The notes: a model not told the origin generated them from the sequence alone. DNA of 59,086 nt from Bacteroidetes bacterium HGW-Bacteroidetes-14 (GCA_002842655.1 PHDP01000002.1:1-59086), one strand, 5' to 3'. Shown: positions 1-59,086, counted from the stretch's first letter. Made by a program: numbers and translations.

Positions 1-76
1 TTCTCATTCCCACCAGGCGGTTGAAGAGTGTCGATTTGCCCACATTCGGGCGCCCTACAATGGCTACTATACTCAT
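1..76 (-). CDS. der: Ribosome-associated GTPase Der/EngA, N-terminal fragment (gene runs off the left edge)
   Basis: Reverse complement of 1..76 reads MSIVAIVGRPNVGKSTLFNRLVGMR, the canonical first G1 motif of EngA; not in the ORF track because truncated. Confidence 0.85.
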   Translation of the reverse strand, partial: MSIVAIVGRPNVGKSTLFNRLVGMR

Positions 77-85
77 ATTTGTTTT

Positions 86-349
86 TTATTCGCAGCCTGT
101 GCCGCATGTTGAGCAGCTTGAACAGCCGCTTGAAATTGGATCATATTTGACATTTACGGAGCCTCTGTTTTTCTTGCTCCACAGGATCCGCTCTTCTGAC
201 TTGGCACACATAAGTCCCTTCTTGCGAAGTTCTTTGTTTCCGCCAATTTCAGTCTCAGGGAATTTCCCGTTCTTCCTGAATATCACATTGAAGGAGAGAA
301 GGAAAACTGCCAGTGCAACGAGCAGCAATGAAAATAATATAACAGTCAT
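86..349 (-). CDS. Small single-TM membrane protein with Cys-rich C-terminus
   Basis: 87 aa: N-terminal hydrophobic helix, GKFPETEIGGNKELRKKGLMCAKSEE segment, tail GCSSCSTCGTGCE. Confidence 0.65.
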   Translation of the reverse strand: MTVILFSLLLVALAVFLLSFNVIFRKNGKFPETEIGGNKELRKKGLMCAKSEERILWSKKNRGSVNVKYDPISSGCSSCSTCGTGCE

Positions 350-359
350 TTTAATTTTT

Positions 360-1205
360 TTAATCTAAATCATAAAAGAGACATTTCTCTGCCGGAAGAA
401 GCGGGCTGTTTCCAACCTGAATCATCTGCGGAAGCTGATATCCCTTGAACTTTGAAACATTCATAAGATGAACTATTCTGTTCACCAGACTTATGTCTGT
501 CCCTGCCGATATAAGATCTGCAGGTGTTCTCTTCTCCTCTATGAGTGACCAGAGAACCGGGTCCAGAACTGAGTATTCAGGAAGTGAGTCACTGTCCTTC
601 TGATCATGACTCAGCTCTGCAGAGGGAGCTTTTGTAATTATTGATTCCGGTATTATGGTCTCCTCCCGGTTAATGTACTTTGCAACTGAATATACCTGAA
701 GTTTGTAAATATCTGCAAGAACCATAAGTGCTCCGGTGAGGTCTCCGTAAAGGGTACCATACCCCATTGCAATCTCACTCTTGTTTGACGTATTTAACAA
801 AAGAGAGCCGTTTTGGTTCGACCAGCCCATTAATACAACTCCCCTGATTCTTGCCTGCAGGTTCTCCCTTGTAAGCTTTTTAACATCTTCTCCGAACAAC
901 TCTTCAAACTCTTTAAAGAATTTGTTATAGACACCCTCAATTGGGAAGACACTGTATTTAACACCCAGATTATCTGCCAGCTCCACTGCATCAGTAACTG
1001 AATGCAATGTTGAGAACGGGGAAGGCATCAAAATTGCCTGAACATTATCTTTTCCAAGTGCATGCGCAGCTATTGCCAGAACCACGGCAGAATCAATTCC
1101 GCCTGACAGACCAATTACTGCACGCTCTCTCCCGGCATCGCGGAAAAACCTGCGTACCGAAATCACCAGACGGTCATAAATCAGTTTTGGATCTGAATTG
1201 AGCAT
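360..1205 (-). CDS. nadE: NH3-dependent NAD+ synthetase
   Basis: SGGIDSAVVLAIA P-loop, LLNTSNKSEIAMGYGTLYGD motif. Confidence 0.93.
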   Translation of the reverse strand: MLNSDPKLIYDRLVISVRRFFRDAGRERAVIGLSGGIDSAVVLAIAAHALGKDNVQAILMPSPFSTLHSVTDAVELADNLGVKYSVFPIEGVYNKFFKEFEELFGEDVKKLTRENLQARIRGVVLMGWSNQNGSLLLNTSNKSEIAMGYGTLYGDLTGALMVLADIYKLQVYSVAKYINREETIIPESIITKAPSAELSHDQKDSDSLPEYSVLDPVLWSLIEEKRTPADLISAGTDISLVNRIVHLMNVSKFKGYQLPQMIQVGNSPLLPAEKCLFYDLD

Positions 1206-1208
1206 TAT

Positions 1209-2168
1209 CTAGAAAATAAAGCTTGTGCTTATTGATTTGTAATTGTATACTTTATCGATAACATCTGCAAAAATCTCTGCAACAGAAAGAACTTTAATTT
1301 TGCTTCTGTCTACATTAGGGTCAGTCATAAGCGGAATGGTGTCCGAAATAATAACCTCCTTAAGGGCGGATTTGGCAATTCTCTCATATGCCGGTCCTGA
1401 TAGCACCGCGTGTGTTGCAAGTGCCCTTACGCTTAGAGCACCCTTTTCCATAAGCATGTCTGCAGCCTTGGTTATAGTGCCTGCTGTATCTATCATATCA
1501 TCAATGATGACAATGTTTTTACCCTCGACATCACCTATTGCAGTCATTGAACCAACAACATTCGCCTTCTCCCTTGACTTATGGCATATGATAAGCGGGC
1601 ATCCGAGTATTCTTGAATATGCATTGGCCCTTTTTGCACCTCCCATATCAGGAGCTGCTATAGACATATTGTCAAGCTTCAGGTCCCTAAGGTAAGGGAG
1701 GAAGATTGAACTTGCATAAATATGGTCAACAGGAATGTCAAAAAAGCCCTGAATCTGGTCTGCGTGAAGATCTGCAGACATAACTCTGTCGCAGCCTGCA
1801 GCAACAAGAAGGTTGGCAACCATTTTTGCCCCTATCGGAACTCTCGGGCGGTCTTTTCTGTCCTGACGGGCCCATCCGAAGTATGGGATTACTGCAATTA
1901 CCTTGTATGCCGATGCTCTTCTGGCAGCGTCTACCATCAGAAGAAGCTCAAAGATGTTATCAACGGGAGGCATGGTTGACTGAACAATGAAGACAGTTGC
2001 ACCCCTGACACTCTCTTCAAGAGCCGGTTGAAATTCTCCGTCGCTGAAAACCGTTACCGATGATTTTCCCAGATCCAGACTGAGCGAGCTGGCAATTTTT
2101 TCTGCAAGATAACGGGAGCTTCTGCATGAAAAAATCTTTATCTGATGTTGATGATCCATATTGTACAT
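1209..2168 (-). CDS. prs: Ribose-phosphate pyrophosphokinase
   Basis: FSDGEF, PYFGWARQDRKDRPR, VIIDDMIDTAGTI PRPP-binding motifs; start may be internal (MDHQHQIKIF). Confidence 0.93.
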   Translation of the reverse strand: MYNMDHQHQIKIFSCRSSRYLAEKIASSLSLDLGKSSVTVFSDGEFQPALEESVRGATVFIVQSTMPPVDNIFELLLMVDAARRASAYKVIAVIPYFGWARQDRKDRPRVPIGAKMVANLLVAAGCDRVMSADLHADQIQGFFDIPVDHIYASSIFLPYLRDLKLDNMSIAAPDMGGAKRANAYSRILGCPLIICHKSREKANVVGSMTAIGDVEGKNIVIIDDMIDTAGTITKAADMLMEKGALSVRALATHAVLSGPAYERIAKSALKEVIISDTIPLMTDPNVDRSKIKVLSVAEIFADVIDKVYNYKSISTSFIF

Positions 2169-2172
2169 TTAT

Positions 2173-2787
2173 TTATTTTTCGATTATTGATTCAATATAG
2201 TCAAGAATTTCCTCCCTTCCGGCGCCGGTACTGGATGAAGATGCAAAAACGGGAGGGAGCTCTTCCCAGTATTCGAGAAGTGCTTTTGCATTATCCTCAA
2301 TCCGGTTTTTAAGTGCCACGACCCCAATTTTATCTGCCTTTGTAAGTATAATAGCGAACGGAACATCGGCCTTAGCCAGTTCAATCATAAACTGAAGGTC
2401 AATTTTCTGAATCTCGTGCCTGCAGTCAATAAGAACAAACAGCAGCTGAAGCTCTTCAGATTCGTTAATGTAGTTTCTGATAACCCCGCCCAGCCTCTCT
2501 CTCTCGGTTTTTGAGGTCTTTGCATAGCCATAGCCGGGAAGGTCAACCAGATACCATTTGTCATTTATCATGAAATGGTTTACAAGCTGAGTCTTTCCGG
2601 GAGTTGAGGAGGTGTGTGCCAGCTTACCCTGCATGCAAAGAGCATTGATGAGGGATGATTTGCCAACGTTGGACCTGCCAATAAATGCAAATTCGGGCAG
2701 TTTAAGTGAGGGCTTGCCCTTTACATTGCTTGAACTACCTGAAAATATCGCTTTGGTTATCTTCATGCTGAGGATTTTCTGCCGCAA
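2173..2787 (-). CDS. engB: Ribosome biogenesis GTPase YihA/YsxC (EngB)
   Basis: GRSNVGKSSLINAL, TPGKTQLVNHF, DLPGYGYA, TKADK motifs. Confidence 0.93.
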   Translation of the reverse strand: MRQKILSMKITKAIFSGSSSNVKGKPSLKLPEFAFIGRSNVGKSSLINALCMQGKLAHTSSTPGKTQLVNHFMINDKWYLVDLPGYGYAKTSKTERERLGGVIRNYINESEELQLLFVLIDCRHEIQKIDLQFMIELAKADVPFAIILTKADKIGVVALKNRIEDNAKALLEYWEELPPVFASSSSTGAGREEILDYIESIIEK

Positions 2788-2792
2788 AGGTA
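2785..2792 (-). promoter_or_regulatory. Putative -7 box TACCTTTG (TAnnTTTG) for engB
   Basis: Plus strand CAAAGGTA at the engB start; back to back with the xseA box at 2805..2812. Confidence 0.4.
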
Positions 2793-2804
2793 CAATTTTA
2801 TGCT

Positions 2805-2812
2805 TATATTTG
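2805..2812 (+). promoter_or_regulatory. Putative -7 box TATATTTG for xseA
   Basis: Matches Bacteroidetes TAnnTTTG consensus 30 nt before the xseA ATG. Confidence 0.45.
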
Positions 2813-2841
2813 TATGAAGTCCCTAAAAAAAGAAAGAGAGA

Positions 2842-4029
2842 ATGAGAGCAGAGAGAAGTATAACATTACTTGAATTGCAGGAGGAGATTAAATCTTCGAT
2901 AGAGGCACGCCTGGAGAAAAGTTACTGGATTAGGGGAGAAATCAGCGAAATTAAATATCAGTCAACCGGACACTGCTACATGGACCTTGTAGACAGAAGG
3001 GAGGGGGAGAGCGGCATATCTGCCCGTGCTCAGGCGATAGTATGGTCATCTGTATTCAGAATGCTGAGACCCTATTTCGAAACAACCACGGGGCAGGAGC
3101 TAACCAGAGGTATGCAGATTCTTGTCCAGGTTCAGGTGCAGTATTCACCGCTTTACGGGCTCTCACTGGTTGTCAGCGATATTGATCCTGCCTTTACAGT
3201 AGGAGAGCAGGAGCTTCAGAGGCAGCAGACCATCAAAAGGCTCCGGGAGGAGGGGATGTTTGACATGAACTCAACCCTGGGGCTGGCACTGCTTCCGCGA
3301 AGGATTGCTGTTATTTCATCTGCACAGGCAGCCGGCTACAGAGATTTTATGAAACACCTCACAAACAACGAGTACGGATTTACCTTCCGGACGGAACTGT
3401 TTCAGGCAGCAATGCAGGGGGCAACAGCACCTGCTGAGATAATCTCTGCAATGGATGCCGTAGCGGCAAGGGCCGGAGAGTTCGACATGCTTGTAATAGC
3501 AAGGGGAGGCGGGTCTGTTCAGGATCTTATCTGTTTTGACGATTACGAACTCGCTGCCAATATTGCTCAGTTTCCCCTTCCTGTTATAACCGGAATAGGA
3601 CACGATCATGACATACATGTGGCAGATATGGTTGCACACACAATGGTCAAGACACCTACGGCTGCTGCAGATTTCATAATTGAACTCTTTGCCAGGGAGG
3701 AGCAGCAGCTGCTCTACCTGATGCAGAGGCTGCGAATGACAGTACAGGCAAGAATCTCAGATGAAAACACAAGGATAGAGATGCTTAAAAGAGATATTGT
3801 CAGGGTTGTCTCGGACAAATTCAGGATTGCAGAGCACAGGCTTGAATTGCTTCAGCAGCGTATCCGCTCGGCAAATCCGCTCAGCCTGCTTGAAAAGGGT
3901 TATTCGGTAACACTGTCTGAGGGAAAAAGAATCAGCAGCATAAAAGAGATAAAAGAGGGAATGAAAGTGAGGATAGTGCTCTCAGACGGAGCACTTGACT
4001 GTAAAGTTGAAAAAAGATCTGAGTTATGA
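2842..4029 (+). CDS. xseA: Exodeoxyribonuclease VII large subunit
   Basis: YWIRGEISEIKYQSTGHCYMDL OB fold, ARGGGSVQDLICFDDY, PVITGIGHDHD motifs. Confidence 0.93.
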   Translation: MRAERSITLLELQEEIKSSIEARLEKSYWIRGEISEIKYQSTGHCYMDLVDRREGESGISARAQAIVWSSVFRMLRPYFETTTGQELTRGMQILVQVQVQYSPLYGLSLVVSDIDPAFTVGEQELQRQQTIKRLREEGMFDMNSTLGLALLPRRIAVISSAQAAGYRDFMKHLTNNEYGFTFRTELFQAAMQGATAPAEIISAMDAVAARAGEFDMLVIARGGGSVQDLICFDDYELAANIAQFPLPVITGIGHDHDIHVADMVAHTMVKTPTAAADFIIELFAREEQQLLYLMQRLRMTVQARISDENTRIEMLKRDIVRVVSDKFRIAEHRLELLQQRIRSANPLSLLEKGYSVTLSEGKRISSIKEIKEGMKVRIVLSDGALDCKVEKRSEL

Positions 4030-4238
4030 AAAAGATAAAAGATACAGCCGGCGAAGAGACCGGATACAGAGAGGCGCTGCAGGAGATTGAAAAACTTCTT
4101 GCAAAAATTGAAGATCCGGAAACAAGCTTTGACGAACTCTCTAAAGATGTCAGGAGGGCAACTGAGCTTGTTGAATACTGCAGAAAGCAGCTGAGAGACT
4201 ACAAGGATGAGATAGACAAAATTTCTCAAAACAACTGA
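4026..4238 (+). CDS. xseB: Exodeoxyribonuclease VII small subunit
   Basis: 70 aa, 4-nt overlap with xseA, YREALQEIEKLLAKIEDPETSFDELSKDVRRATELVEYCRKQL. Confidence 0.88.
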   Translation: MKKIKDTAGEETGYREALQEIEKLLAKIEDPETSFDELSKDVRRATELVEYCRKQLRDYKDEIDKISQNN

Positions 4239-4239
4239 T

Positions 4240-6222
4240 ATGACCGAACTGAAGCTATGGCAGGATGACCCCTGGCTTGAACCTTTCAAAAGGGATATTT
4301 GGGTAAGGCATGAAGCAGCCGCTATCAGGATGGCCGAACTGTCCGGCATGCACAAAAAACTGTCTGATTCCGCTAACGGACATCTCTGGTATGGAGTACA
4401 CCTTGAGGGAGATGAGAGAGTATTCAGAGAGTGGGCCCCGAATGCAACAGCAATTCACCTGCTCTGCGAGGCAAACGGATGGAAGAGAGATGAGGCATAC
4501 TCATTTTCTTCGGCCGGTTCAGGAAACTGGGAGCTGAGATTGCCGGTCTCTTCAATGAAACATGGAGACCTTTACAAATGGCTGGTCTCATGGAACGGAG
4601 GGGAGGGAGAGAGAATTCCGGCCTACGCCAGACGGGTTGTTCAGGATAATGCCACAAAAATATTTTCGGCGCAAATCTGGGAGCTTCCTGAATACAAATG
4701 GAAACATCCGGCTCCTGCAAAGGTTGCAAATCCTCTCATATACGAAGCTCACATTGGAATGAGCACAGAGGAGTACGGGATGGGGAGCTATAACTCTTTC
4801 AGAAGAGAGGTTCTCCCGCACATTGCCTCACTTGGTTATAATGTAATTCAGCTTATGGCCATTCAGGAACACCCCTATTACGGCTCCTTTGGTTATCAGG
4901 TGTCAAGTTATTTTGCGCCAAGCTCAAGGTTTGGAACTCCGGAAGAACTTAAAGAGCTCATTGATGAAGCCCATTCATTAAAAATCTCAGTTGTTCTGGA
5001 TATTATTCATTCGCATGCAGTGAACAACTCAGTTGAGGGAATCTCGGAGATGGACGGAACAAGAGACCTCTATTTTCACAAGGGCGACAGGGGAGAACAT
5101 CCGGCCTGGGGGTCAAGGTGTTTCAACTACGGAAAGGAGGAGGTGATTCTCTTTCTGCTTTCCAACTGCAAATACTGGACAGAGGAGTTTCGCTTTGACG
5201 GATTCCGCTTTGACGGAATTACAAGTATGCTCTATTTTGACCACGGACTGGGGCGCAGTTTCACAGATTACTCATCTTACTTTAGAGGTAACCTCGACAC
5301 AGATGCATTTATTTATCTGGCTGCTGCAAACAGAGTAATAAAAGAGCTTAATCCAAAAGCCATTACCATTGCGGAGGATGTGAGCGGGCTTCCAGGGCTT
5401 GCCGCTCCGTTTGAACACGGAGGTGCAGGATTTGACTTCCGGATGAGTATGGGAGTTGCCGACCACTGGATTAAATGGATAAAGGAACTCAGGGACGAAG
5501 AGTGGAATATGGGTGCGGTTTTTCATGAACTTTCCGGAAAGAGGGCAGATGAAAAGACAGTCAGCTATGCCGAATGCCATGACCAGGCTATGGTAGGGGA
5601 CAAGACAATAATATTCCGGCTTCTGGATGCAGAGATGTATACCTCAATGAATAAAGGGTCAAAGAGTCTGGTAATTGAGCGTGGCATTGCTCTTCACAAA
5701 ATGATAAGGCTGGTGACGGCTGCTGCTGCCGGCGACGGTTATCTAACATTTATGGGCAATGAATTCGGTCACCCCGAGTGGATAGATTTTCCAAGGGAGG
5801 GAAACGGCTGGTCATATCATTACGCCAGGAGACAGTGGTCACTTGCCGGGGATATAAACCTCCGCTATCACCATCTGCTGGAGTTTGACAGGGCAATGAT
5901 TAAACTCATAAAGAGTGCAAAAATCTTTAAGGAGAGGCCGCAGGTTGTCTTCAGACATGATGAAAGGCAAATACTGGTTTTCATTCGTAACGGATATCTC
6001 TTTGCATTCAATTTCAGTCCTTTAAACTCCTATACAGACCTGAGGATTCCTGCGCCTGCAGGGAGCTATGTTACAGCTCTGGACAGTGACTGGAATAAAT
6101 TCGGAGGATTTGAAAGGAATAAAAGAGATTTGAAGCATTTCACCCTGCCGGATACAGAGGGAGATGCACTCTGGATATACCTGCCAAGCAGGTGCGCAAT
6201 GGTCTTTAAAAAAGAGAGATGA
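4240..6222 (+). CDS. glgB: 1,4-alpha-glucan branching enzyme (GH13)
   Basis: CBM48 EWAPNA motif, GH13 motifs VVLDIIHSHA, FRFDGFRFDGITSMLY, AEDVSG, TFMGNEFGHPEW. Confidence 0.92.
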   Translation: MTELKLWQDDPWLEPFKRDIWVRHEAAAIRMAELSGMHKKLSDSANGHLWYGVHLEGDERVFREWAPNATAIHLLCEANGWKRDEAYSFSSAGSGNWELRLPVSSMKHGDLYKWLVSWNGGEGERIPAYARRVVQDNATKIFSAQIWELPEYKWKHPAPAKVANPLIYEAHIGMSTEEYGMGSYNSFRREVLPHIASLGYNVIQLMAIQEHPYYGSFGYQVSSYFAPSSRFGTPEELKELIDEAHSLKISVVLDIIHSHAVNNSVEGISEMDGTRDLYFHKGDRGEHPAWGSRCFNYGKEEVILFLLSNCKYWTEEFRFDGFRFDGITSMLYFDHGLGRSFTDYSSYFRGNLDTDAFIYLAAANRVIKELNPKAITIAEDVSGLPGLAAPFEHGGAGFDFRMSMGVADHWIKWIKELRDEEWNMGAVFHELSGKRADEKTVSYAECHDQAMVGDKTIIFRLLDAEMYTSMNKGSKSLVIERGIALHKMIRLVTAAAAGDGYLTFMGNEFGHPEWIDFPREGNGWSYHYARRQWSLAGDINLRYHHLLEFDRAMIKLIKSAKIFKERPQVVFRHDERQILVFIRNGYLFAFNFSPLNSYTDLRIPAPAGSYVTALDSDWNKFGGFERNKRDLKHFTLPDTEGDALWIYLPSRCAMVFKKER

Positions 6223-6273
6223 AACAATCTCTTAACATTTTTTTGCTAACTTGCAGGGATTAAAACAAACCGC

Positions 6274-8208
6274 ATGGCCTACTTACAATTTAACAAAGAG
6301 GAGCTGGTAAACCTGGAATATTCCCTAAAACGGGAATTTCTATCTACCAATCATGCAGGTGGTTATATGAATACCACCATTGTCTGCTGCAATACCAGGA
6401 AATACCACGGACTGCTTGTTCTTCCCGTTTCTGCATTCAACAATGAGAAATTCGTACTGCTTTCATCACTGGACGAGACACTGGTCCAGCACGACAAGTC
6501 ATTCAACCTTGGTATTCACCGTTACGGTGACATGTATGAGCCAAGAGGGCACAAGTATATCAGAGACTTTGAGATAGATAAATGTGTATCCATTACCTAC
6601 AGGGTAGGCGGAATGGTTTTCCGCAAGGAGATGATGCTCAGCCACAGCGCAGAGCAGTTTTTCGTAAGGTACACGCTTCTGGAGGCAAACTCACCAACCA
6701 TTCTGAGGCTTAAGCCATTTTTGGCCTTCAGACATATCCACACACTCTCAAAGGTCAACATGGATGCCGACACATCCTCAAAAGAGATACCCGGGGGAAG
6801 GGCATTCCGCCTTTACGGAGGATTCCCGGACCTGAATCTTCAGATCTCTTGCAAATCTGAATTTATCTCTTCACCCGACTGGTATTACAATATTGAGTAC
6901 AAAGAGGAGCGCAGAAGAGCATACGAATCTGCAGAGGACCTTTTTGTACCGGGCTACTTTGAGATGCCAGTCAAAAAGGGTCAGCAGATTCTGTTCTCGG
7001 CTTCAACATCAGTCGAAAAACCGGCTGCCCTTAAGAGTAAATTTGAAAAATACATATCTCTGAGGAGCAGCAGAGACAGTTTTGAAAGCTGCCTCCGCAT
7101 AGCTGCAAAACAATTCATAATTAACATTGACGGAAAGACCAGTATATATGCCGGATATCCATGGCTGGACAGAAGCCCGCGCGAGACTCTTCTTGCTGCG
7201 CCTGGGCTCACTCTTTACGCAAATGAAGATAAAAAGAGGTTTAAAGAGATTATAGACTCACTGATTGAGAGGGAGGGCAGAGTACCTTCAGGCAACGGCA
7301 CAAGACCAGATGTGCCTCTGTGGCTTTTCTGGGCGCTTCAGCATTACGCCATCTTCACAGGCAGTAAAAAACAAGTTTGGAAAGAGTATGGTCCGCTTTT
7401 AAAGGATATTCTTGAACACTACAGGGATAAACGACCGGAATCTACAATTAAGCTACATGATAACGGTCTTTTGTGGGCAGAAAAACGAGGTGCCCCTCTG
7501 AGCTGGATGGATGCCATGGCGGCTGGTGTACCGGTTACAGAGAGGGAGGGTTACCAGGTGGAGCTAAACTCTCTTTGGTATAATGCAATCTGTTTTGCTC
7601 TGTCCATGTCTGCAGCCGCTTCTGAAAAGAGTTTCAGAGAAGAGTGGGAACCTGTTAAAAGGAATATAGAGAAATATTTCAACATGGCCTTCTGGATAGA
7701 AAACGGAAACTATCTTGCAGATTTCGTTGGCCACGAGGGGCAGAATAAATGCGTGAGACCCAATCAGCTCTTCACCTGCTCTTTCGAGTACTCTCCACTG
7801 AGCGACGAACAGAAGTCAATGGTACTCCACAAGGTAAAACAGGAGCTTCTGACAGACAGGGGAGTCAGGACCCTCTCCCCGCAGAGCCCTCAATACAAAA
7901 GCGAGTATGACGGTGATGAATTCTCAAGAAACAGTGCCTACCATCAGGGTACAACAAGGCCATGGCTTCTTGGATTCTACATTGACGCAAACCTTAAACT
8001 TTACGGAGAGGCTTTTATAAATAAGGCAAAAGAACTTCTCTCTGCCTTTGAGGAGGACATTGAGATTCACTGCATAGGATCAATTTCTGAGGTTTATGAC
8101 GGAGACCCTCCTCATCTTCCTCACGGGTGTACTTCAAACTCAATAAGTGTTGCCTCTTTCTTGTGGGCTATGAAGGAGATTGCTGGATTCAAAAAGGAGA
8201 AACCATGA
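6274..8208 (+). CDS. Glycogen debranching enzyme (GDE/amylo-alpha-1,6-glucosidase family)
   Basis: N-terminal STNHAGGYMNTTIVCCNTRKYHGLLV; DGKTSIYAGYPWLDRSPRETLLAAPGL. Confidence 0.88.
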   Translation: MAYLQFNKEELVNLEYSLKREFLSTNHAGGYMNTTIVCCNTRKYHGLLVLPVSAFNNEKFVLLSSLDETLVQHDKSFNLGIHRYGDMYEPRGHKYIRDFEIDKCVSITYRVGGMVFRKEMMLSHSAEQFFVRYTLLEANSPTILRLKPFLAFRHIHTLSKVNMDADTSSKEIPGGRAFRLYGGFPDLNLQISCKSEFISSPDWYYNIEYKEERRRAYESAEDLFVPGYFEMPVKKGQQILFSASTSVEKPAALKSKFEKYISLRSSRDSFESCLRIAAKQFIINIDGKTSIYAGYPWLDRSPRETLLAAPGLTLYANEDKKRFKEIIDSLIEREGRVPSGNGTRPDVPLWLFWALQHYAIFTGSKKQVWKEYGPLLKDILEHYRDKRPESTIKLHDNGLLWAEKRGAPLSWMDAMAAGVPVTEREGYQVELNSLWYNAICFALSMSAAASEKSFREEWEPVKRNIEKYFNMAFWIENGNYLADFVGHEGQNKCVRPNQLFTCSFEYSPLSDEQKSMVLHKVKQELLTDRGVRTLSPQSPQYKSEYDGDEFSRNSAYHQGTTRPWLLGFYIDANLKLYGEAFINKAKELLSAFEEDIEIHCIGSISEVYDGDPPHLPHGCTSNSISVASFLWAMKEIAGFKKEKP

Positions 8209-9485
8209 AGGTACTGATGTTTGGATGGGAGTTTCCTCCGCACATATCGGGAGGGCTCGGAACAGCATGCTACGGACTCACAAAGGGATTGTCCAATATG
8301 GGCACAGAGGTGCTATTTGTAATGCCGTCTGCCTCCGGAGATGAAGATGAGAGTGCTGTAAAGATTATCAATGCAAGCGACATAGCAGTAACTGAAACTG
8401 CAAAAAATGTCAGGAGTGTACTTGAAAAGGTACAGTTTCTGAGGGTTGGTACCAATATGATTCCCTATCTTACACCCGAGCAGTTTACTGAGGAGGTGGA
8501 GAAGAACAGGAAAGGACAGGTAAAGGATTATAAAAGTATCCTTGGCCAGAAATATAAATTCTCAGGAAAGTACGGGTCCGACCTTATGGAGGAGGTATCC
8601 CGCTACGCAATGGTTGCGGCCGAAATTGCACTCAGGTATGATTTTGATGTGATTCATGCACATGACTGGCTCACATACCTTGCTGGAACTGCGGCAAAGA
8701 GATTAACCGGCAAACCGCTGGTAGTACATGTTCATGCAACAGAGTTTGACAGAAGCGGCAATAATATCAACACAATTGTCTACGACCTTGAAAAACTTGG
8801 AATGAAAGAGGCAGATAAGGTTATTGCAGTAAGCAACCTCACAAGAAATACAGTTATCAATAAATATGGCATTAATCCCGATAAGGTTGTTACAGTTCAT
8901 AATGCTGTTGACTTTGACGGATTTGAACAATTGTCTGTAAACAGAGGTGTTGATGACAAGATTGTTACATTCCTTGGAAGAATTACCTTCCAGAAGGGAC
9001 CGGAATACTTTATTGAGGCCGCCGCAAAAGTTATAAGAAGATATCCCAAGGTTCGATTTGTAATGACAGGGAGCGGAGATTTGCTTAACCGTTCAATCAG
9101 GAGGGTGGCAAAACTTGGAATTGCAACAAACTTCCATTTTACCGGCTTCCTCAGGGGAGAAGATGTTAAGAAGATGTTTGCCTACTCAGATGTTTATGTG
9201 ATGCCGTCGGTATCTGAACCCTTCGGAATTTCACCGCTGGAGGCAATGAGATCCAATGTTCCCACAATTATTTCAAAGCAGAGCGGGGTTGCAGAGGTGC
9301 TGCACCACGCAATCAAGGTAGATTTCTGGGATATTGATGCAATGGCAGATGCCATTTACGGATTGCTGGCATATCCGGCACTCCCGGCCATGGCTGTAAG
9401 AAATGGCCTGGAAGAGGTGAACGCCCTCAGATGGGACAATGCAGCGTTCAGGGTTAATGAGATTTATGCAGAACTGATAAAATAG
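8205..9485 (+). CDS. GT4-family glycosyltransferase (glycogen synthase-like)
   Basis: MKVLMFGWEFPPHISGGLGTACYGL; VIHAHDWLTYLAG; SVSEPFGISPLEAM. Start moved to ATG 8205 (ATGA overlap with the upstream stop). Confidence 0.88.
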   Translation: MKVLMFGWEFPPHISGGLGTACYGLTKGLSNMGTEVLFVMPSASGDEDESAVKIINASDIAVTETAKNVRSVLEKVQFLRVGTNMIPYLTPEQFTEEVEKNRKGQVKDYKSILGQKYKFSGKYGSDLMEEVSRYAMVAAEIALRYDFDVIHAHDWLTYLAGTAAKRLTGKPLVVHVHATEFDRSGNNINTIVYDLEKLGMKEADKVIAVSNLTRNTVINKYGINPDKVVTVHNAVDFDGFEQLSVNRGVDDKIVTFLGRITFQKGPEYFIEAAAKVIRRYPKVRFVMTGSGDLLNRSIRRVAKLGIATNFHFTGFLRGEDVKKMFAYSDVYVMPSVSEPFGISPLEAMRSNVPTIISKQSGVAEVLHHAIKVDFWDIDAMADAIYGLLAYPALPAMAVRNGLEEVNALRWDNAAFRVNEIYAELIK

Positions 9486-9491
9486 TTATTT

Positions 9492-10748
9492 ATGAAAAAG
9501 ACAATATGCCTTTACTTTCAGGTTCATCAGCCGGACAGACTGAGACTCTACAGGTTCTTTGACATTGGCAGGGAGTCTTACTATTACGACGACTTCGCAA
9601 ACAAGACAATTCTGAAAAGGGTTGCCCAGAGGTGTTATCTGCCTGCAAATGAAATTTTACTGGCACTGATAAAACAGCACAGAGGAGCATTCAGGGTCTC
9701 TTTTTCAATTTCCGGAGTAGTTCTTGATCAGTTCGAAAAATACGCCCCGGAGGTAATAGAGAGTTTCAGAGAACTGGCTAAAACAGGTTGTGTGGAATTT
9801 CTCGCAGAGACATATGCACACTCTCTTTCATCGCTTGTTTCTGAAGATGAATTCATATATCAGGTTAAGCTGCACTCTGCAAAAATTGAGGAGCTCTTTG
9901 GACAGAAACCAAAGGTATTCAGAAACACTGAGCTCATATATTCAGACCAGATAGGTTCTGTGGTTGCTGCAATGGGATTCAGGGGGATGCTCACAGAAGG
10001 GGCAAAGCACATTCTGGGATGGAAGAGTCCGAACTATATCTATACAAATTCGCTTAACCCAAGGCTGAAGCTGCTTTTAAAGAACTTTCAGCTTAGTGAC
10101 GATATCGCATTCCGCTTTTCAGACAGATCATGGACAAACTGGCCTCTTACATCTGATAAATATGTGACATGGCTCTCCAGATCGCTCGAGAAAGAGGAGA
10201 TAGTAAATCTTTTTATGGATTACGAAACATTTGGAGAGCACCAGCAGGCAACAACCGGAATTTTTGAATTCCTGAAACATCTGCCGGGAGCAGTTCTTTC
10301 GCAGACAGAGTTCGAGTTTCTGACGCCATCTGAGGTGTGCAAGAAGCATCAGCCTGTTGCCCCGCTTCATGTGCCGTACGCTATTTCATGGGCAGATGAG
10401 GAGAGAGATACATCTGCATGGCTTGGCAACGAACTTCAGAATGAAGCATTTGAAAAGCTTTATGCAGTAAGGGAACTGGTAATTGCATCCGGTGACAAAA
10501 CCCTTCTGCAGGACTTTCTTAGACTTCAGGAGAGCGACCACTTTTATTACATGTGTACTAAATTCTTCTCGGACGGAGCTGTTCACAAATACTTTAATCC
10601 GTACGAAACCCCATATGAAGCCTTTATCAATTACATGAATGTTTTGAGCGATTTTCTGGTAAGAGTTCAGAAACAAGCTTTGCCTCAGGAGGTTAAAAGT
10701 GGAACAAAAATTGCAGCAAAAAGAGGCTCCAAAAAAGAAAAAAGGTAG
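9492..10748 (+). CDS. Glycoside hydrolase family 57 (alpha-amylase-like)
   Basis: MKKTICLYFQVHQPDRLR, EFLAETYAHSL, LFMDYETFGEH: GH57 motifs. Confidence 0.88.
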   Translation: MKKTICLYFQVHQPDRLRLYRFFDIGRESYYYDDFANKTILKRVAQRCYLPANEILLALIKQHRGAFRVSFSISGVVLDQFEKYAPEVIESFRELAKTGCVEFLAETYAHSLSSLVSEDEFIYQVKLHSAKIEELFGQKPKVFRNTELIYSDQIGSVVAAMGFRGMLTEGAKHILGWKSPNYIYTNSLNPRLKLLLKNFQLSDDIAFRFSDRSWTNWPLTSDKYVTWLSRSLEKEEIVNLFMDYETFGEHQQATTGIFEFLKHLPGAVLSQTEFEFLTPSEVCKKHQPVAPLHVPYAISWADEERDTSAWLGNELQNEAFEKLYAVRELVIASGDKTLLQDFLRLQESDHFYYMCTKFFSDGAVHKYFNPYETPYEAFINYMNVLSDFLVRVQKQALPQEVKSGTKIAAKRGSKKEKR

Positions 10749-10757
10749 GAAACCAAT

Positions 10758-13700
10758 ATGTCAGAGATAAAGATTCAACACCCAGATTACCTGTTTGAGG
10801 TGAGCTGGGAGGTGTGCAACAAGGTGGGAGGGATACATACAGTAATCGCTACCAAGGCCCTGAACCTTTCAAGGGAGTTCGGGGAAAAACATATATTAAT
10901 AGGGCCGGATGTATGGAGAGAGACAGGGGTTAATCCCGAGTTCTCTGAAGATTCAGAAATTTTCCGGGCGTGGAAGACAAAGGCAGAGTCAGAGGGGCTG
11001 AGAATCCGCACAGGAAGGTGGAATGTTCCGGGAAATCCCCTTGCCATTCTTGTAGACTTCAGCAGTTACATAACCAGAAAAGATGAGATTCTTACTCAAT
11101 TCTGGAAGAGATACGGGCTCGATTCCCTGACAGGTCAGTGGGATTACATTGAGAGCGCCCTTTTTGGATATGCAACCGGAAAGGTCATTGAGAGTTTTGT
11201 GAGATACAACCTCTCATCACATCACAAAATTGTGGCTCAGTTCCATGAATGGATGACAGGAGCGGGACTTCTCTATCTTAAAGAGACAACTCTCCCCGTA
11301 GCAACTGTCTTTACAACACATGCGACTGCACTGGGCAGGTCCATAGCCGGAAACGGTATGCCGCTCTACAGCATGCCAGACGGTATGAATGCAGATTCCA
11401 AAGCATCTGAACTTCATATTACAGCCAAACACTCTCTCGAAAAAATTTCTGCCCGCGAATCAGATGTCTTTACAACAGTAAGTGACATTACTTCAGATGA
11501 GTGCGGCCGGTTTCTGGGAAGAGAGACAGATATTGTAACTCCAAACGGGTTCGATGAGACAATAGCTCCTGATGATGAGGCTCTTGAAATAATGAGACAA
11601 TCATCAAGGAAAATCCTTTCTGAGATTGCATCTGCAATGTCAGGAAGAGAGGTAAGGGAAGATGCACTTCTTGTGGGAATCAGCGGCAGATATGAATACA
11701 AAAACAAGGGGCTGGACCTGTTCCTTGATTCACTCGGAGCACTCAGAAATTCTGATGTTAAGAGGGAGATTGTCGCCTTTATGTTTATTCCGGCCGGACA
11801 CAACGGCCCAAACAAGGAGTTGCTGGCAAAAATTTCAGGTGGTGGTGATTACACAACAAACTGCACCCATTACCTCAGTGAGCCGGAGTGGGACCCTATT
11901 GTGAAAAAGGTAAGGGATCTTGATCTTCTCAACAGAAAAGGTGAGAGCGTGAGGATATTCTTTGTTCCCTCCTATCTGAACGGGCAGGACGGAGTCTTCA
12001 ATAAAACCTATTATGAACTTCTTGCAGGGCTGGACATAACCATGTTTCCTTCATATTACGAACCATGGGGCTATACTCCGCTGGAGAGCCTTGCATTTAG
12101 TGTACCTACAGTAACTACAACACTGGCCGGATTTGGTCTGTGGGTTAAGGAACATATTGCAGGTGAGCATCCGGGTATTGTGGTTGTTGATAGAGACGAC
12201 AATAACTACCTGCAGGTTGCAGAAAAATTATCGGAAATTATTGAAAAAGCCGCATCTTTGAGCGGTGAAGAGGAGCGCGAATTAAGAAAAAGTGCGAAGC
12301 TGGCATCCAGAATAGCACTGTGGGAGAATCAGTTAATATATTATAAAAGAGCATATTCAATGGCAATCGATAACATTGCAGACAACAGGGGAGCATTTTC
12401 CCAGTCTATGGATGACAGAGATCATCTCAATTTTAAGATCAATGTGGCCAACAAACCAAACTGGTCTACCGTAATAATTAACAAGCAGCTTCCGCAGAGG
12501 CTTGAGCACCTGGATACAATCTCCAAAAACCTTTGGTGGAGCTGGAATGATGAGGCCATGGAGCTCTTTAAGATGGTAGATCCTCTTCTCTGGAAAGAGA
12601 GTCACGGAAATCCCATACTGCTGCTTGACAGCATCAGCCTTAAAAGAACAAGGGAGCTTGAAAAGGACCCGGCCTTTCTTGCAAAACTCGATAAAGTTTA
12701 CAGCGATTTTGTGAACTATATGGAGGAGGGAAAGTCAATGTCAGGTCCAAAAATCTCCTATTTTTCAATGGAATATGGTCTGGACCAGTCTCTGAAAATC
12801 TATTCGGGTGGTCTGGGAATCCTTGCAGGTGACTACCTGAAGGAGTCAAGCGATAAAATGATTCCAATAACAGGAGTTGGTCTTCTGTACAGATATGGTT
12901 ATTTTACTCAAAAACTTTCTGCTCAGGGCGACCAGGTGGCAGAGTATGAGGCTCAGGACTTCTCCAAACTTCCTGTTAGCCAGGTGAGAGATGAGAACGG
13001 AGACTGGATAATTGTTAAGGTTGCACTTCCCGGAAGAACCCTTCATGCAAGGCTCTGGAGGGCAGATGTGGGAAGGACTCCGCTCTACCTCATGGATACA
13101 GATTTTGAGGACAACCTGCCTGAGGACCGCACAATTACTCACCATCTCTACGGCGGAGATCTGGAGAACAGACTTAAACAGGAGATGCTTCTTGGAATTG
13201 GAGGTATCAGGGCACTCAGACTTCTTGGCATTAAGGCCGATGTATACCATTGCAATGAAGGACACGCTGCATTCATTGGTCTTGAAAGGCTTCGTGAATA
13301 TATAAACGAAGACAATCTCTCATACGGAGAGGCACTTGAGGTTGTGAGAGCATCTTCGCTCTTTACAACACATACCCCGGTACCAGCAGGACACGATGCA
13401 TTCCCGGAAGATCTTCTGAGGGGATACATGAACCACTACCCTTCAAGACTGAAGATCTCATGGGAGATGATGATGTCGCTGGGTAAAATTGACCCGAACA
13501 ATTCTCAGGAAAAGTTTTCGATGAGTAATCTTGCATGCAACCTGTCACAGGATGTAAACGGAGTAAGCTGGCTGCACGGAAAGGTGAGCCGCGATATTCT
13601 TGCTCCTTTGTGGCCAGGTTATATGCCCGAGGAGCTGCATGTCGGATATGTAACCAATGGTGTTCACTATCCAACCTGGACTGCATCTGAATGGAAAGAG

Positions 13701-14996
13701 ATACATTCTGAGGTTTTCGGAAAAGACTTTGCATCACACAACTACGATAAGAACTGCTTTGAGGGAATCTATAAAGTAGATGAATCAAGAATCTGGGATG
13801 TGAGAAACCATCTCAGAACAAGATTGATTAATAAGGTTAAGGAGATGCTTTCGGACCCTGCAGCAACCGTTCACTACACACCTCAGCAGGTTGTAATGAT
13901 TAAGGAGAGCCTCAGGGATGATATTCTTACCATTGGATTTGCAAGGAGGTTTGCAACATACAAAAGAGCACACCTTCTCTTCAGGGATCTTACAAGACTG
14001 GAAAAAATTGTAAATGATCCTCACGAGCCAGTTCAGTTTATCTTTGCAGGAAAGGCACACCCGGCAGACAAGGCAGGTCAGGATCTGATCAGACATATTG
14101 TTGAGGTGTCGCTTATGCCTCAGTTTATTGGCAAAATAATCTTCCTTCCGGGTTACGATATGACAATAGCCAAGAGACTTGTGCAGGGAGTCGACATCTG
14201 GATGAACACACCAACAAGACCGCTTGAAGCTTCCGGAACCAGCGGAGAAAAGGCTGTAATGAACGGTGTAATGCACTTCTCTGTGCTTGACGGATGGTGG
14301 GTAGAGGGATACAAAGAGGGAGCCGGATGGGCACTGCCAATGGACAATAGTTATGAAAACCAGAACTATCAGGACGAACTTGATGCAACAACAATATACA
14401 ACATGCTCGAAAACGAGATAGCTCCTCTCTTTTACGACACAGATAAAAAAACCGGAGTTCCGCTCGCATGGGTAGATGTGATTAAGAATACCATTGCAAA
14501 GGTTGCAGGTAATTTCACTACCAACAGAATGATTACCGACTATGTAAACCAGTACTATTTGCCTCTTGCAAAGAGACACTCAGAGATGGTGGCAGGCGAC
14601 TATTCAGTTGCACGCGAGCTTGCATTCTGGAAAAAGAGAATGCGTGCCGAGTGGCCCCTGATTGAGGTAAGAAGTTTTAACAGACCGGACAGTGCAAGGG
14701 TTAACCTTTCAATTGGAGGTGAATATCATGCCGAGGTAGAGCTTGCGCTGGGTTCACTTTCTCATGACGAGATAGGGGTTGAGCTTGTTCTGGCAACAAA
14801 TGATCCTGTGGCAGGAAGGATGGTCATAAGGAAAAGTTTTGACTTTGAATATGCAGGGACTGCAGATGGTGTAACAAAGTATATTTGCAATATGCTTCCT
14901 GAAACAGCAGGAATTTTCAATGTGGCGGCAAGGATGTATGCAAAAAATCCGTCGCTGCCCCACAGACAGGACTTTGATTTAATAAGATGGTTGTAG
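10758..14996 (+). CDS. Fusion protein: N-terminal GT3-type glycogen synthase plus C-terminal GT35 alpha-glucan phosphorylase
   Basis: FEVSWEVCNKVGGIHTVIATKA and YYEPWGYTPLESLAF (GT3) followed, around residue 590, by NLWWSWNDEA, YFSMEYGLDQSLKIYSGGLGILAGDYLKESSD and PLP motif EASGTSGEKAVMNGV (GT35). Confidence 0.9.
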   Translation: MSEIKIQHPDYLFEVSWEVCNKVGGIHTVIATKALNLSREFGEKHILIGPDVWRETGVNPEFSEDSEIFRAWKTKAESEGLRIRTGRWNVPGNPLAILVDFSSYITRKDEILTQFWKRYGLDSLTGQWDYIESALFGYATGKVIESFVRYNLSSHHKIVAQFHEWMTGAGLLYLKETTLPVATVFTTHATALGRSIAGNGMPLYSMPDGMNADSKASELHITAKHSLEKISARESDVFTTVSDITSDECGRFLGRETDIVTPNGFDETIAPDDEALEIMRQSSRKILSEIASAMSGREVREDALLVGISGRYEYKNKGLDLFLDSLGALRNSDVKREIVAFMFIPAGHNGPNKELLAKISGGGDYTTNCTHYLSEPEWDPIVKKVRDLDLLNRKGESVRIFFVPSYLNGQDGVFNKTYYELLAGLDITMFPSYYEPWGYTPLESLAFSVPTVTTTLAGFGLWVKEHIAGEHPGIVVVDRDDNNYLQVAEKLSEIIEKAASLSGEEERELRKSAKLASRIALWENQLIYYKRAYSMAIDNIADNRGAFSQSMDDRDHLNFKINVANKPNWSTVIINKQLPQRLEHLDTISKNLWWSWNDEAMELFKMVDPLLWKESHGNPILLLDSISLKRTRELEKDPAFLAKLDKVYSDFVNYMEEGKSMSGPKISYFSMEYGLDQSLKIYSGGLGILAGDYLKESSDKMIPITGVGLLYRYGYFTQKLSAQGDQVAEYEAQDFSKLPVSQVRDENGDWIIVKVALPGRTLHARLWRADVGRTPLYLMDTDFEDNLPEDRTITHHLYGGDLENRLKQEMLLGIGGIRALRLLGIKADVYHCNEGHAAFIGLERLREYINEDNLSYGEALEVVRASSLFTTHTPVPAGHDAFPEDLLRGYMNHYPSRLKISWEMMMSLGKIDPNNSQEKFSMSNLACNLSQDVNGVSWLHGKVSRDILAPLWPGYMPEELHVGYVTNGVHYPTWTASEWKEIHSEVFGKDFASHNYDKNCFEGIYKVDESRIWDVRNHLRTRLINKVKEMLSDPAATVHYTPQQVVMIKESLRDDILTIGFARRFATYKRAHLLFRDLTRLEKIVNDPHEPVQFIFAGKAHPADKAGQDLIRHIVEVSLMPQFIGKIIFLPGYDMTIAKRLVQGVDIWMNTPTRPLEASGTSGEKAVMNGVMHFSVLDGWWVEGYKEGAGWALPMDNSYENQNYQDELDATTIYNMLENEIAPLFYDTDKKTGVPLAWVDVIKNTIAKVAGNFTTNRMITDYVNQYYLPLAKRHSEMVAGDYSVARELAFWKKRMRAEWPLIEVRSFNRPDSARVNLSIGGEYHAEVELALGSLSHDEIGVELVLATNDPVAGRMVIRKSFDFEYAGTADGVTKYICNMLPETAGIFNVAARMYAKNPSLPHRQDFDLIRWL

Positions 14997-15901
14997 CAGC
15001 TACAGGTTTCTTTGACGGGGTCCACAGAGGACACCGGGCAGTACTGGACAAGATATGTGCACTCGCTAAATCCGGCGGGGGCACATCTGCCATTATTACT
15101 CTGTGGCCGCACCCAAGAACGGTTTTGCAGCAGGATGCTGCTAAGTTCCGCCTTCTCACCTCTATTGATGAAAAGGTGGCCCTTATGAGAGCCTTCGGGA
15201 TTGACGAAGTTCACACCCTTAAGTTTGACAGGGAGTTTGCCTCTCAGACAACTGAGGAGTACTTCAAAAACTATCTGATTGACAAGTATAAAGTAACAAC
15301 TCTTGTTATTGGTTACGACCACAGAGTGGGAAAAGACACCTCTCAGACTCAGGAGGAGATGATGGAGATTGCCAGAAGAATGGGAATCAACCCCGTAAGA
15401 GTAGATGAATATACAGAATCAGAAAGCGGAATTGTAATAAGTTCAACTAAAATCAGAGAGATGCTCTCTGCAGGCGATGTAGAGAGTGCGAACTCACTTC
15501 TGGGCTACCGTTACGGGCTTGAAGGGGCAGTTGTTGAGGGGCTGAGAATCGGCCGGAGCATTGGTTTTCCAACAGCAAACATGAGACTTTTTGAGCCACT
15601 CAAGGTTCTTCCTGCAGATGGAGTGTACGCAGTTTGGGCAGAGGTCTCCGGCAGAATGTTCAGAGGTATAACAAATATTGGTACAAGACCAACTGTTGGG
15701 GTGAATAACGAAAGAACCATTGAAACTCATATTCTTGATTTTGATGAAGATATCTACGGATTGAGCATCAAACTTGAATTTGCAGGCAAACTTAGAAACG
15801 AGGTTGCATTTGCCTCTCTGGACGATCTCAAGAATCAGCTTTTTAAAGACAGGGAAAATTCTTATCTTTATCTGTCGGAAAGCGACACCAATATGAGGTA
15901 A
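14987..15901 (+). CDS. ribF: Bifunctional riboflavin kinase/FAD synthetase
   Basis: ATGFFDGVHRGHRAVL; VVEGLRIGRSIGFPTANM; GVYAVWAEV; overlaps upstream stop by 10 nt. Confidence 0.93.
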   Translation: MVVAATGFFDGVHRGHRAVLDKICALAKSGGGTSAIITLWPHPRTVLQQDAAKFRLLTSIDEKVALMRAFGIDEVHTLKFDREFASQTTEEYFKNYLIDKYKVTTLVIGYDHRVGKDTSQTQEEMMEIARRMGINPVRVDEYTESESGIVISSTKIREMLSAGDVESANSLLGYRYGLEGAVVEGLRIGRSIGFPTANMRLFEPLKVLPADGVYAVWAEVSGRMFRGITNIGTRPTVGVNNERTIETHILDFDEDIYGLSIKLEFAGKLRNEVAFASLDDLKNQLFKDRENSYLYLSESDTNMR

Positions 15902-15903
15902 CT

Positions 15904-16407
15904 ATGGATGGAAGTACTATTTTCTATATTGTACTGGGTATTGCCACTTTAATTTTTCAAATCTACAAGGAGAAGAAGAAAAAGGAGGAGCTTAAACAGA
16001 CTGGTGAACACGGACATGCTCAGCCTCCTGCAGAGGACTTTTTCGATTTCTTCAACAGGCCCGAAGCGCGAGAAAGAGTGAGACAAGAATACCAGGAGGA
16101 CTTTTCTTCAGAAACGTCTGCAGATGAAAATATACTCGACAAACCAGGGCCTGCCCCGGTTTTTCTTGAAAATCCACTCTCGGCAATGGTGGAGGAGGCG
16201 AGAGCGAAATCTGTAGAATACACCCCTGTCCCTGATAAGGCAATCATCGATGACCTTAATTACGGAGAGGGTATCAGAACAACTGATAAATCTGTTCAGA
16301 TTGAGACAATTGAGAAAGATCACAATCCCGAAATCACTCCTTTTTCTGTTGACCCAAAATTACTCGTAATTTATTCAGAATTGATGACTCCAAAATTTAG
16401 GGAGTAA
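15904..16407 (+). CDS. Hypothetical membrane-anchored protein
   Basis: N-terminal TM helix then charged low-complexity region; ORF fills gap downstream of ribF. Confidence 0.6.
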   Translation: MDGSTIFYIVLGIATLIFQIYKEKKKKEELKQTGEHGHAQPPAEDFFDFFNRPEARERVRQEYQEDFSSETSADENILDKPGPAPVFLENPLSAMVEEARAKSVEYTPVPDKAIIDDLNYGEGIRTTDKSVQIETIEKDHNPEITPFSVDPKLLVIYSELMTPKFRE

Positions 16408-16430
16408 TTTCTTTTGTCAGGAAAATTTTT

Positions 16431-16438
16431 TATCTTTG
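16431..16438 (+). promoter_or_regulatory. Putative -7 box TATCTTTG for greA
   Basis: Matches TAnnTTTG, 49 nt upstream of the greA ATG. Confidence 0.5.
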
Positions 16439-16442
16439 TAAC

Positions 16443-16480
16443 AAAGAGTCCAGTCCCGCTGGATTCTTTTTAATTTTTTT
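16443..16480 (+). terminator. Terminator-like hairpin in the greA leader (candidate attenuator)
   Basis: AAAGAGTCCAG-tcccg-CTGGATTCTTT (11 bp, one G.U) followed by TTTAATTTTTTT; lies between the -7 box and greA start. Confidence 0.5.
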
Positions 16481-16487
16481 TACAGTT

Positions 16488-16961
16488 ATGTCAAAAATTC
16501 ATTATTTAACCTCAGAAGGGCTGGATAAACTGAAAGCCGAGTTCCAACACCTGGTCTCAGTGGAGCGTCCTGCCATTTCAAAACAGATTGCCGAGGCCAG
16601 AGACAAGGGAGACTTGTCTGAGAATGCCGAGTACGATGCTGCCAAAGAGGCGCAGGGATTACTGGAGCTTAAGATTTCAAAACTCGAGGATATGATTGCA
16701 AATGCAAGAATCATTGACGAGTCAAGAATCAACACAACCCACATTCAGATTATGAATAAGGTTAAGCTCAGAAATCTGAACAACAACATGGAAGTTGAGT
16801 ACACCCTTGTAGGTGAAACTGAAGCGAACCTGAGGGAGGGCAAGCTTGCTGCTGCCACCCCAATTGGAAAGGCTCTCATTGGAAAGGGAAGGGGAGATGT
16901 GGTAGAGGTAAAAGTGCCTTCAGGTGTAGTTAAATTTGAAATTCTGGATATTTCAAAATAA
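16488..16961 (+). CDS. greA: Transcription elongation factor GreA
   Basis: SEGLDKLKAEFQHL, RDKGDLSENAEYDAAKEAQ, ATPIGKALIGKGRGD. Confidence 0.94.
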   Translation: MSKIHYLTSEGLDKLKAEFQHLVSVERPAISKQIAEARDKGDLSENAEYDAAKEAQGLLELKISKLEDMIANARIIDESRINTTHIQIMNKVKLRNLNNNMEVEYTLVGETEANLREGKLAAATPIGKALIGKGRGDVVEVKVPSGVVKFEILDISK

Positions 16962-16962
16962 C

Positions 16963-17361
16963 ATGTCTTCGATTTTTTCAAAAATAGCAAGAGGAGAGAT
17001 ACCTTCCTACAAAATAGCCGAGAGTGATAAGTTTTATGCTTTTCTGGACATCAATCCGTTGTCTGTAGGGCACACTCTTGTGATACCAAAGGAGGAGACA
17101 GACTACATCTTCGATCTTGGTGAGGAGGATTACTCCGCACTCTTCCTGTTTGCAAACAAGGTTGCAAAGGGGATAGAGAAGGCAATTCCGTGCGCACGCA
17201 TAGGAGTTGCAGTAATAGGGCTAGAAGTGCCGCATGCGCATATTCACCTTATTCCAATCAACGATGAGTCCGATATGGACTTCAGAAAACCGAAACTTAA
17301 ACTTCAGAAAGAGGAGATGGAGGCAATTGCTGCCAGAATCTCTTCACATATAAAACTGTAA
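16963..17361 (+). CDS. HIT family protein
   Basis: MSSIFSKIARGEIPSYKIAESD; EVPHAHIHLIPIN histidine triad; start moved to ATG 16963. Confidence 0.9.
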   Translation: MSSIFSKIARGEIPSYKIAESDKFYAFLDINPLSVGHTLVIPKEETDYIFDLGEEDYSALFLFANKVAKGIEKAIPCARIGVAVIGLEVPHAHIHLIPINDESDMDFRKPKLKLQKEEMEAIAARISSHIKL

Positions 17362-17366
17362 CTTCA

Positions 17367-18515
17367 ATGAGAAAATTTCTCCTATTAGCAACTATCTCTC
17401 TGCTGGCTGTATCATGCAACTCAGATAAGGCGACCATCAAAGCTACCATTACAGGCGTAAAGGACGGCGAACTGGTTCTCAAGATGCTTCAGATTAACAA
17501 TCAGATTGTAGTAGACACTATTAAAACCGACAGTGAAGGAAGCTTTGTTTATAAAACAGGAAAGCTCTCATCATCTCCGGACTTTTATTATCTGTACTAT
17601 AAGGACAGAAAGATAGCCTCGCTTGTTCTTTCAAAGGGGGAGGATGTTTACCTTACTGCAGACACACTTGGCCTGAATCAGCTTGTTGAGGGATCTCAGG
17701 AGAGTATATTACTTAACAACCTTGAGAAAGATCTTAACGCCAGTGTGGCTAAGTTTGATTCCCTTTCGGCATTAAGAAATGCAGCTCTTGAGGCGCGTGA
17801 TGCAAAGCTTGCAGATTCACTCAGCTACATGCTGGGTTCACTCTATGTAAAGAGTAAACAGGCCGCAATTAAGCACCTCTATTCAAACCCGGGGTCTATT
17901 ACAAACATAATACTGCTTTACCAGAAATTTCCGGGAGACCTTCCGTTGTTTGGTGATATGAGAGATGTGCTTTTATTTCAGAGAGTTTATGACTCACTGA
18001 GAGTAGTATACCCTGAATCACCATATCTGAACTCTCTGCAGGATGTAATATCTGCAATGGACCGTTCAGAAGCACTCACATCAAAACTTCTTGATGCAAG
18101 CGAAGTTGGATATCCGGATATTTCAATGCCGGATACACACTCAAAAGTAAGGACTCTCTCCGAGTTATCGGGTAAGGTGATAATTCTTCTGTTCTGGTCT
18201 GCCGGAGATGCAAATCAGAAAATGTTCAACAGAGAACTTCTTTCACTTTACGATAAATACAGCAGTTCAGGTCTTGAAATCTATCAGGTATCAGTTGATA
18301 CAGATAAGACAGCATGGGCAAGAGCAGTTGCAGATCAGGAACTTCCATGGATAAATGTATGCGATGGTCTTGGCGGGGCATCCCAGGCAGTACTCACATA
18401 CAATGTAAGAGAGGTACCATCACTCTTTGTAATTGACAGGAGCGGTACAATTGCAGCAAGAGATATCTTCAACTCAAAACTTGAGTCGGTAGTCTCTTCG
18501 CTCATCAGAAAATAG
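17367..18515 (+). CDS. TlpA/AhpC-like thioredoxin-fold lipoprotein with N-terminal DUF4369-type domain
   Basis: Lipobox LLAVSC; KVIILLFWSAGDANQKMFNRELLSLYDKY thioredoxin-like fold, but no CxxC. Confidence 0.75.
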   Translation: MRKFLLLATISLLAVSCNSDKATIKATITGVKDGELVLKMLQINNQIVVDTIKTDSEGSFVYKTGKLSSSPDFYYLYYKDRKIASLVLSKGEDVYLTADTLGLNQLVEGSQESILLNNLEKDLNASVAKFDSLSALRNAALEARDAKLADSLSYMLGSLYVKSKQAAIKHLYSNPGSITNIILLYQKFPGDLPLFGDMRDVLLFQRVYDSLRVVYPESPYLNSLQDVISAMDRSEALTSKLLDASEVGYPDISMPDTHSKVRTLSELSGKVIILLFWSAGDANQKMFNRELLSLYDKYSSSGLEIYQVSVDTDKTAWARAVADQELPWINVCDGLGGASQAVLTYNVREVPSLFVIDRSGTIAARDIFNSKLESVVSSLIRK

Positions 18516-18531
18516 CAGTTTAATTTCCGGA

Positions 18532-19239
18532 TTAAGGAATCTGTAAAAGAGACCTTTTAGAAATTCCGGCAATGAAATCTTTAAGATAAAAGGGTTCGAA
18601 GTATGCAACATCTGCAAATTCGGCCCTTTTGTATTTTTCCAGAGCAGACTGCAGCATTCCCCTTGCTGTGGCATCTGCAATTCTGAAAACGGCATTTTCA
18701 TGCTTGATTACCTCCTGAGTCTTCATGGCTCCATCTCCTGTAAAAATTACGGGACCATTTGCCAGCAACTCAGAGAAACTCTCCTCTGTAAGTATATGCG
18801 CCTCTGTCCGGGCAAGCTGTTTGCACTCCCTGTCATAAACCGCGGCATAAACCTCCATTCTGCGTGCATCAATCATTGGTACGACTGAAAGGTTTCCATC
18901 AGGAATATCTCCCTCTGTAAGGCAAAGCCTGGCAAGAAGTTCAAGAGAACTCACCGCTATAAGCGGAATTCCTGCCCCGTAGCATATCCCTTTTGCAATT
19001 GAAACACCAACCCTCAGACCGGTGTATGAACCGGGACCTTCACTTACAACAACGGCATCGCACTCCTTAACGGAAGAAGAGGCCTCCGCAAGGACCTCTT
19101 CTATGAATGTTGATATAACCCTTGCGTGAGCCTTGTGCTCCTTAATCTCTCTCTCTGCAATTATTACATTGCCCCTGCCCAGTGCAACCGAGCACACCTC
19201 GGTGCTGGTTTCAATGAGCAATAACTGTGGTTTTTGCAT
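18532..19239 (-). CDS. tsaB: tRNA threonylcarbamoyladenosine biosynthesis protein TsaB
   Basis: LLIETSTEVCSVAL; VSEGPGSYTGLRVGVSIAKGICYG. Confidence 0.92.
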   Translation of the reverse strand: MQKPQLLLIETSTEVCSVALGRGNVIIAEREIKEHKAHARVISTFIEEVLAEASSSVKECDAVVVSEGPGSYTGLRVGVSIAKGICYGAGIPLIAVSSLELLARLCLTEGDIPDGNLSVVPMIDARRMEVYAAVYDRECKQLARTEAHILTEESFSELLANGPVIFTGDGAMKTQEVIKHENAVFRIADATARGMLQSALEKYKRAEFADVAYFEPFYLKDFIAGISKRSLLQIP

Positions 19240-19248
19240 TTTATTTTT

Positions 19249-20514
19249 CTATTTCTCCTCTGTCACCTTTTTAGTCTCTCCCTTTTTCTTATCCTCCTTT
19301 CCCCAGGTTACTTTGGAATCTGCCTTAAGGGTCTTGCTGATAGCTGAATAAGGGCCGGTTACAATTCTCTCGCCCTCTTTAAGACCGGTAAGAACCTCAA
19401 TGTTTGTGATATCCTGAATACCTGTGGTTATTACCCTTACCTCAAGTGTGTTATCTTCCTTAACAACAAATACCTGTTCTGCCACAACATCATTTTTCTT
19501 GTTTGTTGTATCTTTTGACAGATCAGATCTGGTAGTGATAGTCTGAACGGGGATTGAAATGATGTCTGCTCTTTTCTCAGTCTGGATAGAGGCAGTTGCC
19601 GACATACCTGGACGGAAAGGATTAACACCCTTTTCCAGCAAATCTGAATATGATTCCGGAAGAATCAAAATCTTAACCTCAAAATTTGTTACCTGCTCAA
19701 GGGATGAACCGATATTTTTTGCAGAATTTGCAATCTGGGTAACAACTCCGGTGAATTTTCTGTCCGGATAGGCATCAACTTCAATGGAAGCAGTATCGTT
19801 GTCCTTTATACGAATGATATCATTTTCGTTTACATCTACAAGCACCTCCATCTGATCGAAGTTGGCGATTCTGAGGAGTTCGGTTCCCGCCATCTGGCTT
19901 GTTCCAACAACGCGTTCACCCTTCTCTACACTAAGCTTGGAGATTGTACCGTCCATAGGAGCGTAGATAGTGGTTTTAGTCAGGTTTTCCTGAGCCTCTT
20001 TAAGTGCAGCTGTAGAGCTTTTAACATTAAACTCGGCAGCCTTGATCTGCTCTTTGGCAACATTGTACTGCGAGAGAGCAGTTTCATAATCTGCCTCAGA
20101 AATTGCTTTCTGCTCAAACAGGCTCTTGCTTCTGTTGTAAGATTGCTCAATCTGTCTGAACTGAGCTGTAAGCTGTGTGAGCTGAGCCTTTACTGAATTA
20201 AGGGATGCCTCTGCACGGTCACGCATCGAAAGATAGACATCCTGCTTAATTTTTATAATAAGTTCGCCTCTTTTTATTTTGTCTCCCTCCTTGAAATTAA
20301 GTTCAATAATTTCGCCGGATACATCCGGAGATATCTTGACCTCTACAACGGGTTTGATTTTTCCGTTGGCAGGAATAACCTCTGTTATGGTTCCTTTGGC
20401 AACAACCTGGGTTGTAACCTCAATAGCCTTGTTTTTGTTGCCCTGCCCAAAAATCACAAGTACAACTATAAGAACAACCGCTGCGGCGATAATCCATTTA
20501 AAACTCTTTTTCAT
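19249..20514 (-). CDS. Periplasmic membrane-fusion adaptor (MacA/HlyD-type)
   Basis: N-terminal TM; GKIKPVVEVKISPDVSGEIIELNFKEGDKIKRGELI biotinyl-lipoyl-like segment; APMDGTISKLSVEKGERV. Confidence 0.88.
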   Translation of the reverse strand: MKKSFKWIIAAAVVLIVVLVIFGQGNKNKAIEVTTQVVAKGTITEVIPANGKIKPVVEVKISPDVSGEIIELNFKEGDKIKRGELIIKIKQDVYLSMRDRAEASLNSVKAQLTQLTAQFRQIEQSYNRSKSLFEQKAISEADYETALSQYNVAKEQIKAAEFNVKSSTAALKEAQENLTKTTIYAPMDGTISKLSVEKGERVVGTSQMAGTELLRIANFDQMEVLVDVNENDIIRIKDNDTASIEVDAYPDRKFTGVVTQIANSAKNIGSSLEQVTNFEVKILILPESYSDLLEKGVNPFRPGMSATASIQTEKRADIISIPVQTITTRSDLSKDTTNKKNDVVAEQVFVVKEDNTLEVRVITTGIQDITNIEVLTGLKEGERIVTGPYSAISKTLKADSKVTWGKEDKKKGETKKVTEEK

Positions 20515-20543
20515 ATTATTGCGGATGGTATTGTTATCTGAAT

Positions 20544-21869
20544 TTATAGTGAAACCGGTTTTCCTTTGTAGAAATCAAGGATCTTCTGCTGGAAAATAAA
20601 CTGGTATTTAGCCTGGTAAAAATCTGACTGGCTTTTGAACAGATTGTTCTTGGCAACAGTATAGTCTGTGGCATTAAGAACACCCAGATCAAATTTTTGT
20701 TGAACATATCTGAAAGACTCCTCCATAGCTTTCACATTTCTCTCAGTTGCCTTGTAACGGGCAAAATATGAATGAGCATCATTTACAGCCTGCTGAATAT
20801 CTTTATAAAGAATCTGTTCGCGGTTCTTTACATCAATTTCTGAACTTCTTACTCCAAGTTTAGCATTTTTGATGTTAGTGTTAGTTCTCCACGAATTAAA
20901 GATTGGGATATTAACGCTGAATGAAACGGAAGGATTCCTGTTTTCGTTGAACTGATCCATGAATGACTCTTCGCGGCTGTCTGCATAATAAGAGCCGTAG
21001 CCTGCCCTGAATGAGAGAGACGGGTAAGCCTGGCCTTTAGCAATGGCTAGCTGAAGGTTTGAATTGTCAAGATTCAGTTTTGCTCCCTTAATCTGAGGCA
21101 GAGTGAGCGAACTGTTGAATAGTTCATCTACAGACTCATCTTTGAACTCTCCTGCAATTGCAAGATTTTCTGAAGGCATTGCAATATCAAATGAACTCTC
21201 TGATGTAAGATCAAGAAGTTGTCTGAGAGATAGCAATGCACTGTTTACCTGATTCTGGGCATTGGTAAACTGTACCTGTTCAGAAGCGTACTGAGCCTCA
21301 ATTTCCAGTAATGAACTGTATGCCTGTCCTCCCGCATCAACAAATTTCCTTGTGCGGTCTACCTGCTCCTTTGTACTCTCCATGCTTGCACGGGCAGAAT
21401 TCAGAATCTCCCTTGAAAGAAGAACCTGTAAATATCCCCTTGCAATTTCTATAGAGATATCGTTCCTGAGCCGGCTTATCTCCTGACGGGCAATTTCCCT
21501 TTTAACGCCCATGTTCTTTAGATTATTGTTCTTTACCATACCCTCGAAAAGTGTCACAGATGCACTCGCATTTGCACTGGTGCTCTGGCTCAGCTTGTTT
21601 TCGATAATCTGGAGATCGTTCATGTTCACGGAGCGGCCCCAGTTCATACTGTGACTCACAGAGGCGTTCAGCGAAGGCAGATAACCTAGCTTAGCCTGGA
21701 GCAAGTTGTTTTCACTCTGCTCTATGGCAAGCTCTTGTTGCTTGATTCTTAGATTGTTATCCCATGCATAACGTATGCACTCCTCGAGGCTCCAGAGCTT
21801 AGTCTGAGCAGAGAGAACTGTGGGGATAAAAATGAGAATAAATACGGGGAGTATTAATAATCTTTTCAT
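20544..21869 (-). CDS. TolC family outer membrane channel
   Basis: Signal peptide MKRLLILPVFILIFIPTVLSAQ; LEECIRYAWDNNLRIKQQEL; start moved to ATG 21869. Confidence 0.88.
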   Translation of the reverse strand: MKRLLILPVFILIFIPTVLSAQTKLWSLEECIRYAWDNNLRIKQQELAIEQSENNLLQAKLGYLPSLNASVSHSMNWGRSVNMNDLQIIENKLSQSTSANASASVTLFEGMVKNNNLKNMGVKREIARQEISRLRNDISIEIARGYLQVLLSREILNSARASMESTKEQVDRTRKFVDAGGQAYSSLLEIEAQYASEQVQFTNAQNQVNSALLSLRQLLDLTSESSFDIAMPSENLAIAGEFKDESVDELFNSSLTLPQIKGAKLNLDNSNLQLAIAKGQAYPSLSFRAGYGSYYADSREESFMDQFNENRNPSVSFSVNIPIFNSWRTNTNIKNAKLGVRSSEIDVKNREQILYKDIQQAVNDAHSYFARYKATERNVKAMEESFRYVQQKFDLGVLNATDYTVAKNNLFKSQSDFYQAKYQFIFQQKILDFYKGKPVSL

Positions 21870-21936
21870 AAGCGACAAAGGTAAAATTATTTTTTTCAAA
21901 AACTCCCCGTAAAATAAAGATTTTACAGGCATTTGC

Positions 21937-22152
21937 CTATTTGTAGATAACCTGTGTCTGCCCCTGCAGATTGTAGAGATTTGAGCTCAGGAACTGAAAG
22001 GCTCTCCAGAGCTTTTTTACTCCGTATCCGACGCCCATTCCAACATATGTTGCAACCTGTCTGTCCCAGTCTCCGGCGCCTCCTCTGGAGGCAATACATT
22101 CGGCTTCGTTAAGCATAACAAGACCGCACTCCTGAATGTTAAACTTTTTCAT
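21937..22152 (-). CDS. Small double-glycine-leader peptide B (putative bacteriocin/signal precursor, 71 aa)
   Basis: MKKFNIQECGLVMLNEAECIASRGG / AGDWDRQVATYVGMGVGYGVKKLWRAFQFLSSNLYNLQGQTQVIYK; start at ATG 22150..22152 overlaps the TAA of peptide A (TAATG); lies in an operon with a C39 exporter. Confidence 0.72.
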   Translation of the reverse strand: MKKFNIQECGLVMLNEAECIASRGGAGDWDRQVATYVGMGVGYGVKKLWRAFQFLSSNLYNLQGQTQVIYK

Positions 22153-22340
22153 TATGCAGCCTCCCATCCCTTTTTGAATCCGTCCCTGAAGTTAGGCCAG
22201 TACTTTTCGGCCTTTTCCAGAAGTTCAAGTGCGACTCCGATTATCTCGGCAAGCTTCTTTAACTTGCTTCCACCATGAACAAGAAGATCTCTCTCTTCCA
22301 GGGGTTTCAGTCCCCATCCTTCAAACACATCACTTTTCAT
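22152..22340 (-). CDS. Small double-glycine-leader peptide A (putative bacteriocin/signal precursor, 62 aa)
   Basis: MKSDVFEGWGLKPLEERDLLVHGG / SKLKKLAEIIGVALELLEKAEKYWPNFRDGFKKGWEAA; amphipathic-helix-like core; 69 nt downstream of the PCAT stop. Confidence 0.72.
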   Translation of the reverse strand: MKSDVFEGWGLKPLEERDLLVHGGSKLKKLAEIIGVALELLEKAEKYWPNFRDGFKKGWEAA

Positions 22341-22409
22341 AGCTTTGATGAATTAATTTTCCCTGCAAAATGGCGTGCAGAGTTCGCCCGGGTGTGTACT
22401 TTACCCTAT

Positions 22410-24470
22410 TTATATACTGTAGATTCTGTCCGCTATAGTTCTGTTCCTCTCTTTATGGGAGATGAGAATTACAATTTTTCCCCGGCTCTTTTCCCGGATA
22501 ACCGCTTTCTCAATCAGAGCCTCTGACTCGCCGTCCAGGGAAGAGGTTGCCTCATCAAGCACAAGGATTGAAGATTCTCTGTATAGAGCCCTTGCCACTG
22601 CAATTCTCTGCTGTTGCCCTCTTGACAGAGAGGAGCCACCTTCACCCGCTCTTGATTCAAATCCCATTGGCATTGACTGAAGAAATCCAAGGATTCCCAG
22701 ATCGCTGCAGATTTCCACTATCCTGCCCAGATCCGGCTCCTCCTCTCCCGGAGCTATGTTCTCTGTAATTGTTCCGTCAAAGAGACCCGGGCTCTGAGGA
22801 ACAACTGCTATCAAGCCTCTCCAGCTCCTCAGGTTTATGTGAGATATATTAACACCGTCTGCAGTAATCATACCTCCTGTCGGGATCCGCATTCTTGTTA
22901 TAAGGGAGACTACCGTGCTCTTTCCGGAGCCGCTCTCTCCCGTGATTGCAGTTATCTCTCCGCGCCGGAAACTGAGATTGAGGTTTTTAAGCACGGTTGC
23001 CCTGCCCGGATAGGAGAAGCAGACATTTTCAAAGTTTATGGACTCGGGCGCTTCTGTTCCGGCAGTTACTCCGGTGTCGAGCGGCTCCGCCTCAAGATCC
23101 ATTATTTCGAAGACCCGGCCGGCCGCTACCGTTCCTTCGCGGAGTGAAGAGCTTGATGTTACTATTTCTGCCAAAGGGGAGGTGAAGAGAGAGATAAGTG
23201 TAAAAAATGATATGAGATCACCCGGCGTAAGTGTACCGGCAATCATCTCTCTCCCGCCTGCCCAAAGGACAAAAACTGTGAAAATTTTTGATATAAAGTC
23301 TGCAAGCCCGCCGGTAAATGCTGCTGTTTTTCCCGACTTAACCAGCATTGATCCCAGTCCGTTAAGAGCCGCCGTGCTTTTTCCGGCAAAATATTGCTCC
23401 GCTCCGGAGTGTTTTAGTGTTGCATAGGAGCGGATGGTTTCAATGAGTGAACTTTCGAACCTTGCACCCTGCTCCATTATTTTTCTATGTATCCTTTTAT
23501 TGAACTCGTCAAATATTCTGAAGATGATGTAAAACAGAGGAACAATTGCAACAGCTCTGAGTGCCATTCCCGGAGAGATTGCAAACATAGCTGCTGCAGA
23601 TCCTGCCAGCATTACAGCTGAGACAACCAGCCCCATAAGAGTCTCGGTAATCATGTTTCTGATTTTGAATGCATCTGAGACCCTGGATGTAATCTCTCCG
23701 GTCTCCCTCCCTTCGTAAAAGAGAGCAGGAAGCTGAGTCAGATGCCTTATGTAGTTTCCTATAAGAGAAACATCAATTTTCACACCTGTTCTCACCATTA
23801 TTACGCTTCTGAACCATGAAAGCAAAAATGAAATGCAGAAAACTCCGCACAAAACAGCAGAAACGATTGTGAGATTATCCAGGTTTCCTGACGGGATGAC
23901 CTTATCAAAGATAATTTTCATAAACAGCGAGATTCCAAAGGCTGTCAGCATAAAAAACAGAGAGAGAATCAGGGCTTTTGCAATAGACCTTCTGTTTTCT
24001 GAAATAATCGAAAATAGCCTTCCTGTAATATCGGCAGCCGCATTCTCCCTGCGGAATGTTGCTGCAGGCGAGAGAAGAATCAGCCTTCCGCTCCACTCCT
24101 CAAGAAGTTCTGACATCCTGACTTTATGAATCTCCCCGTCCTGCGGGTCCATGATTTTCAGAAATCCGTTTCTGATCTGGTAAAGTACAACAAAGTGAAG
24201 CAATCCGCTCTTCTTTTCCAGGTGCAGGATTGCCGGTTTGGGTGCCCTGTAGAGAGAGCTCTCGCGTCCGCTGTACCCTGATGCATCAAATCCCATGTTT
24301 TTTGCTGCATCTACAAGTCCTTTAATAGTTGTTCCCTTTCTGTCTGTGTTACTCATAAGCCTTATTCTGGCCAGAGGCATTTTTAGCCCCCAGAAGGCCG
24401 AAACAGAAGCGAGGCAGGCTACCCCGCAGTCGCTCATATCATGTTGTCTGATTTTTACAGAATAACCCAT
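22410..24470 (-). CDS. Peptidase-containing ABC transporter (C39 peptidase + ABC membrane + ATPase; PCAT)
   Basis: N-terminal C39: IRQHDMSDCGVACLASVSAFWG with LLHFVVLYQ...IMDPQDG (Cys/His/Asp); Walker A GESGSGKST, LSRGQQQR, ILVLDEATSSLD. Start preferred at ATG 24470 after GGAGGAGAGGTG. Confidence 0.93.
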   Translation of the reverse strand: MGYSVKIRQHDMSDCGVACLASVSAFWGLKMPLARIRLMSNTDRKGTTIKGLVDAAKNMGFDASGYSGRESSLYRAPKPAILHLEKKSGLLHFVVLYQIRNGFLKIMDPQDGEIHKVRMSELLEEWSGRLILLSPAATFRRENAAADITGRLFSIISENRRSIAKALILSLFFMLTAFGISLFMKIIFDKVIPSGNLDNLTIVSAVLCGVFCISFLLSWFRSVIMVRTGVKIDVSLIGNYIRHLTQLPALFYEGRETGEITSRVSDAFKIRNMITETLMGLVVSAVMLAGSAAAMFAISPGMALRAVAIVPLFYIIFRIFDEFNKRIHRKIMEQGARFESSLIETIRSYATLKHSGAEQYFAGKSTAALNGLGSMLVKSGKTAAFTGGLADFISKIFTVFVLWAGGREMIAGTLTPGDLISFFTLISLFTSPLAEIVTSSSSLREGTVAAGRVFEIMDLEAEPLDTGVTAGTEAPESINFENVCFSYPGRATVLKNLNLSFRRGEITAITGESGSGKSTVVSLITRMRIPTGGMITADGVNISHINLRSWRGLIAVVPQSPGLFDGTITENIAPGEEEPDLGRIVEICSDLGILGFLQSMPMGFESRAGEGGSSLSRGQQQRIAVARALYRESSILVLDEATSSLDGESEALIEKAVIREKSRGKIVILISHKERNRTIADRIYSI

Positions 24471-24576
24471 CACCTCTCCTCCGTCATTAATTTTTTGAAA
24501 CAGAGCGGGCGGCACTTCATTCACACATTTGTCCCCCTCATGACATCTCAAACACCACGGCCGCCCCTCTGTGATA

Positions 24577-24584
24577 CAAAAGTA
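24577..24584 (-). promoter_or_regulatory. Putative -7 box TACTTTTG for the PCAT-peptide operon
   Basis: Plus strand CAAAAGTA; consensus TAnnTTTG; -33 element weak (TTTG 25 nt upstream instead of 19-21). Confidence 0.4.
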
Positions 24585-24688
24585 TGCTGTGAGTCATCCG
24601 CTTGTGTGCCAAAAGGTAAAAAGCTTGAAAAGTTGTCAGATGTGCTCCTGATTTCCGATTATGGAGATTTTTTTACAGAAATTTCAAC

Positions 24689-25183
24689 TCAGGAAACGAG
24701 ATTTTTTAGATATGGAAAAATGGCAGGGGCCACTTTGGAGACAAAAGCATAAAGTCTGGATTTTTCAAGTGTCTCCTTTGGAAGAAATTCAAATAAATTA
24801 TCGAGTGAATTGAGCAAATAGATGATTACGCTAATAATAAACGCATATTTGATTATTGCGAAAACTACTCCCAGAAGTTTGTCAAGCCATCCCAGAAGGG
24901 CGAGTTTGAATGCTCCTGCAATAAGTTTTCCTGCAAGATTTACTAATATGAGAACCCCAATGAAAATGATTGCAAATGAGATGATATTGAGCCATTGAGG
25001 GTCTGTGTGAATCCACACCTTGATTTTGTCGCTCAGCAGGGCAGAAAAGTGATAGCCTCCCCAGATTCCAAGTACAAGTGCGGCAACTCCGGCTGCCTGT
25101 CTTATGAAACCCTTCATTAATCCGCCAATTACGGCAGGGATGAAACAGAGGAGAATGATTATATCTGCAGGATTGAGCGACAT
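24689..25183 (-). CDS. cvpA: CvpA family (colicin V production) membrane protein
   Basis: MSLNPADIIILLCFIPAVIGGLMKGFIRQAAGVAALVLGIWGGYHFS; start moved to ATG 25183. Confidence 0.85.
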   Translation of the reverse strand: MSLNPADIIILLCFIPAVIGGLMKGFIRQAAGVAALVLGIWGGYHFSALLSDKIKVWIHTDPQWLNIISFAIIFIGVLILVNLAGKLIAGAFKLALLGWLDKLLGVVFAIIKYAFIISVIIYLLNSLDNLFEFLPKETLEKSRLYAFVSKVAPAIFPYLKNLVS

Positions 25184-25200
25184 AGGTAATCTATTTTTTT

Positions 25201-25231
25201 CAAAAGTAGTGAATAATCGTATCTTTGCAAA
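25201..25231 (-). promoter_or_regulatory. Promoter for cvpA: TTTG-N19-TACTTTTG
   Basis: Plus-strand CAAAAGTA 25201..25208 and CAAA 25228..25231, exact N19 spacing. Confidence 0.6.
25220..25227 (+). promoter_or_regulatory. -7 box TATCTTTG for ileS
   Basis: TAnnTTTG, 23 nt upstream of ileS ATG, inside the cvpA promoter on the other strand. Confidence 0.55.
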
Positions 25232-25250
25232 TTCAAAAAGCGAAATAAAA

Positions 25251-28200
25251 ATGAGGTTTGCCGAGTATAAAAATCTGAATCTGGTAGAGATTAACAATAC
25301 CGTACTTGATAAATGGAAAAAGGAGCAGTGTTTCGAGAGGAGTATTGCAGAGCGTAAAGACGCACCCGTATTCGTTTTCCATGAAGGGCCGCCATCGGCC
25401 AACGGAATGCCGGGCATTCACCACGTGATGGCAAGGGCCATAAAGGATGTTTTCTGCCGCTTCAAGACTCAGACAGGATATCTGGTTGAGCGCAAGGCCG
25501 GGTGGGATACTCATGGTCTTCCTGTTGAGCTTGGTGTTGAGAAGATGCTGGGCATAACAAAAGAGGATATTGGAAAGAGCATTTCAGTTGATGAGTACAA
25601 CGCCGCCTGCCGCAGGGAGGTGATGAAGTACACTAAAGAGTGGGAGGGACTTACCGAGCAGATGGGTTACTGGGTAGACATGAACAACCCCTACATCACT
25701 TACGACAACAGATACATTGAGACACTCTGGCACCTGCTCAAGGTTATTTACAACAAGAATCTCCTTTACAAGGGATACTCAATTCAGCCCTTCTCACCTG
25801 CAGCAGGAACCGGTCTCAGCACACATGAGCTGAACCAGCCAGGATGCTACAGAGATGTTAAAGACACTACCTGTACAGCCCAGTTTAAAGTAACAAGAGA
25901 CTCAAAATCTGAGGCACTATTTGCAGAGATTGAGAAAGAGACAGGGGAGAAACTTCCTCTTTACATAATGGCCTGGACAACCACTCCATGGACACTTCCT
26001 TCAAACACTGCCCTTTGCGTAGGTCCAAACATTAAATATGTTAAGGTTGTTTCGCTGAATCCTTACACTCACGAAAAGGTAGTTTATATCCTCGCTGAGG
26101 AACTTCTGGGAATGTACTTCAATCCTAAGGGAACTGAGCTGGCATTTGAGGAGTACAAAGAGGGAGACAAGATTATTCCATACATAGTTGTGGGCAAGAG
26201 TTTAAAAGGTTCTGAACTTACAGGCATAGTTTACGAACAGCTTATTCCTTGGATTAAACCGGAGAATGGTGCTCTGCGTGTAATTGCAGGTGACTTCGTT
26301 ACAACCAGCGATGGTACCGGAATTGTACACATTGCTCCGACTTTTGGAGCAGATGACGACAAAGTTGCAAAGGCAAACGGAGTACCGGCACTTCTTGTAC
26401 GGGACGCAGCGGGACAGAATCAGCCTCTTGTAGACAGAACAGGGAAATTCTTCCTCACATCTGACCTTGACCCTGCCTTTGTAGCAGAGCGGGTACACGT
26501 CTCTTACAGAGATTTCGAGGGCAGGTATGTTAAAAATGCATACGATGCATCACTGGGCGAAAATGATGGTACAGTGGATATTGATATAGCAGTCATGCTC
26601 AAGCAGCAGGGACTTGTATTCCGCATAGAAAAACACACTCACTCTTACCCTCACTGCTGGAGAACAGACAAGCCGGTGCTTTATTATCCGCTTGATTCAT
26701 GGTTCATAAGAACCACTGCTGTTCAGGAGAGAATGATTGAACTTAACAAGACCATTAACTGGAAGCCTGAGGCAACAGGAAGCGGCCGTTTTGGAAAGTG
26801 GCTTGAGAATCTTCAGGACTGGAACCTTTCAAGGAGCCGTTACTGGGGAACTCCTCTTCCAATATGGAGAACAGAGGATGGAGCTGAGGAGATTTGTATT
26901 GGTTCTGCAGCTGAACTGTTTGCAGAGCTGGATAAGTCTGCTGCGGCTGGCATTATTTCGAGCAATCCATTAAGAGACAAAGGTTTTGTACCGGGAGATT
27001 TCTCTAAGGAGAATTATGAAAAGATTGACCTCCACAGACCATACGTAGACGGTTTTATTCTGGTTTCACCTTCCGGAAAGCCAATGATGCGCGAAACAGA
27101 CCTTATTGACGTGTGGTTCGATTCTGGAGCAATGCCTTTCGCACAGGAGGGGCTTGGCAAGGCCGGTTCGCCATCGTTTGGCCGTACGGCTGACTTTATA
27201 GCAGAGGGGGTTGACCAGACCCGCGGATGGTTCTTTACCCTTCATGCAATCTCCACAATGGTCAATGATAAAGTTGCATTCAAGACAGTACTCTCCAACG
27301 GACTTGTACTTGACAAGGATGGTAACAAAATGAGCAAGAGACTTGGCAATGCAGTTGACCCATTCTCAACTCTGGGAGAGTATGGTGCCGATGCGCTTCG
27401 CTGGTACATGCTCACCAACGCCCAGCCGTGGGATAACCTTAAGTTTGATATTGGCGGAGTAGATGAAGTTCGCAGAAAATTCTTCGGAACCCTTTACAAT
27501 ACATACTCCTTCTTTGCACTATATGCAAACGTGGACAAATTCGACAACAGCGCAGCTCCTGTGAAACTCAGCGACAGACCGGAGATAGACCGCTGGATTA
27601 TATCTCTGCTTAACACCCTTGTAAAGGATGTAACAGAGGCATACGAAACCTTTGATGTAACAACTGCTGGCAGACTTATTCAGGACTTTGTGAACGACAA
27701 CCTGAGCAACTGGTATGTCCGCCTTAACCGCAAAAGATTCTGGGGCGGCAGCATGGACAGCGACAAGCTTTCAGCTTACCAGACCCTCTACACAGCCCTT
27801 GAGACCATAGCTGTAATTTCTGCTCCTATTGCTCCTTTCTTTATGGAGCGACTCTTCCTTGACCTTAATGCAGTGTCAAAGAGGTTTAAAGAGAGTTCAG
27901 TACACCTTGTGATGATGCCGTCTGCAGATGAATCGGCTATCGATAAGGCGCTTGAGGAGAGAATGGAACTTGCTCAGAGAGCATCTTCAATGATCCTAGC
28001 CCTTCGCCGTAAGGTGAATATCAAGGTTAGGCAGCCTCTGGCAAAGATTCTGGTTCCAGTTCTTGACAGTAAACTTCAGGAGCAGTTCGAGATGGTTAAA
28101 CCGCTGGTTCTTGGAGAGGTGAATGTTAAAGAGGTTGAGTATATCCATGACACTAAAGGTTTAATAACTAAAAAGATAAAACCGAATTTCAAGACTCTTG

Positions 28201-28688
28201 GCAAGAAGTACGGAAAGCAGATGAAAGAGATTTCGGCTGCATTCCCGCTCTTCTCGCAGGATGAGATTTATGCAATTGAGGCGGCAGATACCTATACCAT
28301 GTCGCTTGCCTCTGGCGATGTTATAATAGACAGAGAGGATTACGAGATTATGTCTGAGGATATGCCGGGCTGGCTCGTGGCTGTTGACGGAAGGCTGACA
28401 ATAGCACTTGACATCACTGTAAGTGAGGATTTGCGCCGCGAGGGAACAGCACGCGAACTGGTTAACAGAATTCAGAATCTTCGCAAAGAGAGCAGGTTTG
28501 ATGTAACCGACAAGATTCTTGTTGAGATTGAACCTCTTCCGGAAATTGTTGAGTCAATGGAGCAGTTCCGCGACTATGTTTGTAATCAGACTCTTGCTCT
28601 GGGAATTGAACTTAAGGACTCTATTGAGGGAGGATTTGAAACAGAGTGGGACGAAAACGTACTCAAGATTAAAGTGACAAAAATCTAA
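25251..28688 (+). CDS. ileS: Isoleucyl-tRNA synthetase
   Basis: FHEGPPSANGMPGIHHVMAR (HIGH region), KMSKRLGNAVDP (KMSKS), start moved to MRFAEYKNLNL at 25251. Confidence 0.95.
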   Translation: MRFAEYKNLNLVEINNTVLDKWKKEQCFERSIAERKDAPVFVFHEGPPSANGMPGIHHVMARAIKDVFCRFKTQTGYLVERKAGWDTHGLPVELGVEKMLGITKEDIGKSISVDEYNAACRREVMKYTKEWEGLTEQMGYWVDMNNPYITYDNRYIETLWHLLKVIYNKNLLYKGYSIQPFSPAAGTGLSTHELNQPGCYRDVKDTTCTAQFKVTRDSKSEALFAEIEKETGEKLPLYIMAWTTTPWTLPSNTALCVGPNIKYVKVVSLNPYTHEKVVYILAEELLGMYFNPKGTELAFEEYKEGDKIIPYIVVGKSLKGSELTGIVYEQLIPWIKPENGALRVIAGDFVTTSDGTGIVHIAPTFGADDDKVAKANGVPALLVRDAAGQNQPLVDRTGKFFLTSDLDPAFVAERVHVSYRDFEGRYVKNAYDASLGENDGTVDIDIAVMLKQQGLVFRIEKHTHSYPHCWRTDKPVLYYPLDSWFIRTTAVQERMIELNKTINWKPEATGSGRFGKWLENLQDWNLSRSRYWGTPLPIWRTEDGAEEICIGSAAELFAELDKSAAAGIISSNPLRDKGFVPGDFSKENYEKIDLHRPYVDGFILVSPSGKPMMRETDLIDVWFDSGAMPFAQEGLGKAGSPSFGRTADFIAEGVDQTRGWFFTLHAISTMVNDKVAFKTVLSNGLVLDKDGNKMSKRLGNAVDPFSTLGEYGADALRWYMLTNAQPWDNLKFDIGGVDEVRRKFFGTLYNTYSFFALYANVDKFDNSAAPVKLSDRPEIDRWIISLLNTLVKDVTEAYETFDVTTAGRLIQDFVNDNLSNWYVRLNRKRFWGGSMDSDKLSAYQTLYTALETIAVISAPIAPFFMERLFLDLNAVSKRFKESSVHLVMMPSADESAIDKALEERMELAQRASSMILALRRKVNIKVRQPLAKILVPVLDSKLQEQFEMVKPLVLGEVNVKEVEYIHDTKGLITKKIKPNFKTLGKKYGKQMKEISAAFPLFSQDEIYAIEAADTYTMSLASGDVIIDREDYEIMSEDMPGWLVAVDGRLTIALDITVSEDLRREGTARELVNRIQNLRKESRFDVTDKILVEIEPLPEIVESMEQFRDYVCNQTLALGIELKDSIEGGFETEWDENVLKIKVTKI

Positions 28689-28694
28689 TTTAAG

Positions 28695-29168
28695 ATGCAA
28701 CAGGACGAAAAATTTATGAGAGAGGCAATTGCTCTCGCCGGAAAGAATGCCCGCTCGGTAACGGGTGGTCCTTTTGGTGCGATCATTGTTAAGGGGGGAG
28801 AGGTGATTTCTGCTGCCTCAAACAGTGTGACTCCGGATAAGGATCCTACTGCTCACGCAGAGGTAAATGCAATAAGAGAGGCTTGCAGAAAACTGGACAC
28901 TTTTGACCTCTCCGGATGTACCCTGTACAGCTCGTGCGAGCCTTGCCCCATGTGCCTTTCGGCAGCCTACTGGGCTAAAGTAGACAAGATTTATTTTGCA
29001 GGAAGCAGGGTAGATGCAGAGGAGGCCGGATTCAGCGATGCATTTATATACGATGAGTTCACAAAACCGATATCAGAAAGGAGTATTCCAATTGAGCAAA
29101 TACTTGATAAAGAGGGAGTCGTTCCGTTTGACGAGTGGAGAAATAACTCAGACAAGGTTCCATACTAA
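28695..29168 (+). CDS. Nucleoside/guanine deaminase (CDA superfamily)
   Basis: HAEVNAIREAC and SSCEPCPMCLSAAYWA zinc motifs. Confidence 0.88.
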   Translation: MQQDEKFMREAIALAGKNARSVTGGPFGAIIVKGGEVISAASNSVTPDKDPTAHAEVNAIREACRKLDTFDLSGCTLYSSCEPCPMCLSAAYWAKVDKIYFAGSRVDAEEAGFSDAFIYDEFTKPISERSIPIEQILDKEGVVPFDEWRNNSDKVPY

Positions 29169-29227
29169 TTATTGATTGAGATATTGATAATATTATTATC
29201 TTTACGCATTAAAAATTTTAACGGGCT

Positions 29228-29635
29228 ATGACAAAGAAAACTAAACCTGCAGAAGAGGTTAGAGAGAAGGTTCGCTACAGTGACGAAGAGTTGCAGATGT
29301 TCAAGGAACTTATCCAGTCGAAACTTCAGGCAGCTCAGGCAGAATATGAGCAATTGAAATCTGCAGTTACACACAGCTCAAGCAACGACACAGAGGATAC
29401 CTCACCTACATTCAAGGTGCTGGAAGAGGGAGCTTCTGCTCTTTCAAAGGAGGAGGCTGGTCAGCTTGCACAGAGACAATTCAAGTTTATTCGTTCACTC
29501 GAGGCTGCTCTTATAAGAATCGAGAATAAATCATACGGCATTTGCAGGGAAACAGGCAAACTTATCCCTAAGGAGCGTCTTCTGATTGTACCTCATGCAA
29601 CTTTAAGCGTAGAGGCAAAAAATAAAAGAGACTAA
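29228..29635 (+). CDS. TraR/DksA family protein
   Basis: ALIRIENKSYGICRETGKLIPKERLLIVPHATL, DksA-like C-terminal region with degenerate zinc-finger cysteines. Confidence 0.85.
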   Translation: MTKKTKPAEEVREKVRYSDEELQMFKELIQSKLQAAQAEYEQLKSAVTHSSSNDTEDTSPTFKVLEEGASALSKEEAGQLAQRQFKFIRSLEAALIRIENKSYGICRETGKLIPKERLLIVPHATLSVEAKNKRD

Positions 29636-29640
29636 CAACA

Positions 29641-30261
29641 ATGCAACTCTCAAAGGGAAAGCAGGTAACACTTATTGTAATACTCCTGCTTCTGCTGGAC
29701 CAGGCAGTCAAAATATGGATTAAAACCCATATGACAATTGGCGAGAGTATTCCTGTATTCGGTTCATGGTTCCAAATCTATTTCATTGAAAACAATGGAA
29801 TGGCTTTTGGCATGCAGTTAGGCGGAGCACTTGGAAAATTTTTGCTTAGCTCACTGCGTATTGTACTGGTAGGATTCATAATCTACTATATAAACAAGCT
29901 GATAAAACTGGGTGCCAGCCGATCCCTGCTAACAGGAATGGCGCTTATTCTTGTTGGTGCAATAGGCAACATTGTGGATAGTCTGTTCTATGGGATTCTC
30001 TTCTCAGAATCGACCTTTACAGAGGTTGCAACCTTCCTCCCCGCCGGCGGAGGATATGCCCACTTCCTGTTCGGAAAAGTTGTGGATATGCTTTACTTCC
30101 CGCTTGTTGACACCACTCTTCCCAACTGGGTACCGTTCTGGGGAGGCGAGAACTTTATCTTCTTCCGCCCCATCTTCAACATTGCCGACTCCTGCATCAC
30201 CATAGGCGTTATCTATTTGCTGCTATTCCACCGTAAATACTTCCTGGCGAACAGTAAATAG
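29641..30261 (+). CDS. lspA: Signal peptidase II
   Basis: LLLLDQAVKIWIK; YFIENNGMAFGM; GAIGNIVDSLFYG; FNIADSCITIGV catalytic motifs. Confidence 0.92.
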   Translation: MQLSKGKQVTLIVILLLLLDQAVKIWIKTHMTIGESIPVFGSWFQIYFIENNGMAFGMQLGGALGKFLLSSLRIVLVGFIIYYINKLIKLGASRSLLTGMALILVGAIGNIVDSLFYGILFSESTFTEVATFLPAGGGYAHFLFGKVVDMLYFPLVDTTLPNWVPFWGGENFIFFRPIFNIADSCITIGVIYLLLFHRKYFLANSK

Positions 30262-30283
30262 TTAGCACATTATCAGTAAAATA

Positions 30284-30320
30284 TAAAACGTCCTGACAGA
30301 TGACCTGTCAGGACGTTTTA
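30284..30320. terminator. Bidirectional intrinsic terminator between lspA and the ECF sigma gene
   Basis: TAAAACGTCCTGACAG-atgac-CTGTCAGGACGTTTTA, perfect 16-bp stem. Confidence 0.85.
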
Positions 30321-30341
30321 CTATTACTTATCTGTCAGTTC

Positions 30342-30356
30342 GTTACAGCGATGCGG
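30342..30356. repeat. Partial copy of palindromic repeat arm (GTTACAGCGATGCGG)
   Basis: Identical to the arm of the repeat at 31873..31890 over 15 nt. Confidence 0.5.
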
Positions 30357-30375
30357 TGCTGTAAGTTTGTGCAGT

Positions 30376-30867
30376 TTATCTTTCGATTTTCTCCATCAGC
30401 TTTTTACGGGAGAAGTGGATTCTGCTTTTTACAGTTCCAAGGTGAAGTCCCAGCTCCTCTGCAATCTCCTGATACTTGTATCCGTTGTCATGCATCTGGA
30501 AAGGTACTCTGAATTCAGGCTCAAGGTCATTTACGATAGAGGTAAGTTCGCGGAATCCGAATTCCTGCTCAGGACCAAGATCTGCCGGTCTGTTATTGAG
30601 CACATATTCATGAACATCTTCGCTGAAAAGAGTCTGGCGTTTGGTTCTTCTTCTGTAGTCATTTATGAAGGTATTCTTCATAATGGTATAGACCCAGGCC
30701 TTGATATTAGTATGTTCGTTGAATTTATCCTGATTGTTTAACGCTTTATAGAAAGTCTCCTGAACAAGGTCCTTCGCGTCATCTCTGTTGGATGTCAGGC
30801 TGTAAGCATATCTCGAGAGGTTGTCCTCCAGCTCGAGAATCTCCTTTTCAAAAGTTTGCGACTTCAT
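30376..30867 (-). CDS. ECF-type RNA polymerase sigma factor
   Basis: LSRYAYSLTSNRDDAKDLVQETFYKAL region 2; YKYQEIAEELGLHLGTVKSRIHFSRKKL region 4; start moved to ATG 30867. Confidence 0.9.
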   Translation of the reverse strand: MKSQTFEKEILELEDNLSRYAYSLTSNRDDAKDLVQETFYKALNNQDKFNEHTNIKAWVYTIMKNTFINDYRRRTKRQTLFSEDVHEYVLNNRPADLGPEQEFGFRELTSIVNDLEPEFRVPFQMHDNGYKYQEIAEELGLHLGTVKSRIHFSRKKLMEKIER

Positions 30868-31165
30868 ATGCTGAGTGTTATTAGTTATTATTAGTTCAAA
30901 TGGTAGGTCAAAAATAGAATTAAATAATATAAATAGCAATCTATCAAAATATAGAAAATATCTATCATTAACACAACCCAGAACCCGTCTCAAGAATTCA
31001 AAGAATTACCACTTTTGGAAAAATGTAACAGTGCCTTATTCGTAAATTTACTCAATTAAATTCACATATCCACCCCATTTAAGGCAAAATTTCAATTATC
31101 CCCGTGACAATTCTTACGCTTGGATAAATATTTATACAAAAACCTTGCCTGCGCTGCCCAAAATT

Positions 31166-31196
31166 TTTGCACCATTGGAAAAAATACATATCTTTG
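31166..31196 (+). promoter_or_regulatory. tRNA-Ser promoter: TTTG-N19-TATCTTTG
   Basis: TTTG 31166..31169, TATCTTTG 31189..31196, exact N19 spacing, just upstream of tRNA. Confidence 0.7.
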
Positions 31197-31212
31197 CATC
31201 CCAATTACAAAC

Positions 31213-31300
31213 GGAGAGGTGGCAGAGTGGTCGATTGCGGCGGTCTTGAAAACCGTTGAACTGCGAGGTTCCGGGGGTTCGAATCCCTCCCTCTCCGCCA
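31213..31300 (+). tRNA. tRNA-Ser (anticodon UGA)
   Basis: GGAGAGG...CCTCTCC acceptor, anticodon stem CGGTC-TTGAAA-ACCG, long variable arm, GGTTCGAATCC T-loop, encoded CCA. Confidence 0.93.
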
Positions 31301-31307
31301 AAAAAAC

Positions 31308-31340
31308 AAAAAGCCGTGCGCGAAAGCAGCACGGCTTTTT
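31308..31340 (+). terminator. tRNA-Ser terminator hairpin
   Basis: AAAAAGCCGTGC-gcgaaagca-GCACGGCTTTTT. Confidence 0.8.
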
Positions 31341-31383
31341 CATTTCCCTCCGCGCAAGCTCGCTTGCATGCGGAAGGGAAATG
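31341..31383. repeat. Imperfect inverted repeat
   Basis: CATTTCCCTCCGCGCAAGC/GCTTGCATGCGGAAGGGAAATG. Confidence 0.65.
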
Positions 31384-31426
31384 AAAAAAGCACTTTTGCA
31401 CCGCAAAAGGCTTTTGTTTTATTAGG

Positions 31427-31482
31427 GCTCCCCCCACAGGGAACACGCCGCAAAGCGGCGTAATCCCTGTGGGACGGGGAGC
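31427..31482. repeat. GC-rich long imperfect hairpin
   Basis: GCTCCCCCCACAGGGAACACGCCGC-AAA-GCGGCGTAATCCCTGTGGGACGGGGAGC. Confidence 0.7.
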
Positions 31483-31598
31483 AAACATTAATCCGCACAA
31501 ACTCGCTCTCCTCCTGAAACCATCACTCATCCTTATTTTACAAGATTTTCCTCTTAGACCCGCACCGCTATAACTTGCCTATTAACAATTGATTACCA

Positions 31599-31629
31599 GT
31601 TAATCTGACATCTCACATGTCAGATTAAC
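31599..31629. repeat. Perfect 13-bp palindrome
   Basis: GTTAATCTGACAT-ctcac-ATGTCAGATTAAC. Confidence 0.75.
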
Positions 31630-31747
31630 CGCGAAAGTGTTAATATAGATTAATTTACAGTTGTACGGGTATGTGGTTTCAAATCTCTGAAAGATATATT
31701 CAATAAGGAATATGTGAGTTTTAAGAAAATCTCCAAAACGGCAATGT

Positions 31748-31772
31748 AGTCAACCTGTTTCAGGACGGCACA
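31748..31772. mobile_element. IS terminal sequence, remnant end (AGTCAACCTGTTTCAGGACGGCACA)
   Basis: Reverse complement matches 58988..59012 at 24 of 25 positions; ends in CA. Confidence 0.5.
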
Positions 31773-31779
31773 TACCATA

Positions 31780-31890
31780 CCCGCATCGCTGTAACTCGCA
31801 CACAATCAGTTATTAGGAGCTAAATCCCGCGGATCATTCGCCAGGATAAGGTGACAGTCGTTGATCCAGAGTGAGTTACAGCGATGCGGG
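31780..31890. repeat. REP-like repeat with perfect 18-bp inverted arms
   Basis: CCCGCATCGCTGTAACTC (31780..31797) / GAGTTACAGCGATGCGGG (31873..31890); second, diverged inverted copy at about 58868..58980. Confidence 0.7.
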
Positions 31891-31995
31891 TCGCATTGAA
31901 AGCAGGTGGTTCAACCAACCGCAAACCAAGGCTGGCAAAGTAAAACAGTGCCCCGGCATGCATGCATGTGAAACCTTTGCCGGAGGCTAACTCAC

Positions 31996-32014
31996 GCCGG
32001 GCATAATGCCCGGC
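31996..32014. repeat. Short perfect palindrome
   Basis: GCCGGGCAT-a-ATGCCCGGC. Confidence 0.6.
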
Positions 32015-32109
32015 ACCTTCTAATCATGTCGCAGTAAGGTTTTCGCCCCTATTTAAATGGTACCGTCCACAAAGTGGCCGGTGAAGGTGCAGCGCTGCGC
32101 GCGCGAAAG

Positions 32110-32236
32110 TCTGCGCCGCAATTTCTGTTAAGTGCCTGGCTTATAGTAAAATGCAAAACACAAACTCTCCATAGCGAAAAGTTTGTGTTTTTTAAGGACT
32201 TAAATAATAATTAGTTAACAGAAATTGCGGCGCAGA
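32110..32236. repeat. 127-bp MITE-like element: perfect 22-bp terminal inverted repeats enclosing a nested hairpin
   Basis: TCTGCGCCGCAATTTCTGTTAA (32110..32131) / TTAACAGAAATTGCGGCGCAGA (32215..32236); inner AAAACACAAACT (32155..32166) / AGTTTGTGTTTT (32180..32191). Confidence 0.7.
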
Positions 32237-32248
32237 GAACGCTCACCA

Positions 32249-32330
32249 CCCGCACTCACCCGCACCCAGGCACTCCGGCCCGCACCAAGCCCGCACTCAC
32301 CCGCACCCTGGCACCCAGCCTGCACCTACT
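32249..32330. repeat. Imperfect 41-nt tandem duplication, C-rich
   Basis: CCCGCACTCACCCGCACCC[A/T]GGCAC occurs at 32249 and 32290. Confidence 0.65.
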
Positions 32331-35313
32331 CAGCAAAAATTTCATCCACAAAAATAAAGGCCTGGCCGCCGAAGCCTTCGTGCCATTGTGGAATTGCGCC
32401 GTAGTTCTTTGCAAAGACTTTAAGGAACCGGCCTTTTGCAGAGACGTTACCAAGAACCATATCCTTAATCTGAACATCCAGATCCTGGTCGCCAACGGAA
32501 TTATCAACTTTACCTATCAGAGAGTACTCCCTGCCATCCTCTGAGATATAAAACTCAACATATTTTGGCATCCAGATCCACGATCTGGCATCCTGAAGAA
32601 AACCGGCACCAACCCTCTGCAATGACTTTACAGACCCCATGTCAATAACAGCAGTAAAGTCGGTATTCTGATACCCCTGCCATCCGCCAAGGCGGAAGTT
32701 TTTGCTGCCCCTGACGCCGTCAATGAGACCCTCATTTCCTCCGGCATTGTACTGAGGATTATATTTTGAAAGAATATTAATATTCCATCCCTGATTAATC
32801 TTCTTGAACGAAGCCTCAACAGTGAAGCTCTTAATCCCGCCTGCACTCACAGAATAAGCATGAATCTTCGCATTCTCCCTCAGAACAAGTGCAGATGAGT
32901 ACTCTGTAAACTCTTCATCAGACTCCTCCTCGTCGTCAAGATGCTCAATTCTGAAGAAAACCTTATCTTCTCCCGAAAAAGCATTCAGCCTGACCACAAG
33001 CGAATCCCTGAAAATATTATTGTCATACCCGAACCAAGGAGAGACAGTGACCGGCATATCACCAATAAAAGAGGATGGTCTCTCTGCATGTGCCGCCCCA
33101 AAAGTCACAGATGGTTTACTGCCCATCTTAAGCTCAAGGTTACTGCCTGCCATTATATCCGAGTGCATGAGAAACGATTTGCCATAAACAGCTCCGTTGA
33201 GTGAAGCACCCTGAACATATATCTCCTTTCCGGAGTCAAACGACTTGCCTGCACCATTTGCAGTAATGGTAAAACTCTTGCCATTTTCAAGCTTCACCAC
33301 GCTCTTTTCAAAGAGTGGTGAGCCCAGGGCATAGGTGTTGTCGCCCGGGCAAACAGGATAGAATCCAAGAGCGCTCATCACATACCATGCACTCATCTGA
33401 CCGCAGTCGTCATTGCCGCTCAGCCCGTCAGGAGTAGAAGTGTAGAGGGTTTTCATAATTTTGCGAACCATCTCCTGAGTTTTCCATGGCGCACCCGCAT
33501 AATTGTAAAGATAGGCCACATGGTGGCTTGGTTCATTCCCGTGTGCATACTGGCCAATAAGACCAGTAATGTCTACCTGAGTACGTCCCGTTGTCTGCGC
33601 AGGAGCTGTAAAAAGTTCATCAAGTTTCCTGATATATGCTGCATCTCCTCCCAGCAACTTAATGTGTGTCTCAATATCCTGCGGTACATAGAAGCTGTAC
33701 TGCCATGAATTGGCCTCAGTGAAGTGCACATTCACCTCAGAAGGAGAGAAAGGGGAGAGCCACCTGCCGTTCAGGCGCGGACGCATAAAACCGGTAGAGG
33801 GATCAAAGAGATTTTTGTAATACTGAGCTCTGCGGATATACCTTTTGTAGATATCGTCGCGCCCAAGGAGACGTGCGGTCTGTGCAATGCACCAGTCGTC
33901 ATATGCATATTCAAGCGTCTTGGAAACCGATTCGTGCTCCAGCTCCGCCGGAACAAAACCCTGCCTGCCAAAAATGTTTATTCCATACTCCTTTTTGACC
34001 GAGCTCTCAAGCATCGCGTCCAGAGCGTCATATTTTTCAAACCCGCCAATACCCTTGCGGATAGCATCGGCCATTACCGAAACCGAGTGGTAACCAATCA
34101 TGCAGTTAGTCTCATTCCCGGACAGCTCCCAGATTGGAAGCTTCTCTGCCTGTTCATAAATAGCGAGGAAAGAGCGTATAAAATCTGTTGTCCTCTTCTG
34201 ATCAATGATTGTAAGGAGCGGGTGCAGTGTCCTGTAGGTATCCCACAGAGAAAATACAGTATACTGCTCATAACCCTCTGCAGTGTAAACCTCCCTGTCC
34301 ATTCCCCTGTACTCGCCGTTATAGTCTGAGTAAAGGTTTGGTGCAATTCCGGTGTGGTAGAGAGCCGTGTAGAAGGTTTTTAAAGCCTCCTGATCCTTAC
34401 CTGTTACCTCAATCCTGCCAAGAAACTCATTCCACGCATCCTCAGTACTTTTTAGAATCTTATTAAAATCCCAGTCAGCAGACTCGGAGGTCATATTTTT
34501 CATTGCATTCTCCTCAGAAACAGAAGAGATACCAACCTTAGCCATCACAACATTAGCACTGCCCGACTCAAATTCAAAGAGAGCCTTGCAGTTCTTGCCC
34601 TTTATCGTTTTAACGGCAGCACCGCCTGCACCAGTAACAGGAGCCTCGTCAAGAAATAGCTTAGCACTCTTCACCGGCTGCGAAAACTCAATGTAGAAAT
34701 ATACAATCTGATCCTTTGCCCACGATTTAGAACGTCTGTAACCCTTAACAGCCCTGTCTCCCACCATCTCAATACGCGAGTCCAGAACAGGATCCCTGTG
34801 AAGCAGGTCCAGAACTATCTGTGCTTTTGCCCCGCCTGCATAGGTGTACTCATGAAAGCCCATTCTCCTTCCCGATGTGAGTCTTGCCTTAACCTTCCAG
34901 GTTTCCAGCAACACCTCATAATATCCGGGAGAGGCCTTCTCATTTTTATGGCTGAAGGCCGATTTGTACTCTTCGTTTATGAGTTTGTCGCCGCTAAAGC
35001 CGCTCACAGGCATGAGCAGAATGTCGCAGTAGTCAGGAACACCAGTTCCGCTCAGGTGCGTATGGCTGAATCCGTATATGAATTTATCTGAATAGTGGTA
35101 TCCCGAACAGCCGTCCCATCCGGTAAGGCGGGTATCCGGGCTAAGCTGAACCATACCAAAAGGGTAGGTGGCTCCCGGGAAGGTATGCCCGTGAAAGTCT
35201 GTTCCTACAAAAGGATTGACATACTGAATTTTACTCTGCGCCTGAGCGCCGGCGGGAATCTGTACCGCAAAAAATGCAATGAATGCAAAAGCGGCAAAAA
35301 TAATTCGCTTCAT
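32326..35313 (-). CDS. GH92 family alpha-1,2-mannosidase, secreted, with C-terminal discoidin-like domain
   Basis: YVNPFVGTDFHGHTFPGATYPFGMVQLSPDTR; GNDDCGQMSAWYVMSALGFYPVCPG; start moved to MKRIIFAAFAFIAFFAVQIPAGAQ at 35313. Confidence 0.92.
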   Translation of the reverse strand: MKRIIFAAFAFIAFFAVQIPAGAQAQSKIQYVNPFVGTDFHGHTFPGATYPFGMVQLSPDTRLTGWDGCSGYHYSDKFIYGFSHTHLSGTGVPDYCDILLMPVSGFSGDKLINEEYKSAFSHKNEKASPGYYEVLLETWKVKARLTSGRRMGFHEYTYAGGAKAQIVLDLLHRDPVLDSRIEMVGDRAVKGYRRSKSWAKDQIVYFYIEFSQPVKSAKLFLDEAPVTGAGGAAVKTIKGKNCKALFEFESGSANVVMAKVGISSVSEENAMKNMTSESADWDFNKILKSTEDAWNEFLGRIEVTGKDQEALKTFYTALYHTGIAPNLYSDYNGEYRGMDREVYTAEGYEQYTVFSLWDTYRTLHPLLTIIDQKRTTDFIRSFLAIYEQAEKLPIWELSGNETNCMIGYHSVSVMADAIRKGIGGFEKYDALDAMLESSVKKEYGINIFGRQGFVPAELEHESVSKTLEYAYDDWCIAQTARLLGRDDIYKRYIRRAQYYKNLFDPSTGFMRPRLNGRWLSPFSPSEVNVHFTEANSWQYSFYVPQDIETHIKLLGGDAAYIRKLDELFTAPAQTTGRTQVDITGLIGQYAHGNEPSHHVAYLYNYAGAPWKTQEMVRKIMKTLYTSTPDGLSGNDDCGQMSAWYVMSALGFYPVCPGDNTYALGSPLFEKSVVKLENGKSFTITANGAGKSFDSGKEIYVQGASLNGAVYGKSFLMHSDIMAGSNLELKMGSKPSVTFGAAHAERPSSFIGDMPVTVSPWFGYDNNIFRDSLVVRLNAFSGEDKVFFRIEHLDDEEESDEEFTEYSSALVLRENAKIHAYSVSAGGIKSFTVEASFKKINQGWNINILSKYNPQYNAGGNEGLIDGVRGSKNFRLGGWQGYQNTDFTAVIDMGSVKSLQRVGAGFLQDARSWIWMPKYVEFYISEDGREYSLIGKVDNSVGDQDLDVQIKDMVLGNVSAKGRFLKVFAKNYGAIPQWHEGFGGQAFIFVDEIFAE

Positions 35314-35355
35314 AAGGGTAGATTGACATTTGTTATATGCAAATATACCCAATAA

Positions 35356-36561
35356 TTATTTTACCTGTGAGAAAATCCTCTGCCACAGAGCAGCCTCATT
35401 TGAGAGATCTGAAATAATTTTATCTGCCAGCCCGAATCCGGATGCATCACCGCTGAAACCCCACGGAGAGCCGTCGGACGAGTTCCCTATGTCCCACCTG
35501 ATTGTTAAAAGCTGAGGAACATGAGCCGGTCTTCCCTTTTTTACCAGCTGCGGATTGGGCCGTGAAAGCGGAATCCCCTCCTTCACCCCTGCCTTAACAA
35601 GGCCTGAGCCCTGGCCATACTGAACAGAAATATCCTCAGAGAGGTAAGCCTGAGCCCTCCTCTCCTCATCGCTCATCGCTGCCAGCTCAGCTTTGATTGC
35701 CATTATCTTTTTTCTCACCGGGTCAAGCTCTGCCTTCATGGCATCATCCTTTGAAAATCCAGGCTCCGGAGTAAAATCTATCGAGGCAACCTCTTTCTTC
35801 ATAATCTCCATTGATTTTCTGAAGTCCTCCGCAAGTTTTTTATCCTGTTTTAAAAGCACCTTGTATGTCTCTTCCATCTCCTTTAGTGACTCATCCATCT
35901 TTGCCTTCATCTCAGCAGGATTCTCCTCATTATCCTCCTGGCTGAATGCAGCCATCTTTACCCCAAGCATCTCCTCCTCCCTTGCAAGGCAAGCCTTAGC
36001 ATACTCCTCCCTGGTGCATGGAATAAATGCACTCTCTGCCATGGGAGATATAACCGCAATGTTTCCCAGATTTGTCTGGTAAACAGGATATCCGTGAAAT
36101 TCGTGAACCCTTGCCGGAGTTGCAATTATGTCACCAACAACAGGATTCCCGGCAATTGACCCGGGATTGTTAACTGTTATGGTAAAGCCGGATGACGACC
36201 CAGACGGGAACCTCTCTCCGCCATCCTTCACATAAACACTAAGTGAAAGTGAGAGTGAAATTCTGTCAGAAAGATATGCGAAAAACCTCCCTTTAGCCCC
36301 AACCGGAGGTCTGAGCCCGCTCCAAGAGGATATTATTTCAGAAACTGAATTCAGGTAATTTAAACAACTTGCAGAAGACTCTCCGGGGTAGGTTTCAGAG
36401 AAATCTGAGGCGACTGATTTCTCAAATGTAAGTTCCCCTTTTGAGTCCGGTAAAAAGATTCGCTCATCAATTACCACCTCTCTCTCCTGAGCAGTGAGCA
36501 GGTTCCCTGAGGCAATTACAAACCACAGGAAGAGAGACAGGCATTTAATTATGGAGTTCAT
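35356..36561 (-). CDS. Secreted hypothetical protein
   Basis: Signal peptide MNSIIKCLSLFLWFVIASGNLLTAQ; start moved to ATG 36561, overlapping the next gene upstream. Confidence 0.7.
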   Translation of the reverse strand: MNSIIKCLSLFLWFVIASGNLLTAQEREVVIDERIFLPDSKGELTFEKSVASDFSETYPGESSASCLNYLNSVSEIISSWSGLRPPVGAKGRFFAYLSDRISLSLSLSVYVKDGGERFPSGSSSGFTITVNNPGSIAGNPVVGDIIATPARVHEFHGYPVYQTNLGNIAVISPMAESAFIPCTREEYAKACLAREEEMLGVKMAAFSQEDNEENPAEMKAKMDESLKEMEETYKVLLKQDKKLAEDFRKSMEIMKKEVASIDFTPEPGFSKDDAMKAELDPVRKKIMAIKAELAAMSDEERRAQAYLSEDISVQYGQGSGLVKAGVKEGIPLSRPNPQLVKKGRPAHVPQLLTIRWDIGNSSDGSPWGFSGDASGFGLADKIISDLSNEAALWQRIFSQVK

Positions 36562-37438
36562 ACTTCCCAGCCCAGAAATCGTAGCTTCTGGCCAATATGT
36601 ATGAATAATCCTCAACAGCCTTAATGGCATAGGTCTCGTTATCCACTACAGGCGGCTGTTTATTGAACTGAAGTCTGAAGATCTCTGCCTCAATCTGTGC
36701 AACCTCCCTTAGCATTGGAATCATCTTTTTAGTAAAGCTCAGGTGACTCTCAACATAATTTATCCATAGCGGAGACATATTGCCGCAGTATTTTACCTGC
36801 TCGCTGTGACAAGCCTTGGTATAGGCCTCCCACCTTCTTGCATCAGCCGCAGTAGCGCCCTCCCCATGGGTTACATCTTTAACGCTCTCTGCAAGAATTG
36901 CCAGAGCCTTGTTGAGTTTGCGGGTCTCAAGTGTGTCAGCAATCTCAATATCTTTTGCTCTTGAGGCAATAACCCCTTTCATGACCTCCATCTCATCCAC
37001 AAGAGCCTTCTGCCTTTGGGCGAGGCTTGTCATTTTTTGCGCATTACTGTTTTTGCCTGCATTGCCAGACATACTCTGAGCCATCATCTTCTCTGCATAC
37101 TCCTTAGCCCACTTTTCCTGTTCTGCCTCACTCATGTTTTCCAGTTTTTCAACCTCCTTCATGCTGATTCCGGCTTTGGACAATGCCGCCGCAGCCATTT
37201 CATCTGCATCATCCTGCTGATACTCCTCACCTTTCTGGCTCAGCTTCTCTGAATAATTTCTGAAGGCCTTGCTAAACACATCAATCTGCTTGCTGAACTT
37301 TGCAATAACAGATGTATCTGCAGTACAGCTTACATTTGGAACAGGAGGGAGCAGTGCCATGAAAGCCTCAGCCGTGCTCTGTCCCGCTGCCTGAGCCCAC
37401 AAGAGCGACAGTGCAGCACAAATAAGAACTCGTTTCAT
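36545..37438 (-). CDS. Secreted hypothetical protein (coiled-coil-rich)
   Basis: Signal peptide MKRVLICAALSLLWAQAAGQ; 4-nt gap to the OmpA-family gene. Confidence 0.7.
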   Translation of the reverse strand: MKRVLICAALSLLWAQAAGQSTAEAFMALLPPVPNVSCTADTSVIAKFSKQIDVFSKAFRNYSEKLSQKGEEYQQDDADEMAAAALSKAGISMKEVEKLENMSEAEQEKWAKEYAEKMMAQSMSGNAGKNSNAQKMTSLAQRQKALVDEMEVMKGVIASRAKDIEIADTLETRKLNKALAILAESVKDVTHGEGATAADARRWEAYTKACHSEQVKYCGNMSPLWINYVESHLSFTKKMIPMLREVAQIEAEIFRLQFNKQPPVVDNETYAIKAVEDYSYILARSYDFWAGKYELHN

Positions 37439-37442
37439 AATC

Positions 37443-38759
37443 TTAAAGTTTTATGAATTCAACTCTTCTGTTCTTAGCCTTATTCTCAGGCTTGTCGTTG
37501 GCAGCCACAGGCTGATTCTCTCCCAGTCCGTCGGTAACTATTCTGTCACCCGCAATTTTAAACTCTGTTTCCAGATAGCGCTTTACATTCGCTGCCCTTC
37601 GTTTTGACAGATCGAGATTGAGAGCGTCGTTTCCATCGCTGTCTGTATGTCCCACAATCTTGATTTTAACATCAGGATTCTCACTCAGGACTGCAGCAAT
37701 CTCTTTAACCGACCCGTAGGATTCGGCCTTAACCACATCCTTCCCGGAATCGAAGTAGATTCCGTAAGAGACAATCTTACCCTCTGTGAGAAGCTTGCTG
37801 CGCATATCAGGCGCTGCAGATGTGATTTTGATGTTGGTAATATATGGCCAGCTGTGTGCGTCCCATCCTGAGAAGCGCAGTCTGTTGAACATGGTACCCG
37901 CATAGATATTTGTAGGAGAATCAAGAACCTTTGCTCCCTCATGATAGATTCTCACCCTTCTTTTCTGAATCCATACAATCACATGGTTAGGCTTCTCAAG
38001 AGTTACCGGATTCTTTGCAGCCTGAGCTGTGAGCCAGTCCTGATCCGGTGCATATCCCTTAGTCTCCCATCCGTCATTCTTAGGTGTGATATGAAGTCCC
38101 CTTACTCCCGGGTAGAGGTCGTCATTCATCTCTTTGCGGTCAGATGGATCATCTTCGTAAAGCGTTAGTGAAATCCCGTACTGGTATACATCATCGGGAA
38201 TGATATCAAACTCAATAATAAAATTGTCAGGGAATGCGATGTTCTTAGTGTAGCAATAGACAGCGTCCTCCCCGTTGAGGTGAAGCCACTTTCCCCCGGC
38301 CAGGTTAACACTCTTTACCTCACCGCTTCCGTTGGATGTCCAGAGGGCAGGAAAATCACCAATGGCATCCTGAGAAAAGTCTTCAAAATAGAGAATCTTG
38401 TCTCCGGGAACAAAGTCATATTGTGTAAATGAAGTAAGCTTCTGCTGCTGAGGTTTGTCCGCTTCGGTTTTAGTGTTTTTACTCTTTGCGGCACTCTCAT
38501 CTTCATCCCCGGACTCTTCATTTTCACTTTTTGCCTGTTTACTCTCCTCTCCCTCCTCGCCGCTCTTTTTCTTAGTTCCCTTTTCTACTGCCTCAAACCC
38601 CTTCTCCATTACCTCTTCTGTCTTCTCCTCAACTTTTTGTTCCACCTTCTCCTTGGCCTTCTCCTTGGCTTTGTTTCCCAGTGAGTTAAGCCAGCTTTGT
38701 CCCTGCATGCTGCCGGCGGCCAGCATCAGGATGCAAATAGTCAATATTATTCTTTTCAT
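37443..38759 (-). CDS. OmpA family protein with internal lectin-like domain and charged N-terminal linker
   Basis: C-terminal IKIVGHTDSDGNDALNLDLSKRRAANVKRYL OmpA motif; KEKAKEKVEQKVEEKTEEV linker. Confidence 0.85.
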   Translation of the reverse strand: MKRIILTICILMLAAGSMQGQSWLNSLGNKAKEKAKEKVEQKVEEKTEEVMEKGFEAVEKGTKKKSGEEGEESKQAKSENEESGDEDESAAKSKNTKTEADKPQQQKLTSFTQYDFVPGDKILYFEDFSQDAIGDFPALWTSNGSGEVKSVNLAGGKWLHLNGEDAVYCYTKNIAFPDNFIIEFDIIPDDVYQYGISLTLYEDDPSDRKEMNDDLYPGVRGLHITPKNDGWETKGYAPDQDWLTAQAAKNPVTLEKPNHVIVWIQKRRVRIYHEGAKVLDSPTNIYAGTMFNRLRFSGWDAHSWPYITNIKITSAAPDMRSKLLTEGKIVSYGIYFDSGKDVVKAESYGSVKEIAAVLSENPDVKIKIVGHTDSDGNDALNLDLSKRRAANVKRYLETEFKIAGDRIVTDGLGENQPVAANDKPENKAKNRRVEFIKL

Positions 38760-38827
38760 TGCAAAAAACTTTTTTGAAAGTTACTATGCAACAAAGAGAT
38801 AAAATTGTAAAAAACGGCAATAAAGTG

Positions 38828-39649
38828 CTAAAAACCAGAGTAGATTTTTACCAGTTCGAGATCTCGTTTAAAGAACTTTCCCGGGCACTCCCCGAGGATT
38901 TTTTTGATATCGTGATCAAGGTGTGACTGGTCAAAGAAATTTCCCCTGTATGTCAGATCCATCAGGTTCTGATTGCCTGACTCATAAATATGTCTCCACA
39001 GAAGGTGAACTCTTACAAGGCGGGAGAGACCCTTGGCAGATATGCCAACCCTTTTTCTGAACTGATTTCTGAAGGTCCTGTCACTCATCCCGGAGATTCC
39101 GGTGAGGGCAGAGATTTTCATACATCCACCGGAGACAAAGATGGTTTCATAGACACGGTCAATTTCATCAGGGACATAATTTTCGATATGGTAAGTGGTG
39201 CTTATGTAATCAGAAAATAACACAATTTGCTCCTCGGGTGTAGTGCAGTTTCTCATTTCGTGCCAGAGTTTCTCCGGGATAAACTCTTCTGCAGAAATAT
39301 ACGGAACCTCCCTGCCTCCGGTGAGGGAAATGCCTGTAAGCCCTGTAAGAACGCTGCTTTTGCATACAACAATAAGTGAACTCATTTCGCACTGCGGAAC
39401 GACATTTACATATCCCAGGTAGGGGAGTGTCAGAAAATATGGAGGGAGAAACCTCTCTGCCGCATCCTCTGTGCTCATCTTGATTTTTCCGCAGAAATTG
39501 AAGACCAGATTACATGATCCGTCAGGAATGTGTTTGTCTCCGGGCCTGTTTTCGGGATAGACTGTAAGATCCAGTGCAATGAATTTTCTGACCAGAACAG
39601 AGATGTTTCCGGCGGGTTCAATTATTCTTGATACAAAATTCCCTTCCAT
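38828..39649 (-). CDS. AraC-type transcriptional regulator
   Basis: C-terminal HTH: SALTGISGMSDRTFRNQFRKRVGISAKGLSRLVRVH and FFDQSHLDHDIKKILGECPGKF. Confidence 0.82.
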   Translation of the reverse strand: MEGNFVSRIIEPAGNISVLVRKFIALDLTVYPENRPGDKHIPDGSCNLVFNFCGKIKMSTEDAAERFLPPYFLTLPYLGYVNVVPQCEMSSLIVVCKSSVLTGLTGISLTGGREVPYISAEEFIPEKLWHEMRNCTTPEEQIVLFSDYISTTYHIENYVPDEIDRVYETIFVSGGCMKISALTGISGMSDRTFRNQFRKRVGISAKGLSRLVRVHLLWRHIYESGNQNLMDLTYRGNFFDQSHLDHDIKKILGECPGKFFKRDLELVKIYSGF

Positions 39650-39708
39650 AGCGAAACGGATTTATAACAATTATTCGCTATAAAGTTATGAATTTTTCTC
39701 CGGTAACT

Positions 39709-40725
39709 TCAGAAAAGATCGGAATGATTAACAAACCATTTGTATAGTTGCCCAATACCCTCAGAGAGAGGAGTGTCCGGGCGGTAGCCAAAATCCTGCT
39801 CTAGCATGGATGTATCTGCATAGGTCTGGAATACATCGCCTTGTTGCATTCCCGTCATCTCTTTAATTGCACTCTTGCCTGAAACCTTTTCAATCGTCTC
39901 TATAAAATCGGTAAGACGAACAGGTTTGCTGTTCCCGATGTTGTAGATTCTGTGCAGATTTTCACCTGCAGGGACCGGTGTCTCCGCAACAGAAACCACA
40001 CCCTTAACAATATCGTCAATGAATGTGAAATCTCTGTATAGTTCACCGTTATTGAAAACCTTTATTGGTTTGCCCTGCTCAATTGCTTTCAAAAAGAGCA
40101 TGGGAGCCATGTCGGGTCTGCCCCAGGGGCCGTAAACCGTGAAGAACCTTAGTCCTGTAGCGGGAATTGAATAGAGCTTTGAATAGACACCCGCCATAAG
40201 TTCATCGGCCTTTTTTGTTGCAGCATAAAGACTTACAGGATAGTCAGTTCGGTCGGTTTCAGAAAACGGAACCTTCTCATTCAGGCCATAAACACTGCTG
40301 GAGCTTGCATAAACAAGTTGCTTAACGGGAAATCTTCTGCACGCCTCAAGGATATTAAGAAATCCGTCAATATTCGATTTAATGTATGCATGCGGATTCT
40401 CTATTGAATAGCGCACCCCCGCCTGGGCAGCGAGATTGCATACAACATCAAACCGGTGCTCCTCAAAGAGGGAGGCGACAGCATTCATGTCAGAGATATC
40501 GGCCTTAATAAACTTGTAACCGGGATACTTTGTGCTGCTCACCGGCCTGCCGCTCTCCATTTCGCTGCGGGAGAATCCGCTCTCTTCGCCCCTTGCAAAT
40601 TTAAGCCTTACATCGTAGTAGTCATTGATATTGTCAAGACCAACCACCTCATGCCCCGCCTTAGCAAGTGCAATGGCAGTATGAAATCCTATGAATCCGG
40701 CCGAGCCTGTGACAAGTATCTTCAT
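39709..40725 (-). CDS. NAD-dependent epimerase, UDP-glucuronate 4-epimerase-like
   Basis: MKILVTGSAGFIGFHTA; YASSSSVYG; YAATKKADE; GLRFFTVYGPWGRPDMA. Confidence 0.88.
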   Translation of the reverse strand: MKILVTGSAGFIGFHTAIALAKAGHEVVGLDNINDYYDVRLKFARGEESGFSRSEMESGRPVSSTKYPGYKFIKADISDMNAVASLFEEHRFDVVCNLAAQAGVRYSIENPHAYIKSNIDGFLNILEACRRFPVKQLVYASSSSVYGLNEKVPFSETDRTDYPVSLYAATKKADELMAGVYSKLYSIPATGLRFFTVYGPWGRPDMAPMLFLKAIEQGKPIKVFNNGELYRDFTFIDDIVKGVVSVAETPVPAGENLHRIYNIGNSKPVRLTDFIETIEKVSGKSAIKEMTGMQQGDVFQTYADTSMLEQDFGYRPDTPLSEGIGQLYKWFVNHSDLF

Positions 40726-40743
40726 TTAAAGAATTTTTTCTGA

Positions 40744-42372
40744 CTACAAAACTACATAATAGAAATAACCTACGGGGTGTTTTTCTTTATCTGCAAGCAG
40801 ATCTTTTATATCTGCATCCTTCTCCAGCTCGCTCTGCATAAGTATAAGAATGATTCTCTCCTCTGCAGCCTCGTGATCCGGTGTTGCAGCAGCCTCAATT
40901 CTCTCTCTCAGCTCCTCTTTTGAAACATCCTGCGGCAAAGCACCAATATAAACATCAATATTCTCTGCCCTTGGTATATTGTAGTACATATAGCGCATGG
41001 CTCCGTGCTCCTCTGCGGCAGCCCTGGCTTCGCGCGAAACGGCACCCATTCCAATGTTTGGATTGTATTCCGGAATAAAGAAAGATATGGTAAAGATGGC
41101 AGCCAGTAATCCAGCTCCCATGGTTATAATTGTACTGTTCAGAGATTTCTCTGCGGCTGCGGCATCTGATTTCTTTCTGCCTGAAAGCAACTGGCCCAGG
41201 GCGAGAGCTCCGGTTACTGAAACAACAGCAGCCGTTGCAATGACCCATCCGTTTTTAAGCAGTGGCTCTTCAATAAATAGGGTTGCAATAAGGGCTCCCG
41301 GGAGTGCAACAGCAAAAAGGGCTGCCGGAATTCCAATCAGCAATCTTGCAAATAGTTTTCCGCTGAATTTAGGAAGCCACAGAACTGTCATAAAGACAAA
41401 GAATGCAAATGCCGGAAGCATGTAAATCTGAATTTTCGAACTTACGAATGAGAGCATGATGAAAGTGCTCAGAAGCGATGTAAGGAAAAACTTTTCCAGA
41501 TCTGTTGAGGCAATCCTCTTTACCAGTCCTGCTGCCAGAACACCCACAATGAGGAATGCCCATGGTGCAAGAGAGTACCAGATTGCGATCATGTAATAGT
41601 AGAAAGGCTCTTTATGGTGGAATGAGTCAACTGCTCTGTTAATTGTCTGGTTAAAGAGCAGGTTGTTGATATATTCATCACCACCCTCAAGGTATGCGCT
41701 TGTAAACCAGACTGCACACAGCGCAATGATAACTGACAGTGTTCGCACACCCCAGTATTTTGCTATGGCCCTGAAGTCCCGTTTTACAATAAGGAATGTT
41801 ATAGTTGTAACCAGAGGCACCAGTATTCCGACAGGCCCCTTCGAGAAAATTGCCATGAAGACATAGACGGGGAACATCCATTTGTCACGCCTCTTCTCCT
41901 CTCCTGAGTACATTCTGAAAAATGTGTAAAGCGAGAGAACTATGAACATATTCATGAGCATGTCCATTCTGAGAACAACAGCAGAACCAATAAAGAATAC
42001 AGATGTAAGAAGCATAAGCTCTCCGGCGATTCTTCCCTGACGGGAAACCACATTACGGGTCCATCTGCCCATAATCCACAGAATCACAAGTGCCGGGATA
42101 TATGAAAAGAGTGCGAGGAAAAACATGCTGTGTGTGCCGAATATCATCTTTCCTGCCATCACTATCCACAGATAGAGCGGTGGCTTGTCTGCATAGTGAA
42201 TACCGTGGTTCGTGAATGTAAAGAGTGAACCGTTGCGGATTGCCTCCTCGGCAATGCTCATGTATCTTAGCTCGTTGTTCCTTGTGAAGTCGCGTGTGAG
42301 AAACATTGGAACCACAGCAAGGAAATAGAGAAGATACCTGTACTTAACTATTAGATTGAGAAATCTGTTCAT
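40744..42372 (-). CDS. GT39/ArnT-like polyprenyl-phosphate glycosyltransferase
   Basis: TRDFTRNNELRYMSIAEEAIRNGSLFTFTNHGIHYADKPPLYLWIV; multi-TM. Confidence 0.83.
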   Translation of the reverse strand: MNRFLNLIVKYRYLLYFLAVVPMFLTRDFTRNNELRYMSIAEEAIRNGSLFTFTNHGIHYADKPPLYLWIVMAGKMIFGTHSMFFLALFSYIPALVILWIMGRWTRNVVSRQGRIAGELMLLTSVFFIGSAVVLRMDMLMNMFIVLSLYTFFRMYSGEEKRRDKWMFPVYVFMAIFSKGPVGILVPLVTTITFLIVKRDFRAIAKYWGVRTLSVIIALCAVWFTSAYLEGGDEYINNLLFNQTINRAVDSFHHKEPFYYYMIAIWYSLAPWAFLIVGVLAAGLVKRIASTDLEKFFLTSLLSTFIMLSFVSSKIQIYMLPAFAFFVFMTVLWLPKFSGKLFARLLIGIPAALFAVALPGALIATLFIEEPLLKNGWVIATAAVVSVTGALALGQLLSGRKKSDAAAAEKSLNSTIITMGAGLLAAIFTISFFIPEYNPNIGMGAVSREARAAAEEHGAMRYMYYNIPRAENIDVYIGALPQDVSKEELRERIEAAATPDHEAAEERIILILMQSELEKDADIKDLLADKEKHPVGYFYYVVL

Positions 42373-42979
42373 TGTGTTTTTTATGCAATGCGATATTCCT
42401 GATATAGGCTATGAATCCGAATGATTGTCCCAGAATAAGGACAGGGTCGAGCCTGAGCAGGGCGTAAATGATAATTATTGATGAGCCGGAAAGGCTTATA
42501 ATCCAGAATCCCAGCGGCAACACTGACTCCCCTTTTTTAACGGAGTAAAAAAGCTGATAGACAAACCTGAGGGTAAAAATTACCTGACCTGCAGAACCCA
42601 TAACCAGCATCCAGAGTGGAATGTTTTCATTTCTGAGGAATGTGGCTGCAAATTCGGCAGCATCTCCGGATGCAAATATTATTGCGATGGGAGGTGTGAT
42701 AATAAGTATGGCTCTTATCAGAAACGGAACCTTTTTCCATACGCTTTTGGCGTTAAGATTCCAGATGTAAATATAGTATGCGATTACCTGTCCCAGTATG
42801 ATTGCAAAGTCCTCTCTCATCCATCCGTAAATAAAGAAGAGCCATGAGGCAATAATGCTCAGGATCCAGAAGATTGAAGGTGAAAGAGATTTTTTAGCCC
42901 TCTCGGACAGAATCCACTGAAGAACTGTCCTTGCCCCGAAAAAGAGCTGAGCCAGAAATCCTATTGCGTATACAAGCAT
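42344..42979 (-). CDS. Lipid-A biosynthesis N-terminal-domain (LAB_N) membrane protein
   Basis: FLAQLFFGARTVLQWILSERAKKSLSPSIFWILSIIASWLFFIYGWMRED, duplicated as VMGSAGQVIFTLRFVYQLFYSVKKGESVLPLGFWIISLSGSS. Confidence 0.82.
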   Translation of the reverse strand: MLVYAIGFLAQLFFGARTVLQWILSERAKKSLSPSIFWILSIIASWLFFIYGWMREDFAIILGQVIAYYIYIWNLNAKSVWKKVPFLIRAILIITPPIAIIFASGDAAEFAATFLRNENIPLWMLVMGSAGQVIFTLRFVYQLFYSVKKGESVLPLGFWIISLSGSSIIIIYALLRLDPVLILGQSFGFIAYIRNIALHKKHNEQISQSNS

Positions 42980-43713
42980 TACTTAATGTTATTTTCAGTA
43001 ACGTTATAATTGATATATCTGGACCTCATCCATCGGTATGCAAAAGTATCCATCAGCGGTCCAAGCAACCTGTTCCAGAGGTTGAACTTTGAAACCCCTG
43101 CCACCCTTGGGAAGTGTCTTACGGAAACCTGCTTAACAGTGCCGTTCTGAAGCATGAGCAGGGCAGGAAGGAATCTGTGCATTCCTGTAAAGAAAGGAAT
43201 CCGCTTTGCGTAATCTGTGCGGATTATCTTAAGAGGGCACCCGGTGTCCTCGATTCCGTCCTTGGTCATAAACCTTCTGAAGCCGTTTGCAATTTTTGAA
43301 GAGATACCCTTAACGAAAGAATCCTTCCTGTTTGTGCGGATACCCATAACCATTGCATAATCATTGACATGCGGGATAAGAAGGTGGAAATCCTCCGGTG
43401 TTGTCTGCAAATCTGCATCAATGTAACCTACAAAAGGTGAGTCTGCTAAATCGATACCTGCCTTCATTGCAGCGCTGAGTCCGCAGTTTTTCTCAAATGA
43501 AGCATAATAGAATGCGCTCTGTCTGCTGCAAACAGCCTCAATTTTCTCAAGGCTGCTATCCTTTGAGCCGTCGTTAATAAAGAGTACGCATGCCGGGAAG
43601 TCCGGTGAGGATGCAATAAACTTCGAAAGTTTATCTTCAAGCGCGGCAATGTTGTCCTCTTCGTTATATACGGGAACAATGATTGTCAGCTTATATTGAG
43701 CGGTTTTGTTCAT
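42979..43713 (-). CDS. GT2 glycosyltransferase (polyprenyl-phosphate sugar transferase type)
   Basis: TIIVPVYNEEDNIAALEDKL; GYIDADLQTTPED. Confidence 0.88.
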   Translation of the reverse strand: MNKTAQYKLTIIVPVYNEEDNIAALEDKLSKFIASSPDFPACVLFINDGSKDSSLEKIEAVCSRQSAFYYASFEKNCGLSAAMKAGIDLADSPFVGYIDADLQTTPEDFHLLIPHVNDYAMVMGIRTNRKDSFVKGISSKIANGFRRFMTKDGIEDTGCPLKIIRTDYAKRIPFFTGMHRFLPALLMLQNGTVKQVSVRHFPRVAGVSKFNLWNRLLGPLMDTFAYRWMRSRYINYNVTENNIK

Positions 43714-43801
43714 ATATGTTCATCAAATAAAGCCTGCAAAGATAATCACAAGCAATCTTTTTTTACTATTTTTGGAGACTTTTGAAACATTTACAAATAC
43801 C

Positions 43802-44977
43802 ATGCTAGATTTTAACAACACAGAAGTTGCCTTCGCCTCGAAGAGCAACAACGACTTGCGCAACGCATATATATTATTTTCGACCATTGCCAGCCCTGCA
43901 CTTGTAAAGGGTGCAAAAGGGGTCACAAACTTTGCCATGGGGGCAGGTTTGCCTCTCTCATGGGCTGTTAAACCAACTCTCTACCGTCAGTTTGTAGGCG
44001 GAGAGACTCTTCAGGAGGCATCACTCACAACATCTGCCCTCTACAGAAACAATGTAAGCTCGGTTCTCGACTACTCTGCAGAAGGCGGCAAAGAGCTTTC
44101 TGATGTAGAAAGAACCTATGCAGAGGTTATGCGCTCTATTGAAAACGCAAAGGGAAAGCCGGAAATTGCCTTTACAGTTTTTAAACCTACAGGGCTTGTG
44201 GTAGGGCATATTCTAGAAAGAGCGGTATCATCAAAGGAGAACCTCAGCGACATAGAGAAGATGGAGATGGACAATTTCAGAACCAGATTCTTTGCTCTCT
44301 GCCGCAGGGCGTATGAAAACAATGTAAGAATTCTTGTTGATGCAGAGCATTATGAGTATCAGGATCTCATTGACAAACTTACGGAGGAGGCAATGGAATC
44401 ATTTAACAAGGAGCGAATTACAGTATTTCATACTCTTCAGATGTACAGACATGACAGAATAGCGTATCTGAAGTATCTCCATAGTGAGGCTAAGGAGAAG
44501 GGCTACCGGCTGGGGATAAAATTTGTACGCGGTGCCTATATGGAAGAGGAGCGTGAAAGGGCACGCAGAATGGGCTACCTCTCACCAATCTGTGCTACAA
44601 AGGAGGATACAGACAGAAGCTATGACGACGGGCTCCGCTATGTTGTGGCAAATATTGATGATATGGAGCTCTTTAGCGGAACACATAATTACGAAAGTAA
44701 CTACCTTCTTGCAAATCTAATCACAGAAAAGGGTCTGCAGAAGAATGACAAAAGGATTTGGTTCTCCCAGCTCTACGGAATGAGTGATAATATCACTTAT
44801 GCACTGGCGAGGGAGGGATATAATGTCTGCAAATACATTCCGTATGCTCCGGTAAAGGAGGTTTTGCCATACCTTCTAAGACGTGCAGAAGAGAACACAT
44901 CAATGGCAGGACAGACCGGCAGGGAGCTTGGTTTAATTAAGGCCGAGATGGCAAGAAGGAACATGAGACTAATTTAG
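43802..44977 (+). CDS. Proline dehydrogenase (monofunctional)
   Basis: RILVDAEHYEYQDLID, GIKFVRGAYMEEERERARRMGY, FSQLYGMSDNITYALA, LRRAEENTSM; start moved to ATG 43802. Confidence 0.88.
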   Translation: MLDFNNTEVAFASKSNNDLRNAYILFSTIASPALVKGAKGVTNFAMGAGLPLSWAVKPTLYRQFVGGETLQEASLTTSALYRNNVSSVLDYSAEGGKELSDVERTYAEVMRSIENAKGKPEIAFTVFKPTGLVVGHILERAVSSKENLSDIEKMEMDNFRTRFFALCRRAYENNVRILVDAEHYEYQDLIDKLTEEAMESFNKERITVFHTLQMYRHDRIAYLKYLHSEAKEKGYRLGIKFVRGAYMEEERERARRMGYLSPICATKEDTDRSYDDGLRYVVANIDDMELFSGTHNYESNYLLANLITEKGLQKNDKRIWFSQLYGMSDNITYALAREGYNVCKYIPYAPVKEVLPYLLRRAEENTSMAGQTGRELGLIKAEMARRNMRLI

Positions 44978-45069
44978 TATAGTGGTCAAAATATTTGAGG
45001 GCAAATATTTTATCCATATATTTGCCACGCGGAAGTAATTCCACTGGCAATCATTAAAGAGTGAAAATA

Positions 45070-45387
45070 ATGGGAGAGAACATAGTTCATAATGAGAACA
45101 GGAGCCGCTTTGAATATATTTTTGAAGATGTAACCGCATACGTAGAATACGATCTTTTCGATAGTATGATGGATATTACCCATACTATAGTTCCAAAAAA
45201 ACTTGAGGGTCGCGGGATAGGCGGAATGCTGGTTAAAAGTGCGCTCGATTACGCAAGGGTTAAGGGTTTGAAGGTTAAGCCCACCTGCTGGTTTGCAGAC
45301 AAATTCATCAAAAAATTCCCCGGATATGAAGACCTTGTTGTTGAAGTACCGGATGATGCTCATAACGGACCTGTCTGCGAAATCTGA
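45070..45387 (+). CDS. GNAT-like N-acetyltransferase (YjdJ type)
   Basis: ITHTIVPKKLEGRGIGGMLVKSALDYARVKGLKVKPTCWF. Confidence 0.85.
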   Translation: MGENIVHNENRSRFEYIFEDVTAYVEYDLFDSMMDITHTIVPKKLEGRGIGGMLVKSALDYARVKGLKVKPTCWFADKFIKKFPGYEDLVVEVPDDAHNGPVCEI

Positions 45388-45423
45388 TTCAGAGAGCAAA
45401 ACCTGAACAAAAACTAAAGAAAA

Positions 45424-45469
45424 ATGTTGATATTGCATCATCCGGAAAGGAAAATCGCAATATCAACAT
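45424..45469. promoter_or_regulatory. Inverted repeat upstream of the DUF438/hemerythrin gene (operator, leader hairpin or terminator)
   Basis: ATGTTGATATTGC (45424..45436) / GCAATATCAACAT (45457..45469), perfect 13-bp arms, 18 nt before ATG 45488. Confidence 0.55.
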
Positions 45470-45487
45470 AAATCTATATATATCACC

Positions 45488-46762
45488 ATGAGCGAATACA
45501 TTAACAATTCAGGTCAGAGAAAAGCGCTGCTAAAGCATATGCTGCTGGAACTTCACAAAGGAGAGGCACCTGCGGCCATTGAAGAGAGAGTCAAATCACT
45601 GTTAAAGCAGATTCCCTACAACGAGGTTGTGGAGGTAGAGCAGGAGCTCATTGCAGAGGGGCTGCCGGAGCAGGAGATTCTGAAATTCTGTGACATTCAC
45701 AGCGCAGTACTTGAAGGTTCAATTACAGGAACTCAAATTGATGTTCCGCAGGGACACCCGGTAGACACTTTCAAGAAAGAGAACCGTGAGATTGAGAAGG
45801 TAATAGCAAACATTAAGACCCTCTTTGTAAGGCTTCAGATTCTGAAATCTATGCCTGACGATAAAGATTTCATTAACGGACTGGTAATTGACCTCAAGAG
45901 GCAGTTCAACGCTATTTCTGATGTGGATAAACACTACAAAAGAAAGGAGTATTTGCTCTTCCCGTTTCTGGAGAAGGCCGGTATTACAGGGCCTCCAAAG
46001 GTAATGTGGGGAAAACACGACGAAATAAGGGACTTGCTTAAGGGTGTTCACGAGTCGCTGGTACCGGGCGGAGAGATCTCAGGTTCTGATCTGGCTTCAC
46101 TTGAGGAGCTTCTGTTCAGACCAGCAGTGGACCAGATTGAGAGCATGATAATGAAGGAGGAGGAGATTCTCCTTCCAATGTGCATGGAGACCCTTACAGA
46201 GGAGCAGTGGTTTCAGATTTACAATGAAACCGGCATTTACGGATATTGCCTCTTTGACCCGCGCGTAGAGTGGAAACCAGATCTCAGTGCAGCACAGAAG
46301 AGTGCACCTGACGAAACTAAAGCAGGGGGGCTGGAGTACAAAGCCGGAGCCCCGGTAAGATTGTCGTCAGGAAGCTTTGACCTCGGGGAACTTGAAGCAC
46401 TGTTTGTAACTCTGCCAATTGACATAACCTATGTTGATGCCAATGACAAGGTGAAGTTTTTCTCACACAGTCCAAACAGGGTCTTTGAGAGAAACCGTTC
46501 AATCATTGGCCGTGATGTAAGACTGTGCCACCCTCCGGGAAGTGTTCACATTGTTGAGCAGATTCTTGAAGATTTCAAATCTGGAAAGGAGAATCAGGCA
46601 AAATTCTGGATGAGCAACTTCATGGGAAGGTTTATATACATTGAATATACAGCACTCAGGAGCAAGGATGGTGAATACCTTGGTGTAATTGAGGTTACTC
46701 AGGATATTTCTGAATTCAGAAAGCTTGAGGGAGACCAGAGACTGCTCTCATATACAAAATAG
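45488..46762 (+). CDS. DUF438 + hemerythrin (HHE) + PAS domain protein
   Basis: N-terminal DUF438-like region; HYKRKEYLLFPFLEKAGITGPPKVMWGKHDEIR HHE-like; YVDANDKVKFFSHSPNRVFERNRSIIGRDVRLCHPPGSVHIVEQIL PAS. Confidence 0.83.
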   Translation: MSEYINNSGQRKALLKHMLLELHKGEAPAAIEERVKSLLKQIPYNEVVEVEQELIAEGLPEQEILKFCDIHSAVLEGSITGTQIDVPQGHPVDTFKKENREIEKVIANIKTLFVRLQILKSMPDDKDFINGLVIDLKRQFNAISDVDKHYKRKEYLLFPFLEKAGITGPPKVMWGKHDEIRDLLKGVHESLVPGGEISGSDLASLEELLFRPAVDQIESMIMKEEEILLPMCMETLTEEQWFQIYNETGIYGYCLFDPRVEWKPDLSAAQKSAPDETKAGGLEYKAGAPVRLSSGSFDLGELEALFVTLPIDITYVDANDKVKFFSHSPNRVFERNRSIIGRDVRLCHPPGSVHIVEQILEDFKSGKENQAKFWMSNFMGRFIYIEYTALRSKDGEYLGVIEVTQDISEFRKLEGDQRLLSYTK

Positions 46763-46764
46763 CT

Positions 46765-47289
46765 ATGAGTGATATTACACTGCAAACCAAGATAGCACAG
46801 CTAATGAGCGATTACCCGGAGCTTGAGCAAACTTTGCTCGAGCTCTCACCCGCTTTTGCAAAATTGCAGAATCCTGTTCTCAGGAAGACTATTGCACGTG
46901 TAACTTCAGTTCAGCAGGCGGCATCAATAGCGGGACTCGACCCTGCCCACATGCTCACCATGCTGCGCAAGGCAGCCGGACTTGAAACGACGGCCGCCGA
47001 CTCAGTCAACTCTGCAGAATCTCAGCATTTGCTCAGCATGCCTGTTCCTGACTGGTTCAGCGAAGAGGCTGTAGAAATCAAATACAACGCCACCAAAGTC
47101 CTTGAAAAGGGAAATGTTCCCATGGCTGAGATTATTGAGGCTGCAAAGAAGATAAACGGCAGGGAAATTTTCCTCTTTGTCACACCTTTTGTTCCTGCAC
47201 CCATCATAGAGATACTTAACAATAAGGGCTACGCAGTCTGGTGCAGAAAAGCAGGAGATACAATTGAAAACTTTGTTATAAAAAAATAG
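46765..47289 (+). CDS. DUF1858 + DUF2249 domain protein
   Basis: TKIAQLMSDYPELEQTLLELSPAFAKLQNPVLRKTIARVTSVQQAASIAGLD; C-terminal INGREIFLFVTPFVPAPIIEILNNKGYAVW. Confidence 0.75.
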   Translation: MSDITLQTKIAQLMSDYPELEQTLLELSPAFAKLQNPVLRKTIARVTSVQQAASIAGLDPAHMLTMLRKAAGLETTAADSVNSAESQHLLSMPVPDWFSEEAVEIKYNATKVLEKGNVPMAEIIEAAKKINGREIFLFVTPFVPAPIIEILNNKGYAVWCRKAGDTIENFVIKK

Positions 47290-47291
47290 AT

Positions 47292-49604
47292 ATGAAAAGA
47301 ATATACCCGGTAACCAATATGAGTTGTGCCGGATGTGCGGCAGGAGTCGAAAAAACTCTTCAGGCACAGCCAGGTGTTATCTCAGCAGCGGTTAACTTTG
47401 CAGATTCCAGTGCAGCCATTGAGATTGATGAGAAGGTAACCAGTTCTGCAAAGTTGAGAGATCTGATAAGGGCCATGGGTTATGATTTGATTATAGAAGA
47501 TCCGGAAGAGGCCCAGAGACTTAAGGAGGAGGCTCAGATGAGTCACTACAGAAAACTTAAGCGGAATACAGTTCTGGCCTGGCTCTTCTCTGCCCCGGTT
47601 ATGATAATATCGATGCTTTTTATGGGGCACGGCGAAGCAGGCATGGAGGGAATCAGCATAACAAATGTAATTCTGATGCTGCTTTCACTGCCGGTTCTGT
47701 TGGTTTTCGGAAGGGATTTCTTTGTTACCGGATTCAAGCAGGCCAAAATGTTCAAGGCAAATATGGACACCCTTGTTTCGCTGAGTACATCAATAGCTTT
47801 TCTCTTTAGTGCCTTCAATACACTCTACCCCCATTTCTGGCACTCCAAAGGTATGGAGCCGATGGTCTACTTTGAGGCGGCAGTTATGATTATCTCATTT
47901 GTTCTGCTGGGCAAACTTATGGAGGAAAAGGCCAAGGGCAATACCACATCTGCAATTAAAAAGCTAATGGGTCTTGCTCCAAAAACGGCTACTGTTATAA
48001 GAAACGGAGAGAGAATTGAGGTTCCGGTTTCTCAGATCAAAACCGGTGAGATTCTGGCAATCAAACCAGGAGAGAAAATTCCTGTAGACGGTGCAGTTAC
48101 CGAGGGGGATTCCTATGTAGATGAGAGCATGATAACCGGAGAGCCTTTGGCTGTGCTAAAACAAAGGGGCGACAAGGTACTTGCAGGAACAATCAACCAG
48201 AAGGGAACTTTCAACTTTGAGGCCCAGAAGGTGGGCAGCGAAACACTGCTTGCACAGATAATCACAATGGTTAAGGAGGCACAGGGAAGCAAGGCACCGG
48301 TTCAGAGAATAGTAGACAAGATTGCGGGAATATTTGTTCCGGTGGTACTTGGGCTGGCTGTACTCACCTTTATTGCCTGGATTGCAATTGGTGGCAATGA
48401 CCAGTTTTTCAGGGCTCTGATATCTGCTGTATCTGTGCTTGTAATTGCATGCCCGTGCGCTCTGGGACTTGCAACTCCAACAGCCCTTATGGTTGGAATC
48501 GGCAAAGGTGCAGAGGAGCACATCCTCATTAAAGATGCCACTGCCCTGGAGCAGATGAAAGGCATTGACGCAATAGTGCTTGATAAAACCGGCACAATTA
48601 CAGAGGGCCGTCCGGTTGTCTCAAACTATAAATGTCTTGAAGAGGATGCCTCACTTACAGATCATGAACATGAAAGTGACGAGAAGATAATCAGAATGTC
48701 ACCTGACAGACTTCGCAGACTTGCAGTTCTTGCAGAGATGGAGAGGAGTTCTGAGCATCCCCTGGCAGAGGCAGTTGCAGAGTGGGCAGAGGGGGAGATT
48801 GGAGCAGCAGAGACCCGTGTAACGGTTACCGGTTTTAAAAGCCATACAGGATCTGGTGTTGAGTGTGTTTACGAAGGGGAGACTTACTGGGCCGGAAACA
48901 TAGAGATGCTCAGAAAGAAGCTGGGAGGTTCGTCAAAGGAGAAACATGTATCAGATGAGGCCGAATACCTTCTTACAGAATGGCAGAGTGCCGGAAAGAG
49001 CGTGGTATTTTACGGAACGGGTAAAAGGCTGAATGCTGTAATTGCGGTTGCAGACAAGGTTAAATCTACATCTGCGGATGCTGTGAGGGAGATGAAATCT
49101 ATGGGTGTAGAGGTTCATATGCTCACCGGAGATAATCCAGTTACTGCTGCAGCTATTGCTAAAGAGGCGGGTATAGAAAAATTCAGGGCATCTGCCCTCC
49201 CTTCTGACAAGGAGGAGTATATACTTGAACTGCAAAAGCAGGGGCTGAGGATTGCAATGGTTGGCGACGGAATCAACGACTCCCAGGCACTCAGCAGGGC
49301 AGATGTGAGCGTGGCAATGGGCAAGGGAACAGACATTGCAATGGATGTGGCCATGATGACCATAATGACATCAGACCTTAAGATGCTTCCAAAAGCTATT
49401 GAACTCTCAAGAAGAACAGTACGCCTTATAAGGCAGAACCTCTTCTGGGCATTTGTATATAACCTTATTGGGATTCCAATAGCAGCAGGGGTTTTGTACC
49501 CGATTAACGGCACTCTGCTCAATCCTATGATTGCCGCAGCAGCAATGGCATTCAGCTCAGTATCTGTAGTGCTGAACAGTTTGAGACTGGCGAAGCTTAA
49601 ATAA
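47292..49604 (+). CDS. copA: Copper-translocating P-type ATPase
   Basis: HMA MSCAGCAAGVEKTL; IACPCALGLATP; VLDKTGTITEG; MVGDGINDSQAL. Confidence 0.93.
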   Translation: MKRIYPVTNMSCAGCAAGVEKTLQAQPGVISAAVNFADSSAAIEIDEKVTSSAKLRDLIRAMGYDLIIEDPEEAQRLKEEAQMSHYRKLKRNTVLAWLFSAPVMIISMLFMGHGEAGMEGISITNVILMLLSLPVLLVFGRDFFVTGFKQAKMFKANMDTLVSLSTSIAFLFSAFNTLYPHFWHSKGMEPMVYFEAAVMIISFVLLGKLMEEKAKGNTTSAIKKLMGLAPKTATVIRNGERIEVPVSQIKTGEILAIKPGEKIPVDGAVTEGDSYVDESMITGEPLAVLKQRGDKVLAGTINQKGTFNFEAQKVGSETLLAQIITMVKEAQGSKAPVQRIVDKIAGIFVPVVLGLAVLTFIAWIAIGGNDQFFRALISAVSVLVIACPCALGLATPTALMVGIGKGAEEHILIKDATALEQMKGIDAIVLDKTGTITEGRPVVSNYKCLEEDASLTDHEHESDEKIIRMSPDRLRRLAVLAEMERSSEHPLAEAVAEWAEGEIGAAETRVTVTGFKSHTGSGVECVYEGETYWAGNIEMLRKKLGGSSKEKHVSDEAEYLLTEWQSAGKSVVFYGTGKRLNAVIAVADKVKSTSADAVREMKSMGVEVHMLTGDNPVTAAAIAKEAGIEKFRASALPSDKEEYILELQKQGLRIAMVGDGINDSQALSRADVSVAMGKGTDIAMDVAMMTIMTSDLKMLPKAIELSRRTVRLIRQNLFWAFVYNLIGIPIAAGVLYPINGTLLNPMIAAAAMAFSSVSVVLNSLRLAKLK

Positions 49605-49641
49605 GCAGAATTTTTACTACATTTATAGCATCAAATTGCAC

Positions 49642-49671
49642 ATGTCAGCCTGATGTAATTTAAGCTGACAT
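49642..49671. terminator. Putative terminator/inverted repeat after copA
   Basis: ATGTCAGC-N14-GCTGACAT followed closely by a T-run. Confidence 0.45.
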
Positions 49672-49684
49672 ATCCGTTTTTTAC

Positions 49685-51625
49685 GTGAAACACAAAATTC
49701 TCATATTTCTGCTATTGTGCCTTCTGCCGGAGGCTCTATTCCCGGCTCAGCCTGTCAGACAAATTGAAAAAGTTGCATATGAGGCAAGGCCATACCACAT
49801 ACTTATTATCAGCTCCTACAGCAGCGGGTACTCCTGGTCTGACGATATCATTGATTACATTGGAGGGGAACTGTCGCTGTCTCAGAAGCACAATTATGAA
49901 ATAAGTCTGGAGTATCTCTCTTCTGAGTTTCAGCAGGAGCCACAGAACTGGAAGTTCCGGATGAATGTCATAATGAACTCCTACAGAAAACATATACCTG
50001 ATTTAATTGTATTAATTTCAGATGAAGCATGGTTTGCATACAGGGAGGCAAGGAAAAAATACTATGAAGATGTACCGGTACTTCTGGTGGCTGTAAAATC
50101 AGTATCCCCTTCAGAAGAGCAGATCTCTGCACCCGATTCCCTGACTTTCTCTCAACTTGGAAGTACAAAGGATTTTCTTTCCCTGAATAATGCCACGGGT
50201 ATTCTAAGAGACCTTAACGTAAGGGGGATTATAAGCCTAATGGATGATTTGGTTCCTGATCTTAAAGAGGTTGCGGTAATTACAGATAACCGCCTTCAGG
50301 GTCTTTACACAAGACTGCTGGCAGAAGATATTTTAAGGAATGAGTGGGCTGGATTAAAAACCAGGTTCATTAATGCATCAAAAGTATCAACAGACTCTTT
50401 GTTTAAGATTGTTCCCGGATTTGACGGCTCAACAGCACTGCTGCTCTCTTCATGGTTTACGCCGGGTCATGGGTTCAATTATTCGATGAACTATGTATAT
50501 TCCAAGCTTGCAAACATATCACCCAGTCCTATGTTTGGGGTGGTAACAAAGGCTGTGGAGAGCGGTTACTTTACAGGGGGGTATTTCATGCCTGAAAATT
50601 TTTGGGGACAATCTGCTGTAAAATATATTGAAAAGCTTTCTGCCGGTTTGCTCCCCTCTTCAATTCCACCTGAAACATACACAGACGAACAGTGTTATCT
50701 CAACTGGGAATCTGTCAGGAAATACAATCTTGATACGAGGAAAATTCCTGAAAATGCCAGAATTTTCAACCGTCCAACAGATGTGCTTAAAAAGTACAAA
50801 ACTCAGATTATTGTTACGGGCTCAATTTTGCTCATTATGGCAATTGCCGCGCTGCTTCTCATGAGAAGCTACATAGTTATTAAGGCGGCGAGGAAGCGGC
50901 TTCTTGATTCTGAGGATAATCTGTACAAGGCGCTTAAAAAGGCTCAGGAGTCAGACAAACTAAAATCTGCATTTCTGGCAAATATGAGCCATGAGATAAG
51001 GACTCCTCTTAACTCCATTCTGGGATTTACAGAACTCCTTTCGGAAACGACAGAGGAGTCAGAGAGAGAGCAGTATCAGAGAATAATAGCATCCAGCAGC
51101 GATATGCTGCTCAGGCTTATTGATGATATTCTGGACCTCTCAAAAATTGAGGCGGGAACTTACGAATTTGTTTTTGAGCCGGTAGATGTCTGTGAAATTT
51201 TGAATGATCTTGCGCAGGTATTTGCAAACAAAGCTCAGAAAGGGGTTGATTTCAGTGTGGAGTGCAGGTTTGACGAACTCATGATTTATGCAGACAAAAA
51301 GAGGATTTTTCAGGTACTGACAAATCTAGTGAGCAATGCGATTAAATTTACAAAGCACGGCTTTATAAAAGTTATATGCGATTCTGAGGAGTTTGACGGA
51401 GAGAGATTTGTGGTACTGACAGTAGAGGATACGGGTTTAGGAATTCCTGAGGAGAAGATTCCTACAATTTTTCAGCGCTTTGTAAAGCTGAATGATTTGT
51501 CTGACGGTACAGGACTTGGACTTACTATTTGCAGCACAATTGTTCAGAAGCACAACGGAACCATTCAGGTTAAATCGAAACAGGGATTCGGAACAAAATT
51601 CATTGTCCGTATCCCCGTCAGATAA
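49685..51625 (+). CDS. Sensor histidine kinase with periplasmic ABC-substrate-binding-like domain
   Basis: GTG start, signal peptide; periplasmic HILIISSYSSGYSWSDDII...; TM; FLANMSHEIRTPLNSILGFTELL; GLGIPEEKIPTIFQRF...GTGLGLTIC. Confidence 0.88.
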   Translation: MKHKILIFLLLCLLPEALFPAQPVRQIEKVAYEARPYHILIISSYSSGYSWSDDIIDYIGGELSLSQKHNYEISLEYLSSEFQQEPQNWKFRMNVIMNSYRKHIPDLIVLISDEAWFAYREARKKYYEDVPVLLVAVKSVSPSEEQISAPDSLTFSQLGSTKDFLSLNNATGILRDLNVRGIISLMDDLVPDLKEVAVITDNRLQGLYTRLLAEDILRNEWAGLKTRFINASKVSTDSLFKIVPGFDGSTALLLSSWFTPGHGFNYSMNYVYSKLANISPSPMFGVVTKAVESGYFTGGYFMPENFWGQSAVKYIEKLSAGLLPSSIPPETYTDEQCYLNWESVRKYNLDTRKIPENARIFNRPTDVLKKYKTQIIVTGSILLIMAIAALLLMRSYIVIKAARKRLLDSEDNLYKALKKAQESDKLKSAFLANMSHEIRTPLNSILGFTELLSETTEESEREQYQRIIASSSDMLLRLIDDILDLSKIEAGTYEFVFEPVDVCEILNDLAQVFANKAQKGVDFSVECRFDELMIYADKKRIFQVLTNLVSNAIKFTKHGFIKVICDSEEFDGERFVVLTVEDTGLGIPEEKIPTIFQRFVKLNDLSDGTGLGLTICSTIVQKHNGTIQVKSKQGFGTKFIVRIPVR

Positions 51626-51651
51626 AAATCATATTGTTTTTCAGGCTTGTA

Positions 51652-53156
<1,505 letters not shown>

Positions 53157-53169
53157 AACGATTGTTTTA

Positions 53170-53574
53170 TTATCCGTTGATTTTCAGGATGTCCTCCGGG
53201 GCAGAGGGGGCATACGGACCCTCCTTTACCTCAAAAATGACTGTCCCTTTTGCAAGAACCTCAAGGTTGTGCCAGGTGCCTGCAGGTATGTTCACGCCGT
53301 AGTTTCCGTCGCAGGGGTCAAAAATGCTGCTCTCCAGCATTTCGCCCTTCTCGTTGTAGAACATCACCTTAATGGCTCCTCTCAGAACAATGTAGGTCTC
53401 GTCTGTATGCCGGTGACGGTGTACCGGAAGTACACTGCCCGGTTCCATAGCATTAAGCAACCTCTGAACGGGGGCATCAAGGCTTTTGTGGAGATTGTAG
53501 TTCATCCTGAGCCTTGTTGAGGCTTTTGCCTCACTTCCCACCACATCCAGTAGTCTGTCGTCTATCTTTAACAT
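53170..53574 (-). CDS. WbuC-family cupin
   Basis: PGSVLPVHRHRHTDETYIVLRGAIKVMFYNEKGEML; start moved to ATG 53574. Confidence 0.82.
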   Translation of the reverse strand: MLKIDDRLLDVVGSEAKASTRLRMNYNLHKSLDAPVQRLLNAMEPGSVLPVHRHRHTDETYIVLRGAIKVMFYNEKGEMLESSIFDPCDGNYGVNIPAGTWHNLEVLAKGTVIFEVKEGPYAPSAPEDILKING

Positions 53575-53584
53575 TATTAATAAT

Positions 53585-54682
53585 TTACCTGTTGTACATT
53601 GAGTCGTAATACCTCTGATACTCTCCTGAAGTGACACTGTCGAGCCAGGCTGCGTTTTCGAGGTACCATTTTACGGTCTTTTCGATGCCCTCTTCGAACT
53701 GGAGCGAGGGTGACCACCCGAGCTCCCGGTTCAGTTTGCCGGAGTCAATCGCATAGCGAAGGTCGTGACCTGCGCGGTCGGTGACGTAGGTAATAAGGGG
53801 CAGCGAGGCACCCGAAGGGCGGCCGAGCTGCCTGTCTACAGTCGCTATGAGCACCTTTATGAGGTCAATGTTTTTCCATTCGTTAAACCCGCCTATGTTG
53901 TAGGTTTCACCCATCCTGCCTTCATGAAATATCAGGTCAATTGCCCGTGCATGATCCTCGACATAGAGCCAGTCTCTCACATTCTCGCCCTTGCCGTATA
54001 CCGGAAGCGGCTTATTGTGGCGGATGTTGTTAATGAAAAGCGGAATGAGTTTTTCAGGGAACTGATAAGGACCGTAGTTGTTCGAACAGTTCGAGATTTT
54101 AACCGGCATTCCGTATGTGTCGTGCCATGCTCTCACAAAGTGGTCGCTTGAGGCTTTGGATGCCGAGTATGGTGAATGGGGGTCATATTTTGTATCTTCT
54201 GTGAAGAAGGTTCCGTCGTTCTCAAGAGATCCGTAGACCTCATCTGTTGAAACGTGATAGAAAAGTTTTCCTTCGAACGGATTTGAAGAGCCGGTGGCTC
54301 CGTCACTCTTTGAATCTCTGGAATTACTTGTCCAATATTCACGTGCGGCCTGAAGAAGTGAGAGCGTTCCCATTACATTTGTGCGTGCAAATGAGAATGG
54401 GTCAACAATCGAGCGGTCCACATGGGATTCGGCAGCAAGGTGAATAATTCCGTCAATCTGATTATCTGCAATAACCTGGCGCATCTGATCTATGTCGCAG
54501 ATATCTGCCTTCACAAATTTGTAATTTGGCTTTGACTCAACATCCCGGAGGTTTTCCAGGTTACCTGCGTAGGTTAGCAGATCCATGTTAATTATGTTGT
54601 ACTGCGGATATTTATTGACCATCAGCCTCACAAGGTGTGATCCTATGAATCCTGCTCCGCCTGTTATAAGTATATTTTTCAT
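53585..54682 (-). CDS. rfbB: dTDP-glucose 4,6-dehydratase
   Basis: MKNILITGGAGFIGSHLVRLM; HLAAESHVDRSI; YSASKASSDHFVRAWHDTYGMP. Confidence 0.94.
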   Translation of the reverse strand: MKNILITGGAGFIGSHLVRLMVNKYPQYNIINMDLLTYAGNLENLRDVESKPNYKFVKADICDIDQMRQVIADNQIDGIIHLAAESHVDRSIVDPFSFARTNVMGTLSLLQAAREYWTSNSRDSKSDGATGSSNPFEGKLFYHVSTDEVYGSLENDGTFFTEDTKYDPHSPYSASKASSDHFVRAWHDTYGMPVKISNCSNNYGPYQFPEKLIPLFINNIRHNKPLPVYGKGENVRDWLYVEDHARAIDLIFHEGRMGETYNIGGFNEWKNIDLIKVLIATVDRQLGRPSGASLPLITYVTDRAGHDLRYAIDSGKLNRELGWSPSLQFEEGIEKTVKWYLENAAWLDSVTSGEYQRYYDSMYNR

Positions 54683-55569
54683 AAAGTTGTAAAATCAATT
54701 TCCGATAGAGGTTCGCGCCAGTGTCTGATCTCAATTCCAAAATTTCTCTTGATTTTTGATTTGTCCAGAACAGAGAATGGAGGTCTTACAGCCTTAGTTG
54801 GAAAGAGGTCTGATGTTACCGGATTAACTTTGCATTTTGTGCCTTTGAGATGAACAATCTCCTTTGCGAAATCGTACCACGAGCACACCCCCTCGTTTGA
54901 GAAATGGTAAATTCCTTCGAGTTCTTTTCTCTCTTCTGTATCAGTTATCAGCCACTTTGTAACTGCAGCGTCTATTGCAACCGCAAGATCACCTGCGTGA
55001 GTAGGGGTTCCAATCTGGTCAAAGACCACATTCAGAGACTCTCTTTCAGCTGAAAGTCTGGCAATTGTCTTGACAAAATTTGCACCATATGATGAATAGA
55101 GCCATGAAGTTCTTATGATAATGCTGCTGCATCCGGAATTTGTTACGGCTTGTTCGCCAAGGAGTTTTGTGCGTCCGTATGCGCCGGCCGGGGCGGGCGT
55201 GTCAGATTCTGTGTAGGGTCTGCATCCCTTCCCGTCAAAAACATAGTCAGTCGATACATGAACAAGGAGCGCACCTTTCCCCCGGCCCGCCCCGGCCGCC
55301 TTTGCAACATCTGCCAGAATCCCCGGAGCAGTTGCATTCACCAGCGTTGCCGTTGCTTCATCCTCCTCTGCCTTGTCCACAGCTGTATAAGCTGCACAGT
55401 TTACTATCACATCAATCTTATTATCATATACAAACCTCTCAACTGCATCCTTCTCGGTAATATTGAGTTCACTGACATCTGTATAGAAAATCTCAGGTTT
55501 TTCTCCCCAGAGACTCTTCAGCTCGTTTCCAAGCTGACCATTGCCACCTGTGACCAGTATTCTTGCCAT
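54679..55569 (-). CDS. rfbD: dTDP-4-dehydrorhamnose reductase
   Basis: ILVTGGNGQLGNELKSL; HVSTDYVFDG; YGRTKLLGEQAV. Confidence 0.93.
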   Translation of the reverse strand: MARILVTGGNGQLGNELKSLWGEKPEIFYTDVSELNITEKDAVERFVYDNKIDVIVNCAAYTAVDKAEEDEATATLVNATAPGILADVAKAAGAGRGKGALLVHVSTDYVFDGKGCRPYTESDTPAPAGAYGRTKLLGEQAVTNSGCSSIIIRTSWLYSSYGANFVKTIARLSAERESLNVVFDQIGTPTHAGDLAVAIDAAVTKWLITDTEERKELEGIYHFSNEGVCSWYDFAKEIVHLKGTKCKVNPVTSDLFPTKAVRPPFSVLDKSKIKRNFGIEIRHWREPLSEIDFTTL

Positions 55570-55586
55570 TATTAAGTAATTATCCG

Positions 55587-56153
55587 TTAGTACAAACTAT
55601 GAGAAAAAACAAACACCCCGGCATCTTTCAGAAGAGGGTGCCTGGTATCCTTTTCGCTCAGAAGAATCTCTGAAGCAGGAATACCCCAGTCAATTCCGAG
55701 AGCAGGATCATTCCATAAGATTGCTGCCTCATATTCAGGCGCGTAGTAATTATCAGTCTTATACTGGACAATAGTATTGTCCTCCAGAACTGAAAAGCCG
55801 TGGGCAAATCCTCTTGGAATAAAGATCTGTCTCTTGTTTTCACCCGAAAGTTCTGCCACAACACTCCTTCCAAAGGTAGGAGAGCCTTTTCTGATGTCCA
55901 CCGCCACATCCAGAATCTTTCCCGAAACCACCCTTACCAGCTTTGACTGGGCATATGGCGGAAGCTGATAGTGTAATCCTCTCAGTACCCCTCTAGAGGA
56001 TAGTGATTCATTTTCCTGAACGAATTCAGTACAAATTACCTCATTTTCAAACTTGCCCCTCAGGAAGGTCTCCATGAAATAGCCTCTTGAATCGCCCCTT
56101 ACAACAGGGTCAATTAATACTACTCCGGGTATTTCAGTCTCAATAATTTTCAT
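55587..56153 (-). CDS. rfbC: dTDP-4-dehydrorhamnose 3,5-epimerase
   Basis: [44 protein letters not shown]. Confidence 0.94.
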
Positions 56154-57028
56154 TTTTCGCTAGCCATTTTTAGAAGATACTGACCATACTGATTCTTAAC
56201 CATTGGAGCGGCAAGCACTTTTAGTTTGTCAGCATCAATCCATCCCTTTCTGAAAGCAATCTCCTCGAGACAAGCAACCTTAAGTCCGGTTCTCTTTTCA
56301 ATAACCTCAATGAATGTTGAGGCCTCAGAGAGCGAATCGTGCGTTCCGGTATCCAGCCATGCAAATCCGCGCCCCAGAGTCTGAACCTTGAGTTTTCCCT
56401 CTTTAAGAAACTCCTGGTTAACAGTTGTTATCTCCAGTTCACCCCTTGCAGATGGTTTAATGCGCGCAGCAACATCAACAACACTGTTTGGATAGAAATA
56501 CAAACCAACCACAGCGTAATTGCTCCTTGGCTCCTTAGGTTTCTCCTCAATTCCAATCACCCTGCCGTCCGAATCGAATTCAGCGACACCATACCTCTCG
56601 GGGTCATTTACCCAGTAACCAAATACAGTAGCGTCCGCATCAGATTCTGCATCCCTCACAGCCTTTTCAAGCATTTTGGTAAATGAATAACCGTAAAAGA
56701 TGTTGTCTCCCAGAACCAGGCAGGCAGTGTCATTTCCAATAAACTCCCTTCCAATGATAAAGGCCTGAGCCAGTCCATCCGGAGATGGCTGCTCTGCATA
56801 CTGAAAGCTAACGCCATAATCAGAACCGTCACCAAGCAGCCTCCGGAAACCCGGCAAATCGTCAGGTGTTGAAATAATAAGGATCTCCCTTATTCCCGCG
56901 AGCATCAGAACCGAAACCGGATAATAGACCATCGGTTTATCATAAACCGGCAGAAGTTGTTTTGAAACCCCCTTAGTAATAGGGTAGAGTCTGGTACCGG
57001 AGCCCCCGGCAAGTACAATTCCTTTCAT
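56150..57028 (-). CDS. rfbA: Glucose-1-phosphate thymidylyltransferase
   Basis: [52 protein letters not shown]. Confidence 0.95.
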
Positions 57029-57067
57029 ATGCTCACGATTGCTTAATCAGATTACAAATGTAGTCAA

Positions 57068-58081
57068 TTAGGAGTAAGAATCCACAAGTTTATCCAACAG
57101 ATGACCATTGTGGTCTATGAAATACTGGGCTGCATTTGCCAGAGCCCTGATATTCCCTGGAGAGGCATTGTCCATATCCACATCTGCATCAAGCAGAAGG
57201 GGCTCTATGCGGATATAGTTTTCCGGCGCTCCAACAGAGGTAAAGACCTGATTCATCTGATAATGCACAGTCTCGGCAACAGATGAGAGCATTATATCAA
57301 TGATAGGACTAAGCCAGCCAATAAATCCAAATCTTTTTGTCTTTTCATAGAGATAAGGTTTCTCGGCCTTACCAGTACCTACAGACAGCATGGTGTATCC
57401 GCCTATTCCCTCATCCGGCCAGAGCTTAATCGACTCAACCAGGGCACACATTGAGGGGTTATTTGCATAGATTCCGCCGTCCACAAGGTTGCGGAAAGGC
57501 AGGCTCTCTGCCGATGCCCCCTTTTGTTCCGCCTCATGCGAGCTGCGCGGATATACCTTCGCCGGTGCAAAGTATGTGGGAGCAGCAGTAGTTGCCCTCA
57601 CAATGTCACAAAGCTTGTAATCTGCCATGCTTCCGTACTTCCCCACGGCATGTTTTGAGAAAAGAAGAGCCTTGCGGCTGCTCATCTCATAGGATGTAAT
57701 CAGGCAATCCTTGGCAACCTCAGAGATGTAAGTATCTCCAAGCAGCTTCTTAGAAAACTCATACAGGGCATCCTCCTTGTATCTGCTTCTGAAAAGGCCG
57801 AAACCTGACGCTGCCATATGCCAGATTGTCCGGTGAAAAAGAACCGGCCCCAGCTCCCTGTAGAACTCCAGAATCTCTGATGCACTGTACCTTTTGGGAG
57901 AGAGAAACAGAGCCGTGAGAATTCCGCCTGTGGATGTGCCTGCCAGCAGGTCAAAACAGTCTGCAATCCTCAGGTTTGGTTCATTTTTTGCAATCTGAAG
58001 TCTGGTCTCAAGATTGGCAAGAATGGAAGCGGGAATCACACCGCGGATCCCACCTCCGTCAATGGTTAAGATCTTTTTCAA
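57068..58081 (-). CDS. Patatin-like phospholipase
   Basis: TIDGGGIRGVIPASIL; LLAGTSTGGILTA; VDGGIYANNPS catalytic Asp. Confidence 0.9.
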   Translation of the reverse strand: MKKILTIDGGGIRGVIPASILANLETRLQIAKNEPNLRIADCFDLLAGTSTGGILTALFLSPKRYSASEILEFYRELGPVLFHRTIWHMAASGFGLFRSRYKEDALYEFSKKLLGDTYISEVAKDCLITSYEMSSRKALLFSKHAVGKYGSMADYKLCDIVRATTAAPTYFAPAKVYPRSSHEAEQKGASAESLPFRNLVDGGIYANNPSMCALVESIKLWPDEGIGGYTMLSVGTGKAEKPYLYEKTKRFGFIGWLSPIIDIMLSSVAETVHYQMNQVFTSVGAPENYIRIEPLLLDADVDMDNASPGNIRALANAAQYFIDHNGHLLDKLVDSYS

Positions 58082-58184
58082 AGTTTTGGTTTTTAGTTAA
58101 CCCAAATGTAACAAAAATTGATTAACTTTACCACAGTCGAAAGGCTCAATTTAATTGATTATTAACTTTTAATACTTTTAAAAT

Positions 58185-58703
58185 ATGAAATTCAACAAGA
58201 AAGTAGAAGAGATTCTGAACAAACAGGTTAACGCCGAGTTTTGGTCGGCATATATGTACCTTTCAATGGCCGCATGGTTTGAGAGCAAAGGCCTCAAAGG
58301 TTTTGCCAACTGGATGAGAGTTCAGTTCCAGGAAGAGACAGCACACGCACTTAAAATTCACAACTACATAATCACCCGCGGAGGTGAGGCAAAACTTGAA
58401 AAGCTTGATGCAGTTCCTGTGGAGTGGAAAAACATCATGGAGGTATTCGAAGAGACCTACAAGCACGAGTGCAAGGTTACCGATATGATTCACAAATGCT
58501 ACAATGTAGCTGCAGACGAGCGCGACCACGCCTCAACCAATATGCTCCAGTGGTTCATTGACGAGCAGGTAGAGGAGGAGCAAAATGTAACTGCAATAAT
58601 CGACCAGCTCAAACTCATAGGCGACAACGGTCAGGCCATCTACTTGCTCGACAAAGAGCTCGCCACCCGCGTCTTCGTAGACCCAACCCAGGCTGCGAAC
58701 TAA
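58185..58703 (+). CDS. ftnA: Ferritin
   Basis: LNKQVNAEFWSAYMYLSMAAWFESKGLKGFANWMRVQFQEETAHALKIHNYI. Confidence 0.94.
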   Translation: MKFNKKVEEILNKQVNAEFWSAYMYLSMAAWFESKGLKGFANWMRVQFQEETAHALKIHNYIITRGGEAKLEKLDAVPVEWKNIMEVFEETYKHECKVTDMIHKCYNVAADERDHASTNMLQWFIDEQVEEEQNVTAIIDQLKLIGDNGQAIYLLDKELATRVFVDPTQAAN

Positions 58704-58725
58704 GTTTAAAAACACTGAACAATTT

Positions 58726-58760
58726 AAAAGGCTAACAAGTAGATTGTTAGCCTTTTTTTT
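58726..58760 (+). terminator. Ferritin intrinsic terminator
   Basis: AAAAGGCTAACAA-gtaga-TTGTTAGCCTTTTTTTT. Confidence 0.88.
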
Positions 58761-58867
58761 GTTATCTCAAATCTCCGTGAAACTATCCGTTTTTCGTCCT
58801 ACTCGTGTCGATGTTTTACTATGCCGGTCTTGGTTTGCGCATTGTTTCCCCGCCCTTTCTTCACCCC

Positions 58868-58980
58868 ACCCGTATCGCTGTAACACGCTGTCAATCAAAG
58901 ACAGCTACTTTGTCCCCGCGGATCATCCGCGGGGGATAAAGTGCTATGTGCAGACAGTCAGCTAGTTGCAGTCTTGCGGA
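58868..58980. repeat. Second (inverted, diverged) copy of the REP-like repeat with strong central hairpin
   Basis: CCCGTATCGCTGTAAC arm; central CCCCGCGGAT-c-ATCCGCGGGG (58914..58934); compares with 31780..31890 in opposite orientation. Confidence 0.6.
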
Positions 58981-58987
58981 TGTGGCC

Positions 58988-59086
58988 TGTGCCGTCCTGA
59001 AATAGGTTGACTCCAAAACTCAATTTTTATGAAAAGATTTACAGTCGAGGATGAGCAATCAATTTTTCAGAGAAAGCTCGAACAAT
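58988..59086 (+). mobile_element. Probable IS left end (IS3-like?) with truncated ORF start at 59029
   Basis: TGTGCCGTCCTGAAATAGGTTGACT begins with TG and matches the end at 31748..31772 (24/25); ATG at 59029 opens MKRFTVEDEQSIFQRKLEQ to the window edge. Confidence 0.45.

Follow-up and report, generated by a model that had tools for sequence, protein, structure and literature searches.

Gene Organization of the Locus

The window, i.e., the whole stretch of DNA that was analyzed, comprises 59,086 nucleotides from Bacteroidetes bacterium HGW-Bacteroidetes-14 (GCA_002842655.1 PHDP01000002.1:1-59086), the source assembly of which is 83% complete. Genes for a PCAT exporter, two small double-glycine (GG) peptides designated PepA and PepB, a TolC-family channel, a periplasmic adaptor and TsaB, listed here in the direction of transcription, lie next to one another on the minus strand (Table 1). 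An earlier note, made from the sequence alone, had read this arrangement, and ORF coordinates together with Pfam and NCBIfam matches confirm it. The TolC ORF is open from 21932, and its likely start at 21869 lies directly before the signal peptide. At the loci inspected, the PCAT–TolC interval contained no further conserved ORF. The CvpA-family gene that flanks PCAT upstream also adjoins TolC where PCAT is absent (loci L129 and L131).

Table 1. Features of the PCAT–pepA–pepB locus and its flanks (window coordinates).
Feature	Coordinates	Strand	Basis
CvpA-family membrane protein, upstream flank	24689..25183	-	Pfam Colicin_V 4.8e-30
PCAT (C39 peptidase and ABC exporter, about 686 aa)	22410..24470	-	ATG 24470, stop 22410; Pfam C39 and ABC matches
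Structured RNA, PCAT–pepA interval	22361..22406	-	Covariation; shuffle and swap controls; no Rfam match
pepA, 62 aa	22152..22340	-	Conservation, co-occurrence, dN/dS, GxxxG, helix prediction
pepB, 71 aa	21937..22152	-	Conservation, dN/dS, GxxxG, leader pattern over 36 relatives
TolC-family outer-membrane channel	20544..21869	-	Pfam OEP 5.9e-52; gene order-wide
Periplasmic adaptor, RND/MacA type	19249..20514	-	TIGR01730, MacA structures, adaptor–tsaB linkage order-wide
tsaB, housekeeping neighbor	18532..19239	-	TIGR03725 166.8 bits (NCBIfam equivalog); outside export function

Upstream of PCAT, a full match to the -33/-7 Bacteroidetes promoter was seen in one locus only, and TAnnTTTG boxes show enrichment (17 versus 6). 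A hairpin between CvpA and PCAT was discarded as a component of the peptide system, because a similar hairpin is present at L129, which has no PCAT.

The PCAT Exporter

The exporter combines in one chain a C39 domain with its Gln, Cys, His and Asp residues, an ABC membrane domain and an ATPase domain, as is characteristic of PCATs (Pfam Peptidase_C39, E 1.5e-30; ABC_membrane, 5e-41; ABC_tran, 1.1e-29). Residues Q8, C14, H91 and D107 of the C39 domain are invariant in 17 relatives, in agreement with the intact peptidase that had been claimed. The closest solved structure is PCAT1 of 4RY2, matched over its full length (E 6e-118), and ComA is also among the solved relatives. The PCATs that occupy this site are split from other Bacteroidales PCATs by one branch with support of 100/100.

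PepA and PepB are a Coupled, Matched Pair

PepA consists of a 24-aa GG leader followed by a 38-aa core (SKLKKLAEII...GFKKGWEAA) containing a GxxxG motif, and PepB of a 25-aa GG leader followed by a 46-aa core (AGDWDRQVAT...VIYK) containing GMGVGYG. Leaders of the double-glycine class are 15–30 aa in length, with hydrophobic residues at about -4, -7 and -12 and an acidic residue at -8. The leaders that had been proposed for both small ORFs stand as quoted, the terminal GG being present in 36/36 sequences of each peptide. PepB leaders follow the pattern closely among the 36 relatives (L-12 in 24, E-8 in 28, I/V-4 in 30), PepA leaders carry a shifted form of it (E-7 in 24/36), and both peptides belong to the class. 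Across relatives, the cores that follow the leader range from 28 to 51 aa in PepA and from 31 to 47 aa in PepB. The window cores contain no cysteine, and neither peptide matched a Pfam or NCBIfam family. Contrary to the earlier note, peptides of these sizes do not generally fall under the cut-offs that gene callers apply.

Pairwise dN/dS values are 0.03–0.16 for pepA and 0.03–0.18 for pepB, and pooled pN and pS are 0.060 versus 0.337 for pepA and 0.075 versus 0.469 for pepB. By this measure both are real coding genes, because synonymous change lies far above replacement and because all of the syntenic relatives examined have them; a non-coding substitution pattern or a failure of conservation, either of which the earlier note had named as fatal to its view of the small ORFs as genuine genes, was not found. 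The ORFs are short and have no family matches, as would be expected of chance or remnant frames beside an RNA structure that alone is conserved. Such an origin is nevertheless so improbable as to be set aside in view of the substitution pattern, the invariant GG, a GxxxG that hardly varies among more than ten genera and profile E values for single genomes that reach 1e-28.

In the window, pepA and pepB overlap by one base, the stop codon of the former and the start codon of the latter forming TAATG. A TAATG or TGATG overlap was scored in 19/20 relatives of the genus, and the twentieth (L159) also has one by way of a second ATG. Within the genus, the two genes are by this arrangement translationally coupled.

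A GxxxG motif is present in all 36 PepA cores (mean 6.8 and maximum 14 after shuffling) and in 33/36 PepB cores, the remaining 3 having AxxxG; scored as [GA]xxxG, the PepB count is 36/36 (shuffled mean 18.8, maximum 28). These counts exceed those of all shuffles, and they come from 36 mutually related sequences, so they are not independent. The peptides of other genera are mostly only about 20–30% identical to those of the window, and in an alignment of 31 PepA sequences no column is invariant apart from the initiator Met, the GG of the leader and the two glycines of GxxxG. PepA and PepB appear from these alignments as a matched pair with nearly invariant GxxxG-type motifs. AlphaFold, run on single sequences without an alignment, predicted confident helices at residues 26–47 and 51–61 of PepA (pLDDT about 92 across residues 31–60) and a low-confidence helix at residues 26–69 of PepB (60.8).

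Distribution and Co-occurrence With the Exporter

Both peptide genes are present in 25/25 genomes of the genus. At the level of the family, a pepA profile detected relatives in 160/300 genomes, representing 13/26 genera at E 0.01, of which one is marginal, and pepB was found in the same 39/60 family genomes as pepA, adjoining it. Outside the family, a 295-genome sample of the order yielded only two weak pepA matches (L204 and L205), which were dismissed as relatives since they are not GG peptides beside a PCAT. The order CvpA–PCAT–pepA–pepB–TolC–adaptor–tsaB is the same in all genomes of the genus with contigs that permit it to be read, and L035 and 14 genomes from other genera within the family likewise have a PCAT at this site, accompanied by a diverged pair of GG peptides in matching order. 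L035 (Bacteroidales bacterium RGIG4631, from roe deer rectum) is the sole syntenic relative among the loci recovered by scanning contigs with generic PCAT patterns. PepA and PepB, as far as these genomes indicate, co-occur one-to-one with the PCAT of this site in one Bacteroidales family, which answers the question of peptide and exporter co-occurrence that the earlier note had raised. The host family is composed of gut-type Bacteroidales.

A Pseudoknot RNA Precedes pepA

The short interval between the PCAT stop codon and pepA contains a hairpin (P1, 22406–22390) followed by an H-type pseudoknot, the end of which lies 20 nt before the pepA ATG. Helix P2 of the pseudoknot is formed by 22388–22385 and 22375–22372 (GGCG/CGCC in the window), and helix P3 by 22382–22376 and 22367–22361 (CUCUGCA/UGCAGGG). 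Among 36 inspected loci, almost all have a hairpin and an H-type pseudoknot directly after the PCAT stop codon, the unclear cases being L113, L128 and L035, and a free search for any such pseudoknot gave a mean score of 27.0, versus about 9 for dinucleotide shuffles. The 5' strand of P3 pairs at 6/6 positions with its own 3' strand in 23/32 loci, versus 17% after strands were swapped between loci; the 3' strand was picked by complementarity, which favors pairing, and the swap and shuffle tests serve as the controls. In 29 concatenated helices, a set that omits two poorly aligned loci and one duplicate and has the same controls, 8/10 base pairs change on both sides, and 53 double-change cells were observed versus 13.8 (sd 4.9) after shuffling, while slid controls collapse. 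P1 is less regular, with 66% of cells paired and a loop that is often palindromic.

A covariance model found the element in one copy per genome, at pepA only, in 25/25 genomes of the genus and four genomes of other genera, and never in searched genomes without the peptides. It matched none of the 4227 families of Rfam 15 at gathering score and, as far as Rfam 15 shows, this pseudoknot RNA is undescribed. The preQ1-I, SAM-II and T4 gene 32 RNAs are H-type pseudoknot leaders that likewise place a short pseudoknot just 5' of a start codon; unlike them, the pepA element has no Rfam match and is confined to the PepA/PepB pair.

Origin of the Locus and Route of Export

The adaptor matches HlyD_D23 of Pfam (E 3.9e-19) and scores 183.9 bits against the RND model TIGR01730 (cut-off 94.9), versus 63.1 bits against the type I HlyD model TIGR01843, for which 208.65 are required. 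Its closest solved relative is MacA (9QGY, E 8e-27; 5NIK, 2.5e-24). Linkage of the adaptor to tsaB reaches many other families of the order, and the TolC–adaptor–tsaB block also occurs, with no PCAT, in other genera and in further families of the order; in two genomes that have no PCAT (L129 and L131), the order CvpA–TolC–adaptor was seen directly. From this order and the wide adaptor–tsaB linkage, insertion of the PCAT–pepA–pepB unit appears to have taken place between CvpA and TolC, upstream of the latter, and the order-wide TolC–adaptor–tsaB block is, on its distribution, older than the insertion. On a tsaB tree, presence of a PCAT at this site needs 2 changes, versus about 11 with shuffled labels, and several groupings recur in both the PCAT and the tsaB trees. 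Together with the single supported PCAT branch, these results fit one insertion followed by mostly vertical inheritance. Carriage by phages or mobile elements was ruled out, as no viral contig contained a pepA relative and the best plasmid-borne PCAT is only 39% identical to that of this locus.

The earlier note had described a complete, self-contained type I secretion locus with an exporter for two peptides. The pairing of an intact PCAT of the GG-cleaving type with co-conserved GG peptides is upheld by the evidence above. The self-contained locus is not, since the TolC–adaptor pair is older and occurs elsewhere without PCAT, and since genome G038 (locus L120) keeps PCAT and both peptides while lacking TolC and adaptor at the locus. 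That the PCAT uses the neighboring TolC and adaptor is plausible. There is also a considerable, if less than even, chance that these two proteins serve a separate efflux system with a MacB-type pump encoded elsewhere, and that the PCAT delivers its cargo to the periplasm only or works through another adaptor. The order-wide block, the MacA-type adaptor and the arrangement in G038 all point that way, as does the presence of an HlyD-like gene beside similar PCATs outside this site in 3/6 loci examined (L017, L020 and L025); the adaptor may be engaged by another pump, and the genome has 7 MacB-type matches. Synteny of PCAT–pepA–pepB–TolC–adaptor in every readable genome of the genus argues against separate efflux, as do the strikingly long adaptor branches that accompany the sister PCAT clade, as if the adaptor were adapting to a new partner. 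Separate efflux is compatible with bacteriocin, signal or surface roles of the peptides.

Comparison With Known Two-Peptide and Double-Glycine Systems

Class IIb bacteriocin systems possess a cognate immunity gene, and their two peptides kill synergistically, at about 1:1, by membrane permeabilization. With lactococcin G and plantaricins EF and JK, the PepA/PepB system shares by gene arrangement two adjacent GG peptides and their own C39 ABC exporter, along with helical cores (predicted here) and a GxxxG-type motif in both peptides. It differs in its Gram-negative host, its core and vertically inherited locus, the accompanying TolC and adaptor genes, the RNA element, the absence of a cognate immunity gene beside the peptides in the loci inspected, and the absence of a significant sequence match. 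The best NCBIfam lead was lactococcin G-beta, at E 0.009 in 1/29 PepB sequences; neither the matches to lactococcin G models (E 0.009–0.08) nor that to plantaricin J (E 1.2) are significant, and membership of class IIb by sequence was rejected on that account.

The earlier note had filed the locus as colicin V-like. Common to it and the CvaA/CvaB/TolC system are a C39 exporter of the kind that cuts GG leaders and an adaptor and TolC encoded alongside. The adaptor here is of the RND/MacA type and not the type I HlyD/CvaA type, and no ColV-like peptide or Cvi immunity gene was found at the locus; the adaptor type and the age of the TolC–adaptor block, which precedes the PCAT, overturn the filing. 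With an immunity gene, a sequence family and a CvaA-type adaptor all lacking, the system is a member of neither group.

The Cdz system of Caulobacter is a contact-dependent two-protein bacteriocin in which each protein has a long, hydrophobic zipper of the form GxxxGxxxG and immunity is encoded by cdzI; CdzC and CdzD are held at the cell surface, and GxxxG can drive their assembly (PMC5380434). It resembles the present system in its Gram-negative host, two small exported proteins, GxxxG motifs and adjacent type I secretion genes; Cdz leaders end in G[G/A/S], those of PepA and PepB in GG (PMC5380434). PepA has a single GxxxG that includes charged residues (GFKKG), and no immunity gene accompanies it. 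Bacteroidetocins are single, class IIa-like peptides with cysteines that are accompanied by a transmembrane protein and usually a thiol oxidoreductase; they come without an obvious immunity gene, and the producer strains are self-inhibiting (PMC6671954). Shared features are a Bacteroidales GG peptide, a C39 transporter and the lack of an obvious immunity gene; the window cores have no Cys, and the transmembrane and thiol oxidoreductase genes are absent from the locus. A non-toxin role is represented by EbfG1–4 of Synechococcus elongatus, four GG proteins that are exported by PteB and needed for biofilm formation (PMC4997328). Small GG proteins and a C39 transporter are common to both systems; the EbfG system is cyanobacterial, has four proteins and is not known to include a GxxxG pair or a pseudoknot RNA. 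A literature search, thin on subscription papers, found no two-peptide GG system of the present type in Bacteroidales. The best reading is a system that works like class IIb or Cdz bacteriocins, yet is not a member of either.

Proposed Function and Alternatives

Taking these features together, we infer a core system for the export of two peptides, passed on vertically, which most likely has a bacteriocin-like action on neighboring cells and is tuned by RNA, an interpretation held with moderate confidence. The PCAT would remove the GG leaders from both peptides and move the cores across the inner membrane, and the older, neighboring TolC–adaptor pair would most likely carry them on across the outer membrane. 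The cores, which are of about 38 and 46 aa and predicted to be helical, would be made in step through translational coupling, and they may act together, docking helix to helix by their GxxxG/AxxxG faces in or at a membrane. The most likely effect would be bacteriocin-like action on neighboring, probably related, cells. The pseudoknot RNA would set peptide synthesis relative to that of the exporter.

Several findings weaken the case for bacteriocin-like action: no immunity gene was seen, whereas class IIb and Cdz systems have one; retention is universal and purifying selection strong, whereas bacteriocins are usually patchy; the charged PepA motif is less zipper-like than those of Cdz; and the lactococcin G and plantaricin J matches are not significant. 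The first of these counts for less, because bacteroidetocins also lack an obvious immunity gene (PMC6671954). Antagonism, signaling and surface assembly all remain candidate roles. Vertical descent, single copy number, strong purifying selection and the lack of an immunity gene would suit a two-part, same-species pheromone exported in the manner of ComA-type peptide export, ComA being among the solved relatives of the PCAT, and an RNA that is dedicated to the peptides and probably regulatory would agree with control of such a signal. Such a role seems unlikely, as the conserved neighborhood contains no gene for a sensor kinase or regulator, the 38–46-aa cores with their invariant GxxxG exceed typical pheromones in length and have a more membrane-like character, and coupled peptide pairs are unusual as signals. 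Slightly less likely still, the peptides may be held at the producer surface or matrix for adhesion or biofilm formation, in the manner of EbfG1–4, the GG proteins that PteB exports (PMC4997328). Core conservation without immunity and that biofilm precedent for small GG proteins exported by C39 transporters speak for surface retention, as does assembly driven by GxxxG, cf. the surface-held CdzC and CdzD (PMC5380434); against it, the cores are short, helical and amphipathic, and no other matrix gene lies at the locus. A broader and tentative proposal, which we consider possible though less likely than not, is that in this core, vertically inherited system with no immunity gene the two GxxxG peptides have a housekeeping or communal task (self or kin signaling, or surface assembly) and not killing, under a new class of dedicated pseudoknot riboregulator.

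Significance

Most often, GG peptides that leave the cell through C39 transporters are regarded as scattered bacteriocins or pheromones. Here, such peptides sit at a single position in the chromosome in about a dozen genera belonging to a single Bacteroidales family, under purifying selection, with matched GxxxG motifs and a covarying pseudoknot RNA of their own. No Pfam, NCBIfam or Rfam family covers PepA, PepB or the RNA, which marks them clearly as candidates for new families. The locus makes testable what purpose a core two-peptide system without immunity serves in Gram-negative bacteria, and what its RNA senses.

A Structured Element Between CvpA and the Exporter Gene

The gap separating the CvpA-family gene from the gene for PCAT, the C39 peptidase-containing ABC exporter, holds a TAnnTTTG box (window 24577-24584, minus strand), followed downstream by a bulged hairpin of 75-95 nt with a U-rich run at its end. 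The apical hairpin frequently carries a GGGGCA-like loop, and across loci pairing in the stems is kept while their sequence varies freely. A similar hairpin element is present at L129, a locus that lacks PCAT. Searching Rfam gave no match for the element, which is possibly a small RNA or an attenuator.

Features in the window and in inspected loci
Feature	Position	Strand	Context
TAnnTTTG box and bulged hairpin	window 24497-24584	minus	CvpA-PCAT gap; also L115, L122, L128, L129, L153-L172
Short tandem repeats, e.g. GAGATTATTATGA units	L114 8396-8560		PCAT stop to pseudoknot element
Short tandem repeats	L154, directly 3' of PCAT stop		before pseudoknot element
Overlap of ileS ORF (first-ATG start) with CvpA	window 25104-25250	opposite strands	
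Extra 251-aa ORF with hydrophobic stretches	L123 7089-7844		pepB-TolC gap, G045
Partial second C39 protein	contig C22:3-77 (L002)		contig end, same genome as window

Neighboring and Additional Genes

Because alignments of ileS homologues often begin only around residue 31-45 of the first-ATG ORF, the true IleS start probably lies near 25251. The additional ORF of L123, a possible immunity or accessory gene, had no counterpart seen between pepB and TolC at the other loci. In related genomes, too, there is a second PCAT, which shares about 27% identity with the one encoded in the window.

In the sister PCAT clade, the MacA-type adaptor adjoining tsaB has very long branches (L113, L115, L116, L121, L122, L127, and L128), which suggests that constraint on this adaptor was altered once PCAT arrived.
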